Assembly: GCA_944323985.1 (NCBI GenBank)
Contig: CALUUP010000002.1
Coordinates: forward strand, 62,001-126,000
DNA from: Candidatus Gastranaerophilales bacterium
Lineage (GTDB): Bacteria; Cyanobacteriota; Vampirovibrionia; Gastranaerophilales; Gastranaerophilaceae
DNA: 64,000 nt
Direction: 5' to 3'
In this document: positions 1 to 64,000 of the stretch, one piece after another
Layout of the letters: every line of letters starts with the position of its first letter
Numbering within the stretch: the stretch's first letter is position 1
The notes under the pieces: generated by a model
Databases searched by the model: none
Told to the model about the DNA's origin: nothing
What the model saw: the letters and a program-made list of their open reading frames with translations, nothing else
Translations under genes and position numbers: made by a program

Positions 1-90
1 TTGATGATTGATTTTTTTCTAAAAAAAGATTAACATAAGATAATTAAACACCTAAGTTTTTCTGTAGTCAATTTGAGCAGGAGAGAATTA

Positions 91-957
91 ATGAAAAATA
101 TAAAAATTAATGAAGAAAAATGTATTCACTGTGGTCTATGTATAACAGATTGTGTATCATCTTGCATAGGTTTTGATAAAAACAATTTCCCCGAGATGAA
201 GGAAGAAAATCGCTGTATATCTTGTGGACATTGTATGTCAATTTGTCCTACCGGGGCTTTATCCTTTAATGATAAAAATCCTGACGAATTAGAAAAAGTA
301 AATTATGATGATATATTAGGTTTAATAAAATCAAGAAGAAGTGTAAGACAATATAAAGAAGAAGAAATACCAGCTGAAACATTACAAAAATTAAAAGAAA
401 TGCTTCCTTATATTCCAACAGGTTGTAATTCTCATGCTTTGCATTTTTCAATAGTAGAAAAAAAATCAGTAATGGATGTTATAAGAAAAAAAGTAAATGA
501 TTTATTATTAAAAACAATGTCTTATAAAGCATTATCTCCATTAATGAATAAGTTTTCAAGATATAAAGATTCATTTTTAAATGGCGAAGATGTAATTTTC
601 AGAAATGCACCCCATATGATAGTAGTATCATCACCACTTACTGCACCTTGTGCAAATATAGATCCGATTATTGCATTAAGCTATATAGAATTGTATGCCC
701 AACATCTTGGTTTAGGCACTTGTTGGTGCGGATTCGCGGAAATTTGTATAAAAATGTTCCCTGAACTTTGTGAAATCCTTGAAATTCCATCCGGATATAA
801 ACCGGTCTATGCAATGTTATTAGGAATACCAAGCATAAAATATCAAAGAGTTATTGCTCCTGAGGATTATAAAATTTCTGAAATTAGAGAAATAAAAGAA
901 AAAGATTCTTGTATTTTTTGTAAAATTAAAAGATTTGTTACAAATTTTCTAAGATAA
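91..957 (+). CDS. Ferredoxin-nitroreductase fusion protein
   Basis: A 288-residue flavoprotein of the ferredoxin-nitroreductase type. The N-terminus has two [4Fe-4S] ferredoxin motifs, CIHCGLCITDC and CISCGHCMSICP. A nitroreductase (FMN) domain follows, opening with SRRSVRQYKEEEIP. Family members pass electrons from reduced ferredoxin clusters through FMN to an oxidised small molecule; the substrate cannot be read from the sequence. A last CIFCKIKRF stretch adds a CxxC pair at the C-terminus. I chose the ATG at 91 over an in-frame TTG at 73 because AGGAGAG lies just before it and the ferredoxin domain begins at once. It is monocistronic and convergent with the next gene, with a shared hairpin terminator. 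The gene type fits an anaerobe. Confidence 0.9.
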   Translation: MKNIKINEEKCIHCGLCITDCVSSCIGFDKNNFPEMKEENRCISCGHCMSICPTGALSFNDKNPDELEKVNYDDILGLIKSRRSVRQYKEEEIPAETLQKLKEMLPYIPTGCNSHALHFSIVEKKSVMDVIRKKVNDLLLKTMSYKALSPLMNKFSRYKDSFLNGEDVIFRNAPHMIVVSSPLTAPCANIDPIIALSYIELYAQHLGLGTCWCGFAEICIKMFPELCEILEIPSGYKPVYAMLLGIPSIKYQRVIAPEDYKISEIREIKEKDSCIFCKIKRFVTNFLR

Positions 958-961
958 ATAA

Positions 962-996
962 AAAAAGAGTGTTAATAAATTATTAACACTCTTTTT
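962..996. terminator. Bidirectional intrinsic terminator
   Basis: A perfect 16-bp inverted repeat (962-977 with 981-996) around a 3-nt AAT loop. An A-run on the left and a T-run on the right make it usable from both strands. It lies between two convergent genes. Confidence 0.9.
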
Positions 997-999
997 CAT

Positions 1000-1728
1000 T
1001 TATTTAACCCAATATTTATCGAGCCATTTTGTCGGTTTAATATATCTAAAACCTAATTTTCCAAAGTATCCTTTATATGCTTGTTCAGGATTAGGTTTAC
1101 CGTGAAAAATCAAAATCTTTGCTTCTTCAGGATCTCTAGGCACTTTAAACCAACAAATTGGAAACTTATGTAAGCATTGTCTTTTAAAACTTACTACCCA
1201 ATCTTTTGGCCAATATTTTAAAAGTCCTTTTCTATCCATCTCATAAGATAAAAAAGCTTGTTCATTTTTATATCTATCTCTAATCGTTTTTCCTTCCTGA
1301 TAAAAATGTTCAATAATTTCTGGATGCTTTCCAACTTCAAATCTAAAAACAGAAGAATTTCCGATAATATCATGTGGGAAATCATAGTCTTTTGAAATTA
1401 AAAAACTACCTTCTACTTCGAAAAACGGATCAAGCGAACTTCTTATTATAATATCCAAATCTAAAAATAAAGCAGTACCTTCTAAATCAGAAAGAGGATT
1501 TGCAAATAGTCCCAATTTTTTCCACATTCTATCAGGAATCCCCTCATCATTCAATTCCGGCAAAGGTCTAATTTCAACTCCTTCAATAATACCCTCTGCA
1601 TTATCAGTAAAACAAACAAACCTATGCGGTAAACTTAAATTTTTTTCAACCATTTTATAAAGTTTATTTACATATTCAGGTCCAAATTTTGTCCCCCACT
1701 TTATACATATAACATTCCGTTTTTCCAT
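1000..1728 (-). CDS. GT-A-like glycosyltransferase
   Basis: A 242-residue soluble protein with the layout of a GT-A fold glycosyltransferase. The N-terminus has a beta-strand, IKWGTKFG, and then FVCFTDN. The central ALFLDLDIII segment has a DxD-type metal/nucleotide-sugar site at D90-L-D92. Similar small glycosyltransferases of unknown acceptor occur near surface-polysaccharide genes. GGGAG lies 8 nt before the ATG, so the start is secure. It reads in the same direction as the lipoprotein gene upstream (44-nt gap) and may end that transcription unit. The donor and acceptor sugars cannot be inferred. Confidence 0.65.
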   Translation of the reverse strand: MEKRNVICIKWGTKFGPEYVNKLYKMVEKNLSLPHRFVCFTDNAEGIIEGVEIRPLPELNDEGIPDRMWKKLGLFANPLSDLEGTALFLDLDIIIRSSLDPFFEVEGSFLISKDYDFPHDIIGNSSVFRFEVGKHPEIIEHFYQEGKTIRDRYKNEQAFLSYEMDRKGLLKYWPKDWVVSFKRQCLHKFPICWFKVPRDPEEAKILIFHGKPNPEQAYKGYFGKLGFRYIKPTKWLDKYWVK

Positions 1729-1772
1729 ACTTAAAACTCCCTTACTACTCTGCTTAGGATAGCATAAATCAA

Positions 1773-2789
1773 TTAATTAAACAATTCTTTATTCATTTTA
1801 TCAATTTTTTTTCTAAAATCTTTATCTATTTCTAAAACTTTAGAATGATTTATTGCCTCCAAAAAAATTTTGTCATCAATCTTATTAGCCACATCAATTC
1901 TTGCAGGCACAACCAAACCTGTAGATAAAAAATATTCACTACATCTGGAAGAAGACAAATATCTTATAAATTTTAGGGCAGCTTCTTTATGTTTAGATTC
2001 TTTGGCAATAGCCCAACCGGAAGAATCTAAAGGAACAATACCTGGAAAAATAATAATATCCCAATCAAAATCTGCTTTTTCACTTATCTTGGGATACATC
2101 CAACGTCCTGAAAGATAAAGTCCAATTTTCCCTTCTAAAAACATTTGTCCTAAAGTTAAACTTCCAACTTGAGATGGTGTTGGTGCATATCGTCCTTCCA
2201 AATTTTTATAATATTCTATTGATTTTTTAGGTGAATAAATATCTTCTCCCATGGTTAAAATATAAGGAAAAGAGTAGTACAAATTTCTTTCATAACTTAT
2301 TCCATAATTAGAACTTTTAGATATAACATTGATTAGCTCTTCTAAATTAGTAGGATTTTTTTTTATCAAATTCTTATTTCTATAAAATACCAATGTTGAA
2401 ATATCTCTTGGTACAGCTAATAATTTTTTATCAAAACTTAAAGCTTCTATACTTTGAGAATAAAATTCATCTTTATCAATTATATTACTCAAATCTTCTA
2501 ATTTATCTGCATAAACAGGTAAATACAAATTATTAACAAATAAAACATCCGGAGCTTGGTGAGATGCGAATAATAAATGAACTTTCTGAAAATAATTTTG
2601 AGGAATGTGTATAAAATTTATCTTTATATCAGGATTTTCTAACTCAAAATCATTAATTATATTTCGTAAAATTTTGGTTTCTGTAACTGTTCCCCAAGAA
2701 GAAAATGTTATTTCCTCAACATTACTATTTTTATCGCAACCGGTCAAAAAAAATGGAATTAAAAGTAAGATTAATAATCTTCTTAACAT
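1773..2789 (-). CDS. ABC-type extracellular solute-binding lipoprotein
   Basis: A 338-residue lipoprotein. The signal peptide has a lipobox, LTGC, with the lipidated cysteine at residue 18. The mature part resembles family 1 (sugar-type) solute-binding proteins: ITFSSWGT near the start, then FELENPDIKINF, APDVLFVNN and GLYLSGRW in the middle. Such proteins deliver sugars or related ligands to an ABC permease. No permease or ATPase gene lies nearby. Its start overlaps the end of the FimV-like gene by 7 nt, so the two are translationally linked. A sensory rather than transport role within the chemosensory locus is possible but is inference. Confidence 0.78.
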   Translation of the reverse strand: MLRRLLILLLIPFFLTGCDKNSNVEEITFSSWGTVTETKILRNIINDFELENPDIKINFIHIPQNYFQKVHLLFASHQAPDVLFVNNLYLPVYADKLEDLSNIIDKDEFYSQSIEALSFDKKLLAVPRDISTLVFYRNKNLIKKNPTNLEELINVISKSSNYGISYERNLYYSFPYILTMGEDIYSPKKSIEYYKNLEGRYAPTPSQVGSLTLGQMFLEGKIGLYLSGRWMYPKISEKADFDWDIIIFPGIVPLDSSGWAIAKESKHKEAALKFIRYLSSSRCSEYFLSTGLVVPARIDVANKIDDKIFLEAINHSKVLEIDKDFRKKIDKMNKELFN

Positions 2790-5425
2790 AAATCCATTAT
2801 AAACTCCATATTATCTTTGGAAACATTCATAATAAATTTATGAATACCAATCCTTACTATATATCTATAAGTATTATTATCTATTTTTTCAGTTTTACGA
2901 GCCTGAATAACTTCTGTCTTTAATCGTTCATAATATTTAATCTTAAATAACTTATCCCCAACAAACCCCAAAATACAATATCCGGAACTATTCTTAACCA
3001 AATGGCAACCCATATTATCCGCAAAATTTGTAGTTGAAACTATTTCATAAATTGAATTATCTACAACACAAGTTTTAACAACACTGCTATTAATCTTATC
3101 TAATTCATCAGATTTAACATTATCTACAACGTTTTTCACCATTTTTTCTTGATTAGCTAATCTATTTTGTTTTTCATCCTGTTTCTTTTGAATTAAATCT
3201 AACAAAGCCTTTGCATCACGATTTTTATCATCAAAACTTTCATCCCCAACATCATCTCTAGATTTATCCAAATCAAAATACTCATTACTAAACAAAGATT
3301 CAAAATCATCATTATCATTTTCAGAAGAAAAAGGCATTACTTCATCATTATCCTTAATAATTTCAACACTATCCCCTACCCCTTGTAATTCAGCTTGAAT
3401 TTCAGAAAAACTTGGAGCGACCTCTTGATAATTATTCTCTTCCTCTTCACTGTAAAAAGGCTTAAATGTAACATTTGTAATATTACGTAACAATGCTTCT
3501 TCATCAACTTCTACAGGAGCAGCAGTCTTAGCATCCAGTTCCTCTTGATGCTTAATCATTGCATCTAAATCTAAAAATTCATCTGATACTGATAATTTAT
3601 CAACATCATATCCTGTTTCTGCATATTTAATTTCATCAGAAGGTCTTGAAACATATGAAGCTTCATTATTTATCTCAACAGATAAATCCGGCAATTGATC
3701 TTTTAAAGACAAAACACTTACATCATACCCTTCGCTATAATAAACTACTTGAGGTTTATATTCTGATTCGATTCTCTTTCCACCTTGTTTCTTTAATGCA
3801 TCAGATAAATTAGGTAACATATCTTTAACATTTAACGTTAATATCTCAGATTTTTTATGACTAACTCCACGATTATTTTTTATCTCTTCCTGCATCATTT
3901 TTATTCTATTTGGATTAGTCCGCAAATCCGTTATAAAATCATTATCCAATTCTACGCTCATTAATTTATCCAAAGCGTTAATATCTTCTTCAGTAAAAAC
4001 TATATTTTGATTAATTGTATAAGTTGTAACAATATTCTCTAAAAGTTCCTGTCTTGAAACTCTCTTCTCTATCGGGTTAGTAACTACATATTTATCTATG
4101 TTATTAACCGTTTCATCATTTATCTCTATTTTTAATAACTCATTAATTTTTACAATATCATCTTTCGTGAATAGTAAATTTTCATCATTAATATACTTAT
4201 TATAAAGCTCTTCATTTATCTTATGTTCATCTTCGATAATTTCATCATCTTCTTGCTGATTGTCAAAAACATAAGCACTTAAAAATTCTTCTAACGCTAA
4301 ATTCTCTTCTTCATCTTGACTATCATCTATACTTAAATCAACACCTTCCTGATTAGAGCTTGGCTGTTTAGTAGAACTTAAAATTTCATCTAAATCTACA
4401 ATATTTTCATTATCAACAACTTCTACTGGCTTAACAACATCTTTAGGCTTATCCTCATTATATTTTAGACTAACATTAGACACATACTTTTTATCAAGCC
4501 TGTTAATAACACTACCAATTTCTTTTTTCTTATTAACATTTTTTTTATTTTTATCTTTATCTTTATTTTTTGTATCATCACGAGGTTCATCAATATCAAA
4601 ATCAGCTTGTTCACCAATAATCTCAGCTATCTTATTTTTTCCACTAACGTAAAAATAAACTGAAGCTACAATTATTAACAAACACCCCAACAATAATAAA
4701 TATACTTCAGACCCTTTGCTTCCAACTTTAACATCCTCAACACTATTATCTACAGGCTTGTTTCCATGAGCAAGAGCCTCAGAACTCTCTTCTCTATCTA
4801 AAGATGCAGAATCTTCTTCTGCTCTACTAATATCTTTCTCAGAAGTCCTATCATCATTTACATTTGAGCTCTGAGAATCTTTATTTTCACCTAAGTCATT
4901 AGGATTTAAACTAGAATTATCAACATGAGCAGGTCTATCTGGAACAATTATTTCTTCACGCTCTTTTGTAGAAGGCGAATTATTCACAGGATTAGACATA
5001 GCATTAGCAGAAGAATCTGTTAGCATAGGATTTGTTTTATCCGGTATAAACACTGCATTTTGAACAAATAATGAAGTGTTAGGAACAACCTTTAAAGTAA
5101 TTTTAGTATATCCCTTACTGTTTTTAGTATAAGGCATAGTTTTCACTTCTACACTATCCACCAAATCTGATAACTTAGGCGGAGTAGAAATACTGTCATT
5201 TATTTCAGGAAGCATTAAAACATATGTATCTGCACTAACCTTAACCGGATTAACTCTATTCGCATAAGTTTTTTGAGTATAAAAAGTAAGATTAGTAGTA
5301 TGAGAAGTACCTTCAAACTTCAAAGACATTAAATTATCTTTAAAATTTCCAGCACCAAAAGCCCCTACTACTGTAACAACAGATGCCAATATTAATGAAA
5401 TTGTTCTCTTCTTATACCGGTTCAT
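2783..5425 (-). CDS. Large FimV-like bitopic membrane protein of unknown function
   Basis: An 880-residue protein that I do not recognise by sequence but whose architecture is clear. It has a signal or anchor segment at residues 7-26 and a small periplasmic beta-rich domain at about 40-130. A Ser/Asn/Asp-rich linker follows, then one transmembrane helix at about 241-261. The cytoplasmic part is about 600 residues, very acidic and low-complexity, with recurring DMLPNLSDAL / DQLPDLS / DEFLDLD motifs. A compact beta-domain closes the protein at about 785-880. Periplasmic domain, single helix and long acidic cytoplasmic tail recall FimV/TspA hubs of type IV pili. Its place beside CheW and CheA genes supports a link to surface motility or sensing. 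The start codon sits 7 nt after an extended -10, so a leaderless mRNA is likely. Confidence 0.7.
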   Translation of the reverse strand: MNRYKKRTISLILASVVTVVGAFGAGNFKDNLMSLKFEGTSHTTNLTFYTQKTYANRVNPVKVSADTYVLMLPEINDSISTPPKLSDLVDSVEVKTMPYTKNSKGYTKITLKVVPNTSLFVQNAVFIPDKTNPMLTDSSANAMSNPVNNSPSTKEREEIIVPDRPAHVDNSSLNPNDLGENKDSQSSNVNDDRTSEKDISRAEEDSASLDREESSEALAHGNKPVDNSVEDVKVGSKGSEVYLLLLGCLLIIVASVYFYVSGKNKIAEIIGEQADFDIDEPRDDTKNKDKDKNKKNVNKKKEIGSVINRLDKKYVSNVSLKYNEDKPKDVVKPVEVVDNENIVDLDEILSSTKQPSSNQEGVDLSIDDSQDEEENLALEEFLSAYVFDNQQEDDEIIEDEHKINEELYNKYINDENLLFTKDDIVKINELLKIEINDETVNNIDKYVVTNPIEKRVSRQELLENIVTTYTINQNIVFTEEDINALDKLMSVELDNDFITDLRTNPNRIKMMQEEIKNNRGVSHKKSEILTLNVKDMLPNLSDALKKQGGKRIESEYKPQVVYYSEGYDVSVLSLKDQLPDLSVEINNEASYVSRPSDEIKYAETGYDVDKLSVSDEFLDLDAMIKHQEELDAKTAAPVEVDEEALLRNITNVTFKPFYSEEEENNYQEVAPSFSEIQAELQGVGDSVEIIKDNDEVMPFSSENDNDDFESLFSNEYFDLDKSRDDVGDESFDDKNRDAKALLDLIQKKQDEKQNRLANQEKMVKNVVDNVKSDELDKINSSVVKTCVVDNSIYEIVSTTNFADNMGCHLVKNSSGYCILGFVGDKLFKIKYYERLKTEVIQARKTEKIDNNTYRYIVRIGIHKFIMNVSKDNMEFIMDLC

Positions 5426-5432
5426 ACTTTGT

Positions 5433-5441
5433 ATATTAACA
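5433..5441 (-). promoter_or_regulatory. Extended -10 promoter abutting the FimV-like start
   Basis: On the minus strand TGT-TAATAT, within TATGTTAATAT, ends 7 nt before the ATG, with no Shine-Dalgarno sequence between. The predicted transcript starts at or next to the start codon. No good -35 is visible. Confidence 0.5.
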
Positions 5442-5474
5442 TAATAAGCTTAATTTCACTATACTTTATTTGAA

Positions 5475-6476
5475 TTACATATCAGTTACAATAATTCTCT
5501 TATCAGAAGAAATTTTTTCAATATTTAAAACTGTATACAAATTTCCATTATACATAAACTCATTAGCATAATAGCCTTCAGCAGCTTCGATAAAACCGTC
5601 TTCTTGAAATTCAAAAAGTTCATTTATTTTATCTATCAATAAAGCCAATTTTAACTCATTACACTTTATAATAATAACCGGCTTTTTATCTTGTAACAAA
5701 GAATTCGAAAGATTTAAAAATTTTTTCAAATTAATAACTGTAATATAATCCCCTCTTAAATTCATAATACCTTCAATAAAATCCGGAGTACCAGGAACAT
5801 TAGTTACAGATGTATCCTTCAAAACTTCTTTTACATAATCTAAAGCTATACAATAATAATCATCATTCAAATTAAAAGATATATATTTATTTTTAACATG
5901 CAATTCCCCAGAAGCAAGTTTTAAACTAGCTTTATCAATAATCGACAAAGTCCTTTTTGCCATAATTGATTTTGAATGTTCATCCTGCGGAAATAACGAA
6001 AGAATATCAACTTCCTTCCACTTATTATCATGTTGCTTTAATAAATTTTCAATAGCATAAATATTTATTACAAAAATAGTTTCATTATTGAACTTATATA
6101 AAGAATCTATGACCATTTTATTATCGACAAACGGTATTGCATCCATTAAAGCCGTATCAAAAGGCAAAATGCCAATAACTCGATCTGTAATAATTCCATA
6201 AATTACTTCATCAGTCTTAACGATTAACAATTCATTATGAATATCATAATTAGGGACATCAATATTCAAATAAAATCTTACATCTATAACATTTATTACA
6301 AAATTATTATACTTCAACAAACCAACAATATTATTTGGCAACTTTTGAGGATAATCTAATGCCGGTAATTTCATAATTTCCAGAATATTATCTGAATTAA
6401 TAGCATACTTATTATCGCCAATTTGGAAATATAAATGAGTATTCTTTTTTTGTTCAATATAGTTATTGTTGCTCAT
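5475..6476 (-). CDS. Tandem CheW-domain coupling protein
   Basis: A 333-residue protein made of two CheW-like SH3-type domains, at about residues 12-150 and 192-325. The first has YFQIGDNKYAINSDNILEIM and the second YISFNLNDDYYCIALDYVKEVL. Both show the usual pattern, including PNNIVGLLKYNNFVINVIDV and FIEGIMNLRGDYITVINL. CheW domains bridge chemoreceptors and the CheA kinase. Two copies in one chain could replace a pair of separate adaptors such as WspB and WspD. The gene overlaps the end of the response-regulator gene by 14 nt, so it is co-translated with it. No catalytic site is expected. Confidence 0.88.
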   Translation of the reverse strand: MSNNNYIEQKKNTHLYFQIGDNKYAINSDNILEIMKLPALDYPQKLPNNIVGLLKYNNFVINVIDVRFYLNIDVPNYDIHNELLIVKTDEVIYGIITDRVIGILPFDTALMDAIPFVDNKMVIDSLYKFNNETIFVINIYAIENLLKQHDNKWKEVDILSLFPQDEHSKSIMAKRTLSIIDKASLKLASGELHVKNKYISFNLNDDYYCIALDYVKEVLKDTSVTNVPGTPDFIEGIMNLRGDYITVINLKKFLNLSNSLLQDKKPVIIIKCNELKLALLIDKINELFEFQEDGFIEAAEGYYANEFMYNGNLYTVLNIEKISSDKRIIVTDM

Positions 6477-7920
6477 ATAACATTACCCGATTACGCCCAC
6501 TTTCTTTAGCCTTATACAAAGCTTCATCAGCAGATTTTAACATTTCAGAATGAGTATTAAATTCTTGATAATTTGTCGTCAGCCCAATACTAACAGTAAC
6601 TTTCGCCTTCACTCCATTGTATTCAAAATCATAATCTTCAACCATTCTACGTAATCTTTGAACAGGAATAACCGCCCCTTCAATATTGGTTTCAGGCATC
6701 ATCATAACCATCTCTTCCCCGCCATATCGATAAAGCAAATCCGTTTTTCTAAAAGCAGCTTTCATCAAATCAGCGACAGTCTTCAAAACATAATCCCCAT
6801 ATTGATGCCCATAAGTATCATTAACCTTCTTAAAGAAATCAATATCCAAAATTGCTAAACTAAAATCCGAAGGATGTCGTTTCGTACGGTTATACTCTTG
6901 CTCCAAACTTATTTCAAACTGTCTTCTATTATATAAACCGGTTAAACCATCTAATACAGACATAAATTCTTTTTCTGTGTATTGATACTTCATTTTAAAT
7001 ATCGCAAGTAACTCACTAATCATAATATCAAAATATCTAAAAGAAGCATAATCCATATCCTGTCTGGTATAGAAACATATTCCACCAATCAATTTTTTAT
7101 CAAATACCATCGGAATAATAATTTTTGATTTCAAATCAGTAAACTGATAATCAAGTTCTTTGCCTAAAAGAATTCTAACGACTTCGAATTTAGCAGCATT
7201 AAACTTCTTAAATTCTTCCATCTTTCTAAAAAAATCATATTGAATATCAGATAAAAAGCTTTTGCTAAAATTTCTTCCTAATGTATCAATATATAAAATA
7301 TTTTCAGCGAAATCATCAGGAGAAGCAAAGAAAATTCCCGCAACACTATACTCAACAAAAGAACTCACTAAAGAAAACAATTTTTCAACCAAAATTCTCT
7401 CATAATTCAAAAAATCACTCAAATTTCTGAATTCATTAGCAAAAACAGACTTCAACAACAAATCATTCAAAATTGTATTCAAACGGGTTTGAGCGGAATT
7501 TTCAGTAGAAGCTTTTTCTAAAATCAAGTTTTTGTATTCATCAGTAACAGGATAACGCCTTATTGTAGCATTGATATTCCTAACGAGTTCATTCATATCA
7601 ATGGATTTAGATAAAAACAATTGCGCCCCAGCTTTTTTCCCCCAAAAACTATCAATCTTCTTATCCAATACCGTGAGCAATATAACAGGAATTTTTTTCA
7701 CGGCATCAACATTTTTAATCATTCTACATAACTGATACCCGTCAATAATCGGCATCATAATATCAGAAACCACGACATCCGGAATGCATTCAAAAAGTTT
7801 TTTATAAGCTTCTGCCCCGTTAGTAGCAGTTTCAACTTCAAACCCACTATTTTGAAGCCCATCTTTCAAAAACTTTAATTGCGTCTCACTATCTTCTACT
7901 AATAAAATTTTCGCTACCAT
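6463..7920 (-). CDS. Response regulator with diguanylate cyclase output (REC-GGDEF)
   Basis: A 485-residue response regulator. The receiver domain (1-120) has the acidic pair ED at 9-10 and phospho-acceptor D53 in VVVSDIMMP. A middle region of about 200 residues looks GAF-like. The C-terminal GGDEF domain has the active motif GGEEM at 400-404 and an RxxD inhibitory site at R391-D394, five residues before it. It should make c-di-GMP when phosphorylated and be product-inhibited. It is the natural output for the CheA-REC kinase encoded divergently, an arrangement like WspR. It starts the leftward unit with the tandem CheW gene, which it overlaps by 14 nt. Confidence 0.92.
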   Translation of the reverse strand: MVAKILLVEDSETQLKFLKDGLQNSGFEVETATNGAEAYKKLFECIPDVVVSDIMMPIIDGYQLCRMIKNVDAVKKIPVILLTVLDKKIDSFWGKKAGAQLFLSKSIDMNELVRNINATIRRYPVTDEYKNLILEKASTENSAQTRLNTILNDLLLKSVFANEFRNLSDFLNYERILVEKLFSLVSSFVEYSVAGIFFASPDDFAENILYIDTLGRNFSKSFLSDIQYDFFRKMEEFKKFNAAKFEVVRILLGKELDYQFTDLKSKIIIPMVFDKKLIGGICFYTRQDMDYASFRYFDIMISELLAIFKMKYQYTEKEFMSVLDGLTGLYNRRQFEISLEQEYNRTKRHPSDFSLAILDIDFFKKVNDTYGHQYGDYVLKTVADLMKAAFRKTDLLYRYGGEEMVMMMPETNIEGAVIPVQRLRRMVEDYDFEYNGVKAKVTVSIGLTTNYQEFNTHSEMLKSADEALYKAKESGRNRVMLYEQQ

Positions 7921-8003
7921 CTATTTATATATTCCAATTTTATCGATTTTAGTATAAAATAATTATATACTAAATACTAAAAAAAAACTATAGGAGAGAA
8001 AAA
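7921..8003. promoter_or_regulatory. Divergent promoter region of the chemosensory locus
   Basis: An 83-bp spacer between the response-regulator and receptor genes. It holds TATACT -10 candidates on both strands, at 7951-7956 (minus) and 7966-7971 (plus). These form an inverted repeat, AGTATA-N9-TATACT, which could also be an operator. TAGGAGAG at 7991-7998 is the ribosome site of the receptor gene. The -35 elements are weak. Confidence 0.45.
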
Positions 8004-9050
8004 GTGTTGAGCGAATGGAATTTTGGATTAAAACAAAAGTTTAATATTAAATGTATAATTGACTTAATAGTATTTATATTAGGATGTATTCTTTTTGTCC
8101 TATTTGCGAAACTAAATCACGTTCAAGCATACGATACATTTGTGTTTTTAATAATTATTATAGCATTAAGCGGAACCACCCATTTTCTAACAAAACAATG
8201 GATATTAAAATCAATAAAAAAATCATTCACATCCCATTCTGAATCATTAACAAACACAACAAATGAAATATTAAATACATTTGCAGAACAAAAAAAAGTA
8301 TTCGAAATATTAACAACGAACACAAAAAATATTTCAAGTTTAATTGAAAAATTAAAAAACATTTCAGAAAATTCAGTATTAACAACAAAAAACACAGAAA
8401 AACAAGTTAATCAATCTATAAACTTTTCACAAAAAGAACACGAAGCAATAGCATCAAATGCTGATAAAATGTTAGTATTACGCCAAAAAATCCAAATGAT
8501 AGCAGAATTAATTTTGGAATTATCCGAACATTCTCAACAAATAGGAAATACAATAAGCGTAGTTGATGACATAGCAGAACAAACAAACATGTTAGCACTT
8601 AACGCAGCTGTAGAAGCTGCAAGAGCTGGGGAACACGGAAAAGGTTTTGCAGTTGTTGCAGGAGAAATCAGAAAATTAGCAGATGAGTCAAAACAAGCAA
8701 TTACTAAAATTACATCTTTGACAAGCAATATTCAATACACAACGAATTCTACTGTAATGGCAACAGAAGAAGGTTCAAAAGAAATTGAATCTGTGGTTAA
8801 AGATATAAACACCGTTTCAACAAACTCAGAGGTACTATTAAACCTAATAAAAGAGATATTAGAATCACTGGAAATAATTAATCAAAATACCAGCAAACAA
8901 AGTGAAATAATAGAGCGATTAAATTCAATAGACGAAGAAAATTCATCTATTGCGGAATCTCTTTTAGAATCAATGAATACAAATACAAACAAAATAACAC
9001 GACTAAGTAATTTATCAAACGAAATAAAGAATTCAGCAATTGAGGGTTAG
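8004..9050 (+). CDS. Methyl-accepting chemotaxis protein without a sensory domain
   Basis: A 348-residue chemoreceptor. Two transmembrane helices (about 17-36 and 45-62) are separated by only about 8 residues, so there is no periplasmic ligand domain. No HAMP domain follows. The rest is a cytoplasmic signalling coiled coil with the conserved hairpin tip around [19 protein letters not shown] and [15 protein letters not shown]. It should bind CheW and CheA and may sense a membrane or cytoplasmic state, or a partner protein. The start is GTG at 8004 or TTG at 8007; TAGGAGAG just upstream supports either. The cheA-like gene follows after 5 nt. No CheR or CheB gene is present in the window. Confidence 0.92.
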
Positions 9051-9055
9051 CATAA

Positions 9056-12019
9056 TTGAGTTTTGCCGATAATGAAAACAACAAAGAAGTAATGTCAATC
9101 TTTCAGGCGGAAACAGAAGAGATAATAGAGCGTCTTTTTTCGAATTTTTTTGAATTAGAAATAAATCCGACAAATAGAGAAATTATAGCATCGACTTATC
9201 GTGATTTACACAGCCTTAAAGGTGCTGTTCGTATGGTTGGGTATAACAATATCCAGAACATAATACATAAAATGGAAGACATCTTTGATGCATTAAATAA
9301 TTTAGAGTATCAATTAGAAATAAATGTATTAAAGTTAATGTCAAATACATTAGGAATTGTATCAAAATACCTTCAAGAATCTATTAGAAATTCAAGAGAA
9401 ATAATAGGAGAAGAGTACACAGCTACAATTTCCAATTTAGAATACATAATCGAAGTAGAAATTCCTGAACAAAAAAATAATAAGCCTCAAAGTATAATTT
9501 CATCGGAACAAAAGAATGAAGAAATAGATAAAGTATTAACAGAAAATCAAGAAATAATAAATCTTTCATTCAATAAAAGTTTCGAACTCATCGATGGGAT
9601 TATACCGGAAGAAGAAACTCAAGACATAGTAATTTTAAAAGAAGAAATTCAAAAAATTTATGATTTTATAAAAAATTCAAACTTATACGAGGTAAAAACC
9701 GCATTAGAAAATATAATTACAAAACTTGATTTTGTAATGAATGCAACCAATACACTTACAATAAGCGAAATTTTAGAGTTAAGAAACGAACTCAGTTCGG
9801 CTGCTGCAAAATTTACAACATCTTGCATAGAAACAGAAGAATCCGATTTTACATTTTTTGACGTAGCAGAAAAAATAACAATGCTACAAGGAAGTAGTGT
9901 CTACACAAATGAAATAAAAGAAGATATATTAAAATTAAAAGAAAAAGTAGAAGATCCAAATATTCTTGAAGTAATAACAACAGTACTAGAAATTTTAGAT
10001 TTCATACTTGACAATTCAGTTCAATTAGAAGAACAAATGATGTTAACGCTAAAAAGTGCAATAGAATATTGTGCTTCACCAAGTGAAAGTATAGATAGTG
10101 ACTTAATTGTTCAACAATTAGAAATAATGAAGCAATTGTTGGAATTAAATTATAAAAAAGATTCCGACGTAAGCGAGGTTAAGAATCTATCAACACAAAC
10201 TTCAACGGGCCAGAAAGGTTCCTCATCTTCTACAGAAATCAAAACATTACACGTAAATGCTCAAAAACTGGATTTATTGGTAAACCAGCTTGGAGAGTTA
10301 ATTATAACCAAAATAAAAACAGAAAAAAATCTTGAAAAAATTGATAGTATAAAAAATGCAAATGAAAACTGTCAAAAAGACTTATTAAAAACCTCGAACT
10401 ATTTAAGGTATTATAATCGCAAGTATTTACAAGCCGGAAGCAGTGAACAATACACCGGCGCATTTGTAAAACAAGTATTTTCTTTACTATCAGATATTAC
10501 CCAAAACGTTTCTCGAACAATATATGATTTAAATTCTTTATATCGTTCATCAAAAGAAGATGATATGAAAATGCGTTTAATCATAGACGAAATGGAATCA
10601 ATGGTTAAAAATATTCGTGTATTACCAATATCAACCGTTTTTAATTCATTTTCAAGAATGGTTCGCGATATTGCAAACGAAAAAGGAAAAGACATCGATT
10701 TTGAAATAGAAGGTAAGGATACCTGTGCAGACAAAAAGATTATTGAAGAAATAAAAACACCTTTGATACATATATTAAGAAACGCAATCGATCACGGTAT
10801 TGAAACAAAAGATGAAAGAATTGCAAGCGGAAAGAGTCCTGTCGGCAAAATTTTGTTATCAGCAAAGCAGGATGATAATAAAGTCATAATAGATGTTATA
10901 GATGATGGTCACGGTTTTAATCTGGAGAAAATAAAAGATAGAGCAGTGTCAAGAGGCTTCTTAACCCAAGAAGACATTGATTCAATGACAGATGAAGCTA
11001 TTATGAATATCATTTTTTGGCCAGGATTTACCACAGGAGATTCAATCTCAAGTATTTCCGGAAGAGGTATCGGCTTAGATGTTGTAAAGACTAAAATATC
11101 ACAGTTAAACGGTAAAGTAAAAGTCATATCAGAATTTGGAAAAGGCAGTTGTGTTCATATAGAAATTCCTGTTACATTAACTACTTTAAGAGTATTTTTA
11201 GTAAAAATATCCGAACAAACTTTTGCTATACCAATTCAAGTTATCACAACTTTTATACTTAAAAATCATAACGAAATAAAAACAAATAATGGAAATTGTT
11301 CAATAACTTATAACGGAAAAATTATACCATTATATTATCTATGCGATATTTTAAAACTAAAACCAATTCCTAGAGGGGAAAAAGAAACTATTCTGATTAT
11401 AGAAACAGATGAAAAAACCATTGGTTTAGTTGTTGATAAATTACTTGGTGATCAGGACATTTTACAAAAAAAATTATCACCACCTTTATATAAGGTAAAA
11501 AATATTTCAGGAATAACAAATTTAGCATCAGGAGAATTGTGTTTAATTCTGAATATGCAAGATATTATGCACTATGATTTTAATAAAGCAATGACATCTG
11601 CAAATTCTCCAGCCTTATTAACTTCGGATATTCTAGCATACAAACGTATTCTTATTGTAGACGATTCGGTAACAACAAGAATTATGATAAAAAATATATT
11701 ATTAAATTCAGGATATATGGTTGACGCAGCTCTTGATGCGGAAGAAGCTATGGTTAAATTAAAACTTAATCACTATGATTTGATAATAACCGACATAACA
11801 ATGCCTAAAATTGATGGCTATGAATTTATCGACCAACTAAAAACCGACGAAATGTATATGGACATACCAATCATAGTAATGAGTTCTATTAGTCGAGAAG
11901 CTGCGGCAAAGAAATTATCACAACATAAAGTTGATTACTACATTTCAAAAGATAACTTTAACCAAACAGAGTTATCACAACAAGTTAAAAAAATCCTTAC
12001 TAAGTATCATAACGCATAG
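9056..12019 (+). CDS. CheA-type histidine kinase with C-terminal receiver domain
   Basis: A 987-residue hybrid chemotaxis kinase. In order it has an HPt domain with phospho-site H52 (RDLHSLKGAVRMVGY), a long helical linker, and a dimerisation domain near 400-540. The kinase domain has the N box HILRNAIDHGIE, DDGHGF and GRGIGLDVVK. A CheW-like domain follows, then a receiver with phospho-acceptor near D913 (LIITDITMPKIDGYEF). A fused receiver is typical of WspE, PilL/ChpA and cyanobacterial Pil/Hmp kinases, where it acts as phosphate sink or second output. The TTG start is preceded by GAGGG; a downstream ATG (MSIFQAETEE) is the alternative. The 3' end overlaps coaD by 20 nt on the opposite strand. 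Confidence 0.93.
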   Translation: MSFADNENNKEVMSIFQAETEEIIERLFSNFFELEINPTNREIIASTYRDLHSLKGAVRMVGYNNIQNIIHKMEDIFDALNNLEYQLEINVLKLMSNTLGIVSKYLQESIRNSREIIGEEYTATISNLEYIIEVEIPEQKNNKPQSIISSEQKNEEIDKVLTENQEIINLSFNKSFELIDGIIPEEETQDIVILKEEIQKIYDFIKNSNLYEVKTALENIITKLDFVMNATNTLTISEILELRNELSSAAAKFTTSCIETEESDFTFFDVAEKITMLQGSSVYTNEIKEDILKLKEKVEDPNILEVITTVLEILDFILDNSVQLEEQMMLTLKSAIEYCASPSESIDSDLIVQQLEIMKQLLELNYKKDSDVSEVKNLSTQTSTGQKGSSSSTEIKTLHVNAQKLDLLVNQLGELIITKIKTEKNLEKIDSIKNANENCQKDLLKTSNYLRYYNRKYLQAGSSEQYTGAFVKQVFSLLSDITQNVSRTIYDLNSLYRSSKEDDMKMRLIIDEMESMVKNIRVLPISTVFNSFSRMVRDIANEKGKDIDFEIEGKDTCADKKIIEEIKTPLIHILRNAIDHGIETKDERIASGKSPVGKILLSAKQDDNKVIIDVIDDGHGFNLEKIKDRAVSRGFLTQEDIDSMTDEAIMNIIFWPGFTTGDSISSISGRGIGLDVVKTKISQLNGKVKVISEFGKGSCVHIEIPVTLTTLRVFLVKISEQTFAIPIQVITTFILKNHNEIKTNNGNCSITYNGKIIPLYYLCDILKLKPIPRGEKETILIIETDEKTIGLVVDKLLGDQDILQKKLSPPLYKVKNISGITNLASGELCLILNMQDIMHYDFNKAMTSANSPALLTSDILAYKRILIVDDSVTTRIMIKNILLNSGYMVDAALDAEEAMVKLKLNHYDLIITDITMPKIDGYEFIDQLKTDEMYMDIPIIVMSSISREAAAKKLSQHKVDYYISKDNFNQTELSQQVKKILTKYHNA

Positions 12020-12482
12020 AATATAAATGTTGCGCCACTGCCTTTGGAACAAATGCATCAATTTCACCATTATTAAATAAAATTTCTCTTACAGCAGAAG
12101 ATGAAATAAAATTATATTCTGGTTTAGTTATTAAAAAAACTGTTTTAATATCATTATATAAAAGTTGATTTGTTTGAGATAATTGCATTTCATATTCAAA
12201 ATCAAAAGAAGTTCTAAGACCTCTGAGCAAAACTTTTGCATTCTTTTTTTTAGCATACTCAATAGTAAGTCCTTCAAAAGAATCTACTTCAACATTAGGA
12301 ATATTTTCAACACTCTTTTTTATTAAATCTAACCTTGTTTCAATAGGCAAAAACCCTTGTTTATTTACATTATAAGAAACCGCAATAATTACTTTATCAA
12401 AGATTTCGGCTCCGCTTTTTAAAATATCTATATGTCCTTTTGTGATGGGATCAAAACTACCCGGATATATTGCAATAGTCAT
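12000..12482 (-). CDS. coaD: Phosphopantetheine adenylyltransferase
   Basis: The 160-residue CoaD catalyses the fourth step of coenzyme A synthesis, transferring AMP from ATP to 4'-phosphopantetheine. The nucleotidyl-transferase motif IAIYPGSFDPITKGHIDI, with its TKGH signature, opens the protein. ISSSAVREI near the C-terminus is the second conserved ATP-binding motif. Length is normal for the family (about 160). It is a single gene with its own extended -10 promoter and a weak AGGT ribosome site, and it converges on the CheA-like gene. The panB and panC genes of the same pathway are in this window, but in another operon. Confidence 0.96.
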   Translation of the reverse strand: MTIAIYPGSFDPITKGHIDILKSGAEIFDKVIIAVSYNVNKQGFLPIETRLDLIKKSVENIPNVEVDSFEGLTIEYAKKKNAKVLLRGLRTSFDFEYEMQLSQTNQLLYNDIKTVFLITKPEYNFISSSAVREILFNNGEIDAFVPKAVAQHLYSMRYDT

Positions 12483-12501
12483 GGTTACCTACTTTTTATT
12501 A

Positions 12502-12510
12502 ATTATAACA
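12502..12510 (-). promoter_or_regulatory. Extended -10 promoter of coaD
   Basis: The minus strand reads TGT-TATAAT within TTATGTTATAAT. The predicted transcript start lies about 13 nt before the coaD ATG, leaving room for a short leader with an AGGT site. Confidence 0.5.
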
Positions 12511-12562
12511 TAAGTTAACTTTTTATGATAGAATTATAAAAAAAGAAGGGGTGAGGTTAAAT

Positions 12563-13924
12563 ATGTCAATAGTTATAATGATTTTATTATTAAGTTTATT
12601 AATTTTAGTGCACGAAGCAGGGCATTTTTTAGCCGCACGAGCTTTTGGAATAAAAGTTGACAAATTTGGATTTGGCTTACCAGTAGGACCAACTTTATTT
12701 AAAACAAAAATCAATGATGTAGAAATTTTGGTTCACGCATTTTTATTAGGAGGTTATGTTTCTTTCCCTGATGACGATAAAGATTGTGATTTACCTGAAG
12801 ATTCTCCTGAAAGATTTATTAATAAACCTGTATGGCAACGAGCAATAGTAGTTTCAGCGGGAGTTATTGCAAATGTAATTTGTGCAATCGCTTTAGTTAT
12901 GTTAGTAGCAAGTGTATCAGGGAAATTACCATCAGGTGATTATGAAATTTTTGCAGGAGGAATAACTGCTCCTAAAGGTGCAAGCATTTGGAATTCCGGT
13001 TTAAAAGTCGGAGATAGAATTTTAGAAGTTAATGGATGTAAAATTAATAATTTATATTCATTTATGACGATTGTAAAAAACAGTGCGAAAAATAACGGAA
13101 TTATAAAAGAACAGACTATTGACGAAAATTATAAACAATTAAAAGAATTAAATCCCGGTTTAGAAAAAGACGAAATCATTCCGACAGGAATCGCTATAAG
13201 ACTTCCTTTAGAAACTCAAAAAGATATTATTACAATGGACAAATATGCTGCAAAAGGAGCAAAATATTTTAAAAATGAAGGAATAAAAATAGATTCTAAA
13301 ATAGAAACTTTACAAAAAGAATTAGAAAATAAAACAGTTTATACTTCTGATGGTAAATATTCAATGTATGATGTTGCAAAAGCTCTATCTAATGGAGAAC
13401 ATCCTTTAAATATAATTGTAGAAAGAAATAATGAAACTGTTAAATTAAACCCAATTTATCCGGATGAAAAAGGTGTTATTGGGATTGGTTTAAGTGCAAA
13501 ACAAACTATGATAGAAACAAAAACTATTCCTTCTATTACTAAAGAAAGTTGTAAATATCTTTGGGAAAATACTTATTTAATGATGTATTCTTTAGGTCAA
13601 TTGTTTACAGGAAACATTCCATTAAAAGATATGCACGGTGTTGTTGCAATTACTAAAATTGGTGGTGATATGATTGAAAAGAGTGGAAAATCATCAGGAA
13701 TATTGTTAGCAGCACTAATTTCTATGAACTTAGCTATATTAAATATACTTCCTATACCTGCATTAGATGGTGGACATTTGATGTTTTTATTAATAGAAAA
13801 GATTATAGGAAGACCTGTTGATGAAAAAGTCATTGAAATTATTTCAAATGTATTTTTCTCACTATTAATAATCTTAATGATTTTTGTAGTATTTAATGAT
13901 ATTACACTTTTAATTCGAAAATAA
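12563..13924 (+). CDS. rseP: Site-2 protease family zinc metalloprotease (RseP-like)
   Basis: A 453-residue intramembrane zinc protease. The first helix carries HEAGH, and the distal LPIPALDGGH motif supplies the third ligand. A PDZ domain lies between, with GLKVGDRILEVNGCKI; the inter-helix region is long, with a lysine-rich stretch at about 180-260. Such proteases cleave membrane-anchored regulators or leftover signal peptides. I chose ATG 12563 because GTGAGG lies 6 nt before it; the upstream GTG at 12551 would be part of that ribosome site. No sigma or anti-sigma gene adjoins, so its target is unknown. The symbol follows the E. coli homologue. Confidence 0.88.
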   Translation: MSIVIMILLLSLLILVHEAGHFLAARAFGIKVDKFGFGLPVGPTLFKTKINDVEILVHAFLLGGYVSFPDDDKDCDLPEDSPERFINKPVWQRAIVVSAGVIANVICAIALVMLVASVSGKLPSGDYEIFAGGITAPKGASIWNSGLKVGDRILEVNGCKINNLYSFMTIVKNSAKNNGIIKEQTIDENYKQLKELNPGLEKDEIIPTGIAIRLPLETQKDIITMDKYAAKGAKYFKNEGIKIDSKIETLQKELENKTVYTSDGKYSMYDVAKALSNGEHPLNIIVERNNETVKLNPIYPDEKGVIGIGLSAKQTMIETKTIPSITKESCKYLWENTYLMMYSLGQLFTGNIPLKDMHGVVAITKIGGDMIEKSGKSSGILLAALISMNLAILNILPIPALDGGHLMFLLIEKIIGRPVDEKVIEIISNVFFSLLIILMIFVVFNDITLLIRK

Positions 13925-13947
13925 TTTAATTATATCTTGATGTCTAA

Positions 13948-13976
13948 TTGTACAAAATATTGGATTTATACATAAT
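13948..13976 (+). promoter_or_regulatory. Promoter of the CoA-disulfide reductase gene, probably leaderless
   Basis: TTGTAC (13948-13953), a 17-bp spacer and CATAAT (13971-13976). The hexamer ends 6 nt before the ATG and no Shine-Dalgarno sequence intervenes, so transcription should begin at the start codon. Confidence 0.6.
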
Positions 13977-13982
13977 CCAATT

Positions 13983-15332
13983 ATGAAGATAATAATTATA
14001 GGCGGAGTTGCAGCCGGAGCAAAAGCAGCAGCAAAATCAAAAAGACTACTTCCTGATTCAGAAATCCATATTTATACGATGGATACACATGTTTCGTATT
14101 CTTCTTGTGGTCTACCTTATTATATAGCAGGTGATTTTGAAGACTGGCATAAATTAATTGTTAGAACAAAAGAAGAATTTGAAAAAAGCGGTATTAATAT
14201 TCATACAGAAAATGAAGTAACAAAAATTCTTCCAACTGATAAAAAAATTTTAGTTAAAGATTTAAATTTAGGAACTTCACAATTTGTTGAATATGACAAA
14301 CTTATAATTGCAACCGGTTCAAAACCTTTTATTCCTGATATTAAAAATAATCATTTAAAAAATATTTTTACACTCAGAAATTTAGAAGATGGTATTAATA
14401 TAAGAGAAGCTATGTATAAGGCTAATAATATCACTTTGCTTGGAGGGGGATATATAAGTATTGAACTTATCGAAGCTTTTGTTAAAAATAATAAAAAAGT
14501 TACTCTAATAGAGCGTTCTCCGTTTATTTTATCAGTTTTTGATGAAGAAATTTCTTCTTTAATCCAAACATTTATTCTAGAAAATTCAGAAGGTTTAGTA
14601 AAAATAATTAATGAAGATAATATTTCAGAATTTATTGGAGATGAATCTGTAAGTGGGGTTGTAACTTCAAACGGTATAGGTTTTGAAACTGATATGGTTG
14701 TAATTGCAGCAGGTGTTAGACCAGTTGTTAATATAGCACAAGAAGCAGGTGTAGAATTAGGAATTACCGGTGCAATCAAAGTCAATAGTCGTATGCAAAC
14801 AAATATTCCTGATATTTACGCTTGTGGAGATTGTGTTGAAAAAATTAATATGATCTCAAATAGTCCGGTATGGGTTCCACTAGGTTCTACTGCAAACAAA
14901 GAAGGACGAATTGCTGCAATTAATGCTTGTGGTGGAGTTGAAGATTTTGAAGGAATCTTAGGTTCAACCGTTTTAAGATATCAAGCATTAAGTATTTCTA
15001 TGACCGGATTAAGCGAAAAAATGGCACAAAGATTAGGATATGATACCGTTTCTGTTGTTATAACAAAAAGAGATAAAGCAGGATACATGCCTGAGGTTAA
15101 AAACGTAACTTTAAAAATAGTTGCAGACAGACGCTCTCATAAAATTCTTGGAGCACAAGCGATAGGTTGCGGAGACGCTGATAAAAGAGTTAATACAATT
15201 TCAGTAGGCTTAATAAATGGCATGAGAGTAGAAGATCTACCTGATGTAGATTTAACTTATGCACCACCTTTTTCTACAAGCATCGATATTTTAATTTCGG
15301 CAGCTAGAATATTAAAATCAAAACTTAATTAG
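13983..15332 (+). CDS. CoA-disulfide reductase / NADH oxidase-type flavoprotein
   Basis: A 449-residue pyridine nucleotide-disulfide oxidoreductase. It opens with a FAD dinucleotide motif, IIIGGVAAGAKAAAK, and has the single redox cysteine C42 in YSSCGLPYYIAG, typical of CoA-disulfide reductases and NADH oxidases/peroxidases. The NAD-binding GGGYISIELIEAF and the second FAD motif IPDIYACGDC follow, then the dimerisation domain. The enzyme reduces CoA disulfide, polysulfide or oxygen with NAD(P)H. The family does not allow a sharper substrate call. It could defend thiols in an anaerobe. There is no rhodanese fusion. It is convergent with mutS, with 2 nt between the genes. Confidence 0.87.
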   Translation: MKIIIIGGVAAGAKAAAKSKRLLPDSEIHIYTMDTHVSYSSCGLPYYIAGDFEDWHKLIVRTKEEFEKSGINIHTENEVTKILPTDKKILVKDLNLGTSQFVEYDKLIIATGSKPFIPDIKNNHLKNIFTLRNLEDGINIREAMYKANNITLLGGGYISIELIEAFVKNNKKVTLIERSPFILSVFDEEISSLIQTFILENSEGLVKIINEDNISEFIGDESVSGVVTSNGIGFETDMVVIAAGVRPVVNIAQEAGVELGITGAIKVNSRMQTNIPDIYACGDCVEKINMISNSPVWVPLGSTANKEGRIAAINACGGVEDFEGILGSTVLRYQALSISMTGLSEKMAQRLGYDTVSVVITKRDKAGYMPEVKNVTLKIVADRRSHKILGAQAIGCGDADKRVNTISVGLINGMRVEDLPDVDLTYAPPFSTSIDILISAARILKSKLN

Positions 15333-15334
15333 AC

Positions 15335-17920
15335 TTAAAATAAATTCAATTGAGGAGCTTCTGTTTCTGCGTCAACTAACTTCTTTTTAGTAGCTAAATT
15401 CTTAGAAAAATCTTTTTGCATTTTATTCATAAGCTCTTGCGAACGAGTAATTACAGAAGTCGGCAAACCTGCCATTTTAGCTACTTGAATACCATAACTT
15501 TTACTAGCTCCACCTGGAACAATTTTTCTTAAAAACTCAATTTCCCCATTTTCTTCGTTCACAGTAATTCTATAGTTTTTAATTTGAGGGAAGGTATTGC
15601 TCATAACATTTAATTCGTGATAGTGCGTTGCAAAAATACATCTTGCATTAATTTTTGATGCAATATATTCTGCAACAGACCAAGCAATTGCAACTCCATC
15701 ATAAGTACTTGTTCCTCTTCCTATTTCATCAATTAAAATAAGACTTTTAGAAGTCGCACTATTTAAAATATAAGCAGTTTCACTCATCTCTACCATAAAA
15801 GTAGATTTTCCTAATGTCAAATCATCACTTGCCCCGACTCTTGTAAAAATTTTATCAATAATACCGATTTCTGCATAATCAGCAGGAATAAAAGAACCTA
15901 TTTGAGCAAGTATTGTTATTAAGGCATTTTGTCTCATATAAGTCGATTTACCTGCCATATTAGGACCTGTTAAAATCATAAATTGTGTTTTACTTTTATC
16001 AGTACTTGATAAATCTATATCATTAGCTACATATGTTCCTAATGGTAAAATTTGTTCTAAAACAGGATGTCTGCCATTTTTTATATCAAAATTTCCTGTT
16101 TCGTTAATTATCGGACAAATGTAATTTTGTTCTACCGCAATTATTGCAAGCGAAGTAAACACATCTAATTCTGCAACACACTCGGCCGTATCACGAATAA
16201 TTGAAACGAATTCTTTTGAATAATCTCTAAAATTTGAAAAGAGTTTATACTCTAATTCATAAGCTTTAACCTGAGCTGTCAAAACTTCATCTTCGTGTTT
16301 TTTAAGCTCATCCGTAATAAATCTTTCGCCGCCTGTTAAAGTTTGTTTTCTAATATAATCAGATGGAACTTTGTTTAAATTGGAATTTGTAACTTCTATA
16401 AAATATCCAAAAACTCTATTATATCCTACTTTTAAGATATTAATTCCGGTTCTGTCTTTTTCTCTCTGCTCAAATTCTTTAAGCCAATTTTCACCGTTAT
16501 ACATCAAATCTCGAAGATAATCTAAATCAGAATTAACTTCACTTTTTATTAAACCGCCTTCTTTTAAAGTAATCGGAGCATCTTCTTTTATAGTTTGTTC
16601 TATAACTTGCGTATATTCTTGCAGAGCATCTATATTGTTTTCTATTTTTTCAAAAACATTAAGTCCTATAGATTTTACAAGTTCTACCAGTTCCGGAAGT
16701 TCATATAAAGAAGCTTTTAAACTCAAAAAATCCCTTGGATTAGCAGAATTATTACTTAATTTTGTAGAAAGTCTTTGAATATCATAAATATTTTTTAATT
16801 TTCTCTCAATTTCATATCTAACAGAAGCATTTTCAACAAGCTTTTTAACAACCTCTTGTCGTTTTAAAATTCTGTTCAAATCCTTTAAAGGTTGACAAAT
16901 CCAAGATTTAAGAAGTCTTGCTCCCATATTTGTATTTGTTTTATCAATTGCCCATAATAAGGACCCGTATTTATTTTTTTCCCTTAATGTTTCTGTAAGT
17001 TCCAAATTTTTTCTTGTATTAGCATCAATTGACAGATATTCACTTAATTCGTAAATTTCTATTTTTTCAAATTTAGGGAAACCTTCTTTTAAATTTTCCC
17101 AAATATAAGCTAACAATCCGGCTGCAGCTCTTAAGCCATAAGGACAAGATTTATAACCTAAGACTTCTAAATCTTGAACTTTAAATACTTGTTTTAAATT
17201 ATTTTGAGCAAAATTCTCTTCAAAAACTTTTTCAGGAACTTTTGAACAATTATAATTGGCAATAATTTCTTCAGGCAAATCAACAGTTTCTTCCGGAACT
17301 ATTTGAAAAGGTTGTAATTTCATTTTTTTGGCCGGAGCTATAATTTCAGAAGGTTGAAGACGAGCAAGCTCTGTTAAAACCATCTCATAGCTAAGTTGTG
17401 TAGCTTTAAATTCTCCTGTTGAAATATCAGTATATGCAAAGCCCCAGTTTTTATCTTCTTTGTTTTTAGGTTTTGATATTTCAAATAATGCACACATATA
17501 ATTATTACTATTTTGATTTAAAAGATTACTTTCAATCAAAGTACCTGCAGTAATAATTCTAACAACACCACGTTTTACAATTCCTTTAGCTAATTTAGGG
17601 TCTTCAAGCTGTTCACAAATAGCAACTTTAATATCTTTAGCAACCAGTTTTTCTAAATACCCGTCAACTGCCTTAGCCGGAATTCCAGCAAGCGGAATTC
17701 TTCCCAAACTTCCGCAATCTCTACCTGTCAAAGTTAATTCCAGTTCTCTTGATAAAGTAACCGCATCTTCAAAGAATGTTTCATAAAAATCACCCATGCG
17801 ATACAAAAGTAAACAATCCGGATTTTCACGTTTCATCTCCAGATATTTTTGCATAGCAGGAGTTGCATCACTAATTTCAACATCCCTCGTATTAACTAGA
17901 TTGATTTCAGGTTTTGTCAT
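15335..17920 (-). CDS. mutS: DNA mismatch repair protein MutS
   Basis: An 861-residue MutS of normal length that recognises mismatches and small loops. The N-terminal mismatch-binding domain starts at PAMQKYLEMKRENPDCLLLYRMGDFYETF, in which the F-Y-E element contacts the mispair. Core and clamp domains follow. The ABC-type ATPase has Walker A GPNMAGKST near residue 650 and the Walker B region LILIDEIGRGTSTYDG. mutL is not in the window. The start codon lies 7 nt after a strong -10 and lacks a ribosome site, so the mRNA is probably leaderless. Confidence 0.97.
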   Translation of the reverse strand: MTKPEINLVNTRDVEISDATPAMQKYLEMKRENPDCLLLYRMGDFYETFFEDAVTLSRELELTLTGRDCGSLGRIPLAGIPAKAVDGYLEKLVAKDIKVAICEQLEDPKLAKGIVKRGVVRIITAGTLIESNLLNQNSNNYMCALFEISKPKNKEDKNWGFAYTDISTGEFKATQLSYEMVLTELARLQPSEIIAPAKKMKLQPFQIVPEETVDLPEEIIANYNCSKVPEKVFEENFAQNNLKQVFKVQDLEVLGYKSCPYGLRAAAGLLAYIWENLKEGFPKFEKIEIYELSEYLSIDANTRKNLELTETLREKNKYGSLLWAIDKTNTNMGARLLKSWICQPLKDLNRILKRQEVVKKLVENASVRYEIERKLKNIYDIQRLSTKLSNNSANPRDFLSLKASLYELPELVELVKSIGLNVFEKIENNIDALQEYTQVIEQTIKEDAPITLKEGGLIKSEVNSDLDYLRDLMYNGENWLKEFEQREKDRTGINILKVGYNRVFGYFIEVTNSNLNKVPSDYIRKQTLTGGERFITDELKKHEDEVLTAQVKAYELEYKLFSNFRDYSKEFVSIIRDTAECVAELDVFTSLAIIAVEQNYICPIINETGNFDIKNGRHPVLEQILPLGTYVANDIDLSSTDKSKTQFMILTGPNMAGKSTYMRQNALITILAQIGSFIPADYAEIGIIDKIFTRVGASDDLTLGKSTFMVEMSETAYILNSATSKSLILIDEIGRGTSTYDGVAIAWSVAEYIASKINARCIFATHYHELNVMSNTFPQIKNYRITVNEENGEIEFLRKIVPGGASKSYGIQVAKMAGLPTSVITRSQELMNKMQKDFSKNLATKKKLVDAETEAPQLNLF

Positions 17921-17927
17921 AGTTATA

Positions 17928-17956
17928 ATTGTACATAATATTTATTAGAGGTGCAA
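17928..17956 (-). promoter_or_regulatory. mutS promoter, overlapping the divergent gene's ribosome site
   Basis: The minus strand reads TTGCAC (17951-17956), a 17-bp spacer and TACAAT (17928-17933), ending 7 nt before the mutS ATG. The -35 overlaps the GAGGTG ribosome site of the rightward gene. The two divergent promoters must overlap physically. Confidence 0.6.
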
Positions 17957-17959
17957 GTA

Positions 17960-18571
17960 ATGTTTAGATTAATAAAAATAATTTTTAATGCTTGTCTTAT
18001 TGTCCTTGCAATTATTGGTTTTAACGCAATAGGCGGGCAAAAATATGTGGAAGCTTTAAAAATTAATATTGGAAATTTTATACAAGAACACGCAATGGAA
18101 AGTGCTAAAAAAATAGGCAATTTTTCTAACCTAAATGAAGAATTTGCTATTGATAATGCAGTAAATTTATTTGGGTACAAAGCTATTATTGCAGAACATA
18201 AAGCTTCCGGACAAAAAATGGTTATCATTGATTCCGGTAAAAAACCTTTACTTACTCAAGCGGATATTAAAAGTGACAAAATTGATACAAAATTAGAAGA
18301 TTTAGCAGAAAAATTTAAGTATCAAGCAATTACTATTAAAGATGTTAAAGTTACTAATCGAGGCACAATGAATGTTTATAACAAACAAGTTCCTTATGCT
18401 AAATTCGAAGCAAAAATTACAAAAATGCCATTTGGTGAAGTCGCAGGAGTTATATCAAGCGTTACAACTTCTGACGGAAAGGAAAAATTAGCTCTTTCTA
18501 TTAGCGAAAAAGATAAATATTCGCAGCTTATTACAAATGAATTTTATAAAGGCGTGAAAGAAGCAAATTAG
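17960..18571 (+). CDS. Membrane-anchored protein of unknown function
   Basis: A 203-residue protein that I do not recognise. The N-terminal hydrophobic helix (about 6-22) is an anchor or uncleaved signal, and the rest should face the periplasm. It is lysine-rich with alternating beta and helix segments, e.g. KYQAITIKDVKVTNRGTMNV and PYAKFEAKITKMPFGEV. The ATG at 17960 has GAGGTG 7 nt before it; a GTG at 17951 lies inside that ribosome site and is rejected. It heads a rightward run with a DUF2993 lipid-binding gene and a GerMN gene, which suggests an envelope role. This is inference. Confidence 0.6.
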   Translation: MFRLIKIIFNACLIVLAIIGFNAIGGQKYVEALKINIGNFIQEHAMESAKKIGNFSNLNEEFAIDNAVNLFGYKAIIAEHKASGQKMVIIDSGKKPLLTQADIKSDKIDTKLEDLAEKFKYQAITIKDVKVTNRGTMNVYNKQVPYAKFEAKITKMPFGEVAGVISSVTTSDGKEKLALSISEKDKYSQLITNEFYKGVKEAN

Positions 18572-18593
18572 TTTAATTTTAGAGGTTAAAATT

Positions 18594-19415
18594 ATGAAAA
18601 AGATTTTATTAACATTATTAATTTTAGGGATAATTAATGGAACAGTACTAGCTAAAGAAGATAAATTCTCAGAAGATTATTTAAAAAATACTAAACATTT
18701 TTCAATATTAAATCCGCTTGCCGAAAGTTTTGTAGAACACGGAATTAAATCTGAATTAAAAAAAGAAACCGGTGCAAAATTTAAGGTTAAATTTGACGGA
18801 TATACTTTAGGCAGTATGAAGAAAGGTATTTTCAAAAACCTAGAAATCACAGGTAAGGATGTTGAGGTTGAAGATATCATTATTCCTTATGTTCATTTAA
18901 AATCAATAAGTGATTATAATTATATTGATTATACAAAAGACCCTATTGTTTTTAAATCTGACATGAAATTTGATTATGATATTTTATTATCTCAAGATAG
19001 TATAAATAAAGCCTTGAAACATAGTAATTATCAATCTGTTTTAAATACAATTAATGATATCGCTTATCCTTTGTTCCAAGTCAAAGGTGTAAGTACTAAA
19101 ATAGTTAATAACAGGCTGTATTTCATAATCGAATATAATTTCCCAGTAGCTTTATCTACCAAAAATAAAGTATTTGTAACATCATCAGAATTTCAAGTTC
19201 AAAACGGAAAAATTAAAGCTGTTAATATAAAACTTGACAGTGCATATGGTAATATTTCTCTAAGCAAAGTTGGGAATATGCTAAATTTACTTAACCCTCT
19301 AGAGTTCACCATGCAGTTATTAGAAACAAAAAACTGTGATGCAAAAATTGAAAATGTAAAAATAGTTGACAATAAAGTAAAAATTAATGGTAAAATATTC
19401 GTAGAAGGAGAGTAA
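18594..19415 (+). CDS. DUF2993 (LmeA-like) periplasmic phospholipid-binding protein
   Basis: A 273-residue exported protein with a cleavable signal peptide (1-20, ending VLAKE). The mature part fits the DUF2993 pattern: SILNPLAESFVEHGIKSEL, then repeated beta-strands with FKNLEITGKDVEVEDIIIPYVHL and a C-terminal KVKINGKIFVEGE. LmeA of mycobacteria binds phospholipids in the periplasm, and relatives are common in cyanobacteria. The ribosome site is AGAGG, 7-8 nt before the ATG. It is the second gene of the envelope operon, with 22 nt before it and 3 nt after. The exact ligand is unknown. Confidence 0.72.
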   Translation: MKKILLTLLILGIINGTVLAKEDKFSEDYLKNTKHFSILNPLAESFVEHGIKSELKKETGAKFKVKFDGYTLGSMKKGIFKNLEITGKDVEVEDIIIPYVHLKSISDYNYIDYTKDPIVFKSDMKFDYDILLSQDSINKALKHSNYQSVLNTINDIAYPLFQVKGVSTKIVNNRLYFIIEYNFPVALSTKNKVFVTSSEFQVQNGKIKAVNIKLDSAYGNISLSKVGNMLNLLNPLEFTMQLLETKNCDAKIENVKIVDNKVKINGKIFVEGE

Positions 19416-19418
19416 GCC

Positions 19419-20030
19419 ATGAATTTTTCTCAAAAATTAGGTTTATCCATTTTAGTTTTAATAACAATAACGTACGTGTATTTTTCATTTTTTGCTGAAG
19501 CAGGTTTTCATTTTAACAGTCCAATTTCAAAATCTTTTTCCAATAATCTGGAAGAATTACCTGAGATTATAGAAGAAAATAATTCAAATGATATTAATAC
19601 AAATGAAAAAACTGAAACAAAAACAGTAAAGATTTATGTCGCAGATTCAAAAGGAAATTTACGCTCCGTGAACAGAGAGTGTGATATTAATGTTGAAAAA
19701 TCTTGTTTTGAGTATGCAATAAAAGAATTAATAAAAGCCCCGACAAAATGGGAAAAATCAAAAGGTCTATCATCAGAAATTCCTCAAGGAACAAAAATTC
19801 TCTCCATTCGAGAAGGAGAAGGAAGTGTTATGATAGATTTGTCTTCAACATTTGAAGACGGAGGCGGAACTGAAAGCACCTACACAAGAGTTAAACAATT
19901 AATCAAAACTGCAAAAGCTAATACAAAACAACCGGTTTATTTATACATAAACGGTCATCAAGCTGATGTTATCGGTGGAGAAGGTATTATGTTAAAGCAA
20001 CCGCTTAATGAAAGGTCTTTGGATGACTAA
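19419..20030 (+). CDS. GerMN-domain exported protein
   Basis: A 203-residue protein with one N-terminal transmembrane segment (about 8-25) and a Glu/Asn-rich linker. A GerMN domain fills about 66-195. Its hallmarks are KTVKIYVADSKGNLRSV, the IKELIKAP helix, EGSVMIDLSSTF, the VKQLIKTA helix and PVYLYINGH. GerMN domains occur in spore-germination GerM and also in non-sporulating bacteria, where they sit in the envelope and may bind cell-wall ligands. There is no sign of sporulation here. The gene follows the DUF2993 gene by 3 nt and overlaps the next gene by 8 nt. Confidence 0.78.
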   Translation: MNFSQKLGLSILVLITITYVYFSFFAEAGFHFNSPISKSFSNNLEELPEIIEENNSNDINTNEKTETKTVKIYVADSKGNLRSVNRECDINVEKSCFEYAIKELIKAPTKWEKSKGLSSEIPQGTKILSIREGEGSVMIDLSSTFEDGGGTESTYTRVKQLIKTAKANTKQPVYLYINGHQADVIGGEGIMLKQPLNERSLDD

Positions 20031-20295
20031 GAAGGATTTAGATTATTATTTAAACCTTGATTGGACTTTGATTGAAGGAACTGATTTGGATTTTAACGGT
20101 AATCCTTATCATTATATTGAAATCAAAGAAATACCAAGTTTTGCTTTTTGTGCTAAAACAAGAGAAAAAGCATTGGAAAATTATAAAAAACAACTTCGTT
20201 TATCATTGATGTTAATGTTAGAAGATGGTGAACATATAGTTGAGCCGGGTGAAGAAGTTGAAGATGATATAGATTGGGAAAGCATATGTCCATAA
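20023..20295 (+). CDS. Small HicB-like protein without a HicA partner
   Basis: A 90-residue acidic protein. The segment FAFCAKTREKALENYKKQLRLSLMLMLEDGEHI resembles the strand-helix core of HicB-type proteins, in which a short sheet is followed by an EAL..A..EAL helix. No HicA-like toxin (small, basic, double-stranded RNA-binding) lies next to it, and no DNA-binding tail is visible. The ATG at 20023 is preceded by AAAGG; an upstream ATG at 20008 has no ribosome site. It overlaps the GerMN gene by 8 nt and the RimI gene by 10 nt. A fixed operon partner is therefore more likely than a mobile toxin-antitoxin pair. Confidence 0.6.
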   Translation: MTKKDLDYYLNLDWTLIEGTDLDFNGNPYHYIEIKEIPSFAFCAKTREKALENYKKQLRLSLMLMLEDGEHIVEPGEEVEDDIDWESICP

Positions 20296-20825
20296 ATACA
20301 AAAATATCAGAAATTTATATAACAAGACTAACAAAAGATGATATAGAAGATGTTGTAAAAATAGAAGAAGAAGCCTACGGTAAACATCATTGGGCAAAGT
20401 CATCTTTTTATGATGAAATGTCTAATAATTTAGCCAAATATTATGCGGCTAAAACATCTTCCGGAGAGTTGATTGGTTATGCCGGAACTTGGCATATTAT
20501 TGATGAAGGACATATTACTACAATTGCAGTAAAAAAAGATTATTTAAGAAACCACGTTGGTGAAGCTATTATTCATAAAATAATCGAAGATTGTTATAAA
20601 GATGGGGTTAAATATTTAACATTGGAAGTTAGAGTTTCTAATGAGCCTGCTATCAAACTTTATCAAAAATATGGTTTTCAATCTTTAGGAACAAGAAAAG
20701 GTTATTATCAAGATAATAACGAAGATGCTTTAATAATGTGGACAGAAAATATTTTTTACGATAAATTTAAGCTGCAATATCAGAAAAATATTGAAAATTT
20801 AAAAAATTTAATTGAAATAAAATAA
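20286..20825 (+). CDS. rimI: Ribosomal protein S18-alanine N-acetyltransferase family protein
   Basis: A 179-residue GNAT acetyltransferase of the RimI type, which acetylates the N-terminus of ribosomal protein S18. Visible features are IYITRLTKDDIEDVVKIEEEAY at the start and the acetyl-CoA loop TTIAVKKDYLRNHVGEAIIHKII. LEVRVSNEPAIKLYQKYGFQSLGTRKGYY is the strongest family motif. The C-terminal 30 residues are extra and lysine-rich. ATG 20286 is chosen because GGGAA precedes it; a TTG at 20274 is upstream. The stop codon overlaps the start of the bioY-like gene (TAATG). Confidence 0.87.
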   Translation: MSINTKISEIYITRLTKDDIEDVVKIEEEAYGKHHWAKSSFYDEMSNNLAKYYAAKTSSGELIGYAGTWHIIDEGHITTIAVKKDYLRNHVGEAIIHKIIEDCYKDGVKYLTLEVRVSNEPAIKLYQKYGFQSLGTRKGYYQDNNEDALIMWTENIFYDKFKLQYQKNIENLKNLIEIK

Positions 20826-21502
20826 TGAGTAAACGTGTAGAAAAACAACTAAATAGTTTTAAATATAAAGGAGAACCAATAAGAATAACTTTGGGAACTC
20901 TTGTTTTAACAGGGTTTTGTGTTCTTCTTATAATAATTGCAACTTTTACTCAAATTACAATTGTGCATCCATATTTACCACTAGATACTATGAATTTTTT
21001 ATCTCAGGAAGTTAACGATTATCAACTTTTTCATCATTTTATAAAAAGTTATAAATACATTCCACAAATTCCTGTAATATTTTTTATAGTCGCATTAATG
21101 GGCAGAAAATTTGGGATTTTAGCAATAGCATCATACATTATCTTAGGATTCTTTTTCCCAATCTTTGCATTAGGAGGTGGGATAAGTTATCTATTTGAAT
21201 ATGGATTTGGATATATTTTAGCATTTATTCCTGCAGTATTTTTTGCAGGTACAATTCTTAAAACAAAACCCGATTTTAAACGAATATTTTTCACCTCTAT
21301 GCTTGGTGTAATAATAATCCATCTTTTAGGAGTATTATATATGCTCTTTATTTCAACCCTAAGACACGCTCCTATGGATTTAGTAATAAGTTGGATATTC
21401 TCTCAAAGTGGAATTCAAATTTTTTATGATATTTTCTTCAGTTTTCTTGCAATTTATCTTGGAAAACAAACAAGAAAATTACTTTGGCTGGTTATGTGCT
21501 AA
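20825..21502 (+). CDS. bioY: BioY-family biotin transporter substrate-binding component
   Basis: A 225-residue polytopic membrane protein with about six helices. It matches the BioY S-component of ECF transporters: FTQITI followed by a P..PL loop, the GRKFGILAIASYIILGFFFP block, FALGGGISYLFEYGFGYILAF, and a last helical pair. BioY binds biotin in the membrane and can work with a shared EcfAAT module or alone. No ecfA or ecfT is in the window. The N-terminus has about 20 extra hydrophilic residues. The start overlaps the preceding stop by one base, so it is translationally coupled. Confidence 0.8.
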   Translation: MSKRVEKQLNSFKYKGEPIRITLGTLVLTGFCVLLIIIATFTQITIVHPYLPLDTMNFLSQEVNDYQLFHHFIKSYKYIPQIPVIFFIVALMGRKFGILAIASYIILGFFFPIFALGGGISYLFEYGFGYILAFIPAVFFAGTILKTKPDFKRIFFTSMLGVIIIHLLGVLYMLFISTLRHAPMDLVISWIFSQSGIQIFYDIFFSFLAIYLGKQTRKLLWLVMC

Positions 21503-21542
21503 ATTTATACCCCAAATAATGGGTTTCTAAATAATGAGAATA

Positions 21543-21551
21543 TGATATTAT
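21543..21551 (+). promoter_or_regulatory. Extended -10 promoter of the TPR-glycosyltransferase gene
   Basis: TGA-TATTAT gives a predicted start about 21 nt before the ATG, leaving a leader with the AGAGAGG ribosome site. The -35 is weak. Confidence 0.42.
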
Positions 21552-21578
21552 GTCCTTAAAATAAGAGAGGTAATAATT

Positions 21579-23282
21579 ATGCAAGTCTCCAAAAGACTAA
21601 TTGTAAGAAAAGAAATTCCAATGGACAATTCTAAAGATTTAATTGTTTCTTTAGATGAAGCTATGGCCGAATATTATTGTAAAAATAATAATTATGAACG
21701 CGGTTTAGAAATATATAGAGAAATTCTACCAACCGTTTTTAATGAAATTGATAAAAATAGAATAACTAATCAATATATAAATTATGCCCTACAATATGCA
21801 AAAAAATTATCAAATGAAAAAAAATTCATTGAAGCTATAGAACAATATCGTGATCTGATGAAATTTTCAGGATTTCCTATAAACGTATACAAAAACATCG
21901 GACTATGTATGAAATCTATTGGAAATGCAGATTTAGCAATAAAATTTCTTAAACGATTTGAAGAAATTTCGCCTGATAAAGAAGATGTATATGTATATCT
22001 TGCAGACTTAACATATACAGATATAAAAGATAATAAAAAAGCTATTGAATATTATGAAAAAGCTCTTATAAAGAATAGAAATAATTTCTCTATTTATAAT
22101 ATGCTGGGACATTTATATTCTACTTGTTATCAAGATAAATTCAAAGACAAACAAATTGAATATTTAACTAAAGCATATGAATTAGCTCCTAACAATAGAA
22201 TTGTTGTAAAGAATTTGGCATATGTTTATGGTAAATTTGATGAAATTCAAAAAGCTGATGAATTTTATCAAAAACTTATGTATTTAAATCCAACTCATTC
22301 TGATTTACACGCTTATGGAGCATATTTGGTTCGCCATAAACGTTTTTCAGAAGGGTTTAAATTCCTACAACATAGATTCCAAAAAGAAGATTTGAAAAAT
22401 ATAGCGTTCCCACAAATTTTTTCTAACAAGAAAAAAAGATGGAATATGAAACTTAATATTCAGGATAAACATATTTTAGTACACTTTGAACAAGGTTTTG
22501 GTGATTCAATTATGTTCGTAAGATTTTTAGATGAATTGAAAAAACTCTGTAAAGAAGTTTCTCTCGTTGTTCAAAGACCTCTAATTGAATTATTTAAGGA
22601 TTCCAAATTAGGGGTAGAAATATATTCAGAAGATCAAATTCCTAATATTAATTTCGATTATTATATTCCTATGATGGACCTTCCAATTGTATGTGGAACT
22701 CAAGCCGATACAATTCCAAAAGCTGGCGGATACTTGAAAGTACCTAAAGCAAAAATAAATGCGTACAAAAAAGAATATATCAATGATAATGATAAAATTA
22801 AAATTGGTATTGCATATGAAGGAAGTTTTGCAAGTAAAGAAACTGAACGGGATATTCAATTAAGCTATCTGTATCCTTTAATGCAAATACCGAATGTCGA
22901 AGTATATAGTTTTCAAGTAGATGATCTTACAAGACAAATGGACAAAATCCCACAAGATTGTAATCTCATAAGATTAGGTAAAACTTTTAAAAGTTGGGAA
23001 GATACAGCTTGTGCAATGAATTGTATGGATTTAATCGTAACAACCGACAATGGTGTTATGAATCTAGCAGGTGCATTAGGTATCAAAACATTTGGACTAT
23101 TCAATAGAATTGTTGAATGGCGATGGTTTAAAACAGATGGAGACGATGTAGCTTGGTACAAAAGTATAAAACCTTTCCAAGCAGCTACTACCAGTGAATG
23201 GGAACCTGTAATTGAAAACGTTATAAAAGAAATTGACAAAATAAGATGTAAAAAAATAGCAGATAAAATTAAAGGAAAATAA
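21579..23282 (+). CDS. TPR protein fused to a GT-B glycosyltransferase-like domain
   Basis: A 567-residue cytoplasmic protein. The first ~270 residues are tetratricopeptide repeats (e.g. ALIKNRNNFSIYNMLGHLYS, AYELAPNNRIVVKNLAYVYG, LMYLNPTHSDLHAYGAYLV). The C-terminal half resembles GT-B enzymes of the GT9/GT41 type: ILVHFEQGFGDSIMFVRFLDEL, KIGIAYEGSFASKETERDI and LIVTTDNGVMNLAGALGIKTFGLF. The last is the usual D-x-G-x-x-H/N-LAGALG nucleotide-sugar loop, here with N where many have H. The fusion suggests protein or polymer glycosylation with TPR-guided substrate choice. AGAGAGG precedes the ATG. It is a single gene with its own promoter. Confidence 0.8.
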   Translation: MQVSKRLIVRKEIPMDNSKDLIVSLDEAMAEYYCKNNNYERGLEIYREILPTVFNEIDKNRITNQYINYALQYAKKLSNEKKFIEAIEQYRDLMKFSGFPINVYKNIGLCMKSIGNADLAIKFLKRFEEISPDKEDVYVYLADLTYTDIKDNKKAIEYYEKALIKNRNNFSIYNMLGHLYSTCYQDKFKDKQIEYLTKAYELAPNNRIVVKNLAYVYGKFDEIQKADEFYQKLMYLNPTHSDLHAYGAYLVRHKRFSEGFKFLQHRFQKEDLKNIAFPQIFSNKKKRWNMKLNIQDKHILVHFEQGFGDSIMFVRFLDELKKLCKEVSLVVQRPLIELFKDSKLGVEIYSEDQIPNINFDYYIPMMDLPIVCGTQADTIPKAGGYLKVPKAKINAYKKEYINDNDKIKIGIAYEGSFASKETERDIQLSYLYPLMQIPNVEVYSFQVDDLTRQMDKIPQDCNLIRLGKTFKSWEDTACAMNCMDLIVTTDNGVMNLAGALGIKTFGLFNRIVEWRWFKTDGDDVAWYKSIKPFQAATTSEWEPVIENVIKEIDKIRCKKIADKIKGK

Positions 23283-23291
23283 TTTTATCAA

Positions 23292-24677
23292 TTACATCAA
23301 TTTTGAAATATCTAATTTCAGAGGATTTTCAGAAGGTGAAATATTTTCTAATGTATTTCTTAAATTTATAATATAACCTTTTGAAAGTCCTACTTTTCTA
23401 AAAATACCGCTATTATATAAATCAATCAATCTATCAATATGTTTCTGAAAAGTTACATATAAATGCGGATCTTCTCTCATTATATCTGAAATTGCCTTAT
23501 GAGCTCTAGCATTATTCTTAGCTTTAGAAGCTAAAACAATATTATTCAAATCAGTTTCTCCACCATTAACTTGTGGTTTAATATGTTCAATCGTCCCCAG
23601 TGAAGCAACTAATAGATCATAACCAATTTTTTCTGATGAATTTAATGCCTCATTTACTATAAATGCTGATACCGAATTTTTTGAAGTCGGAAGCTCTAAT
23701 GCTGTTTTTAACATTACATTAGCTAATTTACGATTTTCTAATTTTGAAGTAATTTTGTTAAGATTATATATAAAAGATTTCCTTTTAAAAGGATGTTTTA
23801 CAGGAATTTTATATATCTGAGACTTTGACATCACAAATAAATTATTCAATTCCTTATCATCCTTTAAAGATGAATTAAATAAAACCTTTTCCATTTGTCG
23901 TAGAACTTCTGAGTTATGTTTGACTAAATCTTTAGGCTTTTTATTTGCTATTGAACGTTTTTTTGTATTCAACTTTTCCTGCAATATAACCTCTTTAGGA
24001 TTAATGAAATTTTCTGTCATCTTAATTAATTTTTGCATTGTTTGACGTTCTTTTTTTATATTTCTACTCTTTATACTTTCAGAAATTCTCTCTAATTTAT
24101 ACCTAAACTCTTTAACACTAAAAGGCACAATTACAGATTTATGCAACATTTTACTTGTATACAAATCCATTAAACTATCAAACTCTAATTTTAAATCTTC
24201 CGGCATTTCCTTAGAATATTCCGTTAATTTTTCAAAAACAGGTTTCTGTTCGTCCATTAAAATTTTATTATGTTTAGCGAATTGATCATGTACAACTTGC
24301 TCCAAAGTCTTTTTAGGCTGCTTCTGAGCAGCATGCTCCAAAATGCTTAAAACTTGCTTCTCTATAGGAAATAACGAATTTTTATATATCTGCAAAAATT
24401 TTACAACACTCTTTATTTGAGAAGAAAATATTTTTCTTTTTAGTGCATTTTCTAGTACCATACTGTCCAATAACGTTATATCTGAATATAAATCAGGCAG
24501 TTTATATTGTAATAATAATTTTAATTTCTGTTCCGGATGAGCTTTACTTTGAAATGAAACAATATCAAACTCCAAACCTTGTAACCTATTATCAGTATTT
24601 ACAGATGGTTGATATTTATTCAAATTTATAGAATTAGATGAGATTTTATTATTAAAAAATATTGGCAAAATTTTCAT
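23292..24677 (-). CDS. HNH-motif protein of unknown function
   Basis: A 461-residue lysine-rich, mostly helical protein that I do not recognise overall. Near residues 360-395 it has an HNH-like motif: EHIKPQVNGGETDLNNIVLA, then NNAR about 7 residues on. This matches the H..P...GG...LNN......N..R frame of HNH nucleases, but without the usual zinc cysteines. The N-terminus is Asn/Ser-rich with VSFQSKA near residue 40, a layout also seen in the putative cysteine protease at the far end of the window. No signal peptide is visible. AGGAG lies about 12 nt before the ATG, a long spacing. No immunity or restriction partner adjoins. Confidence 0.55.
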   Translation of the reverse strand: MKILPIFFNNKISSNSINLNKYQPSVNTDNRLQGLEFDIVSFQSKAHPEQKLKLLLQYKLPDLYSDITLLDSMVLENALKRKIFSSQIKSVVKFLQIYKNSLFPIEKQVLSILEHAAQKQPKKTLEQVVHDQFAKHNKILMDEQKPVFEKLTEYSKEMPEDLKLEFDSLMDLYTSKMLHKSVIVPFSVKEFRYKLERISESIKSRNIKKERQTMQKLIKMTENFINPKEVILQEKLNTKKRSIANKKPKDLVKHNSEVLRQMEKVLFNSSLKDDKELNNLFVMSKSQIYKIPVKHPFKRKSFIYNLNKITSKLENRKLANVMLKTALELPTSKNSVSAFIVNEALNSSEKIGYDLLVASLGTIEHIKPQVNGGETDLNNIVLASKAKNNARAHKAISDIMREDPHLYVTFQKHIDRLIDLYNSGIFRKVGLSKGYIINLRNTLENISPSENPLKLDISKLM

Positions 24678-24716
24678 ACTGCTTAGTAAAAACTCCTAAT
24701 GATTCTTTTTGCTAAT

Positions 24717-24753
24717 AAAAAAGGAAAATATTATTAAAATATTTTCCTTTTTT
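24717..24753 (-). terminator. Intrinsic terminator after secF
   Basis: A perfect 16-bp inverted repeat (24717-24732 with 24738-24753) around a 5-nt loop, flanked by A- and T-runs. It lies just past the secF stop and closes the long leftward operon. Confidence 0.9.
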
Positions 24754-24756
24754 AAA

Positions 24757-25716
24757 TTATGCAGAAACTTTTTGTTTTAACAACTTCTTCTCTTCCCAAA
24801 TATCAACAAGTGTTGAACAGAAGAAAATACTTGAATAAGTTCCAATTATAATACCTAAAATCATTGCTAAAACAAAATCTCTTGTTGTAACTCCACCTAA
24901 GAAATATAATGCTAATAAAGTTATAAGAGTTGTTAAAGATGTATTAATACTTCTTGCAAGAGTTTGAGTAATACTTGCATTCATAATTTCTCCAAAAGAC
25001 ATCTTTTTAGAATAATATTTCAAGTTCTCACGAACTCTATCAAAAACAACAATAGTATCGTGAACCGAAAAGCCGATTACAGTTAAAAGAGCTGTAACAA
25101 ATAATGCATCAATTTGAACGTCATAGAACAAACCTAAAATAGAAAATACCCCGAGAACAAATACTGTATCGTGAACAAGTCCTAAGATTGCGGATAGAGC
25201 ATAATCAAACTGAAATCTGAATGTTAAATATGCAATAATTCCAATAAGAGCTAAAGACAGTGCAATTAATGAATTTTTGAAAAGCTCCATACCTAAAGTT
25301 GGTCCTACAGATGATACTTGTACCAATTCTGCCCCATTAAAATCTTTATTAATAATATTAGTAATATTATTTTGTGTTTCAGAACCTTCTTCAATAAATT
25401 TTGTTCTTATAGAAAGAATAGATTTCAAATCAGTATTTTCTTGCGAATTAACATGAATAATTTGCAAATATGGATTATCAATACCACCTTGTTCAAGATT
25501 ATTTCTAACTTCGCTTAATTTTTCATTAGAAATATTTTCTTTAACCCCATATTGTAAAGTTGTACCACCGGTATAATCTATACCAACCTTAAGTGGAGTA
25601 TGAGTAGGATAAGTTATTGTTGAATAAATCATTGCAACAATTCCCGGAAGTAACAAACAAGCTGATAATGCTAAAAATATAAATCTATTTTTTACTATAT
25701 CTAATTTTAATTTCAT
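24757..25716 (-). CDS. secF: Protein translocase subunit SecF
   Basis: A 319-residue SecF of normal length. It is an inner-membrane partner of SecD that uses proton flow to pull exported proteins out of the SecYEG channel. It has an N-terminal helix, a periplasmic P1 domain opening at GIDYTGGTTLQYGV, and five further helices. The conserved LVHDTVFVLGVFSILG and TVIGFSVHDTIVVFDRVREN blocks are present. It follows secD by 18 nt, the universal secD-secF order. A strong bidirectional terminator lies just downstream. Confidence 0.96.
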   Translation of the reverse strand: MKLKLDIVKNRFIFLALSACLLLPGIVAMIYSTITYPTHTPLKVGIDYTGGTTLQYGVKENISNEKLSEVRNNLEQGGIDNPYLQIIHVNSQENTDLKSILSIRTKFIEEGSETQNNITNIINKDFNGAELVQVSSVGPTLGMELFKNSLIALSLALIGIIAYLTFRFQFDYALSAILGLVHDTVFVLGVFSILGLFYDVQIDALFVTALLTVIGFSVHDTIVVFDRVRENLKYYSKKMSFGEIMNASITQTLARSINTSLTTLITLLALYFLGGVTTRDFVLAMILGIIIGTYSSIFFCSTLVDIWEEKKLLKQKVSA

Positions 25717-25734
25717 TTTATTATCCTCATTTAA

Positions 25735-27042
25735 TTAATCTAAAATTCCAAATTTAGCCTTTTCACGTTTAGTTTCAACAGCTTGAAAACCTTCGTTGAT
25801 TTCATCTTTTTTAAGCCCGAAGAGTTCAGGATGTTGAAGGTTGCCTGTTCCGAAAATTAGATGCATGAAATTCTTTGTAATTGTAATTGCACTAAACATA
25901 GAAACAATAACTCCGACAGCAAGAGTTAAAGCAAAACCTCTAACAATACTTGTGCCACAACAATATAGGATTGTACAAGTAATAATAGTTGTCATATTAG
26001 AGTCAAAAATACTTGTAAAAGCTCTATCAAAACCTGAGTTAATAGCAGTAAATAGAGTTCTTCCTGCTCTTAATTCTTCTTTAGTTCTTTCAAAGATTAA
26101 GATATTGGCATCAACCGCCATACCAATACTAAGAATAAACCCAGCAATACCAGCAAGAGTTAAAGTAATAGGAATAGCTTTAAATAATGCAAATAACATC
26201 AACCCATAAATTATTAAAGCAACGTCAGCAATAAGTCCCGGAGCTCTATAATAAATAGCCATAAATAGCATTACAAAACCAAGTCCAATAGCACCCGCAA
26301 CCTTTGATTTAGCAATACTATCAGCACCTAAAGTTGGTCCTACAGTATTTTCTTCAATAATTTTAGCAGGAATTGGTAACGCACCGGCATTCAATAAATC
26401 TACCATTTTTTTAGCTTCTTCATAAACAAAACCATTATCACCACCAGAAATTTGAGCTCTACCACCTGTTATTGCTTCTCTAATTACAGGAGCTGATTGT
26501 AATTCTCCATTGAAGAATATTGCCATAGGTTGACCAACCAACTGTTTAGTTAAATCGGCGAACTTTTTAGTACCTTCATTATTAAATTCTAAATCAACAA
26601 CCCACTGTCCATTTTGAGAATTAGTACTTAAATTTGCCCTTGATAAATCTTTACCTGTCAAACCAGTAGCAACCCATTCTGGTTCTCCATCTTTCATTAC
26701 AGGTTTTCTAAAATCTAATTCCGCAGTTTCACCCAAATAAGCTTTCGCTTGACTCAAATCTGAAACATCAGGAATTTCAACAACAAGACGTCTATCTCCT
26801 GCTCTTTGTACTACAGTTTCTGATACCCCAAGTTTATTTACACGATTTTCAATAGCAAATTGTAAACTCGCCATCATATCTGGTGTAATTTGTGCAATTG
26901 TATCAGTTGTTTGAGCTTCTAGTACTAAACGAGAACCTCCTACCAAATCTAAACCTAATTTTGTAGGCTTTACGCATATTGTCACAATTGAAGCAATGAC
27001 AATAAGTACGATTGCCCAAAACATTAACAGTTTATTTTTCAT
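25735..27042 (-). CDS. secD: Protein translocase subunit SecD
   Basis: A 435-residue SecD, short next to the 615-residue E. coli protein. Shorter SecD proteins are common outside the proteobacteria. It has an N-terminal helix, the P1 base with GLDLVGGSRLVLEAQ, a reduced periplasmic head with VVQRAGDRRLVVEIPDV, and a C-terminal six-helix bundle with SIGMAVDANILIFERTKEELRAG. The conserved aspartate-bearing VDANIL element is intact. AAGGAG precedes the ATG. The 69-nt gap before it is the longest in the operon and may hold an internal promoter. Confidence 0.96.
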   Translation of the reverse strand: MKNKLLMFWAIVLIVIASIVTICVKPTKLGLDLVGGSRLVLEAQTTDTIAQITPDMMASLQFAIENRVNKLGVSETVVQRAGDRRLVVEIPDVSDLSQAKAYLGETAELDFRKPVMKDGEPEWVATGLTGKDLSRANLSTNSQNGQWVVDLEFNNEGTKKFADLTKQLVGQPMAIFFNGELQSAPVIREAITGGRAQISGGDNGFVYEEAKKMVDLLNAGALPIPAKIIEENTVGPTLGADSIAKSKVAGAIGLGFVMLFMAIYYRAPGLIADVALIIYGLMLFALFKAIPITLTLAGIAGFILSIGMAVDANILIFERTKEELRAGRTLFTAINSGFDRAFTSIFDSNMTTIITCTILYCCGTSIVRGFALTLAVGVIVSMFSAITITKNFMHLIFGTGNLQHPELFGLKKDEINEGFQAVETKREKAKFGILD

Positions 27043-27111
27043 TTATATACTCCTTATTATATTATTTATAATTTTAATCCAAGTCTTAAAATTTATATCT
27101 TACCCAACTGA

Positions 27112-27990
27112 TTATATTGAATCAAGAGTAAAAATTAATTCAGCTTTTTCTGCCTTCGTAAGTTCTACTAAAGGTCTTCTTACATAATCTTCTATGATTC
27201 CTCTATAAGCTAAAGCAGCTTTTACAGGAACAGGATTTGGTGCCATAAACAATTTTTTAAAAATCGGATATAACTTTTGATGCATATTTTTTGCAGTCAT
27301 AAAATCTCCGGTTTTAAAATTTCTAATCATAGATTTAATTTCTTTACCAAATAAATGAGATGCAACAGAAATTACACCATGAGCTCCAACTGATAACATT
27401 GGAAGAGTTAAACTATCATCGCCTGAATATATTGTAAAATCTTTTGGACAACTTAATTTTAATTCTGTAATTATATCCATATCTCCAAAACTTTGCTTCA
27501 AAGCCACTATATTTTCATATTTTCTGGCTAAAGTCTTAACAGTTTCCACAGACATATTAACACCTGTTCTGGAAGGAATATTATATAAAATTATAGGTAA
27601 ATCTACTGCTTCTGCTACCGCTGAAAAGTGTTCAATCATACCGGCTTGTGAAGGTTTATTATAATAAGGTACTACAGATAAAATCGCATCAGCGCCTTCT
27701 TTTTGAGCCAATTTTGCCATCATCACTGCAGTTTCAGTTGAATTTGAACCCGTTCCCATAATAACTTTACCTTGATTATTAACAGCTCTTTTTACGCTAC
27801 TTAAAATTTCAATTTCTTCTTCGTGCGTAAGAGTTGGAGATTCACCAGTTGTACCTGTAACTAATACAGCATCAGAACCTGTATTTACAAGTTGATATGC
27901 AAGTGCTTCTACTTTTTCATAATCTATTTCACGTTTTTCATTAAATGGGGTTACCATTGCTGTTATTACTTCACCTGCATCGTATCTCAT
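27112..27990 (-). CDS. dapA: 4-hydroxy-tetrahydrodipicolinate synthase
   Basis: A 292-residue class I aldolase-type DapA. It condenses pyruvate with aspartate semialdehyde at the start of the lysine and diaminopimelate branch. It has the GTTGESPTL loop, tyrosine Y136 in ILYNIPSRTGV and Schiff-base lysine K165 in VALKQSFGD. I start at the inner ATG because GGAG lies 7 nt before it; an upstream ATG seven codons earlier has no ribosome site. The family also includes N-acetylneuraminate lyase, but the conserved residues and the hom/thrC operon favour DapA. Confidence 0.94.
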   Translation of the reverse strand: MRYDAGEVITAMVTPFNEKREIDYEKVEALAYQLVNTGSDAVLVTGTTGESPTLTHEEEIEILSSVKRAVNNQGKVIMGTGSNSTETAVMMAKLAQKEGADAILSVVPYYNKPSQAGMIEHFSAVAEAVDLPIILYNIPSRTGVNMSVETVKTLARKYENIVALKQSFGDMDIITELKLSCPKDFTIYSGDDSLTLPMLSVGAHGVISVASHLFGKEIKSMIRNFKTGDFMTAKNMHQKLYPIFKKLFMAPNPVPVKAALAYRGIIEDYVRRPLVELTKAEKAELIFTLDSI

Positions 27991-28020
27991 AATATAACTC
28001 CTTTTTCCCATCTTATTATA

Positions 28021-28884
28021 CTACATAATTTCTTTAAATTCATGAATTTCTATCGTCTTTTCACCACTTTGAAAAATTCCTACCTGTGATGTTTGATATT
28101 TATGAAATTTATTATATTTATATCTAAAAGAAGTTTCTGCCAACATTATAATTTTACCGTAATAATCTAATGACATTAATTTATCAATATTAGGATATAT
28201 TTGATTTGGTTGAGAATGAGCTTGTATAACTATTGCATATTCTATTGGTGCAGTTGATTTAAGAACCTTAAATAAAATATCCAATACAAAATCTATTTTA
28301 TTAAAATCATTAAATTCATACAAAAAACCGCCATTATGTTCTTTAGGAACAATAGATAATTTTTCTATTATAAATTTATTCATTAATATATTTTGTTCAT
28401 TCAAATCTATATTCAATTCTTGATGCTTAAATTTTTTCTTTACTTGGGTCTTTATTGCAACTGAATATTTCTTTATTTGCATTTCTTCTTTTATAACATT
28501 GTGCTGTAATGTGCTATTAAAATTTTTTTCTTCAACTTTTTTATATAATGTATAGGCATTTGCAAAAATATCTTCAATCATTGAAGTCAAATAAATTAAA
28601 CCATTCATAATATAATAAAAAACTACAAAAATAATTAAAGCAATACCATATTTATATTCAAACAAAGCACCCCAAAGATCCATTGAACCTTTATTAATTG
28701 ATTCTGAAAACCCCAAAATGCTATTTAGAAACGGTCTAATAAAATTTAACCACGTCCAATTTGTTCCTAACAGATGTTCAACCCATTCAAATAAAAGCAT
28801 TAATATTGAAAAAACTACAAAAATTTTACATAAATAAAACAAATTTCTTAACAAATTAAAACTTCCAGAAATGAATTTTTTCAT
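28021..28884 (-). CDS. Membrane protein of unknown function in the amino-acid/CoA operon
   Basis: A 287-residue protein that I do not recognise. Two hydrophobic regions (about 10-35 and 78-102) anchor it in the membrane. A basic coiled stretch follows (KKYSVAIKTQVKKKFKH), then a C-terminal soluble domain. The tail KIIMLAETSFRYK...TIEIHEFKEI faintly recalls the end of class III nucleotide-cyclase domains (ILISE.TY...K....IEVYE), but no metal-binding aspartates are visible. It begins right after the panC stop (0 nt), so it is firmly inside the operon. A housekeeping partner role is more likely than acquired DNA. Confidence 0.6.
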   Translation of the reverse strand: MKKFISGSFNLLRNLFYLCKIFVVFSILMLLFEWVEHLLGTNWTWLNFIRPFLNSILGFSESINKGSMDLWGALFEYKYGIALIIFVVFYYIMNGLIYLTSMIEDIFANAYTLYKKVEEKNFNSTLQHNVIKEEMQIKKYSVAIKTQVKKKFKHQELNIDLNEQNILMNKFIIEKLSIVPKEHNGGFLYEFNDFNKIDFVLDILFKVLKSTAPIEYAIVIQAHSQPNQIYPNIDKLMSLDYYGKIIMLAETSFRYKYNKFHKYQTSQVGIFQSGEKTIEIHEFKEIM

Positions 28885-29739
28885 CTAAAATTCTCCCAAA
28901 TAAATATTATCAATCAACCTAACATTTTCAACTCTACAAGCTATAAGAGCAATAGAATTTTCATTTGCATTTTTATTTTCTTCCAAAGTATTTCTATCTA
29001 AAATTTCTAAATATTCCAATTCGTGTTTATCTGTTAAATAACTATAAGCAGTTTCTTTTAAAGCCTCAATATCTGTAATTCCTTTTTTATAACAAGCTTT
29101 AATATTGTTTAAAATTTGACTAAGCACAAGTGCATCTTTTTTTCCATTTTCACTTAAATACTTATTTCTTGAACTCAAAGCTAAACCGGATTCTTCCCTT
29201 ACGATAGGACATTGAATGATTTCAACAGGAATATTTAAATCTTTAACCATTTTTTTGATGATAATAACTTGTTGGGCATCTTTTTGTCCAAAGAATGCAC
29301 AGTTAGGCTGAACTATATTAAATAATTTTAAAACAACCGTACAAACACCATCGAAATGACCTACTCTTGATTTACCACACAATTTATTTACATAAAAAAA
29401 TGGAGGACAAACATAAGTTAAATTATCATTAGAAAGCCTAATATTTTCTCCATACATTTCACTTGGAGATGGAGCAAAAACTAAATCAACACCTTCTTTA
29501 TTGCATAACTCCATATCATTTTCTAATGTACGCGGGTATTTATCATAATCTTCAGAAGGACCGAACTGAATTGGATTAACAAAAACTGAAACAACAACTT
29601 TATCACAAGTTTCTTTCGCTTTCTTTATTAAGCTTAAATGCCCTTCATGCAAAGCTCCCATTGTAGGAACAAGTCCGACTTTTAAACCATTCCATTCTTT
29701 TATTGTATCTTTTACTTCATTAATTTTATGTACTAACAT
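28885..29739 (-). CDS. panC: Pantothenate synthetase
   Basis: A 284-residue PanC that joins pantoate and beta-alanine with ATP to give pantothenate. The nucleotidyl-transferase motif PTMGALHEGHLSLI (HEGH) and VSVFVNPIQFGPSEDYDKYPR are present. GQKDAQQ and the ALSSRNKYLS (KMSKS-like) loop complete the active site. Its start codon overlaps the panB stop by one base. PanD, which supplies beta-alanine, is not in the window. Together with coaD this gives part of the coenzyme A pathway. Confidence 0.97.
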   Translation of the reverse strand: MLVHKINEVKDTIKEWNGLKVGLVPTMGALHEGHLSLIKKAKETCDKVVVSVFVNPIQFGPSEDYDKYPRTLENDMELCNKEGVDLVFAPSPSEMYGENIRLSNDNLTYVCPPFFYVNKLCGKSRVGHFDGVCTVVLKLFNIVQPNCAFFGQKDAQQVIIIKKMVKDLNIPVEIIQCPIVREESGLALSSRNKYLSENGKKDALVLSQILNNIKACYKKGITDIEALKETAYSYLTDKHELEYLEILDRNTLEENKNANENSIALIACRVENVRLIDNIYLGEF

Positions 29740-30569
29740 TATTCTACCCCTAATTTCATTTTTTCTTCTAAAACAAGTTCGAAAGATTCTTTGTCTGAAG
29801 GAAAAATAACTTCTTTAACTTCTTTTTTATATTCTTGTAATGCATTAAAAATTATTTCGTTTAAATTTGCATATTTTTTTACAAATTTAGGAACAAAATC
29901 AGTAAATTTACCTAAAATATCATCAGTAACAACGATTTGTCCTGAACAATCTTTACCTGCTCCAATTCCTATTGTTGGAATCTCAAGATTTTCTGTGATA
30001 TATTTAGCCGCTTCTGTTGGCATAAGTTCTAACACAATTGCAAAGCATCCTGCTTCTTGAAGTTTCTTTGCACTTTCTAAAATTGTATCAATTTGATTAA
30101 TTGTTTTACCTTGAATTTTATGCCCACCTATAGTATTCATTAATTGCGGGGTAAAGCCCAAATGACCTAAAACAGGAATTCCTGATTCTACGCTTCTTTT
30201 AATTAAGGCAATAATATGTTCATTACAGCCTTCCATTTTAACAGCAGAAGCTCCGGCTTTAATCATTTTAGAAGCATTTTCTAAACCTTGCTCGATAGAA
30301 AGATTATAGCTCATAAATGGCATATCACCGATGATAAATGAGTTTTTAGCACCTCTTGCTACAGCTTTTACAAAAACTAACATTTCATCAATTGTAATAT
30401 TATAAGTATTTTCATACCCTAAAGCGACCATAGCCAAAGAGTCTCCAACTAATATCCCATCAATATCAATTTTATCTAAAATTTGTGCAGTAGAATAATC
30501 ATATGCCGTAAGCATGGCAATTTTTTCGTGATTATCTTTTAATTTTTGAAAATGACTAATTGTTTTCAT
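29739..30569 (-). CDS. panB: 3-methyl-2-oxobutanoate hydroxymethyltransferase
   Basis: A 276-residue PanB that adds a hydroxymethyl group from 5,10-methylene-tetrahydrofolate to ketoisovalerate, the first step to pantothenate. Typical blocks are MLTAYDYSTAQILDK, VGDSLAMVALGYENT, GDMPFMSY, AVKMEG and LGHLGFTPQ. The magnesium-binding aspartates of the GDS and GDMP loops are intact. It lies one base after yvcK and overlaps panC by one base, so the three are tightly coupled. Confidence 0.97.
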   Translation of the reverse strand: MKTISHFQKLKDNHEKIAMLTAYDYSTAQILDKIDIDGILVGDSLAMVALGYENTYNITIDEMLVFVKAVARGAKNSFIIGDMPFMSYNLSIEQGLENASKMIKAGASAVKMEGCNEHIIALIKRSVESGIPVLGHLGFTPQLMNTIGGHKIQGKTINQIDTILESAKKLQEAGCFAIVLELMPTEAAKYITENLEIPTIGIGAGKDCSGQIVVTDDILGKFTDFVPKFVKKYANLNEIIFNALQEYKKEVKEVIFPSDKESFELVLEEKMKLGVE

Positions 30570-30570
30570 A

Positions 30571-31881
30571 TTATTTTTTTGTTGTTCTTCTATACCAATA
30601 ATAAACAGCTCTTGCTACTCTTTGAGAGCAATGTCTTACAAGACCTTCTTTACTTTCTTGAATTAATTTTTGAGATACAACTTCAATACCTATTGGAGCA
30701 ATATTTTCCATATCTAATCTTACAGGTATTGAACCATTTTTTGCATACCCATCTGAAATATTATCAGGTAACAAATTATTTACTAAAACTGCATCAATAA
30801 TTTTCTTACCGTTTGCATGAGAAATTAAAGCATTAACATGACTTGCTACAGAATAATCATCTGTTTCTCCAGGTTGAGTCATAACATTACATACATAAAT
30901 CTTCTTTGCGTGAGATTTTTCAATCGCCTCAACAATTCCTTCCACAAGTAAATTAGGAATAACACTTGTATACAAGCTTCCAGGCCCTAAAATTATTAAA
31001 TCCGCATCTTTAATTGCAGTAATTGCCTCAGGAAGAGCATGACAAATTTCAGGTTCAGTAAATAATTTTTTGATTTTCCCGTGTTGTTCAGGAATATTAG
31101 ATTCACCTTTAACAACTCTTCCATCTTCGAAAATTGCAGCTAATTTCATATCATCTAATGTTGCAGGTAGAACTACACCTCTTATATTTAATACATTAGA
31201 TGATTCTTTTACTGCTCTTACCATATCACCTGTAATTGAACAAAGTGCTGTTAAGAATAAATTCCCAAAACTATGACCTTCTAAGCCTTCACCATATTTA
31301 AAACGATATTGAAAAAGTTTTGTAATCAAATCTTCATCATCAGCTAACGCAGCAATACAGTTTCTGATATCTCCTGGAGGAAGGATTCCCATTTCTTCTC
31401 TTAATCTTCCTGAACTTCCGCCATCATCGCCTACGGTTACAATTGCGGTGATATTATTGGTATATTTTTTTATACCTCTTAATAGCATTGAAAGTCCGGT
31501 ACCACCACCTATTGCAACGATTTTTGCACCTTTATTTAGTTTTCTTCTGCGATATAGTTTTTCTAAAATAGAATTATTTCCTTTTTTAGAATCCATATCC
31601 ATGATTGATAAAGTTGTTTTTTGCCAACCTTTAAAGAATATTACTGAACCAATCAAAATAAATAATGCAGCTAAAAAGTTTGATGGTAAAATTAATGCTG
31701 CTTTTCTTATTAATTCTAATGTCAAATATATTGGTCTAACATTTGCAAGAACCATAAATCCTAACACTATCATAATTGAGCCGATAAAAATTAAAAGAAA
31801 CCAACGTTTCACTTCTAATCCTGGGATTAACCAACCCATATCTTTTGTTACTTTTACATTATTTTTTAACTTAAAAAACAT
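30571..31881 (-). CDS. yvcK: YvcK-type (CofD-like) protein with N-terminal membrane anchor
   Basis: A 436-residue protein. The C-terminal ~320 residues are the CofD/YvcK fold, with IVAIGGGTGLSMLLRGIKKYT, TVGDDGGSSGRLREEMGILPPGDIRNC and LGPGSLYTSVIPNLLV. YvcK proteins bind UDP-sugars and affect carbon flux and cell-wall shape in Bacillus. This one has two added transmembrane helices (27-47 and 64-84), a form known from cyanobacteria. It is the fifth gene of the operon, 3 nt after pxpA and 1 nt before panB. The enzymatic role, if any, is unsettled. Confidence 0.88.
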   Translation of the reverse strand: MFFKLKNNVKVTKDMGWLIPGLEVKRWFLLIFIGSIMIVLGFMVLANVRPIYLTLELIRKAALILPSNFLAALFILIGSVIFFKGWQKTTLSIMDMDSKKGNNSILEKLYRRRKLNKGAKIVAIGGGTGLSMLLRGIKKYTNNITAIVTVGDDGGSSGRLREEMGILPPGDIRNCIAALADDEDLITKLFQYRFKYGEGLEGHSFGNLFLTALCSITGDMVRAVKESSNVLNIRGVVLPATLDDMKLAAIFEDGRVVKGESNIPEQHGKIKKLFTEPEICHALPEAITAIKDADLIILGPGSLYTSVIPNLLVEGIVEAIEKSHAKKIYVCNVMTQPGETDDYSVASHVNALISHANGKKIIDAVLVNNLLPDNISDGYAKNGSIPVRLDMENIAPIGIEVVSQKLIQESKEGLVRHCSQRVARAVYYWYRRTTKK

Positions 31882-31884
31882 AAT

Positions 31885-32685
31885 CTAATCCACCCATCCG
31901 GAAGCTTTTGCATTAATATAATTTACTGGCGCAGGAGTTATTAAATTCCTTGCTTGTTGTATTAACTCTAAAGAGTTTTTGTATTTATTAGAAAAATGTA
32001 TAGTATCAACTTCAACAAAATTAATTCCGCCTAAATTATTTCTAATTTGGGAAGTATGTAATAAATGTTGAAGTCTTTTAATAATTTCATAATTATTTGT
32101 ATTATCTGGAATTGAATAATCAATAGATAAATCTTCTCTATAAGTTTTTTCTAAACTGATTTCTTGAGCAACTTGAATGTTAACGTAATCTCCGACTTTT
32201 TGAGTAATGTCGCCAGCTGGAGCATAATAAACAAGCCAATCAGAGCATTTTTTTATAGCTTTTGCAATCACAGTAGAGAATGTAAAATCTTCACCTGCCA
32301 TTTTATACATAGCACCGTGTGGTCTAACATGTTCTATACTAAGTCCAAAAGCTTTTGCAAAAGATATTATCGCACCTACTTGATATATTACCAGAGCTTC
32401 CAGTTCATCATCTTTTAATTCAACAGGGCGATAACCGAAACCCTGAATATCATTAAAACCAATATGAGCACCAATTGCGACATTTTTTTCTTTAGCTTTA
32501 AGCATTGCTTCTTTAATGCTCATCGGATCTCCTGCGTGAAATCCGCAAGATATATTTACAGAACTTACATAATCTAAAAGTTGATATTCTTGACTATTTT
32601 TATATATCCCGTAAGCTTGAGCTAAATCGCAGTTAAAATCGATATTTTTTATTGATTTTCTCTCTATTGTATCCTGCATATTCAA
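31885..32685 (-). CDS. pxpA: LamB/YcsF-family protein, likely 5-oxoprolinase subunit A
   Basis: A 266-residue member of the LamB/YcsF family. FNCDLAQAYG, SVNISCGFHAGDP, GAHIGFNDIQGFGYR and IEHVRPHGAMYKM match the family's metal-pocket motifs. In the PxpABC complex subunit A opens 5-oxoproline at the expense of ATP, recycling a toxic by-product of glutamate. The usual partners pxpB and pxpC (KipI/KipA-like) are not adjacent. GAHIGF replaces the more common GAHPGY or GAHPSY, and the N-terminus has about 14 extra residues. The flanking proB (glutamate kinase) fits glutamate metabolism. Confidence 0.85.
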   Translation of the reverse strand: MNMQDTIERKSIKNIDFNCDLAQAYGIYKNSQEYQLLDYVSSVNISCGFHAGDPMSIKEAMLKAKEKNVAIGAHIGFNDIQGFGYRPVELKDDELEALVIYQVGAIISFAKAFGLSIEHVRPHGAMYKMAGEDFTFSTVIAKAIKKCSDWLVYYAPAGDITQKVGDYVNIQVAQEISLEKTYREDLSIDYSIPDNTNNYEIIKRLQHLLHTSQIRNNLGGINFVEVDTIHFSNKYKNSLELIQQARNLITPAPVNYINAKASGWVD

Positions 32686-32715
32686 ATTCCCCTATAAATT
32701 ATACATCTAAAAAAA

Positions 32716-33861
32716 TTATAATAAACCGGTAATATTATCTCTTGTTATTACTGCATCATAATTTTTATAACCTAAAATCGCTTCAATGTTATCAGAATGA
32801 GCTCCAACTATTTTTCTGCATTCTTCAGAACTATAGTTTACCATTCCTCTAGCAATTTCTACATTATTTTCGTCACAAATTGAAACAACTTCTCCTTGTT
32901 TGAAATCATTTATTACATTTAAAATCCCAATCGGTAAAAGACTTGAATATTGTTCTAAAATAGCTTTTTTAGCACCCTGATTAACGATTAATTGTCCTCT
33001 AATATTTGTTGCATAACCAATCCAACGTTTTTTATCAGAAAGATTTTCGCTTGTAGGTAAAAACATTGTTCCAATATCTTCTTTATCAAAGATTTTACTT
33101 ATTACGTAAGGTATTTTTCCATTAGCAATGAGAACTTTACCGCCAAATCGTGTAACTAATTTAGCAGCTTCAAGTTTTGTTCTCATACCACCACGACCGC
33201 CTTCTGATGCGTCGGTACCTAATGCCATAATATCATCAGTAACTCCATCTACCTCTTTAATTAATTCAGCATTTGGATCTTCTTTTGGATTAGCAGTATA
33301 AAGTCCGTTTATATCAGAAAGAAGTATTAATAAATCTGCATCCAACTCGCTTGCTACAAGAGCTGATAATTTATCATTATCAGAAAAACAAGTTTTCATA
33401 CCAGATAAAACAGCATTCATTTTAATTGTTGAAACCGTATCATTTTGGTTAATAATTGGAACAACACCAAATTCAAGTATTTTGTTTAAAGTTGTTCTAA
33501 GACTCAAATATCTGTGTCTAAGAGAAAAATCATCTTCTGTTAAAAGAATTTGAGCGATTGGAATATCGTAAATCCCGAACCCGTTTTCATAAAAAGACAT
33601 CAAACGACTTTGACCAATTGCAGCACAAGCTTGTTTGACTCCGTCTTCAGCAGTAGAATCAAGATTTAATTTTTTCTTTCCTAATCCTACTGCACCACTT
33701 GTTACAAGAATAACCTCTTTTCCTTGTTTAACAAGTTTTGCCATATCTTCAATGAAAGAATAAATTCTTGAAATTGCAACTTCTCCGTCTTCGTTTCTTA
33801 AAACATTTGTTCCGAGTTTTATTACAATTCTCTTAGCATTAGCAAATTCTTCTCTTTCCAT
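32716..33861 (-). CDS. proB: Glutamate 5-kinase with PUA domain
   Basis: The 381-residue ProB phosphorylates glutamate in the first step of proline synthesis. The amino-acid kinase domain opens with KRIVIKLGTNVL; it has VTSGAVGLGKKKL, FSDNDKLSALVA and the phosphate loop TDASEGGRGGMRTKLEAA. The PUA domain fills the last ~90 residues (RGQLIVNQGAKKAIL onward). Length is slightly above the E. coli enzyme (367). proA is not adjacent. It follows thrC by 3 nt and leads pxpA by 30 nt. Confidence 0.96.
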   Translation of the reverse strand: MEREEFANAKRIVIKLGTNVLRNEDGEVAISRIYSFIEDMAKLVKQGKEVILVTSGAVGLGKKKLNLDSTAEDGVKQACAAIGQSRLMSFYENGFGIYDIPIAQILLTEDDFSLRHRYLSLRTTLNKILEFGVVPIINQNDTVSTIKMNAVLSGMKTCFSDNDKLSALVASELDADLLILLSDINGLYTANPKEDPNAELIKEVDGVTDDIMALGTDASEGGRGGMRTKLEAAKLVTRFGGKVLIANGKIPYVISKIFDKEDIGTMFLPTSENLSDKKRWIGYATNIRGQLIVNQGAKKAILEQYSSLLPIGILNVINDFKQGEVVSICDENNVEIARGMVNYSSEECRKIVGAHSDNIEAILGYKNYDAVITRDNITGLL

Positions 33862-33864
33862 AAA

Positions 33865-34923
33865 TTACATTCCCATTGCTTTTAATACGTCTTTTATTTC
33901 AGAAGATGTCTTTTTAACATCAGAATTTGAATATTTAATCGCATTATCAGGGTCTTTTAAACCGTTTCCTGTTAAAATACAAACGATATCAGAACCTTCT
34001 TTAACAAGACCTTGAAAATGTGCTTGAATTAGACCTGCAACAGATGCTGCACTAGCTGGTTCACATAAAATGCCTTCTGTAGATGCTAACATTTTATATG
34101 CTTCTACGATTTTTTCGTCACAAACGCAACCGATTTTTCCGCAACTTTCATCTCTAGCTGCTTCTGCTTGTTTCCAACTTGCTGGGTTTCCGATTCTTAT
34201 TGCCGTTGCTAAAGTTTCAGGTTTTAAGATTCTTTCACCTCTTACTATTGCTGCAGAACCTTCTGCTTCGTAGCCCATCATTTTTGGTAATGCTTTAATA
34301 ATTCCTTCTGAATGATATTCTTTATAACCTTTCCAATATGCTGTTATGTTTCCAGCGTTTCCTACAGGTATAAAATGATATTCAGGAGCTTTGCCTAACG
34401 CATCACAAATTTCAAATGCACCTGTTTTTTGTCCTTCTATTCTATATGGGTTAACTGAATTTACTAAAGTAATAGGATGTGTTGCAGAAATCTCTCTTAC
34501 GCAATCAAGTGCTTGGTCAAAATTTCCTTGAATAGCAATAATTTCTGCACCATACATCATTGCTTGAGATAATTTTCCTAAAGCAATATATCCATCAGGA
34601 ATTAATACAAATGTTTTAATTCCTGCCTTTGCACCATATGCAGCTGCTGAAGCTGAAGTATTACCTGTTGAAGCACATATAATAGCGTTTGCTCCTGCTT
34701 CTTTTGCTTTGGTAACAGCCATTGTCATTCCACGATCTTTAAAGCTTCCGGTTGGATTGCAACCCTCAAATTTTAGATAAATATTAGCTTCAAGACCAAT
34801 TTTTTTAGCTAAGTTATCAGCTTTTATTAAAGGAGTATTTCCTTCATTTAAAGTCACTATAGGAGTTGACTCTGTTACCGGTAAATATTTACGATATCTA
34901 TTAATTAAGCCTTGGTAATACAT
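33865..34923 (-). CDS. thrC: Threonine synthase
   Basis: A 352-residue pyridoxal-phosphate enzyme that turns phosphohomoserine into threonine. The cofactor lysine is K62 in [27 protein letters not shown] and the C-terminal glycine-rich [10 protein letters not shown] phosphate loop are typical. The start at [10 protein letters not shown] is chosen because GAGGA lies just before it; a longer reading overlapping hom would add 32 unrelated residues. It follows hom by 14 nt. thrB is not next to it. Confidence 0.96.
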
Positions 34924-34937
34924 ATTTTCCTCTTTTC

Positions 34938-36194
34938 TTATTCCGCTACTCTTATTAAACTGTTTACTGTGCAATCTTTTAATTCTTCTACAACTTCTTT
35001 TATAAGTTTTTCCTGACAAGATTCTGTAATAACAATGATATCTGCGTTATTATCGCCTGATACTTCTTTTTGCATTATACTTGAAAGGCTTATATTTTTA
35101 CTAGCACAAATTGTTCCAATTTTTGCAATAATACCTATCGCATTTGGAGCTGTTATTGAAATATAGTATTTATTAAAAGTATCATCTATTTTAACAGGAT
35201 TTGCAGCTTCAGTATGATTACATCTCATCATCGGCAACATATAATCAGTTTTTTCAAATTCTGAAGCTATTGCTAAAATATCTCCTACAACAGAACTTGC
35301 GGTTGGAAATTCTCCGGCTCCCGGCCCTGATAAAACTATGTCACCAATCGGATGTCCTTTTATCTTTACAGCATTAGTTACATAATCTATATGAGCAAGC
35401 ATATTATTTTTAGAAACCAACATTGGATGAACTCTTACATCTGCATTATTGTTTTCATCTATAGTTGCACTTGCTATTAATTTTATTTTATAACCCAATT
35501 CATTCGCATTTTTCATATCTTCTCTGCGAATTTTTGTTATACCTTCTCTATATACGTTTTCCAATTTTACTCTTTTTTTGAATGCTATAGTTGCAAGAGT
35601 TGTTATTTTATATGCAGCATCAAATCCTTCAACGTCGCCTGTTGGATCAGTTTCTGCATAACCAAGTTCTTGTGCTTTTTTTAATACTTCATCATAAGAT
35701 GAACCGTTAACATCCATATTTGTTAAAATATAATTTGTTGTTCCGTTTAATATTGCTTGAATTTTATTAATTTTATTTCCTGCAAGAATTGTTTTTACAG
35801 GCATGATAATTGGTATACCGCCAGCAATTGCTGCTTCATATAAAACGACACGATTGTATTTTTCTGCTAAATTGAATAATTCTTCACCTTTTTTAGCTAA
35901 TAATTCTTTATTAGCAGTAACTATATGTTTACCGTTTTTAATAGCTGTTTCTAAATAGTCCCAAGTTGGATTTACACCACCAATAAGTTCTACAACAACA
36001 TCGATAGAAGGATCATTTACTATTTCGTATGGATTATCAGTCATCATCGTTGTTGGAACATTTACTGAACGAGGTTTGTTAATATTTTTTACTGCAATTT
36101 TTACAATTTCTACACTATCGATATCTTGTAATGTTTTATAAACACCAGTACCTACTGTTCCAAGACCGATTAAACCAATTTTTAATTTTGCCAT
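34938..36194 (-). CDS. hom: Homoserine dehydrogenase with ACT domain
   Basis: A 418-residue homoserine dehydrogenase that reduces aspartate semialdehyde to homoserine. The Rossmann motif [14 protein letters not shown] is at the N-terminus; [11 protein letters not shown] and [19 protein letters not shown] carry the catalytic-domain signatures. An ACT regulatory domain at about 345-418 ([20 protein letters not shown]) suggests threonine feedback. It is first in the 11-gene leftward unit. AAGGAGAAG precedes the ATG, with an extended -10 (TGTTATAAT) about 30 nt upstream. Confidence 0.97.
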
Positions 36195-36217
36195 ACACTT
36201 CTCCTTAAATAAAATTT

Positions 36218-36248
36218 ATTATAACACGGAGATAAATTATTTGTTCAA
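36218..36248 (-). promoter_or_regulatory. Promoter of the hom-secF operon
   Basis: On the minus strand TTGAAC (36243-36248), a 19-bp spacer and TGT-TATAAT (-10 at 36218-36223). The predicted start leaves a leader of about 17 nt with AAGGAGAAG. The heptad-repeat array begins directly upstream of the -35. Confidence 0.55.
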
Positions 36249-36249
36249 T

Positions 36250-36360
36250 TAGTAAATAGTGAGTAGTGAATAGTGAATAGTGAATAGAAATTTATTATTA
36301 ACTCCTTCTAAACTCCTCAACTTATAAACTTATAAACTGGTGACTATTCACTAGTCACTA
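36250..36360. repeat. Heptanucleotide tandem repeats forming a large inverted repeat
   Basis: Five 7-nt units fill 36250-36284: TAGTAAA, TAGTGAG, then TAGTGAA three times. The opposite orientation returns at 36344-36360 (CTATTCACTAGTCACTA); its CTATTCACTA is the exact reverse complement of TAGTGAATAG in the left array. Between them is a direct repeat, ACTTATAA twice (36320-36335). The stretch lies between the hom promoter and the sulP promoter and has no coding potential. It resembles the short tandemly repeated (STRR) heptamers described in cyanobacteria. A related array lies at 53589-53623. Confidence 0.85.
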
Positions 36361-36382
36361 AGCAGTATTAACAACACAATCC

Positions 36383-36413
36383 TTGCTTTCTTCTTAACTT
36401 TTTATGTTAAGAT
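36383..36413 (+). promoter_or_regulatory. Promoter of the SulP permease gene, probably leaderless
   Basis: TTGCTT (36383-36388), a 19-bp spacer and TGT-TAAGAT (-10 at 36408-36413) within TATGTTAAGAT. The -10 ends 6 nt before the ATG with no ribosome site. Confidence 0.5.
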
Positions 36414-36419
36414 TAATTT

Positions 36420-38051
36420 ATGATTAAAACAAGATTAAAAATTCTTGCAGGAGATACTTTAGGAGCTTTAAATTCTGCAATTGTTGCTCTTCCTCAAGCT
36501 TTAGCTTTTGGTGTTGCAACAGGACTCGGGGCTAGTGCAGGTATTTGGGGGGCTATCATTCTTTGTTTTGTTGCAGGAATTTTAGGAGGAAAAGTTCCTC
36601 TGATTTCAGGAATAACAGGACCTGTTACTATTGTTATAGCTTCAATGATGGCAGCATTGAATGCTAATATTTCAACAATAATTTTAGTTATCCTTATTGC
36701 TGCTATTTTGCAAATTATTCTTGGAATGACTTCTCTTCCTTCAATTGTTAAATATGTTCCTTATCCTGTAATTTCAGGATTTATGAATGGTATTGGATTT
36801 ATTATTATAATTATGCAATTAAATCCGCTAATCGGATGTCCGATTATGTCGAATACTATTTCAAGTTTGAATGCATTTTTACATAACTTCCATTCAATCA
36901 ATTCTCACGCATTATTTATAGGATTGTTAACTCTTTTAATTGTGTTTTCAGTACCTAAGAGGTTTAATAAAATTATTCCATCTCAAGCGATTGCACTTAT
37001 TATTTGTACAATTATTTCTATAAAAATGGGATTGAATGTTGAAAAAATTTCGCAAATTTCAATTAATTTTCCACAAATTGTAATACCTCAAATCCATTTA
37101 AAAGAATTAATTACATATTTACATTATTCTGTAATTTTAGCGATTGTATTATCTTCTGAAAGTCTTTTAACAACGCTTGTAGCTGATTCTTTGGTTAAAA
37201 CCAAAACTTCTTCTAAAAGAATGTTAATTTCACAAGGTATCGGAAATATTTTTTGTGCCCTAACAGGTTCTCTTCCGGGTTCTGCTGCTACTATGAGAAC
37301 TGTTGCTGCAATTAATACAGGCTCTACTACTAAACTTACAACAATAATTAATCCTATTATTTTACTTTTATTGTTATTTCAATTTTCAGAATTTGTGGCT
37401 GAAATCCCTTTAGCAGTTTTAGCGGGAATTTTAATTAAAATCGGATACGATATTATTGATATGAAACTTTTAAAGGTTATAAAATACGCACCAAAGGATG
37501 ATTTATATGTGTTATCTTTAGTATTTTTATTAACTGTTTTTTATAATCTTATTGTTGCAGTAGGAGCTGGAATTACTTGTGCTGCTTTACTTTATGCAAA
37601 AAGAATTGCAGATAGTGCAAAGCTTGTGCATAAACAAGTTTATGACAAGGATATTATTAAATTAGAAAAATTATTGGATAAGGATTATAAACATAAAATA
37701 AGAGTTGTGCATATTGACGGACAATTTTTCTTTGGTTCAGCTACACAGCTAATCTCTCAATTTGAAGATATTTGGGGAACTAAATATCTTATTTTAGATT
37801 ATTCTTCAGATAATTTATTAGATATTTCTGCAATATTTGCTTTAGAAGATATTATAATAAGACTACAGGCGCAAAAAATTAAAATTTTGCTTGTCTTAAA
37901 AAATGAAAATGTTTTAAATCAATTAAAAAATCACAATATAATTTCTCAAATTGGTGAGGATAAAGTTTTCTTAAATGAAACTGATGCAATTGATTTTGCT
38001 AAAAATTGCCTAAAAAATAAAGTTCAAAAGAAACATTTTTGGCAAAAATAG
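36420..38051 (+). CDS. SulP-family anion permease with STAS domain
   Basis: A 543-residue inner-membrane anion carrier. The first ~420 residues hold many hydrophobic helices with SulP motifs: LPQALAFGVATGLGASAGIWGAI, GGKVPLISGITGPVT and GNIFCALTGSLPGSAATMRT. The C-terminal STAS domain (about 430-535) carries VVHIDGQFFFGSATQLI and the LDYSS loop. Relatives move sulfate, bicarbonate or other anions. The substrate is not decidable from sequence, and no sulfate-assimilation gene adjoins. The gene is probably translated from a leaderless mRNA. Confidence 0.92.
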   Translation: MIKTRLKILAGDTLGALNSAIVALPQALAFGVATGLGASAGIWGAIILCFVAGILGGKVPLISGITGPVTIVIASMMAALNANISTIILVILIAAILQIILGMTSLPSIVKYVPYPVISGFMNGIGFIIIIMQLNPLIGCPIMSNTISSLNAFLHNFHSINSHALFIGLLTLLIVFSVPKRFNKIIPSQAIALIICTIISIKMGLNVEKISQISINFPQIVIPQIHLKELITYLHYSVILAIVLSSESLLTTLVADSLVKTKTSSKRMLISQGIGNIFCALTGSLPGSAATMRTVAAINTGSTTKLTTIINPIILLLLLFQFSEFVAEIPLAVLAGILIKIGYDIIDMKLLKVIKYAPKDDLYVLSLVFLLTVFYNLIVAVGAGITCAALLYAKRIADSAKLVHKQVYDKDIIKLEKLLDKDYKHKIRVVHIDGQFFFGSATQLISQFEDIWGTKYLILDYSSDNLLDISAIFALEDIIIRLQAQKIKILLVLKNENVLNQLKNHNIISQIGEDKVFLNETDAIDFAKNCLKNKVQKKHFWQK

Positions 38052-38054
38052 GCT

Positions 38055-38861
38055 TTATAGATAACACTTAGAATCTTGACCTTCAACACCTGCATATAAT
38101 TCAACATATTTTTTAGCAGGACTTGCGTCAATTTTTGTGAATAAAACTTCTTCTACTTGGAAAAACCCGACATCAGCAGTCATTTCTACAACTATTTTAA
38201 TAGGTCTTCTTTCTCCTCTTAGGATACGAATTCTATTAATAGCATTAGCAGAATACTTATGAATATCACCAACTCTTGGAGTAGTATTGATTGTAAGCGG
38301 AATTCTTGCACGACCTTTTGTCATATCGCAACCATCTGCAATAAGAATTATTCCGGCTTCGGTTGAATGAATTTTTCTTGATGACATATGACCAATTATG
38401 GATTCTATTACAATCGAGCGAATAATTACTCTTTTATGTAAATCATGCGGAAATACATGCATTAAGGCTCTTTCAATAAGAGGTTTAGCTAGAATTACAG
38501 ACATTTCTTCATGTCCTTGTCTTCCTATCATCATCCCTAAATCGTGCATTAATCCTGCTAGAATTACAGAACACATGCTATCTTCAAAAGTTCCAATTTC
38601 TTCTGTCTCAAGTGACATTTTTATACCAGAATCGTGAAGAATATTAAGCATTTTTATTGCATTTGCTGCAACCTGTCTCATATGGACAGGACCATGATCA
38701 TTATACCCAAGTCGTTTTATTGAAACATTATTTGCATAATCTTGCATTTCTTGAAGTTCTTCATCTTCAAATAAATAATGCACAAGTTTTAGACAATTGG
38801 GGTTGTCATGTAATCTCTTAATAATTTTTGATTCTACGGATAACTCTTTGACTGATTTCAT
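38055..38861 (-). CDS. HD-domain phosphohydrolase
   Basis: A 268-residue HD-superfamily protein. Metal-site residues visible are H56/H60 (NDHGPVHMRQVAANAI), H106-D107 (AGLMHDLGMMIGRQGH), H117 and a later aspartate in ILIADGCDMTKGRARIP. HD enzymes hydrolyse phosphate esters, such as nucleotides, cyclic dinucleotides or (p)ppGpp. This subgroup, with a C-terminal beta-rich extension, has no assigned substrate that I can name. It converges on the SulP gene with 3 nt between. An extended -10 lies 6 nt before the ATG. Confidence 0.82.
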   Translation of the reverse strand: MKSVKELSVESKIIKRLHDNPNCLKLVHYLFEDEELQEMQDYANNVSIKRLGYNDHGPVHMRQVAANAIKMLNILHDSGIKMSLETEEIGTFEDSMCSVILAGLMHDLGMMIGRQGHEEMSVILAKPLIERALMHVFPHDLHKRVIIRSIVIESIIGHMSSRKIHSTEAGIILIADGCDMTKGRARIPLTINTTPRVGDIHKYSANAINRIRILRGERRPIKIVVEMTADVGFFQVEEVLFTKIDASPAKKYVELYAGVEGQDSKCYL

Positions 38862-38867
38862 ACTTTT

Positions 38868-38876
38868 ATTATAACA
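38868..38876 (-). promoter_or_regulatory. Extended -10 promoter of the HD-domain gene
   Basis: The minus strand reads TGT-TATAAT within TATGTTATAAT, ending 6 nt before the ATG; no Shine-Dalgarno sequence. A leaderless mRNA is likely. Confidence 0.55.
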
Positions 38877-38915
38877 TATTATTTATACAAATTCTTGTTT
38901 TTGGAAAATATTTTT

Positions 38916-39557
38916 ATGAAAAAGTTTTTATTAATCTTATTGGTCTTAACAAATATAACTGTTTCAGCTGCAGAAGAGTTCTCACCTGTATATTTAGATG
39001 ATCCTGCAGATACTTCAATTAAAATTCCAACTATTAATAAAAGTAATTTTGATGAAACTAAAATTGATAAATCTAGTCAAGAAAAAACTTTTTTAGGAAA
39101 TGTTCAAAAGTATGGAGAATATAATCCGTATAATAAAAAGACTTTTTCTTACGGGAAAGAAAAACAGTGGAAAAATTTTTATTACGGAACAAATACGGAT
39201 TATACTTATAACGCTGATAGCATGAGTCATATGAATACTTTATATACAAAGTATAAGAAAAATAAGTTTTCTCTAGGGGCTTATTATCGTTCAAATAGTT
39301 CTTTATTATCGCCTACACCTGTTGGAAGAGGGATTTTTGCTTTTACTCCGGAATATGAAATAAGCCAACATTTTTCTATTCAGAATTCTTATTCAACCAA
39401 TCTTTTAGAAAATAATCAAAAAAATGAATTAAAATTATTCTATAAACCTTTTGAAGATGACAGAATGGATTTTAATGTAGGAACAAGTCAGATTTATTCA
39501 ACAACAAATGCTCCAAAACGTACACAAATAAACTTTGGTACAAATTTTAGATTCTAA
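38916..39557 (+). CDS. Small outer-membrane beta-barrel candidate
   Basis: A 213-residue exported protein. It has a signal peptide (1-18, ending VSAAE) and a low-complexity linker to about residue 75. Alternating aromatic beta-strands follow: FYYGTNTDYTYNADSM, KFSLGAYYRSN, HFSIQNSYSTN, ELKLFYKPFEDD. It ends in INFGTNFRF, an aromatic C-terminal residue as in BAM-assembled barrels. About eight strands are possible. I start at the ATG before KKFLLILL; a TTG 21 nt upstream is less likely. The outer-membrane call is inferred from composition and the C-terminal signature; function unknown. Confidence 0.62.
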   Translation: MKKFLLILLVLTNITVSAAEEFSPVYLDDPADTSIKIPTINKSNFDETKIDKSSQEKTFLGNVQKYGEYNPYNKKTFSYGKEKQWKNFYYGTNTDYTYNADSMSHMNTLYTKYKKNKFSLGAYYRSNSSLLSPTPVGRGIFAFTPEYEISQHFSIQNSYSTNLLENNQKNELKLFYKPFEDDRMDFNVGTSQIYSTTNAPKRTQINFGTNFRF

Positions 39558-39660
39558 ATGAACTTTTTAATTTTACTATCGTTGTATGAATAAATTAACC
39601 TAAAAAAGTGATTTCAATTTCTCTTTTTTTGATTAAAATATTGTTGCGATAGGAGAATTT

Positions 39661-41253
39661 TTGAAAAATTTTACTAAAAAGTTAACAATTACTTTTTTAA
39701 CAATGAGTCTATTATCAAATAGTCTCCTGTTTGCGATTGAAAATTCTTCTAAGGAAACTGAAGTTAAGAAACCTAAGTTTTCTTGGTTTTGGAAAAAAGA
39801 TTCTAATGAAGTTAAATTAGAAAAAACAAAAAAAGAAAAGAAAGTTAAAAAAGCAAGAGTAGAAGAAGTAGTTTTACCTCCGGTAATAGAAGGTCGCCCT
39901 AAAATTGCAAGAAAAGACATGCCTGTTATGTCTATAGAAGAGTGTGTAGAATATGCCCTTTCTCATAATCCGAATTTAGGAGTTTCATTATCCAGAATAG
40001 AAGCTGCTAAATCAGGAATCGGACAAGCTCGAAGCAATTATGCTCCTCGCCTAACTGCAAAAGTTAGTTACAACCATAATGATACAGGTGGAACAATATA
40101 TTCTTATGATAATTCTGCAGGGTTCAATGTTGGGATTTCTGAGATGATTTGGGATTTTGGAAGAACCACTGCTCAAATTAATATGGCAAAATATGATACT
40201 CAATCTGCTGAATTTGATTATGAATTTGATGTTTTAACTGTTATTTATAATGTAAAAATAAATTATTTTAAAGTTCTTTCAACTTTAGCTAATTTAGATA
40301 TTTATGAACAAAATGTTCGTATTCAAACTCTTAATTATGAACGTTCTAAGGCAATGTTTGAAGAGGGTTTGAAATCAAAAATCGATGTAGTAAATGCTGA
40401 AGCTAACCTTGCCGATGCAAGAATTCAGCTTGTAGAAGGGCAAAATAGCTTACAAACTGCTATTATTGCACTTAAAAATTCTATGTATTTTCAAGAAGAA
40501 AAACCTTTTATTGTAAAAAATACTGAAAATTTTGGGTTTTTAAAAGCTGACTATAGAGCAAAAGTAGAAAATTTAGATAATATAAAGCAGGTTTCAGAAC
40601 CTGTTAAAAAAACTGCTGATGGTTTAATTTTGCTTACTGCTGGAATAAAACACAAAGATATTATTCAGAATTTTGAATTCAAGCCTTGGGGGATTTCAAA
40701 ACAAGAAGCTGTGGATAGAGCGATGGAATTAAGACCAGATTTGAAATCTAATAGAATGTTAGTTTCTGTACAAGAAGAATCTTTAAAGGCTATAAAAAGA
40801 CAATATGCACCTCAAATTGACGGTAGTCTTACTTGGGGATATACAAAAAATGAACGAAGAGATTCTAGTCCATTACAGGTTGGAGTTAATATTGGAATTG
40901 GTTCTTTAAATCCTTATGGAATTTATTATCAAACAAAAGAAGGCGAAAGTTATTTAGATATTGCTTTAAATAATGTTAATATTGCAAAATCTGATATTTA
41001 TTGGGAAGTTCAAGCTAATTATGTTAATATGCGTCAGTTAGAGAGAAAAATTCCTCTAATGAATTCTAAAGTTAAAGCTACTTTAGAAAATTTTGAATTG
41101 GCAGATGGACGATATAGTGTAGGACTTAATAACTATGTAGAATTACAAGATGCTTTAACTAATTACAATAATGCTCAATTAAGTTATGTTGAAGCTGTTT
41201 TTAATTATAATGTAGCAAGAGAAACCTTATTAAAATCAATGGGGGTAAGATGA
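39661..41253 (+). CDS. TolC-family outer membrane efflux protein
   Basis: A 530-residue TolC-like protein, longer than E. coli TolC because of a basic, Lys-rich N-terminal region after the signal peptide (about 1-25). Two OEP repeats are visible: SIEECVEYALSHNPNLGVSLSRIEAAKSGIGQARSNYAPRL and the later SKQEAVDRAMELRPDLKSNRM. Each runs into coiled-coil and beta-strand segments. It should form the outer-membrane exit duct for the MacA/MacB pump encoded next. The start is TTG with AGGAGA 4 nt before it; its 3' end overlaps macA by 4 nt (ATGA). Confidence 0.92.
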   Translation: MKNFTKKLTITFLTMSLLSNSLLFAIENSSKETEVKKPKFSWFWKKDSNEVKLEKTKKEKKVKKARVEEVVLPPVIEGRPKIARKDMPVMSIEECVEYALSHNPNLGVSLSRIEAAKSGIGQARSNYAPRLTAKVSYNHNDTGGTIYSYDNSAGFNVGISEMIWDFGRTTAQINMAKYDTQSAEFDYEFDVLTVIYNVKINYFKVLSTLANLDIYEQNVRIQTLNYERSKAMFEEGLKSKIDVVNAEANLADARIQLVEGQNSLQTAIIALKNSMYFQEEKPFIVKNTENFGFLKADYRAKVENLDNIKQVSEPVKKTADGLILLTAGIKHKDIIQNFEFKPWGISKQEAVDRAMELRPDLKSNRMLVSVQEESLKAIKRQYAPQIDGSLTWGYTKNERRDSSPLQVGVNIGIGSLNPYGIYYQTKEGESYLDIALNNVNIAKSDIYWEVQANYVNMRQLERKIPLMNSKVKATLENFELADGRYSVGLNNYVELQDALTNYNNAQLSYVEAVFNYNVARETLLKSMGVR

Positions 41254-42401
41254 AAAAAAAGTTACTAATTGGATTGGGAATATTAGTAGTATTTATCATA
41301 ATTATAGCTTTAGTATTCAATAAAGGCTCTGTAAAATATATTACAAAAGAAATAAAAAAAGATACGATTACACAATATGTAGAAGCTTCAGGTACTATAA
41401 AACCAATAAATACAATTGCTGTTGGTACACAAGTTTCAGGTACTGTTGCTAAAATTTATGTTGATTATAACTCTGTTGTAAAACAAGGTGATTTATTGGC
41501 AGAACTTGATCCTAGCTTATTTCAGGCAAATGTAGATCAGTCTACTGCAAAATTGAATAACGCTCAAGCTACTTTATCCAAAGCAACTGCAACTTTGGCT
41601 TATAAGAAGAATAATTATTCAAGATATAAACACTTATATGAAAAACATTATGTATCAAAAGATGATGTTGAATTAGCACAATCAAATTATTTACAAGCTC
41701 TAGCGGAGGTAAATGCTGCAAGAGCAGAAGTTAGTGCATCTTCTGCGGCTTTAGAAAATAATTTGACGAATTTAAGATATTCTAAAATTACATCACCTGT
41801 AGATGGAACCGTAATTTCAAGAGCAGTAGATGTTGGACAAACTGTTGCAGCAAGCTTTAATACTCCAACATTATTTGAAGTAGCAAAAGACTTAACTAAA
41901 ATGCAAATAGAAACAAGTGTTTCAGAAGCTGATATTGGTAAAGTTAAAGTCGGACAAAAAGCTCATTATACACTTGACGGGTACCAAGATAAAGTCTTTG
42001 AAGGTGATGTAACTCAAGTGCGTTTGGCTTCTACTACTACAAATAACGTTGTAACTTATACTGTCATAATTTCTGTTGATAATTCAGAAAGATTTGTGAT
42101 CCCAGGCATGAGTGCAAATGTTTCTATTATCGTCGGAGAGGCTAAAGATGTTTTATGTGTTGACAATAAAGCTTTCAAATTCACTCCGCCTGATAATACT
42201 AAAAAATATGAAACTCAAGGGGTTTGGATTCTTACAAAATCAGGTCCACAAAGATATAATGTAAAATTAGGCTTATTCGATGATAATAAGACTCAAATAA
42301 TTTCTGATGAATTAAAAGAAAATGACAAAGTAATTGTTGGTGTTGCAGGTAAGAATTCAAAAAGACCTAATACAAATAATATGGCAAGGATGAGATTTTA
42401 A
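41250..42401 (+). CDS. macA: MacA-type periplasmic adaptor protein
   Basis: A 383-residue HlyD/RND-type membrane fusion protein. An N-terminal helix (about 4-24) anchors it. The lipoyl-like half-motifs are GTIKPINTIAVGTQVSGTVAKIYVDYNSVVKQGDLLAELDP and TSPVDGTVISRAVDVGQTV, separated by an Ala-rich coiled-coil hairpin. Beta-barrel and membrane-proximal domains follow. It links the MacB-like transporter to the TolC-like duct. ATGA overlap with the upstream gene and a 5-nt gap to the next mark one operon. The substrate (macrolide, lipid or peptide) is not inferable. Confidence 0.9.
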   Translation: MKKKLLIGLGILVVFIIIIALVFNKGSVKYITKEIKKDTITQYVEASGTIKPINTIAVGTQVSGTVAKIYVDYNSVVKQGDLLAELDPSLFQANVDQSTAKLNNAQATLSKATATLAYKKNNYSRYKHLYEKHYVSKDDVELAQSNYLQALAEVNAARAEVSASSAALENNLTNLRYSKITSPVDGTVISRAVDVGQTVAASFNTPTLFEVAKDLTKMQIETSVSEADIGKVKVGQKAHYTLDGYQDKVFEGDVTQVRLASTTTNNVVTYTVIISVDNSERFVIPGMSANVSIIVGEAKDVLCVDNKAFKFTPPDNTKKYETQGVWILTKSGPQRYNVKLGLFDDNKTQIISDELKENDKVIVGVAGKNSKRPNTNNMARMRF

Positions 42402-42406
42402 TAAAA

Positions 42407-43123
42407 ATGGCATTAATTGAAGTTAGAAACGCTATAAGAACATATGAAATGGGAGATGAAACATTTTACGCACTAAACGATGTTTCATTTTCTATTGACG
42501 AGGGTGAATTTGTAGCGATTATGGGAACTTCAGGCTCAGGAAAATCAACTTGTATGAATATGTTGGGAACGTTAGATAGACCAACTTCAGGCGAATATTA
42601 TTTGGATGGAGTAGATGTATTTTCTCTTTCAAGTGATGAATTATCTGATATTAGGAATAATAAAATCGGTTTTGTATTTCAAGGATTTAATTTGATTTCA
42701 AGAACTTCTGCAATTGATAATGTCTGTCTTCCTATGATTTATAAAGGGATTCCAGAAGCGGAAAGATATAAGCGAGCAAGAGAAGCTTTAAAAATAGTAG
42801 GTTTAGAAAAAAAAGAAAACAATATGCCATCTCAAATGTCAGGAGGTCAACAGCAAAGAGTTGCTATCGCTCGAGCCATAGTTAATGATGCTCCGTTAAT
42901 TTTAGCGGATGAACCTACCGGAAATTTGGACACTAAAACAAGTATTGATGTGATGGAATTTTTTGTCAATTTGAATAATAAAATGGGAAAAACAGTTGTT
43001 CTTGTAACACACGAACCTGATATTGCTGAATATACTAAACGAATTATAAAATTCAAAGACGGTAAAATTGTATCTGATTTATCTAAAGAAGAATGGATGA
43101 AACATCGTACAAAGGAAACTTAG
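42407..43123 (+). CDS. MacB-type ABC transporter ATPase
   Basis: A 238-residue ABC ATPase of the LolD/MacB subfamily. Walker A GTSGSGKST, Q-loop VFQGFNLI, signature MSGGQQQRVAIARAI, Walker B LILADEPTGNLD and the switch histidine in VTHEPDIAEY are all intact. In E. coli MacB this domain is fused to the permease; here it is a separate gene just upstream (3 nt). The TSAIDNVCLPMIYKG segment after the Q-loop is typical of the subfamily. Confidence 0.95.
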   Translation: MALIEVRNAIRTYEMGDETFYALNDVSFSIDEGEFVAIMGTSGSGKSTCMNMLGTLDRPTSGEYYLDGVDVFSLSSDELSDIRNNKIGFVFQGFNLISRTSAIDNVCLPMIYKGIPEAERYKRAREALKIVGLEKKENNMPSQMSGGQQQRVAIARAIVNDAPLILADEPTGNLDTKTSIDVMEFFVNLNNKMGKTVVLVTHEPDIAEYTKRIIKFKDGKIVSDLSKEEWMKHRTKET

Positions 43124-43126
43124 GAT

Positions 43127-44353
43127 ATGATAGATTTTAAATCGACTCTTAATATTGCTCTAAATTCTTTAAAAGTTAATAAAATGCGTTCAGCTTTGAC
43201 TTCTTTAGGAATAATAATCGGAGTTGCTGCTGTAATTATAATGCTTGCAATAGGAGCAGGAGCTAATAAACAAGTTCAAGCGAATATGGAATCTATGGGT
43301 TCTAATTTATTGACAATTAGATCAGCAACTGCTAAAACAGGTGGAGTTTCAATGGGAAGCGGAACTAAACCGACTTTGAGTGTTAAAGATGCAGAAGCTA
43401 TAAAAAAACAGGCAAGAGGGGTTGAATCAGTTTCATCTGTTTTAAACTCTACAAGTCAAATAATGTATGGAAACCAAAACTGGCAAACTTCTGTTTATGG
43501 AGTGAATTCTTCTTATTTGTATATTAAAAATTATGAAATAAATTTAGGCAGAAGTTTTACAAAAGATGATGATAATAATGCTGCAAAAGTAGCGTTAATA
43601 GGCTCTACTATTGAAACAGAATTGTTTGGAGATATAAATCCTCTCGGAAAAACTATAAGAGTGGGCAATGTTCCTTTTAAAGTTATTGGGACTTTAAAAT
43701 CAAAAGGACAGATGGGACCAATGGATCAGGATGATTTAATTTTAATTCCATTAACTACAGCTCAAAGAAAAGTATTTGGTACAGATTTTCCTGGTTCAGT
43801 TAAACAAATTTTAGTTAAAGCAAAATCTTTAGAAGATTCTACTATTGCTGAACAGGATATTCAAGAAGTTTTAAGAAGAAGACACGCACTTGGAAAATTA
43901 CAGGAAAATGATTTTGATATAAGAAATAGTGCAGAATTTCAAGAAAAAATGAAATCAACTGTAAAAACTTTTGCAATATTACTAGCTTCAATCGCATCAG
44001 TTTCTCTTGTCGTTGGCGGTATTGGAATTATGAATATTATGTTGGTTTCTGTTACAGAAAGAACGAAAGAGATTGGGATTAGAATGGCAATCGGAGCCCG
44101 AGCTAAAGATATCCGCTCACAATTTTTAATTGAAGCTCTTGTTCTTTCTATGCTTGGAGGATTAATCGGTGTTGTTATCGGAATATTAATTTCTTTAATT
44201 ATTGGTGGAGTATTCCATACTGCAATTGAAATAACTCTTCCTCCGATTTTACTTTCGTTTGGTTTTTCAGGACTTGTTGGAATCGGGTTTGGATATTATC
44301 CTGCTTATAAAGCTTCTCTTTTAAATCCTATTGATGCATTAAGATATGAATAA
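43127..44353 (+). CDS. MacB-type ABC transporter permease
   Basis: A 408-residue FtsX-like permease. It has a first transmembrane helix (about 20-45), a large periplasmic MacB_PCD domain (about 48-270), then three helices of the FtsX domain with VVGGIGIMNIMLVSVTERTKEIGIRMAIGA. The mechanotransmission design of MacB moves periplasmic substrates through a TolC duct rather than crossing the inner membrane. It completes the tolC-macA-ATPase-permease operon. Confidence 0.94.
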   Translation: MIDFKSTLNIALNSLKVNKMRSALTSLGIIIGVAAVIIMLAIGAGANKQVQANMESMGSNLLTIRSATAKTGGVSMGSGTKPTLSVKDAEAIKKQARGVESVSSVLNSTSQIMYGNQNWQTSVYGVNSSYLYIKNYEINLGRSFTKDDDNNAAKVALIGSTIETELFGDINPLGKTIRVGNVPFKVIGTLKSKGQMGPMDQDDLILIPLTTAQRKVFGTDFPGSVKQILVKAKSLEDSTIAEQDIQEVLRRRHALGKLQENDFDIRNSAEFQEKMKSTVKTFAILLASIASVSLVVGGIGIMNIMLVSVTERTKEIGIRMAIGARAKDIRSQFLIEALVLSMLGGLIGVVIGILISLIIGGVFHTAIEITLPPILLSFGFSGLVGIGFGYYPAYKASLLNPIDALRYE

Positions 44354-44368
44354 AATGTAACATTTTGA

Positions 44369-44396
44369 TTACGAACTAGCAATTTTTATATATAAT
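44369..44396 (+). promoter_or_regulatory. Candidate promoter of the putative metallopeptidase gene
   Basis: TTACGA (44369-44374), a 16-bp spacer and TATAAT (44391-44396), about 41 nt before the start codon. AGGA lies in the leader, but farther from the ATG than usual. Confidence 0.4.
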
Positions 44397-44437
44397 TTGT
44401 TTTATACTAATAGAAGTGTTCCAGGACTAGTGTGTAA

Positions 44438-45229
44438 ATGGTAAATTCATATTATTATTCAGGAAATATGTATATCCCACGTACGGAAGAAGACCGGCAA
44501 AAAGGCTTCTTGATAGGTTCTGCCGTATATGGTGCTATTTTGGGTTCAATGCTTAAATACGCAGGAAAACCTTTTGCTAATCAATTACAAAAAGAACAGG
44601 TTAATAATCATCTTTATAGAGATACCTTTATAAATTCACTTAATGTATCAGGCTTAGACAAAAAAGGTGTACAAATTATTCCTATGGAATTTAGTAAAGT
44701 GATTGATGATTATGCAAAAGGTACAAATGCTTGTTATGTTCCAAGTCAAAAAATTGTTAAAATTAATACCCAAAAAATTTCAATTGCTGGTTTTCACGAA
44801 TTAGGCCATGCTATGAATGATTTGATGGGGAAAGGCGGAAAGATTCTAAGTAAAATGAGATGGCCGGGAAGAACTATCGCAGGTATTATGTCTTATATAG
44901 CTTTATTTTCCAGATCAAAACCCAAAGATGCTCCTAAAGATTTTACCGATAAAGTAAAAGATAATTGTGGAAAAATTGCTTTTTTAAGTATGCTTCCTAC
45001 TGTTTTTGAAGAAGGGCTTGCTAGTTATAAAGGAATTAAGCTTGCAAGAAAAAGCGGGCTTAGTGAACCTTTGATTAAGAATATGAAAAAATTATACTCA
45101 AAAGCATTACTAACATACGCAACACATGCTGTAGGTATGGGATTAGCTGTTGGAGCTTCAAGTATGATTATGGATTATTTTTCAAGACCTAAAAAAGTTA
45201 AAATTGAGAATTCAGATTTATTTGGATAA
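44438..45229 (+). CDS. Putative membrane-bound zinc metallopeptidase
   Basis: A 263-residue protein without a family name that I can give. GFHELGHAMN holds an HExxH zinc site (H120, E121, H124), and FEEGLASYKGIK about 67 residues later could give the third ligand (E191 or E192), as in gluzincins. Hydrophobic stretches at about 23-40, 145-158 and 228-248 suggest membrane contact. The N-terminus is Tyr/Asn-rich with no signal peptide. It does not look like M48 or S2P proteins in detail. The start has only a distant AGGA. It converges on the next gene with a 12-nt overlap. Confidence 0.6.
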   Translation: MVNSYYYSGNMYIPRTEEDRQKGFLIGSAVYGAILGSMLKYAGKPFANQLQKEQVNNHLYRDTFINSLNVSGLDKKGVQIIPMEFSKVIDDYAKGTNACYVPSQKIVKINTQKISIAGFHELGHAMNDLMGKGGKILSKMRWPGRTIAGIMSYIALFSRSKPKDAPKDFTDKVKDNCGKIAFLSMLPTVFEEGLASYKGIKLARKSGLSEPLIKNMKKLYSKALLTYATHAVGMGLAVGASSMIMDYFSRPKKVKIENSDLFG

Positions 45230-46210
45230 TATTTTATCAATTTCATTATTATCAGCATCAAATTCTTTTAATTCAACTCGCGCACCATCTTCATATTTTG
45301 CTTCATAAACATTTTTAACTTTATAATCTGAAGTATAAACCGTTTCTTTTTGTTTAATTCCATCTTGATATTCACTCATAATACTTCCGCTATATTCAGA
45401 ATTTTGAACATCGAAATACGTAAATCTCACTAAATCCTGACCATCATAATTAGCAGAAATATTCATTCTTATATTTCCTTCAGTATCATAAAAAATATGC
45501 TCTTGCCTTAATTGAGTTCCATCTTCAACAGTCTCTTTAAACATTGATATTACTTCATCTTTTGAATTAAGCATTTTATATTTTACATCTTTTTTCGGAT
45601 TCCATAATTCTGTAAAAATCACATTTCCATCAGAATCTTTATGTACGTGAGAAATCGGAACTCCTGTTTCTTTATCATATTCCCAAATATCAGTTTCAGA
45701 TTCTTTATCTTCACTATAGCTTGGTGAAAATTTTTCGATTTCCCCATTATTTAAAGATATTTCAACAAATTCCAACCCATGTCTTGGGTATTTTTCAGAA
45801 TCTTCAAACGACATTTCTTTGACTAAATATAATTTATCTTTAGTTTTAACAGAATAAAAAATTGCTTGAGAAGAATTTATGATATTTGAAATCTCTTTTT
45901 GAATTTTTGAAGAAGAATTTGCACTTTGAGAAATTGTTGAAAAATTAATCATGTTAGAAGAAAAGTTATTATACAAGTTAGCTTTCTTCACAACTTCTTT
46001 AGGAGTTTCAATGACTTCTTGTTTAGGTTTTGAAATTTCTTTTGAAATATTTTTTTCTACTTTATTTTCTTGGACTTTTTGTTCCACACTAGGAGGATTA
46101 TTTTCTGTTTGTATAACAGTTTTTTGTTTTTTATTATCCAAATATAAAAACAAACCAAATCCAATTAAAATAACAAAACTTACTAATAAAATTTGTTTAT
46201 AATATTTCAT
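45218..46210 (-). CDS. Membrane-anchored protein of unknown function with beta repeats
   Basis: A 330-residue protein. One N-terminal helix (about 7-24) anchors it. A Lys/Glu-rich disordered linker runs to about residue 80, then a soluble beta-rich part with repeating strand-turn units follows: DKETGVPISHVHKDSDGNVIFTE, FYDTEGNIRMNISANYDGQDLV and FDADNNEIDKI. The repeats recall MORN/YwqK-like beta hairpins, but the match is loose. It is probably periplasmic. GAGGGAA precedes the ATG. It stands alone and overlaps the putative metallopeptidase gene tail-to-tail. Confidence 0.6.
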   Translation of the reverse strand: MKYYKQILLVSFVILIGFGLFLYLDNKKQKTVIQTENNPPSVEQKVQENKVEKNISKEISKPKQEVIETPKEVVKKANLYNNFSSNMINFSTISQSANSSSKIQKEISNIINSSQAIFYSVKTKDKLYLVKEMSFEDSEKYPRHGLEFVEISLNNGEIEKFSPSYSEDKESETDIWEYDKETGVPISHVHKDSDGNVIFTELWNPKKDVKYKMLNSKDEVISMFKETVEDGTQLRQEHIFYDTEGNIRMNISANYDGQDLVRFTYFDVQNSEYSGSIMSEYQDGIKQKETVYTSDYKVKNVYEAKYEDGARVELKEFDADNNEIDKILSK

Positions 46211-46251
46211 AAAAATTCCCTCAAAAGCACATAATTATTATAATAATTTTT

Positions 46252-46280
46252 TTTACAATTATCAATCTTTATGTTAAAAT
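46252..46280 (+). promoter_or_regulatory. Promoter of nanE, probably leaderless
   Basis: TTTACA (46252-46257), a 17-bp spacer and TGT-TAAAAT (-10 at 46275-46280). The upstream in-frame ATG at 46271 lies inside this promoter, so translation should start at 46289, 8 nt past the -10. Confidence 0.65.
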
Positions 46281-46288
46281 TTATCCAT

Positions 46289-46963
46289 ATGGAAATACTG
46301 AAAAAACTCAAGGGAAAAGTTATCGTATCATCTCAGGCCATGCCGGATGAACCATTATATAAGGAAGATTGTATGGAAGCTATGATGGCTTCTGTTGTGA
46401 ATGGTGGCGCTTCAGGTTTAAGAGTTGCAGGTGCTAGAGATGTTAGAAATGCAAAAAAATTCAAGGTTCCTGTAATAGGGCTTACTAAGCCTGAAAAATT
46501 ACCTTCTAACTGGAGAGAAGTTGTATATATTACACCAACACTAAAAGAAGTTAATGAATTAATAGAAGCTGATGCGGATATTATTGCTTTTGATGGGACT
46601 TCAAGAGATAGAGGCGGATGCACATTAAAAGAAATTATTGATACAATACATAAAGCCAATAAGCTTGCAATGGCTGATATCTCTACCTTAGAAGAAGGAG
46701 TTAATTGTGCAAAATTAGGAGCTGATATTATTTCTACAACTCTTGCAGGTTATACTTTGGAATCTGGTGAACCGACAGAAGGTCCTGATTATGAGCTTTT
46801 AAAAGAATTAGTAAAAAATATTAATAAGCCTGTTATTTTAGAAGGTAGAATTTGGGAGCCTAAAGAAGTTAAAAAAGCTTTTGAATTAGGGGCTTTTTCT
46901 GTTGTAATAGGTTCAGCAATTACAAGACCGCAATTAATTACTAAAAGATTTATAGAAGGATAA
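46289..46963 (+). CDS. nanE: N-acetylmannosamine-6-phosphate 2-epimerase
   Basis: A 224-residue TIM-barrel epimerase that turns ManNAc-6-phosphate into GlcNAc-6-phosphate. Typical blocks are KGKVIVSSQAMPDEPL, GASGLRVAGARDV, VPVIGLTKPE, IIAFDGTSRDR and ILEGRIWEPKEVKKAFELGAFSVVIGSAITRP. I place the start at 46289 because an upstream ATG lies inside the -10 of a good promoter. The ROK kinase gene follows after 8 nt, the pairing expected for amino-sugar use. nanA (sialate lyase) is not adjacent. Confidence 0.93.
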   Translation: MEILKKLKGKVIVSSQAMPDEPLYKEDCMEAMMASVVNGGASGLRVAGARDVRNAKKFKVPVIGLTKPEKLPSNWREVVYITPTLKEVNELIEADADIIAFDGTSRDRGGCTLKEIIDTIHKANKLAMADISTLEEGVNCAKLGADIISTTLAGYTLESGEPTEGPDYELLKELVKNINKPVILEGRIWEPKEVKKAFELGAFSVVIGSAITRPQLITKRFIEG

Positions 46964-46971
46964 TTTATTTT

Positions 46972-47850
46972 ATGAAAAAAGCATTAGCATTTGATATTGG
47001 CGGAACTAAAATTTATAGTACTATAATCGATGAAACAGGAAAAATTGTTGGAGAAATTGATAAGTTTTCTACTCCAAAAACCCTTGATGGGATAAAAGAT
47101 ATTCTCAAAACTCAAGTTCAAAAATATGAAAAAGAAGTAGATGTAATTGCAATAGCAACAGCCGGAGCCGTTAATAATGAAAACACAGCTGTTATAGGAT
47201 CTACCGGAAATCTTGTTGAAGGATATTATACAATAGAGTTTCCAAAATTAAGTACTAAACGAGTATTTATTGAAAACGATGCAAACGCTGCAGCTTGGGC
47301 AGAATATAAAATCGGAGCATCAAGGGGAACTGATGTTTCTGTTATGTTGACTCTTGGAACTGGAGTCGGCGGAGGAATTATTATCAATAATAAACTTCTT
47401 AAGGGAAAATCAGGTGCTGCTGGTGAAATGCATTTTAAAATGTATCCTGATAAACGCAGAAAATGTACTTGCGGAAGTTATGATTGTTTTGAAATATATG
47501 CTTCAGGTACAGCATTAAAACTTGACGCAGAAGAAGCTTTGAATGATAAAAATGTTACAACTTATGATGTAATAGATGGTGTTAAAAACGGCGATGAAAA
47601 AATGATTGCAATTTTAAATCGTTGGCAAAGAGATATAATGATTGGAATAAAAGGTTTAGCAAATCTTTTTGATCCTGACTGCGTTGTACTATCAGGTTCT
47701 ATGGCTCAGTTCGTTGATGTTAAAAAAATAGAAGAAGAAGTCAATTCTGACATTGTAACTTCTCCTACATCAATAAGATTAGCAACAGCAGGAAACTATT
47801 CCGGCATGATTGGAGCTGCTCTTTTAGCACTTGCGAAAGAAGGTGTTTAA
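46972..47850 (+). CDS. nanK: ROK-family sugar kinase, probably N-acetylmannosamine kinase
   Basis: A 292-residue ROK kinase. The ATP-binding FDIGGTKIYS, the ENDANAAAWAE catalytic loop, LGTGVGGGIIINN, and the zinc motif CTCGSYDCFEIYASG are intact. ROK enzymes phosphorylate glucose, GlcNAc or ManNAc. The neighbour nanE makes ManNAc the best guess, but glucokinase cannot be excluded. It is followed without any gap by a 71-residue gene. Confidence 0.8.
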   Translation: MKKALAFDIGGTKIYSTIIDETGKIVGEIDKFSTPKTLDGIKDILKTQVQKYEKEVDVIAIATAGAVNNENTAVIGSTGNLVEGYYTIEFPKLSTKRVFIENDANAAAWAEYKIGASRGTDVSVMLTLGTGVGGGIIINNKLLKGKSGAAGEMHFKMYPDKRRKCTCGSYDCFEIYASGTALKLDAEEALNDKNVTTYDVIDGVKNGDEKMIAILNRWQRDIMIGIKGLANLFDPDCVVLSGSMAQFVDVKKIEEEVNSDIVTSPTSIRLATAGNYSGMIGAALLALAKEGV

Positions 47851-48066
47851 ATGGGAAAAGCTAAAAAAAGAAGTCTTAAACAAGGGATTCACAATAAATT
47901 CCAATACATGACAAGAGAATCAGCTCTTGAATCTGTTATTAAAAATATCGGGCATAAAAACGAAGTTATTGATACAATTACATTGTTTGGCTTTACAGCA
48001 GAAGAGATGCTTGAAGCAGGAGCTGAATATGAAGATGTAATGGCTTTTGGTGGATTAGTAAGCTAA
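47851..48066 (+). CDS. Small protein of unknown function
   Basis: A 71-residue protein that I do not recognise. The basic N-terminus (MGKAKKRSLKQG) is followed by a helical acidic half with FGFTAEEMLEAGAEYEDV. It starts directly after the ROK kinase stop codon, with no spacer, and its ribosome site must lie inside that gene (GAAAGAAGG). This close fusion-like layout suggests co-translation with the kinase. Length and composition would suit a small RNA- or protein-binding regulator; that is only a guess. Confidence 0.6.
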   Translation: MGKAKKRSLKQGIHNKFQYMTRESALESVIKNIGHKNEVIDTITLFGFTAEEMLEAGAEYEDVMAFGGLVS

Positions 48067-48089
48067 ACATTTTATTAAAATAAGCTATA

Positions 48090-48098
48090 TGTTATAAT
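48090..48098 (+). promoter_or_regulatory. Extended -10 promoter of the UbiA-family gene
   Basis: TGT-TATAAT within TATGTTATAAT ends 6 nt before the ATG, and no ribosome site intervenes. The expected transcript starts at the start codon. Confidence 0.6.
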
Positions 48099-48104
48099 AG
48101 CTTT

Positions 48105-49073
48105 ATGTTAAATAAAGTAAGTTCAATTTTAATCTGTTCCAGAGTATTTTCTCTTCCAATGACAATTATGTCTTGGGGAATCGTCTTTACTTATTCGGCT
48201 TTACATTCCGGAAACGCCGGATATGGAATTTTAGCTTTAGTAGGAGTTGCATTAGTCCATCTGGCTACAAATATTTTAGATGATTATTTTGATTACAAAT
48301 CTTTAATTAAACAAGTTGGATTTGATAAAAGAGAATACTTAAAAAATTCACAAAAAACAAAATGTAGATATTTAATTGCAGGTTTGATATCTGAAAAAGA
48401 ATTGTTATTTTTAGTATTTATTTACTTATTTATAGCAGGACTTATTGGACTTTTCTTTTATTTGAAATGCGGAATTGGCGTATTATATTTCGGTCTTATT
48501 GGTGGAATTATTTGTGTTTTATATTCTTTCCTGTCAAAAATTAAACTTTCTGAATTTGCAGTTGCTTTAGCTTATGGCCCTGCATTGTTTGGCGGAGTTT
48601 ATTATGTTATGACGAAAACTTTTTCTGTTGACAGTTTGATATTATCAATCCCAACGATGTTTATGACAGTAGTTCTTCTATATAGTCATACCATTATGGA
48701 TTTTGAGTTTGATTTGAATGAAGGTAAAAAAACTATCGCAAATTCATTTGATTCTCAGCTTGCTAGTCTTATAGTTTTGAAAATATTACTTATATTAGCT
48801 TACATTTCACCTGTTTTATTATGCATATTTGATATTTTAGATTGGCAAGTATTTTTATCATATCTAACAATTCCTTTAGCAATAGATTTATATAAATCAA
48901 TGATAGATTTTTCTACAGATTCAAACTCAATCCCAGAAAAAAAATGGTATCATTTTCCGATGGAGAATATGATGAATTCTCCTAGTTTTATGATTAGGAT
49001 TTATCAATCAAGAAACTTAATGATTTATTTTTCAATAACATTAATTATTGCAATAATTCTTTCTCTTAACTAA
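48105..49073 (+). CDS. UbiA-family prenyltransferase
   Basis: A 322-residue membrane prenyltransferase with about eight helices. The first aspartate-rich motif, NILDDYFDYKS, and the second, HTIMDFEFDLNEGKKT, bind the Mg-pyrophosphate. The family attaches isoprenoid chains to quinone precursors (MenA/UbiA) or other aromatics. The layout is closest to 1,4-dihydroxy-2-naphthoate prenyltransferases, but no other menaquinone gene is in the window to confirm it. Confidence 0.82.
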   Translation: MLNKVSSILICSRVFSLPMTIMSWGIVFTYSALHSGNAGYGILALVGVALVHLATNILDDYFDYKSLIKQVGFDKREYLKNSQKTKCRYLIAGLISEKELLFLVFIYLFIAGLIGLFFYLKCGIGVLYFGLIGGIICVLYSFLSKIKLSEFAVALAYGPALFGGVYYVMTKTFSVDSLILSIPTMFMTVVLLYSHTIMDFEFDLNEGKKTIANSFDSQLASLIVLKILLILAYISPVLLCIFDILDWQVFLSYLTIPLAIDLYKSMIDFSTDSNSIPEKKWYHFPMENMMNSPSFMIRIYQSRNLMIYFSITLIIAIILSLN

Positions 49074-49155
49074 ACTTATCAAGATTATATAAAGACTCCA
49101 AAAATCCGTGCTAAACTATAATTATAGAGAGGAAGTATAATAAAGGAGGATTAAT

Positions 49156-50274
49156 ATGATACCTATTTTGGATTCAAAAAGACAATATGCAAAAATTGGT
49201 GCAGAAGTAGAAAAAGCAGTATGTGAAGTTTTACGTTCAGGTTCATATATTTTAGGACCAAACTGTAAAGCTTTAGAAGTTGAACTTGCAAAATATATCG
49301 GATGTAATTATACAGTTGCTTTAAACTCAGGAACAGATGCCTTACATTTAGCTTTAAGAGCTTTAGATATAGGAGCAGGTGACGAAGTTATTACAACAGC
49401 TTTCACATTTGTAGCTACTACAGAAGCTATCGGAATTGTTGGTGCAACTCCTGTTTTTGCTGATATTGATGCTGATACTTTCAATATTGATCCTAAAAAA
49501 ATAGAAGAAAAAATTACACCTAAAACAAAAGCAATTATTCCTGTTCACTTATACGGTCAACCTTGTGATATGGATGCAATTATGGATATTGCTAAACGTT
49601 ATAATTTATACGTAATTGAAGATTGCTGTCAAGCAATTGGTGCTAAGTATAAAGGACAAATGGTTGGTACTTTCGGTGATATCGGATGTTATAGTTTCTA
49701 TCCAACTAAAAACTTAGGCGGAATGGGTGATGGTGGTTTAATCACAGTTAACAGTGAAAACTTGAAAAATAGAATTATTGCTTTAAGAAACCACGGTGGT
49801 GCTGTTAGATACTATCATGATGAAATTGGTGTAAACTCTCGTCTTGATGAAATTCAAGCAGCAATTTTAAGAGTAAAATTAAATTATATTGATGAATGGA
49901 ACTCTTTAAGAAGAGAACACGCTAAAACTTATAATGAATTATTTGCAGGATGTGAAGATATTATTACTCCTCACGAATTAGATAATACTTATTGTGTTTA
50001 CCACCAATATACAGTAAAAATCCCTAATCGTGATAATATTCACAAAATGCTTCAAGAAGCAGGAATCGGTGCTATGTTATACTATCCAGTACCTCTTCAC
50101 TTGCAAAAAGTTCACGCTCATCTTGGATGGACTAAGGGAATGCTTCCTAACACTGAAAAAGATACTGAATGTGTTATTTCATTACCAATGTTCCCTGAAT
50201 TAACTCTTGAAGAACAAAAAACTGTTGCTTCTACTTTGATTAATTGTATTGAAAAATCAAAAGCATTAGCATAG
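49156..50274 (+). CDS. DegT/DnrJ/EryC1/StrS-family aminotransferase
   Basis: A 372-residue pyridoxal-phosphate sugar aminotransferase. LNSGTDALHLALRAL, AFTFVATTEAI, IEDCCQAIGAKYKG and SFYPTKNLGGMGDGG, with the cofactor lysine, are typical. HGGAVRYYHDEIGVNSRLDEIQAAIL is the substrate loop. Such enzymes make amino sugars for O-antigen, capsule or glycoprotein glycans. The Shine-Dalgarno AAAGGAGGA is the strongest in the window, so high expression is likely. A TATAAT lies about 34 nt upstream, and a 13-bp terminator stem closes the single-gene unit. Confidence 0.92.
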   Translation: MIPILDSKRQYAKIGAEVEKAVCEVLRSGSYILGPNCKALEVELAKYIGCNYTVALNSGTDALHLALRALDIGAGDEVITTAFTFVATTEAIGIVGATPVFADIDADTFNIDPKKIEEKITPKTKAIIPVHLYGQPCDMDAIMDIAKRYNLYVIEDCCQAIGAKYKGQMVGTFGDIGCYSFYPTKNLGGMGDGGLITVNSENLKNRIIALRNHGGAVRYYHDEIGVNSRLDEIQAAILRVKLNYIDEWNSLRREHAKTYNELFAGCEDIITPHELDNTYCVYHQYTVKIPNRDNIHKMLQEAGIGAMLYYPVPLHLQKVHAHLGWTKGMLPNTEKDTECVISLPMFPELTLEEQKTVASTLINCIEKSKALA

Positions 50275-50293
50275 AATTGTATTTTCTAAATAT

Positions 50294-50327
50294 AAGAAGT
50301 CGGAGTTTCTACTTCGGCTTCTTTTTT
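50294..50327 (+). terminator. Intrinsic terminator after the DegT-type gene
   Basis: A 13-bp stem (50294-50306 with 50311-50323) with two G-U wobbles around a TTCT loop, followed by a T-run. Confidence 0.88.
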
Positions 50328-50402
50328 AATACGGATTTACAAAACGTTACAATTAGTGTATATTTAATATAAGAATAAAATTTTTAAATAAGAGGATTTT
50401 TT

Positions 50403-51275
50403 ATGAGCAATATTGTTATTTATTCAACAAAACCAATGCCTGATTTACAAGCTAAGCTTATGGATATTGATGAAGTTGATGTTAGAGTTGTTTCTATTGA
50501 TCAAATTAAGGATTATGCAGTTATCAATCCTTCTTTAATGATTATTGAAAATATAGATTTAGCAAAAGATGCACTTATGACAAATAAATTCCCTTGTCCT
50601 ATTTTATTTTTAGGTGAAACAAGAAGAGATGCAACTGTAAGAGCTGAAAGCTACGATTTTATAAGGGATTTCAATAATACTGATGAATTAATTGTTCGTG
50701 TTAAAGCTTTATTAAAAACAAAAGAATTAAAAGATAAAGTAGAAAGAGTTTCTGCAACAGATGATTTAACAGGTTTGCATAATAGAAAATATCTTCAAGA
50801 ACGTTTGGAAGAAGAAATTTCTCGTTCAAAAAGATATGGAACTAAGTTATCTTGTATTCTTTTTGATATTGATTTCTTTAAAGTTGTCAATGATATGTAT
50901 GGTTATGAATGGGGAGATATCTTGCTTAAAAACATTGCAAACAAATTAACTGCAATGGCAAGAAAAGAAGATATCGTAACAAGATATGGAGATGAAGAAT
51001 TCTTGCTTGTATTACCTAACACATCAGAAGATAACGCTTTCTTATTTGGAGAAAGATTCAGAAGAGAAATTGAAAAGATGGAATTTATTCCGGCTGGTGA
51101 AGATGAAGCTCACAAGGTAACTATTTCTGGAGGAATTTCTACTTATCCTTGTATGGCAGATGTAGAAGAAGATGCAAATACTGTAATCAGATATGCTGAA
51201 CACGCTTTATATAACGCAAAACATAGAGGAAAGAATAAAATCATTCAATTCTCTCAAATGAATTTGGAAATGTAA
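50403..51275 (+). CDS. Degenerate GGDEF protein with pseudo-receiver
   Basis: A 290-residue protein. The N-terminal ~105 residues have a receiver-like pattern, but the phospho-acceptor position is a glutamate (E49, PSLMIIEN) and the usual acidic pair is missing. The GGDEF domain (about 115-285) has GDEEF at 196-200 in place of GG(D/E)EF. The RxxD inhibitory site is kept at R187-D190. It may be a c-di-GMP receptor rather than a cyclase; residual activity cannot be excluded. ATTTTAGAGG-type spacing (GAGG) before the ATG supports the start. A strong terminator follows. Confidence 0.85.
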   Translation: MSNIVIYSTKPMPDLQAKLMDIDEVDVRVVSIDQIKDYAVINPSLMIIENIDLAKDALMTNKFPCPILFLGETRRDATVRAESYDFIRDFNNTDELIVRVKALLKTKELKDKVERVSATDDLTGLHNRKYLQERLEEEISRSKRYGTKLSCILFDIDFFKVVNDMYGYEWGDILLKNIANKLTAMARKEDIVTRYGDEEFLLVLPNTSEDNAFLFGERFRREIEKMEFIPAGEDEAHKVTISGGISTYPCMADVEEDANTVIRYAEHALYNAKHRGKNKIIQFSQMNLEM

Positions 51276-51294
51276 GTTATATAAAAATAAAATT

Positions 51295-51329
51295 AAAAAA
51301 GAGTTGAGAAAATGTCTCAACTCTTTTTT
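51295..51329. terminator. Bidirectional intrinsic terminator after the GGDEF gene
   Basis: A perfect 15-bp inverted repeat (51295-51309 with 51315-51329) around a 5-nt loop, with A-run and T-run arms. Confidence 0.9.
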
Positions 51330-51367
51330 CTTGTTTTATATATTTTATTTAAATAAATAGTAAACAA

Positions 51368-51400
51368 GTAGGATGTGGTAAATCTTTGATTTACCGCATC
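51368..51400 (+). repeat. REP hairpin, copy 1 (GTAG foot)
   Basis: GTAG followed by a 13-bp stem: GATGTGGTAAATC at 51372-51384, loop TTT, GATTTACCGCATC at 51388-51400, with one T-G wobble. This is the layout of bacterial REP sequences recognised by TnpA_REP transposases. The copy is in the same orientation as the one at 51548. Confidence 0.88.
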
Positions 51401-51404
51401 AAAA

Positions 51405-51547
51405 CTAGTACACAATTGAATTTAGTACATTCTTTTTTGTATCTTGAATTGTAAGTTTTAATTGAGGTTTACTTCCTATTGGAACTAATGTATTTACACT
51501 GATATTTTCACCTGAATTTATTACTCCTAATGGTATTAGATTAGCAA
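51405..51547 (-). pseudogene. C-terminal remnant of an unknown protein between two REP copies
   Basis: Read on the minus strand, about 45 codons without a start end in TAG at 51405-51407. The product includes LIPLGVINSGENISVN and PIGSKPQLKLTIQDT, beta-rich like the end of an envelope or adhesin-type domain. The frame runs back into the second REP copy and meets a stop at its edge. It looks like the tail of a gene cut by REP/RAYT insertion; the rest is not visible in the window. It occupies most of the gap between the GGDEF gene and the transposase. Confidence 0.4.
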
Positions 51548-51580
51548 GTAGGATGTGGTAAATCTCTGATTTACCGCATC
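51548..51580 (+). repeat. REP hairpin, copy 2 (GTAG foot)
   Basis: GTAG plus the same 13-bp stem, loop TCT. It differs from copy 1 only in one loop base. It lies 13 nt past the stop codon of the transposase gene. Confidence 0.9.
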
Positions 51581-51593
51581 AAAACTTATCAAA

Positions 51594-52130
51594 TTATTCA
51601 TAATCTAAATCTGCAATTTTATATTTATCTTCAAAATTACACCAATCTGTTTCATAATATCCATTTTTAACAAAATTGTTAAACGTTGAATATTTCCAAT
51701 CCTTTGGTGTAATTTGATAATGTTTCATAGGATTATAATGTATGTAATCTATGTGACGATATAAATCTTCTTCATTTCTAATTGTATGTTCCCAAAAACG
51801 TCTTTGCCAAATATCACGTTCTTTGCGTTTAATATTACTATCGCTTTGTTTATAGTCTACAATAGTATTAATATCAATTTTTTTAGAAAAAGTTCGTTTT
51901 ATTAATAAAATTATTTTTGAGTACTCATTAATGTTATTAGGCTTTATTAGTAAATGTATGTGATCTTTCATTACACAAATTGCATAAATCTCAAAATTAT
52001 AATATTTATGTGCATTTTTGATAGAAAATTTTAATAATTCGATATTTTTAATCAAAATATTACGTCTTTTGCTTGTAACAATGGTAATAAAAATTATACT
52101 GTTTGGAATATATAATCTTTTGTAATTCAT
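51594..52130 (-). CDS. REP-associated tyrosine transposase (TnpA_REP / RAYT)
   Basis: A 178-residue single-strand DNA transposase of the HUH/Y1 superfamily. The metal site is H57-x-H59 in VMKDHIHLLI. The nucleophile is the tyrosine of HIDYIHYNP (probably Y129), and WQRRFWEHTI is another RAYT hallmark. E. coli TnpA_REP binds and cuts REP hairpins at their GTAG foot. Here inverted REP copies flank the gene 13 nt after the stop and 25 nt before the start, and both carry GTAG. The start codon lies 6 nt after a TGC-TAAAAT extended -10, with the nominal -35 inside the REP stem. RAYTs are usually domesticated, single-copy genes. Confidence 0.93.
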   Translation of the reverse strand: MNYKRLYIPNSIIFITIVTSKRRNILIKNIELLKFSIKNAHKYYNFEIYAICVMKDHIHLLIKPNNINEYSKIILLIKRTFSKKIDINTIVDYKQSDSNIKRKERDIWQRRFWEHTIRNEEDLYRHIDYIHYNPMKHYQITPKDWKYSTFNNFVKNGYYETDWCNFEDKYKIADLDYE

Positions 52131-52136
52131 AGATGT

Positions 52137-52145
52137 ATTTTAGCA
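52137..52145 (-). promoter_or_regulatory. Extended -10 promoter of the RAYT gene
   Basis: The minus strand reads TGC-TAAAAT, ending 6 nt before the ATG without a ribosome site. At a 17-bp spacing the -35 (TTACCG) falls inside the flanking REP stem. Confidence 0.5.
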
Positions 52146-52155
52146 TATATTAAAA

Positions 52156-52188
52156 GATGCGGTAAATCAGAGATTTACCACATCCTAC
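52156..52188 (-). repeat. REP hairpin, copy 3 (inverted)
   Basis: GATGCGGTAAATC (52156-52168), loop AGA, GATTTACCACATC (52172-52184), then CTAC, the complement of the GTAG foot. It is the exact reverse complement of copy 2 and with it brackets the transposase gene, like a BIME. Confidence 0.9.
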
Positions 52189-52195
52189 TTACTTA

Positions 52196-52222
52196 CTGAG
52201 AAAAAATCTCAGCTTCTTTTTT
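52196..52222 (+). terminator. One-sided terminator hairpin next to REP copy 3
   Basis: A 6-bp stem (CTGAGA at 52196-52201, TCTCAG at 52207-52212) with an A5 loop and a rightward T-run. Seen from the leftward TonB-like gene, the run after the stem is TAAGTAAG and not T-rich, unlike other terminators here. The left half may have been replaced when the REP element inserted. Confidence 0.45.
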
Positions 52223-52225
52223 AAA

Positions 52226-53041
52226 TTATAATCTGCTTTTTTGCTCTAATTCTGCTTTATAACGTTTATAGTTATTGTTTAATTCGGTTAGACTAATTGC
52301 TTTATCAATGGCTTCAAGAGCGTGTTCGTAATCTCCTGCGATTTCATATGAATGAGCTAAATAAAAATATGAAAATGGTGTATTTTCCATCTCTGCTATA
52401 AGTTTTGAGGAGTTTATTCTTTTTTGATCATATTTAGCTTTTAATCTTTTAGATTCTATAAGGTCTTCTTCTGCTCCTTTTTCGTCACCTAGGGCTCGTT
52501 TGATTTTACTTCGTTTTCCGTATAAATAATACGAATTGATATCTCCTTCGACTTCATCAATTGCTTTATTAATATAATCTAGTGCCATTTGATTATTTAC
52601 ATTTATAAAGCTATCTGCATTTTCAACATAACGACGCATTGTATCAGTTTTTACGATAGTTGTGTTAAAAGTATATTTAATAGTAAGGCTTTCTTTAGAA
52701 GTGCTTGCTGGGAATTTATCAAACGGAGCAGCTTTTTTTAGTGCTTCTAAAGTTGCTTCATCAAATACAGGATTATTAGAGCTTTCTACTATTTGAGCGT
52801 CGAGAAGATGTCCAAATCTGCTTACTTTAAACATAACTGTTGCATGCCCGTCTTCTACAAAATCAGGCGGATCCCAAGTTCTTTGAATTTTATTTTGAAG
52901 AGAGGTCATATAATCAGAAAAACTTACCTGTAATTCTTGGTTTCCACGATATTTGTTATAATCAAATTCAGAAGAAAATACAGGAAGTGCAAGCATAAAT
53001 AAAATGCAAGCAAAAATAAATCTTTTTACACAATACCCCAT
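52226..53041 (-). CDS. TonB C-terminal-domain protein with TPR-like tail
   Basis: A 271-residue exported protein. It has a signal peptide (1-24), then a TonB-C-like domain with SLQNKIQRTWDPP, ATVMFKVSRFGHLLDAQIVESSNNPVFDEATLEALKKAAPF and LTIKYTFN (about residues 30-130). A helical, TPR-like tail follows with MALDYINKAIDEVEG and FYLAHSYEIAGDYEHALEAIDKAI. Free TonB-C proteins usually need an ExbBD motor or act in envelope assembly. No exbB/exbD is nearby. The first codons (ATGGGGTATTGT) lack a clear ribosome site; TATAAA lies 8 nt upstream. Confidence 0.78.
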   Translation of the reverse strand: MGYCVKRFIFACILFMLALPVFSSEFDYNKYRGNQELQVSFSDYMTSLQNKIQRTWDPPDFVEDGHATVMFKVSRFGHLLDAQIVESSNNPVFDEATLEALKKAAPFDKFPASTSKESLTIKYTFNTTIVKTDTMRRYVENADSFINVNNQMALDYINKAIDEVEGDINSYYLYGKRSKIKRALGDEKGAEEDLIESKRLKAKYDQKRINSSKLIAEMENTPFSYFYLAHSYEIAGDYEHALEAIDKAISLTELNNNYKRYKAELEQKSRL

Positions 53042-53050
53042 AAAATTATT

Positions 53051-53530
53051 TTATAGTAAATCTAAAAATGAGTAAACTTTTTGTAAAACAGCCTTTACAA
53101 ATTCTTCTTTCATTTTAATTCTAGGAGTTTCAGACGGTAATAAAACTTCATAAGTTAAAGATTTATTTTTTGTATAGATAGTTGAATACATAAGCCCAAC
53201 TGGTTTTTCTTTTGTACCTCCTGTTGGTCCTGCAATACCTGTTGTTGAAATACAAATATCAGCATGAGTTAACTCTTGTAATCCTTTCGCCATTTCATAC
53301 GAACATTCTTCGCTTACTGCTCCAAAATTTTCCAAAGTTTCTAATCTAACTCCAAGCATTTTATGTTTTGCTTCATTAGAATAGGTAACTAAATTAAGAT
53401 GTACAAATTCAGAGCTTCCGCTTATATCAGTAAGTTTTGAGCTTAAAAGTCCTCCTGTACAAGATTCGGTCATTGCTATTGTTAATTTTTTTTCGAATAA
53501 TTTTTTTGCGACATCAAGCTCTATACTCAT
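53051..53530 (-). CDS. pncC: CinA C-terminal-type nicotinamide-nucleotide amidase
   Basis: A 159-residue stand-alone CinA C-terminal domain. Its hallmarks are LTIAMTESCTGGLLSSKLTDISGSSEF, GAVSEECSYEMAKGL and STTGIAGPTGGTKEKPVG. The E. coli PncC form deamidates nicotinamide mononucleotide in NAD recycling. Length matches the stand-alone form (about 160), with no COG1058 domain. It sits 9 nt upstream of the TonB-like gene and is probably cotranscribed. GAGGT precedes the ATG. Confidence 0.93.
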   Translation of the reverse strand: MSIELDVAKKLFEKKLTIAMTESCTGGLLSSKLTDISGSSEFVHLNLVTYSNEAKHKMLGVRLETLENFGAVSEECSYEMAKGLQELTHADICISTTGIAGPTGGTKEKPVGLMYSTIYTKNKSLTYEVLLPSETPRIKMKEEFVKAVLQKVYSFLDLL

Positions 53531-53588
53531 TTTTACCTCGATTTTTATTATATCTGAAAAAAGTTTAGAAGAAGTTAATCATTACTTC

Positions 53589-53623
53589 TATTCACTACTC
53601 ACTATTCACTAATCACTAGCTAC
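53589..53623. repeat. Second heptanucleotide tandem-repeat array
   Basis: Five 7-nt units on the plus strand: TATTCAC, TACTCAC, TATTCAC, TAATCAC, TAGCTAC. This is the complementary orientation of the TAGTGAA array at 36250. It lies at the stop codon of the leftward unknown gene and in front of pncC. No coding potential. Confidence 0.82.
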
Positions 53624-54222
53624 TAATATGTCGTACGCTTTAGAATTATTTTTGATTTTTCGTTATACAAATTATGCTTGTACCAAACCCCTTCAAATTC
53701 ACCATCAGGAGTGAATAAATACTGGCAATCTTTCGATACAAAATATATTGCACTCACAGGAGTTCCTGAGATTCTGTATTGGATAGAATAATAAGGATAA
53801 TCAGGATATTCGCCATAGATAAAATCAACATATTTCAAATTCCCTAGAGCGTCATAATAATAAGCTTTTGAAACATCTTTTTTATCCTGAAGAGCATACA
53901 TATAAATATTTTTCATTCTTTTATAATAAAAAGCCGAAATATTATAATCTCCATATTCTTTATATCCTGCAGATGCTGCAAGATAATGCTCAATTCTGTC
54001 TTTATCTTTCAACTTATCCTTAAATTGAGATTTAAAATCTTCTTGTTTTACAACAGGATTTTCAAATATTATATCTTTGACTTCATTAATTATAGCTTCT
54101 TTTTCAACAATGGATTTATCTATCCAATCATATTTTATATCTGCAATATAAATGTCATTATAATTAGCAAAAACAAAAGGACAAATTAGTAAAAATAAAA
54201 TCGTAGATAAAATTTTTTTCAT
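53623..54222 (-). CDS. Exported protein of unknown function
   Basis: A 199-residue protein that I do not recognise. A signal peptide (1-19, ending VFANYN) leads into a helical acidic region and then a Tyr-rich beta part: AYYYDALGNLKYVDFIYGEYPDYPYYSIQYRISG, VSAIYFVSKDCQYLF and GEFEGVWYKHNLYN. The beta part looks like a small periplasmic sheet domain. GGAG lies before the ATG. The stop codon runs into the heptad array; no terminator is visible. It stands alone and its neighbours give no clue. Confidence 0.6.
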   Translation of the reverse strand: MKKILSTILFLLICPFVFANYNDIYIADIKYDWIDKSIVEKEAIINEVKDIIFENPVVKQEDFKSQFKDKLKDKDRIEHYLAASAGYKEYGDYNISAFYYKRMKNIYMYALQDKKDVSKAYYYDALGNLKYVDFIYGEYPDYPYYSIQYRISGTPVSAIYFVSKDCQYLFTPDGEFEGVWYKHNLYNEKSKIILKRTTY

Positions 54223-54275
54223 CTTAAAACTCCATAATTTTATAATAAGTATACCACATTCTCTGAGTTTTATAG

Positions 54276-54281
54276 TATAAT
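54276..54281 (+). promoter_or_regulatory. -10 box abutting the acyltransferase start
   Basis: TATAAT ends 7 nt before the ATG and no ribosome site intervenes. The -35 is weak. It drives the five-domain-type operon from the acyltransferase to xerD. Confidence 0.45.
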
Positions 54282-54288
54282 TAAAGCT

Positions 54289-54972
54289 ATGGTAAGAATT
54301 TTAGATGGTAAAAATACTAACAAAGTTTCGCATCTTGTTTTTAGAATATTAAAATTTCAAGAGCTTTTTACAAGAATATTAGAAGTAAATAATCCAGATA
54401 AAATGCCTTGTATATATGCAATGTGGCATGCACATCAGTTTTGTATTCATGGAATTCGTCATCGTTCAAAATTACATGTTCTAGTAAGCCGTTCTCGTGA
54501 TGGAGAAATTATTGCTGATGTTGTAGAGCGTTGGGGCTTCAAAACCGTTAGAGGTTCTAAGGGTAAAAAAGGTGCAGTAGAAGCTACTATGCAGATGATT
54601 TCCATATTAAAAAATGGTGAAAATTGTGCAATGATGGTTGATGGCCCTAAAGGCCCTGCAAGAGTTGTTAAAGATGGTGTAATAAAAATTGCCAAAATGG
54701 CAGGAGTTCCTATTGTTCCTGTATATTGGTATTCTAAAAATCCTACTTTTGCAAAGTTCCCATCTTGGGATGAAATGAGATGTCCCATTTTTAGCACAAA
54801 CTTGATAAATCTCTATGGAGAGCCTATTTATGTTCCTCAAGACGGTGATGAGCTTGCAGAGGAACAAGCAAGATTAGAATTACAAAAAAGTTTAGAAAAC
54901 CTCGAAAAAGAGGCTCCTAAAGCATTTGATGAGGTATACAAATTCGGAATATGGAAAAGAAAACAAAATTAA
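54289..54972 (+). CDS. Lysophospholipid acyltransferase-like (DUF374) protein
   Basis: A 227-residue protein of the DUF374 branch of lysophospholipid acyltransferases. The catalytic histidine region is AMWHAHQFCIHGIRH; HVLVSRSRDGEIIADVVERWGFKTVRGSKGKKG and MMVDGPKGPARVVKDG are the family's other blocks. Members acylate a lipid A or lysolipid acceptor at the inner membrane; the acceptor here is unknown. It overlaps the next gene by 22 nt and heads an operon with an amidohydrolase, PBP4 and XerD. Confidence 0.85.
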   Translation: MVRILDGKNTNKVSHLVFRILKFQELFTRILEVNNPDKMPCIYAMWHAHQFCIHGIRHRSKLHVLVSRSRDGEIIADVVERWGFKTVRGSKGKKGAVEATMQMISILKNGENCAMMVDGPKGPARVVKDGVIKIAKMAGVPIVPVYWYSKNPTFAKFPSWDEMRCPIFSTNLINLYGEPIYVPQDGDELAEEQARLELQKSLENLEKEAPKAFDEVYKFGIWKRKQN

Positions 54973-55775
54973 AACTCCTTGCTATTCAAATGGAATCTGC
55001 TATTGGAGATTTAAAACTTAACATTGAAAGTGTTAAAAATTTATTAGTGGCAAATTTAAATAAATATGAGCCTTTGGATTTTGTATTTTTACCTGAAGTT
55101 TGGACGACCGGTTGGTATTGTCCGAAGTTTCATCAGAATGCTGAAGATATAAATAATTCCGATTCTGTTAAGATGCTTCAAGAAATCGCTAAAGAATATA
55201 ATGTTAATATTATTGGCGGAAGCTTTATTCAAAAAAAAGGAGATAAGTATTTTAATACTTGTCCTGTAATTAATAGAGAAGGAAAATTAATTTGCACGTA
55301 TGATAAAAATCATTTATTTTCATATTATGGAGATAATGAAGGCGAATATATAGAAAAAGGAACTAACCCTGTTATTGCAGAAATAGAAGGTGTTAAAATA
55401 GGGATTTCAATATGTTATGATATTCGTTTTCCTGAAATTTATCGAGCATATAGAAAAGCAGGTGCTGATATTTTAGTTGATATGGCAGCTTGGCCTAAGA
55501 GCCGAAAGATTCATTGGGATAGCCTTACAACCGCAAGAGCTGTTGAAAATCAGTCTTATTTTGTGGCTTTAACTCAAACCGGTTTGCTTAATGATGGTTC
55601 TGAAAATCTTGGACATTCTATGATTATTGATTATGAAGGTAAAATTTTAGATGAAATAAATGAATTAGAAGGCGGAATTTATGCTGAAATTGATTTAGAA
55701 AAAATGTATGATTTCAGAGATAAATGTACTGTTTTAAAAGATATTAAAGACTCGTATGAGGTTATTATTAAATGA
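54951..55775 (+). CDS. Carbon-nitrogen hydrolase (omega-amidase-like)
   Basis: A 274-residue nitrilase-superfamily amidohydrolase. The catalytic triad is visible: E49 in FLPEVWTTGWY, K119 in YDKNHLF and C155 in ISICYDIRFPE. The spacing and the SYYGDNEGEYIEKG loop are closest to omega-amidases (YafV/Nit2), which hydrolyse alpha-ketoglutaramate and related amides. No glutamine transaminase adjoins, so the substrate is tentative. It overlaps the acyltransferase gene by 22 nt and PBP4 by 4 nt. Confidence 0.88.
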   Translation: MEKKTKLKLLAIQMESAIGDLKLNIESVKNLLVANLNKYEPLDFVFLPEVWTTGWYCPKFHQNAEDINNSDSVKMLQEIAKEYNVNIIGGSFIQKKGDKYFNTCPVINREGKLICTYDKNHLFSYYGDNEGEYIEKGTNPVIAEIEGVKIGISICYDIRFPEIYRAYRKAGADILVDMAAWPKSRKIHWDSLTTARAVENQSYFVALTQTGLLNDGSENLGHSMIIDYEGKILDEINELEGGIYAEIDLEKMYDFRDKCTVLKDIKDSYEVIIK

Positions 55776-57106
55776 AAAAATTTCTAGTATTTTTATTATT
55801 AATTATGTTTTCTTGTTTTAATCTAGCGGATGCAAAAAGTACAAAACGAGATTTTAATTCAATAATTAATGAATCAGGGGTTGAAAAGAATTCAATTTCA
55901 GTTTCAATCAAAGATTTAAATACAGGCAAAGTTGTTTATCAATTAAATGAAAAAATTCTTATGCATCCGGCCTCTATTCAGAAAGTTTTAACTTTACCTC
56001 CTGCTATTGAAGTTTTAGGGGAAGATTATAAATTCTCTACAGAAATTTATAAAAGAGATGATAATACTTTTTTATTCAAATTGGGAGCTGATCCGTATTT
56101 AACAACTTCTGATTTAAGCAAGTTAGCAAGTAAACTTACATTAGATACTAAAAAAGTTTTAATAGATGATAGTATTTTAGAAAAAAAAGACTGGGGTGAA
56201 GGCTGGCAATGGGATGATGATATGAATATCTTAATGCCAAGATTTAATTCCTATAATTTAGATAGAAATCTTATTAAACTTACTATTATGCCTACTAATA
56301 AAGGAGAATTAGCTACAATTATTAATCCAAGCAAATATCCTTTGGTTTTTTTAAATAATGTAATTACCTCAGATAAAAATGATGTAAAAGTGACAAGAGA
56401 TAATTCAATATCAAATAATGCACTAGCTTTAAACGGAACTGTTAATAAACCTGTTACTGTTTATGTTCCGACTAATAATTTAAAAAGATATTTTGATATT
56501 AGGTTAATGAATACTTTAGCTGATAAAAAAATATATTTAAAACAAAATTTTATAGTAGATAAAAAAATATCAAGTGATGTAGAGTTAGAAAAAATTACTC
56601 ATCCGATTTCTCAAGCAATAGATGATATTTTGAAAAATAGTGATAATTTAGTCGCAGAAACAACTGTAAAATTAGCAGGTGGGAAAAAATACGAAGATAA
56701 AGGAACTGATATAAACGGAATAAAAGTTTTTAATTCTTATTGTGAAAAAATGGGATTAGACAATTCCAGATTAAAAATAGTTGATGGAAGTGGTGTTTCT
56801 AAAAATAATCTTATTACAACAGATTTTATGACAGAATTTTTAATAAAAAATAAGGATAATTCAGTTTTAGCAAAACTTCCAAGTCCTGGAGAAGGAACTT
56901 TAACACATAGAATGCTTCCAATAAAGGAAAATCTGAAAGCGAAAACCGGAACTTTAGCTGATATAAGTTCTATTGCAGGATTTTTGACTACAAAAAACAA
57001 TAATAAATACGCATTTTGCATAATAATCAATGATCCGTCTTCAACTACTTCTGATATGAAATCTTTAGAAGACTACTTAATCCGTGAACTTTATTTAAAA
57101 TTATAG
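55772..57106 (+). CDS. dacB: D-alanyl-D-alanine carboxypeptidase/endopeptidase (PBP4-type)
   Basis: A 444-residue periplasmic class C penicillin-binding protein. The signal peptide (1-21) is followed by the SxxK motif, S68-I-Q-K71 (MHPASIQKVLTLP). The second motif lies in VDGSGVSKNN (S-K-N), and KTG is in LKAKTGTLADISS. It trims peptidoglycan pentapeptides or cross-links. Length is normal for the family (about 450-480). It overlaps the amidohydrolase gene by 4 nt (ATGA) and leads xerD by 7 nt. Confidence 0.94.
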   Translation: MKKFLVFLLLIMFSCFNLADAKSTKRDFNSIINESGVEKNSISVSIKDLNTGKVVYQLNEKILMHPASIQKVLTLPPAIEVLGEDYKFSTEIYKRDDNTFLFKLGADPYLTTSDLSKLASKLTLDTKKVLIDDSILEKKDWGEGWQWDDDMNILMPRFNSYNLDRNLIKLTIMPTNKGELATIINPSKYPLVFLNNVITSDKNDVKVTRDNSISNNALALNGTVNKPVTVYVPTNNLKRYFDIRLMNTLADKKIYLKQNFIVDKKISSDVELEKITHPISQAIDDILKNSDNLVAETTVKLAGGKKYEDKGTDINGIKVFNSYCEKMGLDNSRLKIVDGSGVSKNNLITTDFMTEFLIKNKDNSVLAKLPSPGEGTLTHRMLPIKENLKAKTGTLADISSIAGFLTTKNNNKYAFCIIINDPSSTTSDMKSLEDYLIRELYLKL

Positions 57107-57113
57107 GTAGAAA

Positions 57114-57962
57114 ATGTTTCAAATAATTGCTCAATATCTTGAATATCTTGAGCTTGAAAAAGGGCTTTCTCAAAACACTATAGATGCCTACAGAAGAGAT
57201 TTATCTGATTTCTCATTTGGAGTGGATGATATTAAAAATATAGATAGAAATTTTATAGGAAGCTATGTTAGAAATTTAAGAGAAAAAAAATTAGCACCAA
57301 CAAGTGTTATAAGAAAAGTGGCAACTCTAAGAGGCTTTTTTAAATGGGCAACATCAGTTGGAATAATTGAAAAAAATCCTGCATCAACTTTAGAACAACC
57401 CAAAACCCCTCAAAGATTACCAAAAGTTGTTTCTTTAAAAGAAATTGAAGAAATGCTCCATAATAATCTTACTCCAATAGAGCATGTGATCATGGAACTT
57501 TTATATAGCTGCGGTTTAAGGGTTTCAGAACTTGTTAATCTGAAAATTAATGATATCGATTTAAATTCAAAATATGTTCGTTGTTTTGGTAAAGGTTCTA
57601 AGGAAAGAATTATTCCGATAGGTGAAACTGCAAAAAATATTATTAAAACATATTTGCCTTATCGAGAACTTGTTATAAAAAAATTTAATCTTGAAAGCAA
57701 AAATTTACTTATTTTAGAAAATGGAAGATTTATAACAAGACAAGATGTTTATAATTTTATCCATGCTCAAGGAAAAATTATTCATAAAAATATATCTCCA
57801 CATACATTACGTCACAGTTTTGCTACTCATCTTTTAGAAAATGGCGCTGACTTAAGAGTAGTACAAGAATTGTTAGGTCATAGTGATGTTTCAACCACAC
57901 AGCTTTATACTCATATCAGTAAAAAACGTTTGAAAGAAGTTTATTTTTCGATTAATAAGTAA
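57114..57962 (+). CDS. xerD: Tyrosine recombinase XerC/XerD
   Basis: A 282-residue tyrosine recombinase of normal Xer length. The N-terminal SAM-like core-binding domain has YLELEKGLSQNTIDAYRRDL. The catalytic set is complete: R136 (CGLRVSELVNL), K160, H230 and R233 (PHTLRHSFATHLL), H256 (LLGHSDVSTTQLYTH) and Y265. It resolves chromosome dimers at dif. A housekeeping XerD is more likely than a mobile integrase because it is last in a cell-wall operon and no att-like repeats surround it. No dif site is seen in the window. Confidence 0.92.
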   Translation: MFQIIAQYLEYLELEKGLSQNTIDAYRRDLSDFSFGVDDIKNIDRNFIGSYVRNLREKKLAPTSVIRKVATLRGFFKWATSVGIIEKNPASTLEQPKTPQRLPKVVSLKEIEEMLHNNLTPIEHVIMELLYSCGLRVSELVNLKINDIDLNSKYVRCFGKGSKERIIPIGETAKNIIKTYLPYRELVIKKFNLESKNLLILENGRFITRQDVYNFIHAQGKIIHKNISPHTLRHSFATHLLENGADLRVVQELLGHSDVSTTQLYTHISKKRLKEVYFSINK

Positions 57963-57977
57963 TTAATTTAAATTTAT

Positions 57978-58319
57978 TTATTTTTTCCAGTAGGTTTTAA
58001 AATTTTTTATTTGAGAAATTATATCAGTGTAATTATCACTAAAACATATACATCTATCATCAATGTATAAATAAGCAGGTTCTTTTATATTGGTTATATC
58101 TATAACAAAATCATTTAAATTATTATCAATTAACCATTTTGCTGTTAATAATTTATTTCTTGTTGTAAAAATTTTAATATTAAATTCTAATGATAAATTT
58201 TGTAAAAATTCATATGCTCCATGCTTTATTTCAGGAATTATTTTTTCATTAAAATGTCCATCATAATTATTTAAAACTCCATCTAAATCTATTAAAATAG
58301 TTTTTTTATAATTACCCAT
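57978..58319 (-). CDS. Small HAD-superfamily phosphatase-like protein
   Basis: A 113-residue HAD-like protein. Motif I is ILIDLDGVLNNYDG with the nucleophile aspartate and the second aspartate. FTTRNKLLTAKWLIDNNL carries a motif II-like threonine, and AYLYIDDRCICF fits motif IV. It lacks a cap and motif III is weak. Relatives are small hydrolases of unknown substrate, often of phage or nucleotide type. AGGAGA precedes the ATG. It is divergent from the XRE gene, which shares its upstream region. Confidence 0.75.
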   Translation of the reverse strand: MGNYKKTILIDLDGVLNNYDGHFNEKIIPEIKHGAYEFLQNLSLEFNIKIFTTRNKLLTAKWLIDNNLNDFVIDITNIKEPAYLYIDDRCICFSDNYTDIISQIKNFKTYWKK

Positions 58320-58374
58320 ATTGTTCTCCTATAGACTACATACTTTTATAAAACTATATCAGAAAATAATAAGT

Positions 58375-58599
58375 ATGACAAATGAGACTACAAAACTTAT
58401 TAAATTAGGGCAAAATATTCAAAAAGCAAGAAAATTTAAGAAATTATCACAAAATGAACTTGCAGAAATGTTAAACATCTCGCGAGAACATTTAGCGAAA
58501 TTAGAAACAGCAAAAAGAAGAATAAGTTTAAAGTTATTATTTAGTCTTTGTGATGTTTTAGAGATAACAGAACAAGAATTATTTAATTTTTCTAAATAA
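58375..58599 (+). CDS. XRE-family helix-turn-helix regulator
   Basis: A 74-residue DNA-binding protein made of a single Cro/C1-type HTH domain: LGQNIQKARKFKKLSQNELAEMLNISREHLAKLETAKRRISLKLLFSLCDVL. The length is the bare domain with no sensor part. The start is placed at MTNETTKL; an earlier in-frame TTG has no ribosome site. It is divergent from the small HAD gene, so the 55-nt gap could hold an operator for autoregulation. No toxin gene partners it clearly. Confidence 0.85.
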   Translation: MTNETTKLIKLGQNIQKARKFKKLSQNELAEMLNISREHLAKLETAKRRISLKLLFSLCDVLEITEQELFNFSK

Positions 58600-58669
58600 T
58601 ATCTTGGTAGTTAATGTTTTAAAAATTATAAACAATGATTAATAAATCTTAATATTTAATGTTACAAAT

Positions 58670-58698
58670 TTGCGATAAATCTGATTTTATGGTAATTT
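58670..58698 (+). promoter_or_regulatory. Candidate promoter of the LysM-radA-amidohydrolase operon
   Basis: TTGCGA (58670-58675), a 17-bp spacer and TGG-TAATTT (-10 at 58693-58698). The predicted start leaves about 21 nt with the GTGAGG ribosome site. Confidence 0.45.
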
Positions 58699-58725
58699 TA
58701 CATTAGGATAAAATGGTGAGGATTT

Positions 58726-59289
58726 ATGAAAAGCACAACACTTAGAAGATCAAATATTACCAGAGAAAAAGTTGCCATGATGGAAGCGCTTAATCGCTAT
58801 AATAAAACACACATGGATGAAGATTTCTATAGAGTTCAAAGCAAAAATCGTGAACTTGATGCTCTTTGGCAATCTTTTGGTATTAAATCTCAAAAAAGTG
58901 AAAAAGCTCCTCAAGTATATTTTGTTACAGGTTTGATAATCGGTGTAATTATAACTTTAGTAATTACAACTTTTGTTAGTTTATTAATTAACGTATCAAC
59001 TCCTAAAGAAGATGTTGTTGAGCCTGTTAAAAAAGTTTCTGTCGGAACCGGAAAATTCTCATTTATTCCTGCTGATAGTGCTTCTTCTAAAAAAGTAGCT
59101 GCACCTATTGTTACTAACGAGGAATATGAAGTAAAAGAAGGTGATACTTTAGAAAGTATCGTAATAAGATTCTATGGTTCTTTTGATATGAATAAAGTAA
59201 ATGCTATTCAAGAAGCTAATAAAATGGCAAATCCTAATGCTTTATCTATCGGACAAAAATTAATTATCCCTATGAATATTAATCAATAA
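58726..59289 (+). CDS. Bitopic membrane protein with C-terminal LysM domain
   Basis: A 187-residue protein. The N-terminal ~60 residues are basic, helical and cytoplasmic. One helix spans about 65-89. A periplasmic linker leads to a LysM domain at about 133-184 (EEYEVKEGDTLESIVIRFYG ... NPNALSIGQKLIIP). LysM binds peptidoglycan, so this protein could tether the inner membrane to the wall. GTGAGG precedes the ATG. It is cotranscribed with radA (2-nt gap), an order with no obvious functional reason. Confidence 0.85.
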   Translation: MKSTTLRRSNITREKVAMMEALNRYNKTHMDEDFYRVQSKNRELDALWQSFGIKSQKSEKAPQVYFVTGLIIGVIITLVITTFVSLLINVSTPKEDVVEPVKKVSVGTGKFSFIPADSASSKKVAAPIVTNEEYEVKEGDTLESIVIRFYGSFDMNKVNAIQEANKMANPNALSIGQKLIIPMNINQ

Positions 59290-59291
59290 TT

Positions 59292-60665
59292 ATGGCTAAA
59301 CTTAAATCAAAGTATGTTTGTCAAAATTGTGGATATGAAACAGCAGGTTATTTAGGAAAATGCCCTGAATGTGGTAGCTGGGCTTCTTTTGTTGAAGAAA
59401 TAAATACTCCAACTAAAAAGGATGAGATTTTTAGTGAAGTTTTAGAAACTCTACCTCCGATGAAACTTAATGAAATTCAAATGAATTCAGAAATTAGAAT
59501 GAGTACGAATATTTCTGAATTTGATAGAGTTCTTGGTGGTGGAATTGTTCAAGGTTCACTGGTTTTAATTGCAGGTGATCCTGGTATTGGAAAATCTACT
59601 ATTCTACTTCAAACCTCAGGAGAACTTTGTAAAAACGACAAAAAAGTTTTTTATGTATCAGCAGAAGAATCTGCAAGTCAAATTAAACTCAGAGCTGAAA
59701 GACTTGGGGTTAAATCTGATAACTTATACATTTACCCTCAAACGAATTTAGAGCTTATAAAAAAGCATATAGAAGATTTGAAACCTGATTTAGTTATTAT
59801 TGATAGTATTCAGGCAGTTTATACTTCTCAAATTCAAAGTAGTGCCGGGAGTGTTTCTCAAATAAGGGAATGTACTAATTCTCTTATGCAAATTGCTAAA
59901 TCTCAAAATGTTTCAATTATTGTGATAGGTCATGTTACTAAAGAGGGAAATATCGCAGGTCCAAAAGTTTTAGAGCACATGGTCGATACTGTAATACAAT
60001 TTGAGGGTGATAAGTATAAAACTTATAGAATATTGCGTTCAATTAAAAATCGTTTTGGAAATACTTCTGAAGTAGGGATTTTTGAGATGAACTCTAACGG
60101 TTTAAGCGAAGTTATTAATCCGAGTGAATTATTTTTAAAAGAATACAATCAAACCCAAACACCAGGTAGTACAATTATTGTAACAAGTGAAGGCACTCGT
60201 CCTCTGCTTGTGGAAATTCAAGCTTTAGTGGGAACAACTCCATATCCTGCACCAAGAAGGGTCGCAAATGGCGTTGATACGGGACGTGTTTTACAAATTC
60301 TTGCTGTTTTAGAAAAAAGAATTGGATTAAATTTGTCTAAGCAAGATGTATATGTCAATGTAATTGGTGGGATTGATGTAAATGAACCTGCTGCGGATTT
60401 AGGAATTGCTCTTGCCATTGTAACTTGCGTAAGGGATGTTGTTTTTGATTCACACACTGCAATAATTGGTGAGATTGGTTTGTCGGGTGAAATTAGAGCA
60501 GTTAATCACATCGAAAAAAGAATTAATGAAGCTCAAAAATTAGGGTTTAAGAAAATTATTATTCCTGAAGCTAATGAGATTCAAGAAGAGTTTAAAGACA
60601 TTAAAATCATAAAAGTAAAAAGGATTTTGGAAGCTATTACTCGAGGAATCGGGAATGATAATTGA
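59292..60665 (+). CDS. radA: DNA repair protein RadA
   Basis: A 457-residue RadA (Sms), a RecA-like helicase that extends recombination intermediates. The zinc finger is C10-x2-C13 and C24-x2-C27. Walker A GDPGIGKST lies near residue 95, and the RadA-specific KNRFG motif is in RSIKNRFGNTSEVGIFEM. The C-terminal third is the inactive Lon-like domain (GGIDVNEPAADLGIALAI). Length is normal. It overlaps the next gene by 11 nt. Confidence 0.97.
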   Translation: MAKLKSKYVCQNCGYETAGYLGKCPECGSWASFVEEINTPTKKDEIFSEVLETLPPMKLNEIQMNSEIRMSTNISEFDRVLGGGIVQGSLVLIAGDPGIGKSTILLQTSGELCKNDKKVFYVSAEESASQIKLRAERLGVKSDNLYIYPQTNLELIKKHIEDLKPDLVIIDSIQAVYTSQIQSSAGSVSQIRECTNSLMQIAKSQNVSIIVIGHVTKEGNIAGPKVLEHMVDTVIQFEGDKYKTYRILRSIKNRFGNTSEVGIFEMNSNGLSEVINPSELFLKEYNQTQTPGSTIIVTSEGTRPLLVEIQALVGTTPYPAPRRVANGVDTGRVLQILAVLEKRIGLNLSKQDVYVNVIGGIDVNEPAADLGIALAIVTCVRDVVFDSHTAIIGEIGLSGEIRAVNHIEKRINEAQKLGFKKIIIPEANEIQEEFKDIKIIKVKRILEAITRGIGNDN

Positions 60666-61473
60666 TGCACATACGCATATTGGAAAAGCTTTTTGGGGAG
60701 ATTTTTCACCTGAAATGCTTTTAGATATAGTTGATAAAAATGTTGATTTTTTAATTTGTTCTAATCTTGCAGGTATTGATTGGTATACTCAAAAGAGTGA
60801 ATTAGAAGCTAATTTGGAAATGTTAGAAGCTTCTAAAAAGTATAGTAAAATAAAACCTTTACTTGTTTGTCAAGTTGAAAGAACTTGCGGTTGTGATGTA
60901 ATAGAAAAATTGATTAAAGAAAATCCGGAATTTATTGGGCTAAAATTTCATCCGGAATTTACAAAATTACCTGCAAATTCGAATAAATATGATAAATATT
61001 TAGAACTTGCTCAAAAATATAATAAACCTTGTTTGTTTCATTCAGATGATATAAATTCAAAATATGCTTCTCCTAAATTAATTTATGAAAAAGCTCAACA
61101 ATTTCCAAAGGTTCCGATTATTTTAGGTCATTTATCTATGGGAGATAAGAATTCTAAAATAGAAGCAATTAAAATAATGATTGATTCAATTGAAAATGAT
61201 AAAGCGAAATTATATGTTGATACTTCTTGGTTAGAGTTAGACGAAATAATATTACTAATTGATAGTTTAAAAAATACAAAAATTGGTGATTTTACAAATA
61301 AAATCTTATGGGCAACTGATACTCCTGTTGGAGAAATTAATCAAAATAAAAATTCCTATCATGATAGATTATTTAATTTTAAACAAAAAATTTTAAATCA
61401 TTATAGTGATAAAAATTTATTAGAAAATATTCTTTTTTATAATGCAAAAAATTTATTTAAGCTGAAAGTTTAG
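60655..61473 (+). CDS. Amidohydrolase-family metal-dependent hydrolase
   Basis: A 272-residue TIM-barrel hydrolase of the amidohydrolase_2/TatD-like group. The first metal motif is IIDAHTHIG (H6, H8). Further ligands lie in GLKFHPEF, CLFHSDD, ILGHLSMGD and the final aspartate of LWATDTPVG. The substrate is not inferable. It overlaps radA by 11 nt and its 3' end overlaps the leftward gene by 17 nt. Confidence 0.85.
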   Translation: MIIDAHTHIGKAFWGDFSPEMLLDIVDKNVDFLICSNLAGIDWYTQKSELEANLEMLEASKKYSKIKPLLVCQVERTCGCDVIEKLIKENPEFIGLKFHPEFTKLPANSNKYDKYLELAQKYNKPCLFHSDDINSKYASPKLIYEKAQQFPKVPIILGHLSMGDKNSKIEAIKIMIDSIENDKAKLYVDTSWLELDEIILLIDSLKNTKIGDFTNKILWATDTPVGEINQNKNSYHDRLFNFKQKILNHYSDKNLLENILFYNAKNLFKLKV

Positions 61474-62842
61474 TTTGTTGATTATTTTGAAATTCATCTA
61501 GTCCGATTTTCCAACTATCTTCGTATTGATTATTTCTTGAAGCAATTTCTTCCGGAAGTCCTGCATGATGGATTTTAGGAAGTAAATATTTTTCACTCAT
61601 TTCAATTGGAGCCGCAACATCATCATCAGAATCTTGGCAAATAAAAATACCTTCTCCATCAGGATTTACTTTGTAACCAACAATAGTAATTTCGTGTCCT
61701 GCTAATCTATTTTCATTTTCAGGGTCTGGCCAAGTATAACCAATAATTACATTATGTCCCATCTTTAAAGTATCTAACAAGTCTTTTTTTATTGTAGAAA
61801 AATCTTTTTCATAACCCTTTAATCTTCCATTTTCATCAACTATTTGATATGTAACAGAAGTTGTATTTTTATCTTCTACAACAGATTCAACATAAGTTTT
61901 TTCAAAATCAATCAACCCGCCGTCTTCTTGAGTCCAAGCATTCGGAGCTCTTTTATCAGTTAATGAATTATATGTTTGCTGAGAGCCAACTTGCATCAAC
62001 ATTGATTGCATTAAAACATCAATCATAGAACGTTCACCTTTATCTCTATGATGATTTTGAATTCTTGCTCTTATTATTGCATTTTCATCCGGTTTTAATA
62101 AAATTTTTGCTGTATTAAAATCTAACATTTGATGAGGAGTTTTAAATTTTGTAAGCAACCAAATTGCATCAGAAGATTTTTCTGAAAGATTATCCATTTT
62201 TATTGTTTTTTCAACTTCATTTTTAGGCGAAGTAAGCCCTTCAACCATTCTAAAAAATTCTGCAGTATGTTTTGTAGCTAAATCAAATTCGATACTTGCA
62301 GCAGGACAAGTTCCTGTATGTAGGTTTTCTAAATCAAATTTTGCTTTTGCTATATCTTGAGGATTTTCACTGAGTCCTGTTATCAATCCTATTACTTGCC
62401 TTTGATATTCAGGAGGAATATCTTCTGCTGTTTGAGTTATTACATAAGGATTTGCTAATATATCCAAACATTCTTTTAAAATATTTATCTTATCCAAACC
62501 CGGATCTCGCTCTTCTTTTAAAATTTTATGCAAATTATCTAAAACAGTACTTTTATCATTCGAATTATTCTTTAATAATAAACCTGATTTTAAAGCAAAA
62601 TCCAGTTTCTTTCTATGATCCAAATCCAATTCATTTACTAAATCTTCATATTTATTTTTTTCATCTTTAGTAACTAAAGAAGTTCTTACAGTTACAGCTG
62701 ATTCATATGCAGCTGCTCTAAAACTTGGCTTAGTATTTGTTTTAATTTCTTCCGGAATAGTTACAGAACTATTTTGAGAAGTAACTTGTTTTACTCCTTG
62801 AGTATTATAAAAATTTACATTATTAAAATTCACACTAGCCAT
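61457..62842 (-). CDS. Putative papain-fold (C39-like) cysteine protease
   Basis: A 461-residue protein without a known family that I can name. The first ~45 residues are Asn/Ser-rich with KPSFRAAAYES; a helical region follows to about 170. A possible catalytic set then appears: C179 in LHTGTCPAASIEF, H383 in AGHEITIVGYKVNP and D404 in FICQDSDDDV. The G-H-x-x-x-I-V-G-Y and strand-Asp pattern matches papain/C39-type folds. About 200 residues separate Cys and His, more than usual. No signal peptide is seen. It stands alone and its ribosome site is weak. Confidence 0.55.
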   Translation of the reverse strand: MASVNFNNVNFYNTQGVKQVTSQNSSVTIPEEIKTNTKPSFRAAAYESAVTVRTSLVTKDEKNKYEDLVNELDLDHRKKLDFALKSGLLLKNNSNDKSTVLDNLHKILKEERDPGLDKINILKECLDILANPYVITQTAEDIPPEYQRQVIGLITGLSENPQDIAKAKFDLENLHTGTCPAASIEFDLATKHTAEFFRMVEGLTSPKNEVEKTIKMDNLSEKSSDAIWLLTKFKTPHQMLDFNTAKILLKPDENAIIRARIQNHHRDKGERSMIDVLMQSMLMQVGSQQTYNSLTDKRAPNAWTQEDGGLIDFEKTYVESVVEDKNTTSVTYQIVDENGRLKGYEKDFSTIKKDLLDTLKMGHNVIIGYTWPDPENENRLAGHEITIVGYKVNPDGEGIFICQDSDDDVAAPIEMSEKYLLPKIHHAGLPEEIASRNNQYEDSWKIGLDEFQNNQQTKLSA

Positions 62843-62930
62843 ATATTTATTAAAAAACCTAGATTACCAAAAAATTGCTAAAATGTAACAAATTTTAACA
62901 GTAATAACCTAAAATAATAAATTATAAAAA

Positions 62931-64000
62931 CTAAATTCTGGTCTTATTTTTATGAAGTTTTGCTCTTTTTTTACGACGCATCAAATCTACAAATGCTTCC
63001 AATCTGGTAATATAACCGGCTTTTCCTGTTTGTTCATCCATAATCAAAGTTAAAATCGGAATTTCATGTTCACTTCTCATTGTAGGGAAAATATTTTGTG
63101 ACATAATTTCCGGCATACAGGTAAATGGAGAAATATGAATAATGCCATCTTTTCCCTTTTCATCAGCAAAAACAACATCAGAAACACATTCCAAAGCGTC
63201 ACCACCAATATCGCGCATTAAATATGGTTTTGCCATTCTCTCTGCTCTTTGTAAATGAGTTTCCGGTGGTCTAAATGCTTTTGGAATAATTGCATCTTTT
63301 AAAAAGCTTCCAACAGTAAGACTTCTTCTTGTCTGAACGCCCATTCTACCCAATTCACGTTCTATATTCTGGTTAGAAAATTCATCATTTACCAAGAAGA
63401 TTTCTCCTGTAATATCAACATTCAAAACTTCTCTGTTTTCATCTATTTCAGTTTTTTCAATTTCTTTTAAAGCTTCTTCATAAGCTTTTTTCAATTCGTG
63501 CGTAGAATTAGCTTTATCAATCATTCTCAAAGCTTTTTTATAATTTTTTTCAGCATCACCAAATTTTATTTCTCTTGCTCTATAATATGCTAATGCTGTA
63601 TCCAAATCGTCAATAGCAAAAATTTTACGCATTGTAATATTAATCGCTCTTAAAATTAAAACGGGATCATTTTTACCTGAAATATCTCTTAAAAAATTAT
63701 AAAGTCCTCTTATCCCATCATACAAAGAGAGTTCAATATAATTTGCCTTATATCCTAAATCTTTAAGCGTGTTGTAAATATTGTTTCCATATTCTCCAAG
63801 TCTGCAAATTCCAGGAGAAGTAATCATAGCAACATAATCAGCACCGCCTTCTATTGCCTCTATAAAATTACCTAAAATCAATTTATAAGGTAAACAAATA
63901 GCTTCAGGAGAATTTTTTGTTCCATAAGAAAGAGTTTTTTTACTAGTGTAAGGCGGAATAAACGGTTCAACACCCATTTTTCTAAGTCCTGCAGCCCAAG
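62931..64000 (-). CDS. 2-hydroxyacyl-CoA dehydratase/activase-type protein, partial
   Basis: At least 356 residues of a larger protein; the frame stays open through the window edge (AAGLRKMGVEPFIPPY), so the N-terminus is missing. It matches the DUF2229-type part of (R)-2-hydroxyglutaryl-CoA dehydratase activase relatives. Likely iron-sulfur cysteines are in EAICLPYKL, SPGICRLGEYG and SPFTCMPEIM. A basic tail (MRRKKRAKLHKNKTRI) ends it. Classic members use an ATP-driven single-electron transfer for dehydration in anaerobic fermentation. Many of these multi-domain relatives have no assigned reaction. No partner dehydratase gene is in view. Confidence 0.82.
   Translation of the reverse strand, partial: WAAGLRKMGVEPFIPPYTSKKTLSYGTKNSPEAICLPYKLILGNFIEAIEGGADYVAMITSPGICRLGEYGNNIYNTLKDLGYKANYIELSLYDGIRGLYNFLRDISGKNDPVLILRAINITMRKIFAIDDLDTALAYYRAREIKFGDAEKNYKKALRMIDKANSTHELKKAYEEALKEIEKTEIDENREVLNVDITGEIFLVNDEFSNQNIERELGRMGVQTRRSLTVGSFLKDAIIPKAFRPPETHLQRAERMAKPYLMRDIGGDALECVSDVVFADEKGKDGIIHISPFTCMPEIMSQNIFPTMRSEHEIPILTLIMDEQTGKAGYITRLEAFVDLMRRKKRAKLHKNKTRI

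Follow-up and report, generated by a model that had tools for sequence, protein, structure and literature searches.

Background

By composition, one described counterpart of the locus reported here is the Wsp system of Pseudomonas (WspA-F and WspR; PMC8552884), which combines a receptor, two CheW domains encoded by separate genes, a CheA-REC kinase and a REC-GGDEF output protein with WspC and WspF. A second comparison is offered by operons of cyanobacteria and deltaproteobacteria that encode CheR-TPR, CheW-CheW, receptor, CheA-REC and CheB proteins, CheR-TPR fusions being typical of the alternative-cellular-function (ACF) type (PMC3447774). Two kinds of membrane protein are also relevant: FimV, a peptidoglycan-binding membrane protein that uses its acidic tail to bind a cyclase and activate it (PMC7033161), and the AMIN-FliO proteins, which are known from flagellar systems, with some FliO relatives coming from non-flagellated species (PMC12403147). 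Gut Melainabacteria have been described as having flagella without genes for chemotaxis (Di Rienzi 2013, PMC3787301), and a termite-gut relative was reported to have some chemotaxis genes (PMC5877343). No description of the module analysed below was found in a literature search whose scope excluded most subscription journals. The system itself is of a known kind; what is new is its reduced form.

Organisation of the locus

The Gastranaerophilales are a non-photosynthetic, mainly gut-dwelling sister group of the cyanobacteria. The window, i.e. the whole 64,000 nt stretch of DNA analysed (G000:C2:62001-126000), comes from a genome of 1.86 Mb that is 97% complete, and the nearest named loci carrying the module are in Candidatus Gastranaerophilales MAGs. 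All six genes proposed by the first-pass annotation are present in the window at the positions it gave, with intact frames, and Pfam agrees with the identifications, the one protein without a family being the hub. They are arranged as two units either side of an 83 bp divergent promoter region (7921-8003), which is near-identical across most of the genus and within which no flagellar sigma-28 promoter site was matched. The leftward unit, on the reverse strand, encodes in order the REC-GGDEF response regulator (6463-7920), a tandem CheW coupling protein (5475-6476), the 880 aa hub (2783-5425) and an extracellular solute-binding lipoprotein of family 1 (1773-2789; Pfam SBP_bac_1, 6e-26). As the successive genes overlap or almost abut (a 14 bp overlap, a 49 bp gap and a 7 bp overlap), this arrangement fits a single operon. 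The rightward unit, on the forward strand, consists of a minimal chemoreceptor (8004-9050) and a CheA-REC hybrid kinase (9056-12019).

The coupling protein was correctly termed a tandem CheW, being a single 333 aa protein with two CheW stretches (Pfam, 1e-41). The receptor (Pfam MCPsignal, 8.5e-35) has a conserved signalling tip and hydrophobic stretches near its N terminus, at about residues 11-64 by hydropathy; alignment reveals no sensor domain, and such sensor-less receptors are found order-wide. The kinase has Hpt, H-kinase_dim, HATPase, CheW and REC domains, and its Hpt domain carries a His52 that is invariant in the alignment across the order. The response regulator, presumed to be the output of the module, matches Response_reg (3.5e-23) and GGDEF (2e-46) and has a GGEEM active site and an RKTD I-site. 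Its D53 and K105, the I-site residues R391 and D394, and GGEE at 400-403 are conserved in the order-wide alignment, genus g17 being the exception. The window protein is thus a REC-GGDEF protein with an intact active site, as expected of a Wsp output, and the c-di-GMP output originally suggested for the locus is plausible given these intact catalytic residues. A middle domain of about 195 aa, missing from the first-pass description, separates REC from GGDEF; it appears GAF-like by eye, but its identification as GAF was discarded, as there were zero Pfam matches.

The genome contains three CheW domains, all in the module, and its one chemoreceptor gene is that of the module; the four genes for these proteins therefore form the only chemosensory system of this genome. 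There are six other GGDEF matches in the genome.

Absence of adaptation components

The proposed lack of methylation enzymes holds up on a larger scale. No CheB was found in the genome, and neither CheR nor CheB was found within 10 kb of the module in any of 41 loci, in a search whose control was positive. With regard to the possibility that dedicated cheR and cheB partners lie elsewhere, only a single, divergent CheR-like gene exists, on another contig and adjoining a type I restriction system. The receptors seem to have changed likewise: the methylation-site consensus near the signalling tip is found in one of 21 module receptors, as against 19 of 23 cyanobacterial receptors encoded beside tandem CheW proteins, although its presence in just 11 of 18 more distant receptors means that the motif is an imperfect detector. 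These sequence patterns suggest that loss of the adaptation machinery was accompanied by loss of its target in the receptor.

Conservation of the module

The divergent layout, with the REC-GGDEF and tandem CheW genes on one side and those for the receptor and CheA-REC on the other, is found in all nine genomes of the genus. It recurs in three further genera of the family (g15, g16 and g19), in four other families of the order (f2, f3, f6 and f7) and in named MAGs. The REC-GGDEF and CheA genes are hence kept together across the order, in keeping with the first-pass annotation. One f6 genome (L100) has the receptor and CheA genes apart from the other two. Within the family, g14, g20, g23 and g25 are four genera with no cyclase gene at the module, and in g17 the gene is present with a decayed GGDEF motif, which implies stricter retention of the sensing core than of the cyclase.

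The hub and lipoprotein genes are distributed differently. They lie beside the module in 9/9 genomes of the genus, as well as in the named loci L105 and L109, and adjoin it only in this genus. In the near relatives RUG14187 and RUG14285, whose CheA proteins are 73-76% identical, the pair is absent beside the module, its place being occupied by folC/mutS and thrS (named by sequence). In g15 the pair is located away from the module, and it is also present in relatives without any CheW domain (G018, G043 and G137); g2 genomes show this combination. Across the family the lipoprotein is the usual partner of the hub gene. The hub evolves much faster than its neighbours: its identity is about 45% in comparisons that give 82% for CheA. 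The pair are consequently guests, outside the core of the module. They had been put forward as two new parts of it, with failure of their synteny counted in advance against that proposal, and in RUG14187 and RUG14285 their synteny does fail. The lipoprotein has a family 1 binding-protein domain, and no permease gene was found in its neighbourhood. A scan of the named genomes with the hub gave no matches, and neither the hub, the lipoprotein nor a glycosyltransferase-like protein matched any defence-system family.

Architecture of the hub

The hub has a signal-like N terminus, a single transmembrane segment at about 234-263 and a long, acidic cytoplasmic portion that contains short repeats and has 126 D+E residues against 65 K+R in 527 residues. 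The structure model of its periplasmic domain is confident, and the best match of that model among solved structures is to residues 33-137 of AmiC, the AMIN region (Z 7.6, 1.7 above the runner-up; rmsd 2.8 over 89 aligned residues). The Pfam AMIN family matched one of 20 hub relatives, weakly (0.027). The last 100 residues are modelled as a confident beta domain (pLDDT 94.5), for which solved structures provided no convincing match. FliO models match 10 of 20 hub relatives (best 2.6e-7) and do not match the window protein itself; for one full-length relative (L052) the match is found in two libraries and lies above the Pfam curated cut-off. Alignment of the C-terminal domain to FliO proteins with hhalign gave a weak result (33%). 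The periplasmic domain of the hub can hence be called AMIN-like and its C-terminal domain FliO-like, both provisionally.

The designation 'FimV-like' does not survive beyond the layout of the protein, as no LysM domain and no FimV C-terminal or TPR match was found in Pfam or NCBIfam. By the tests made FimV is no relative, but it is an apt functional comparison: like FimV/HubP, the hub has a likely peptidoglycan-type periplasmic domain, one transmembrane segment and a long acidic cytoplasmic part, and its gene neighbours a cyclase gene. By contrast with them, its periplasmic domain is AMIN-like rather than LysM, and its C terminus is FliO-like. With the AMIN-domain FliO proteins (PMC12403147) it shares a transmembrane segment and, putatively, an AMIN domain and a FliO-like cytoplasmic domain, but it differs in having an acidic insert of about 500 residues and in being encoded away from fliPQR. 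A separate canonical FliO is encoded in the flagellar cluster of the genome.

Origin of the module

A tree of 68 CheA cores, rooted at the midpoint, places the Gastranaerophilales proteins in one clade (100/100), sister to cyanobacterial kinases and two deltaproteobacterial ones (98/83), within a grouping that includes the kinases of CheR-TPR/CheB operons (100/92). Other cyanobacterial CheA proteins, which we presume to be of the type IV pilus type, form their own clade (100/99), from which the window CheA is excluded. We thus regard the lineage as ACF-like, an assignment made by tree grouping. Tandem CheW proteins like that of the module are found in oxygenic cyanobacteria, in clusters encoding CheR-TPR, CheWW, receptor, CheA-REC and CheB. 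Such cyanobacterial and deltaproteobacterial operons share with the module the tandem CheW protein and a receptor adjoining CheA-REC; unlike the module, they have their own CheR, CheB and receptor sensor region, mostly retain the methylation motif, and encode different response regulators. The simplest reading is that CheR, CheB and the sensor domain were lost and the cyclase gained.

The first-pass annotation had taken the locus for a compact Wsp-like module. It shares with Wsp a receptor, two CheW domains, a CheA-REC kinase and a REC-GGDEF output, and this similarity of parts and wiring is what would favour a true Wsp system that has lost wspC and wspF. However, WspE proteins from loci with the full Wsp gene order in Pseudomonas and Achromobacter (L149, L151 and L172) form a separate, strongly supported clade, a joint clade of these with the Gastranaerophilales kinases is rejected under the model used (AU test, p = 3.9e-94), and the tandem CheW protein is common to the cyanobacterial kin instead. 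Descent from Wsp is accordingly very improbable. Further differences from Wsp are the lack of WspC and WspF equivalents and of a receptor sensor domain, the extra middle domain of the cyclase and the fusion of the two CheW domains in one protein. The module would work like Wsp, through predicted phosphotransfer and cyclase activity, but it is not Wsp.

Flagellar association and possible function

In this genome fliO, fliP, fliQ, fliR, flhB and flhA lie in one cluster, and flagellin is encoded in a relative from the same genus. A PilZ gene (4.5e-15) adjoins flhA, both here and in family f7, which makes the flagellum a plausible target for c-di-GMP. Within the family, CheW is encoded in 33 of the 33 genomes that have a second, flagellar-type FliP, compared with 11 of the 91 others, in counts uncorrected for shared descent. 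Co-occurrence gave no pointer to type IV pili, as each of the 146 genomes encodes secretion/pilus ATPases whether or not it has CheW, and this line of evidence was set aside as uninformative.

We consider it about an even chance that the module is a chemosensory array in reduced form whose output is c-di-GMP; the gene unit, read from sequence, is consistent with this, and phosphotransfer and cyclase activity are predicted. A lattice of receptor, CheW and CheA would phosphorylate the REC domain of the cyclase, which would then synthesise c-di-GMP, while the REC domain on CheA may serve as a phosphate sink or modulator. Lacking CheR and CheB, the array would behave as a switch that adapts slowly or not at all, and its input may be the state of the membrane or envelope, or a partner protein. 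With less certainty, c-di-GMP may act on the flagellum via the PilZ protein encoded beside flhA. The most economical chain would therefore run from the receptor array through CheA, REC-GGDEF and c-di-GMP to PilZ at the flagellum, each arrow being one that we infer. It cannot hold for all relatives, since some flagellated genera lack the cyclase gene at the module: in g14, g23 and g25 the output of the module must differ, as the cyclase gene is missing there though a flagellar-type FliP is kept. The 11 genomes that have CheW but no flagellar-type FliP, and the six other GGDEF matches in this genome, also tell against the c-di-GMP reading. In this genus only, the AMIN/FliO-like membrane protein and the lipoprotein joined the operon, where, by analogy with FimV, they may anchor or tune the array. 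The fullest version of this proposal is that an ancestral cyanobacterial-type CheR/CheB system was stripped down to an array with neither methylation-based adaptation nor CheY, which governs the flagellum only through c-di-GMP and PilZ and was coupled in one genus to an AMIN/FliO-like envelope protein; taken whole, this is offered tentatively and is somewhat doubtful.

The correlation of CheW with flagellar-type FliP (33/33 against 11/91) could also be produced by flagellar taxis, in which the motor would receive its signal from the REC domain of CheA or from an unlinked CheY-like protein, with the GGDEF protein as an accessory. The flagellated genera g14, g23 and g25, which retain CheA, CheW and the receptor without the cyclase, would be accommodated by such a scheme, and stand-alone REC genes do exist in the genome (on contigs C5 and C10, encoding 127 and 125 aa respectively). 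However, neither of these is located with che genes, the C5 gene lying with genes for a hybrid kinase and for a protein resembling a secretion ATPase, and no stand-alone REC or CheY-like gene was found with the module. The lack of CheR and CheB for temporal sensing and the 11 genomes that keep CheW without flagellar-type FliP also argue against taxis, which we judge unlikely. Those same 11 genomes would fit a module that senses surfaces and promotes biofilm formation: as in Wsp, c-di-GMP would have matrix or pili as its target, and the flagellar link would be incidental. The part list, which is that of Wsp minus WspC and WspF, the intact GGEE and I-site, and the ubiquity of secretion/pilus ATPases are all compatible with this. 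That ubiquity, being irrespective of CheW, implies no specific link, though, and with the CheA lying outside the WspE clade and the PilZ gene within the flagellar cluster, surface sensing seems distinctly unlikely.

The sensor-less receptor, the constant gene run in the genus and in L105 and L109, and the cyclase activation known for FimV, as an analogy, would fit a further scheme in which the hub and lipoprotein supply the missing periplasmic sensor: the ligand-loaded lipoprotein would bind the hub, whose tail would act on CheW/CheA or on the cyclase. Against this, the pair occurs in genomes without CheW, is encoded away from the module in g15 and is missing beside it in two near relatives, while the sensor-less receptors found throughout the order have no hub adjoining them. 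Such a role is consequently improbable.

For the reduced array with c-di-GMP output, the interest lies in the fact that many flagellated genomes of the family have no other chemosensory system, and that this one is without known adaptation elements. Nature here provides a test of how an array functions when its receptors are not methylated, and of how a pathway of this kind can be rewired so that it controls a second messenger instead of the motor. In favour of the c-di-GMP output, a gene encoding a GAF-GGDEF-HD_5 protein follows that for the tandem CheW in genus g15, which adds a further c-di-GMP enzyme at this position.

The gene for a small HD-domain protein (Ppx/GppA domain III) lies immediately 3' of that for the CheA of the chemosensory module in many relatives (L087:2606-3202, and similarly at loci L085, L088, L092, L094-L096, L099 and L101), and is missing in the window's genus. 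At the locus from genus g15, the tandem CheW gene is followed by one encoding a GAF-GGDEF-HD_5 protein (L086:12463-14400), which occupies the place held in the window's genus by the gene for the 880-aa hub protein. A Gastranaerophilales module with 78-79% identity to that of the window is also present in a record entitled 'uncultured Acinetobacter' (L109), which is probably a mislabelled MAG. A single divergent CheR-like methyltransferase gene adjoins type I restriction genes (L055:4516-5322), and no match to the CheR N-terminal domain is observed in its product.

The hub homologues of genus g14 are just ~300 aa in size (L019:799-1755, L020:1024-1908 and L023:835-1755). All three lack the AMIN-like part while retaining the FliO-like end, and the solute-binding protein gene remains their partner. 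Downstream of the corresponding lipoprotein gene in the window, a 242-aa glycosyltransferase-looking protein is encoded (1000-1728), to which a Pfam search assigned no family. Among the genomes of the genus having the gene at that place, this protein shows 93-97% identity, whereas for the hub and the lipoprotein the value falls to about 33-75%.

Of the 146 Gastranaerophilales genomes, 145 have FliP matches, among them the genomes that lack the flagellar-type FliP. A short FliP gene is adjoined by FliO-, FliQ-, FliR- and FliN-like genes at two loci (L274:7964-11929 and L275:7682-11785), with neither flhA nor flhB in either neighbourhood; this cluster looks like a non-flagellar export gate.

Follow-up and report, generated by a model that had tools for sequence, protein, structure and literature searches.

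In current descriptions, RAYTs are domesticated transposases: their genes remain in place and the REPs alone move. The locus considered here raises the question of whether this description also holds for a REPtron of Gastranaerophilales or whether the complete REP-rayt-REP unit can itself change places. According to sections of Nunvar (2010, PMC2817692), RAYTs are defined by two inverted REPs and the REPs co-evolve with their RAYT; parts of Quentin (2018) report that REPtrons do not transpose as a unit, and tnpA_REP is called close to housekeeping genes in passages of a NAR paper from 2021 (PMC8266576). The window, meaning the whole stretch of 64,000 nucleotides that was analysed, belongs to the genome of a gut bacterium (1.86 Mb, 68 contigs, 97% complete) and contains the following elements:

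51368-51400, + strand: REP1, with its GTAG foot at 51368-51371, stem arms at 51372-51384 and 51388-51400 and the loop TTT; direct relative to REP2
51543-51547, + strand: AGCAA, adjoining the unit's right GTAG foot on its outer side and conserved at three different loci (window, G059 and G040)
51548-51580, + strand: REP2, GTAG foot and hairpin, forming one of the two ends of the 641-bp unit (51548-52188)
51594-52130, - strand: rayt/tnpA_REP, 178 aa, with DHIH and YIHYNP motifs and the foot-recognition segment WQ....EH..R
52156-52188, - strand: REP3, an inverse copy of REP2 with its GTAG foot at 52188-52185, located 25 bp upstream of the start codon of rayt and forming the other end of the unit

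The three REPs share one architecture, GTAG followed by GATGTGGTAAATC, a 3-nt loop and GATTTACCGCATC, with a stem of 13 bp. REP2 and REP3 are exact inverse copies across the hairpin and 97% identical over 38 nt, REP1 differing from both in one loop base. The window unit has a real and ordinary REPtron anatomy, classical in the features tested, with a rayt gene bracketed by at least two inverted REPs and a GT[AG]G tetranucleotide on the 5' side of the hairpin foot. An earlier note on this DNA had claimed three GTAG-footed hairpins of 13 bp, the second and third being exact inverse copies around a TnpA_REP gene with HIH and YIHYNP motifs; the hairpins were found at 51368, 51548 and, inverted, at 52188, with the gene at 51594-52130 between the last two. 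Folded as single-stranded DNA, each REP forms the stated hairpin at -10.3 kcal/mol, a stability reached by none of 200 shuffles, and the 17-mer GTAGGATGYGGTAAATC occurs six times in the window at up to three mismatches (three exact copies and three complementary arms) versus 0.13 expected. TIRtrons, or TIRYT, also carry a RAYT-like gene between inverted repeats, as set out in parts of Di Nocera (2013); this reading was rejected, as TIRtron repeats are unrelated to GTAG hairpins, whereas those of the window are GTAG REPs.

Regarding the protein, it is a Y1 HUH transposase of the REP-associated family, with the HxH motif and the catalytic tyrosine (both retained in 36/36 rows of the RAYT alignment), matching NCBIfam REP_Tyr_transpos above the model cut-off (E 9.3e-40) as well as Pfam Y1_Tnp. 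The IS200/IS605 elements share with this unit a Y1 HUH transposase, hairpin ends and whole-element mobility; however, the ends of the window unit are inverse copies with a GTAG foot, and the NCBIfam IS200 model scores the protein at 35.5 bits, under its cut-off of 55, so assignment to that family was rejected. The sole sequence match in the PDB is the E. coli TnpA_REP (4er8, E 1.3e-21; group 2, subclass 2.2), which resembles the window system in its DHxH, WE and YIHYNP-type motifs, its GTAG foot and its inverse REPs. The residues W94, Q95, E100, H101 and R104 (E. coli numbering), given as GTAG-contacting in portions of Quentin (2018), are identical in the window protein, and the irregular stem of E. 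coli is paralleled by a T.G mismatch at stem pair 5 in seven of the eight REP copies of the own genome. The differences concern the stem sequence, which is unrelated, the host, which is a member of Gastranaerophilales and not a proteobacterium, the few REPs (eight) in the window genome and the apparent mobility of the unit itself. A REP from Haemophilus, GTAGGGTGGGCTTTAGCCCACC, given in a section of Nunvar (2010, PMC2817692), resembles the stems of some Gastranaerophilales clades.

The exact 17-mer is present eight times in the own genome, always with GTAG, and its reversed control not at all; five of these copies lie outside the window, which is the result of the genome search proposed in the earlier note as its own test. 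Allowing three mismatches adds six sites genome-wide (control two), one of which belongs to a known REP as its complementary arm, the rest being scattered and chance-like. Eight exact copies do not reach the abundance of more than 100 REPs that is typical, though not defining, for REPtrons: passages in Nunvar (2010, PMC2817692) give usually over 100 for the RAYT units of Stenotrophomonas, Haemophilus and others, with S. Typhi listed in a table at 1/10/16, whereas 37 of the 288 family genomes carry the exact 17-mer, at 1-24 copies each (control in none). Three of the five outside copies have beside them an inverted REP whose stem differs (C3:2690-2771, C3:5520-5596 and C15 from 33814 on). These pairs form a longer joint hairpin (-16.3 kcal/mol) and resemble one another across about 80 bp and, further out, across some 60 bp of additional flank. 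As for the remaining two, contig C8 has a single REP and contig C39 a REP with leftover sequence from the 5' region of rayt behind it. The pair at C3:5580 joins the 3' end of a gene that is intact in G280 and G059, the other side of the gene being missing.

The comparison with other genomes, most of them metagenome assemblies, bears directly on the mobility of the unit. The whole 641-bp unit recurs (86-97% DNA identity) at four other loci, two in the same genus (G059 and G308) and two in other genera (G040 and G123), the window unit matching these at 88.0-96.6% over 641-650 bp, and at none of them are the window's neighbour genes found beside it. In all ten pairs among these five units, homology stops 0-6 bp outside both GTAG feet. 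When complete units of all clades were compared in 36 pairs, which have loci in common and are not independent, the right end of homology fell within 8 bp of the foot in 36/36 and the left end in 29/36, the other seven pairs, from three clades, sharing 40-75 bp beyond the left foot. The RAYT of G040 and that of G123 are 93% and 88% identical to the window protein, versus at most 74% and 70%, respectively, for other matches of the window proteins, as taken from best hits of unproven orthology in 200-kb samples of each genome. Judged by these sequences, the RAYT unit appears to have been transferred between genera. At the G040 and G123 loci, the gene beside the unit departs from its arrangement in relatives, being inverted or shuffled, and a 3.5-kb stretch at the G040 locus is identical throughout to a Candidatus Gastranaerophilales MAG.

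Repeated and shortened copies were also found. G118 has two decayed units, 100% identical over 626 bp and 5.6 kb apart in different flanks, and the gene abutted by a copy has lost its 3' end. Two copies in G125 are 99.7% identical over 603 bp, one of them ending at a contig end and yielding no right REP. G325:C2 contains a miniature, about 320 bp long, that keeps both REPs and the two rayt ends and lacks the middle of rayt, and G280:C21, as the own C39, has one REP with rayt 5' sequence. Two apparent cases were set aside: the G118 copy L395 seemed to interrupt a gene, as its joined flanks gave an open frame of about 120 codons, which is put down to chance because an intact paralogue on the contig continues differently; and the units L020 and L021 (G153 and G179), which at 99.8% identity are the closest pair between two genomes, were dropped as a pair from unrelated loci, blastn having revealed 93% shared sequence about 650 bp away. 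The surroundings of L020 and L021 are partly shared, with different small genes alongside, and may be a variable region.

At the window locus, the unit is placed between two convergent genes:

50403-51275, + strand: GGDEF protein gene, left neighbour of the insertion
52226-53041, - strand: TonB-C/TPR protein gene, right neighbour of the insertion

Among 20 congener stretches, eight have the GGDEF gene followed directly by the TonB-type gene, across a gap of 15-74 bp and with neither REP nor RAYT, and in the remaining 12 the TonB-type gene was not found adjoining the GGDEF gene. A base-exact empty site was found neither in these 20 stretches, where the intergenic gaps are too diverged, nor at the G040 locus in eight genomes of its genus, at the G123 locus in 39 genomes, at the G325 miniature or at the own C3 and C8 REPs, with gaps diverged or neighbours rearranged across all sites searched. 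Behind the GGDEF gene, G280 carries a perfect palindromic REP (L150 1297-1334, GTAG...CTAC), and after it sequence matching the window from 53558; having feet on both sides, the palindrome resembles what a fusion of two inverse REPs would leave once the unit was lost. The TonB/cinA block of G280 is displaced by some 60 kb and adjoins another REP (L152 2527-2575; L150 1361), which together with the palindromic join places REPs at rearrangement joints.

RAYT matches at E 1e-10 or better occur in 99 of the 288 family genomes and in 27 of 41 genera. Genomes having, among the matches listed, a RAYT or fragment of at least 81% identity all contain the 17-mer (9/9, versus 28/279 of the others), a comparison that is partly circular because the REPs beside those RAYTs are counted. 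A tree calculated for 42 RAYTs places the 30 proteins from Gastranaerophilales on one side of a branch (100/99). Mapped onto it, the REP stem type, assigned by eye and in a few cases short or unclear, requires seven changes, the minimum for eight types, and the host genus requires 15 for the same rows. Across Gastranaerophilales, the stem varies by RAYT clade and the foot stays GTAG, the exception being ATAG with E100A.

Three other explanations can be weighed with these data. DNA uptake followed by recombination between pre-existing REPs could spread the unit as a cassette, so that homology would end at the REPs with no movement driven by the transposase. This exchange fits the many sites with REPs and no RAYT, the REPs at rearrangement joints in G280 (the join of GGDEF gene, REP and 53558, and the displaced TonB block) and in G040 and G123, as well as the palindromic scar at the window's site in G280. 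However, 33 bp offer little homology for recombination, units also end at the feet in clades whose stems have 8-9 bp, and both ends are kept in the miniature copies, which makes exchange between REPs possible but rather unlikely. The standard view, a domesticated and immobile REPtron with the RAYT inherited vertically like a housekeeping gene and only REPs or REP pairs moving, agrees with the single RAYT and several REPs of the own genome, and also with G325, where a unit without the piece of gene X described below lies at the window's site as far as the contig end, as descent predicts. For this lineage it is already contradicted by the non-syntenic placement of units in congeners and other genera, where their identity far exceeds that of other genes, by the 15 changes of the genus label against seven for the stem and by the identical units found twice in G118, and it must be considered very improbable here. 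That the hairpins are transcription terminators, their RAYT neighbourhood being incidental, would suit their position between convergent genes and deserves hardly any credence, being already contradicted by separate terminators that can be read beside both genes (51300-51335 and 52199-52225), by identical 17-mers beside RAYT remnants and in other contexts and by stems that track the RAYT clade.

The reading that we prefer, and consider probable, is a REPtron, namely a Y1 HUH nuclease gene (TnpA_REP/RAYT, group 2 / subclass 2.2-like) framed by two inverse GTAG hairpins, which in this lineage appears to move as a complete unit. Complete REP-rayt-REP units seem to move between sites and species, contrary to reported REPtron behaviour, as comparison places them at unrelated loci. 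Counting against this reading are the fruitless search for a base-exact empty site, the disturbed neighbour genes at the G040, G123 and G118 loci, the single RAYT and few REPs of the window genome, the seven pairs with homology beyond the left foot, the partly shared surroundings of L020 and L021 and the predominance of metagenome assemblies. By analogy with E. coli work, the enzyme would bind single-stranded DNA folded at the foot and hairpin, its tyrosine would cleave beside them, near CT, and strand transfer would follow; it may in this way mobilise REPs singly or in pairs and also, within Gastranaerophilales, the complete unit, which at the window locus would have entered the gap between the GGDEF gene and the convergent TonB-type gene. 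Taken together, complete units, miniatures and solitary REPs, along with the apparent transfer between genera, point to a stage midway between insertion sequences and domesticated REPtrons.

The claim of a REP/RAYT unit made in the earlier note is well founded, given the family model, the inverse REPs, the GTAG feet and the dispersed REP copies, and its proposal of the same code with an unrelated stem can be extended, as GTAG is constant while the stem changes with the RAYT clade, apart from ATAG with E100A. An active or recently active unit, as it had suggested, is supported by comparison, through identical stems at eight sites, units at unrelated loci, miniatures and the apparent intergenus transfer. 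It had also called the lineage little described for such units; no paper on REPs in Gastranaerophilales was found in the literature searched, which covered few subscription journals. The note had missed the apparent mobility of the whole unit beyond that of the REPs.

The feet were surveyed in the flanks of 89 distinct Gastranaerophilales RAYTs, 53 of which reached an inverted-repeat score of at least 15, as did 7 of 143 mismatched flanks used as a control. Of these 53, 39 have GTAG on both sides and six have ATAG on both sides, one or both feet being unread by the script in eight. Alanine occupies the position of E. coli E100 in all six ATAG cases (L039, L048, L335, L336, L337 and L348, with units also in L398-L401), and glutamate or aspartate in all 39 GTAG cases with both feet read. 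Among 72 loci from other taxa, Ala-100 occurs in none, and all 28 whose two feet were read have GTAG. A tree from which the recognition segment was omitted gives Ala-100 two origins, forced by well supported branches, and in four ATAG units from different loci the ends likewise fall no more than 8 bp from the feet. According to passages of the 2021 NAR paper (PMC8266576), the E. coli enzyme depends strictly on GTAG and accepts no substitution there, and the string "ATAG" is absent from that paper. In addition, the flanking repeat is absent in 29 of 31 members of a RAYT clade with phenylalanine at W94 (L342, L349, L350, L352, L354-L356, L359-L362, L364, L365, L367, L371, L373-L378, L380-L384, L386-L388 and L391; the exceptions being L368 and L388), as expected if REP binding was lost. 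On balance, we lean towards Gastranaerophilales REPtrons being true transposons with GTAG-hairpin ends, residue 100 being what sets the foot's first base: G for Glu/Asp and A for Ala. If this code is true, a change of one residue would be enough to switch the specificity of these ssDNA transposases. With a natural GTAG/ATAG switch that is tied to a single residue, the recognition rule is open to direct testing. The interest of the finding lies in the mobility of the unit together with the natural foot switch found beside it.

Between REP1 and REP2 there is one further element:

51406-51544, - strand: 3' end of gene X, about 45 codons, matching residues 126-179 of intact X at 81% aa identity

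That these two REPs enclose a piece of an unrelated gene was missed in the earlier note. Intact gene X is found in the congener G059, encoding 179 aa with no Pfam match, beside a small HTH gene ending just before a REP (L159 1718-2560). Considering the X fragment of the window along with this intact arrangement, REP1 and the gene-X piece look like the remains of a REP-X-HTH-REP segment as in G059, shortened later by a deletion of its middle that stopped a few bases before REP2. The G059 REP carries behind it a copy of the last bases of gene X, suggesting that REP copies can carry flank along, and one idea is that gene X and the HTH gene are passenger genes between the REPs of G059. Gene X homologues occur in 29 of the 288 genomes, only four of them at 55% identity or more across nearly the whole protein, with the window fragment in addition. 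Another dispersed repeat, a GTGAATAGTGAATAG-type sequence followed by AAATTTATTATTA, was observed at 36248-36338 and 53561-53626 of the window and beside several congener REP/RAYT loci.
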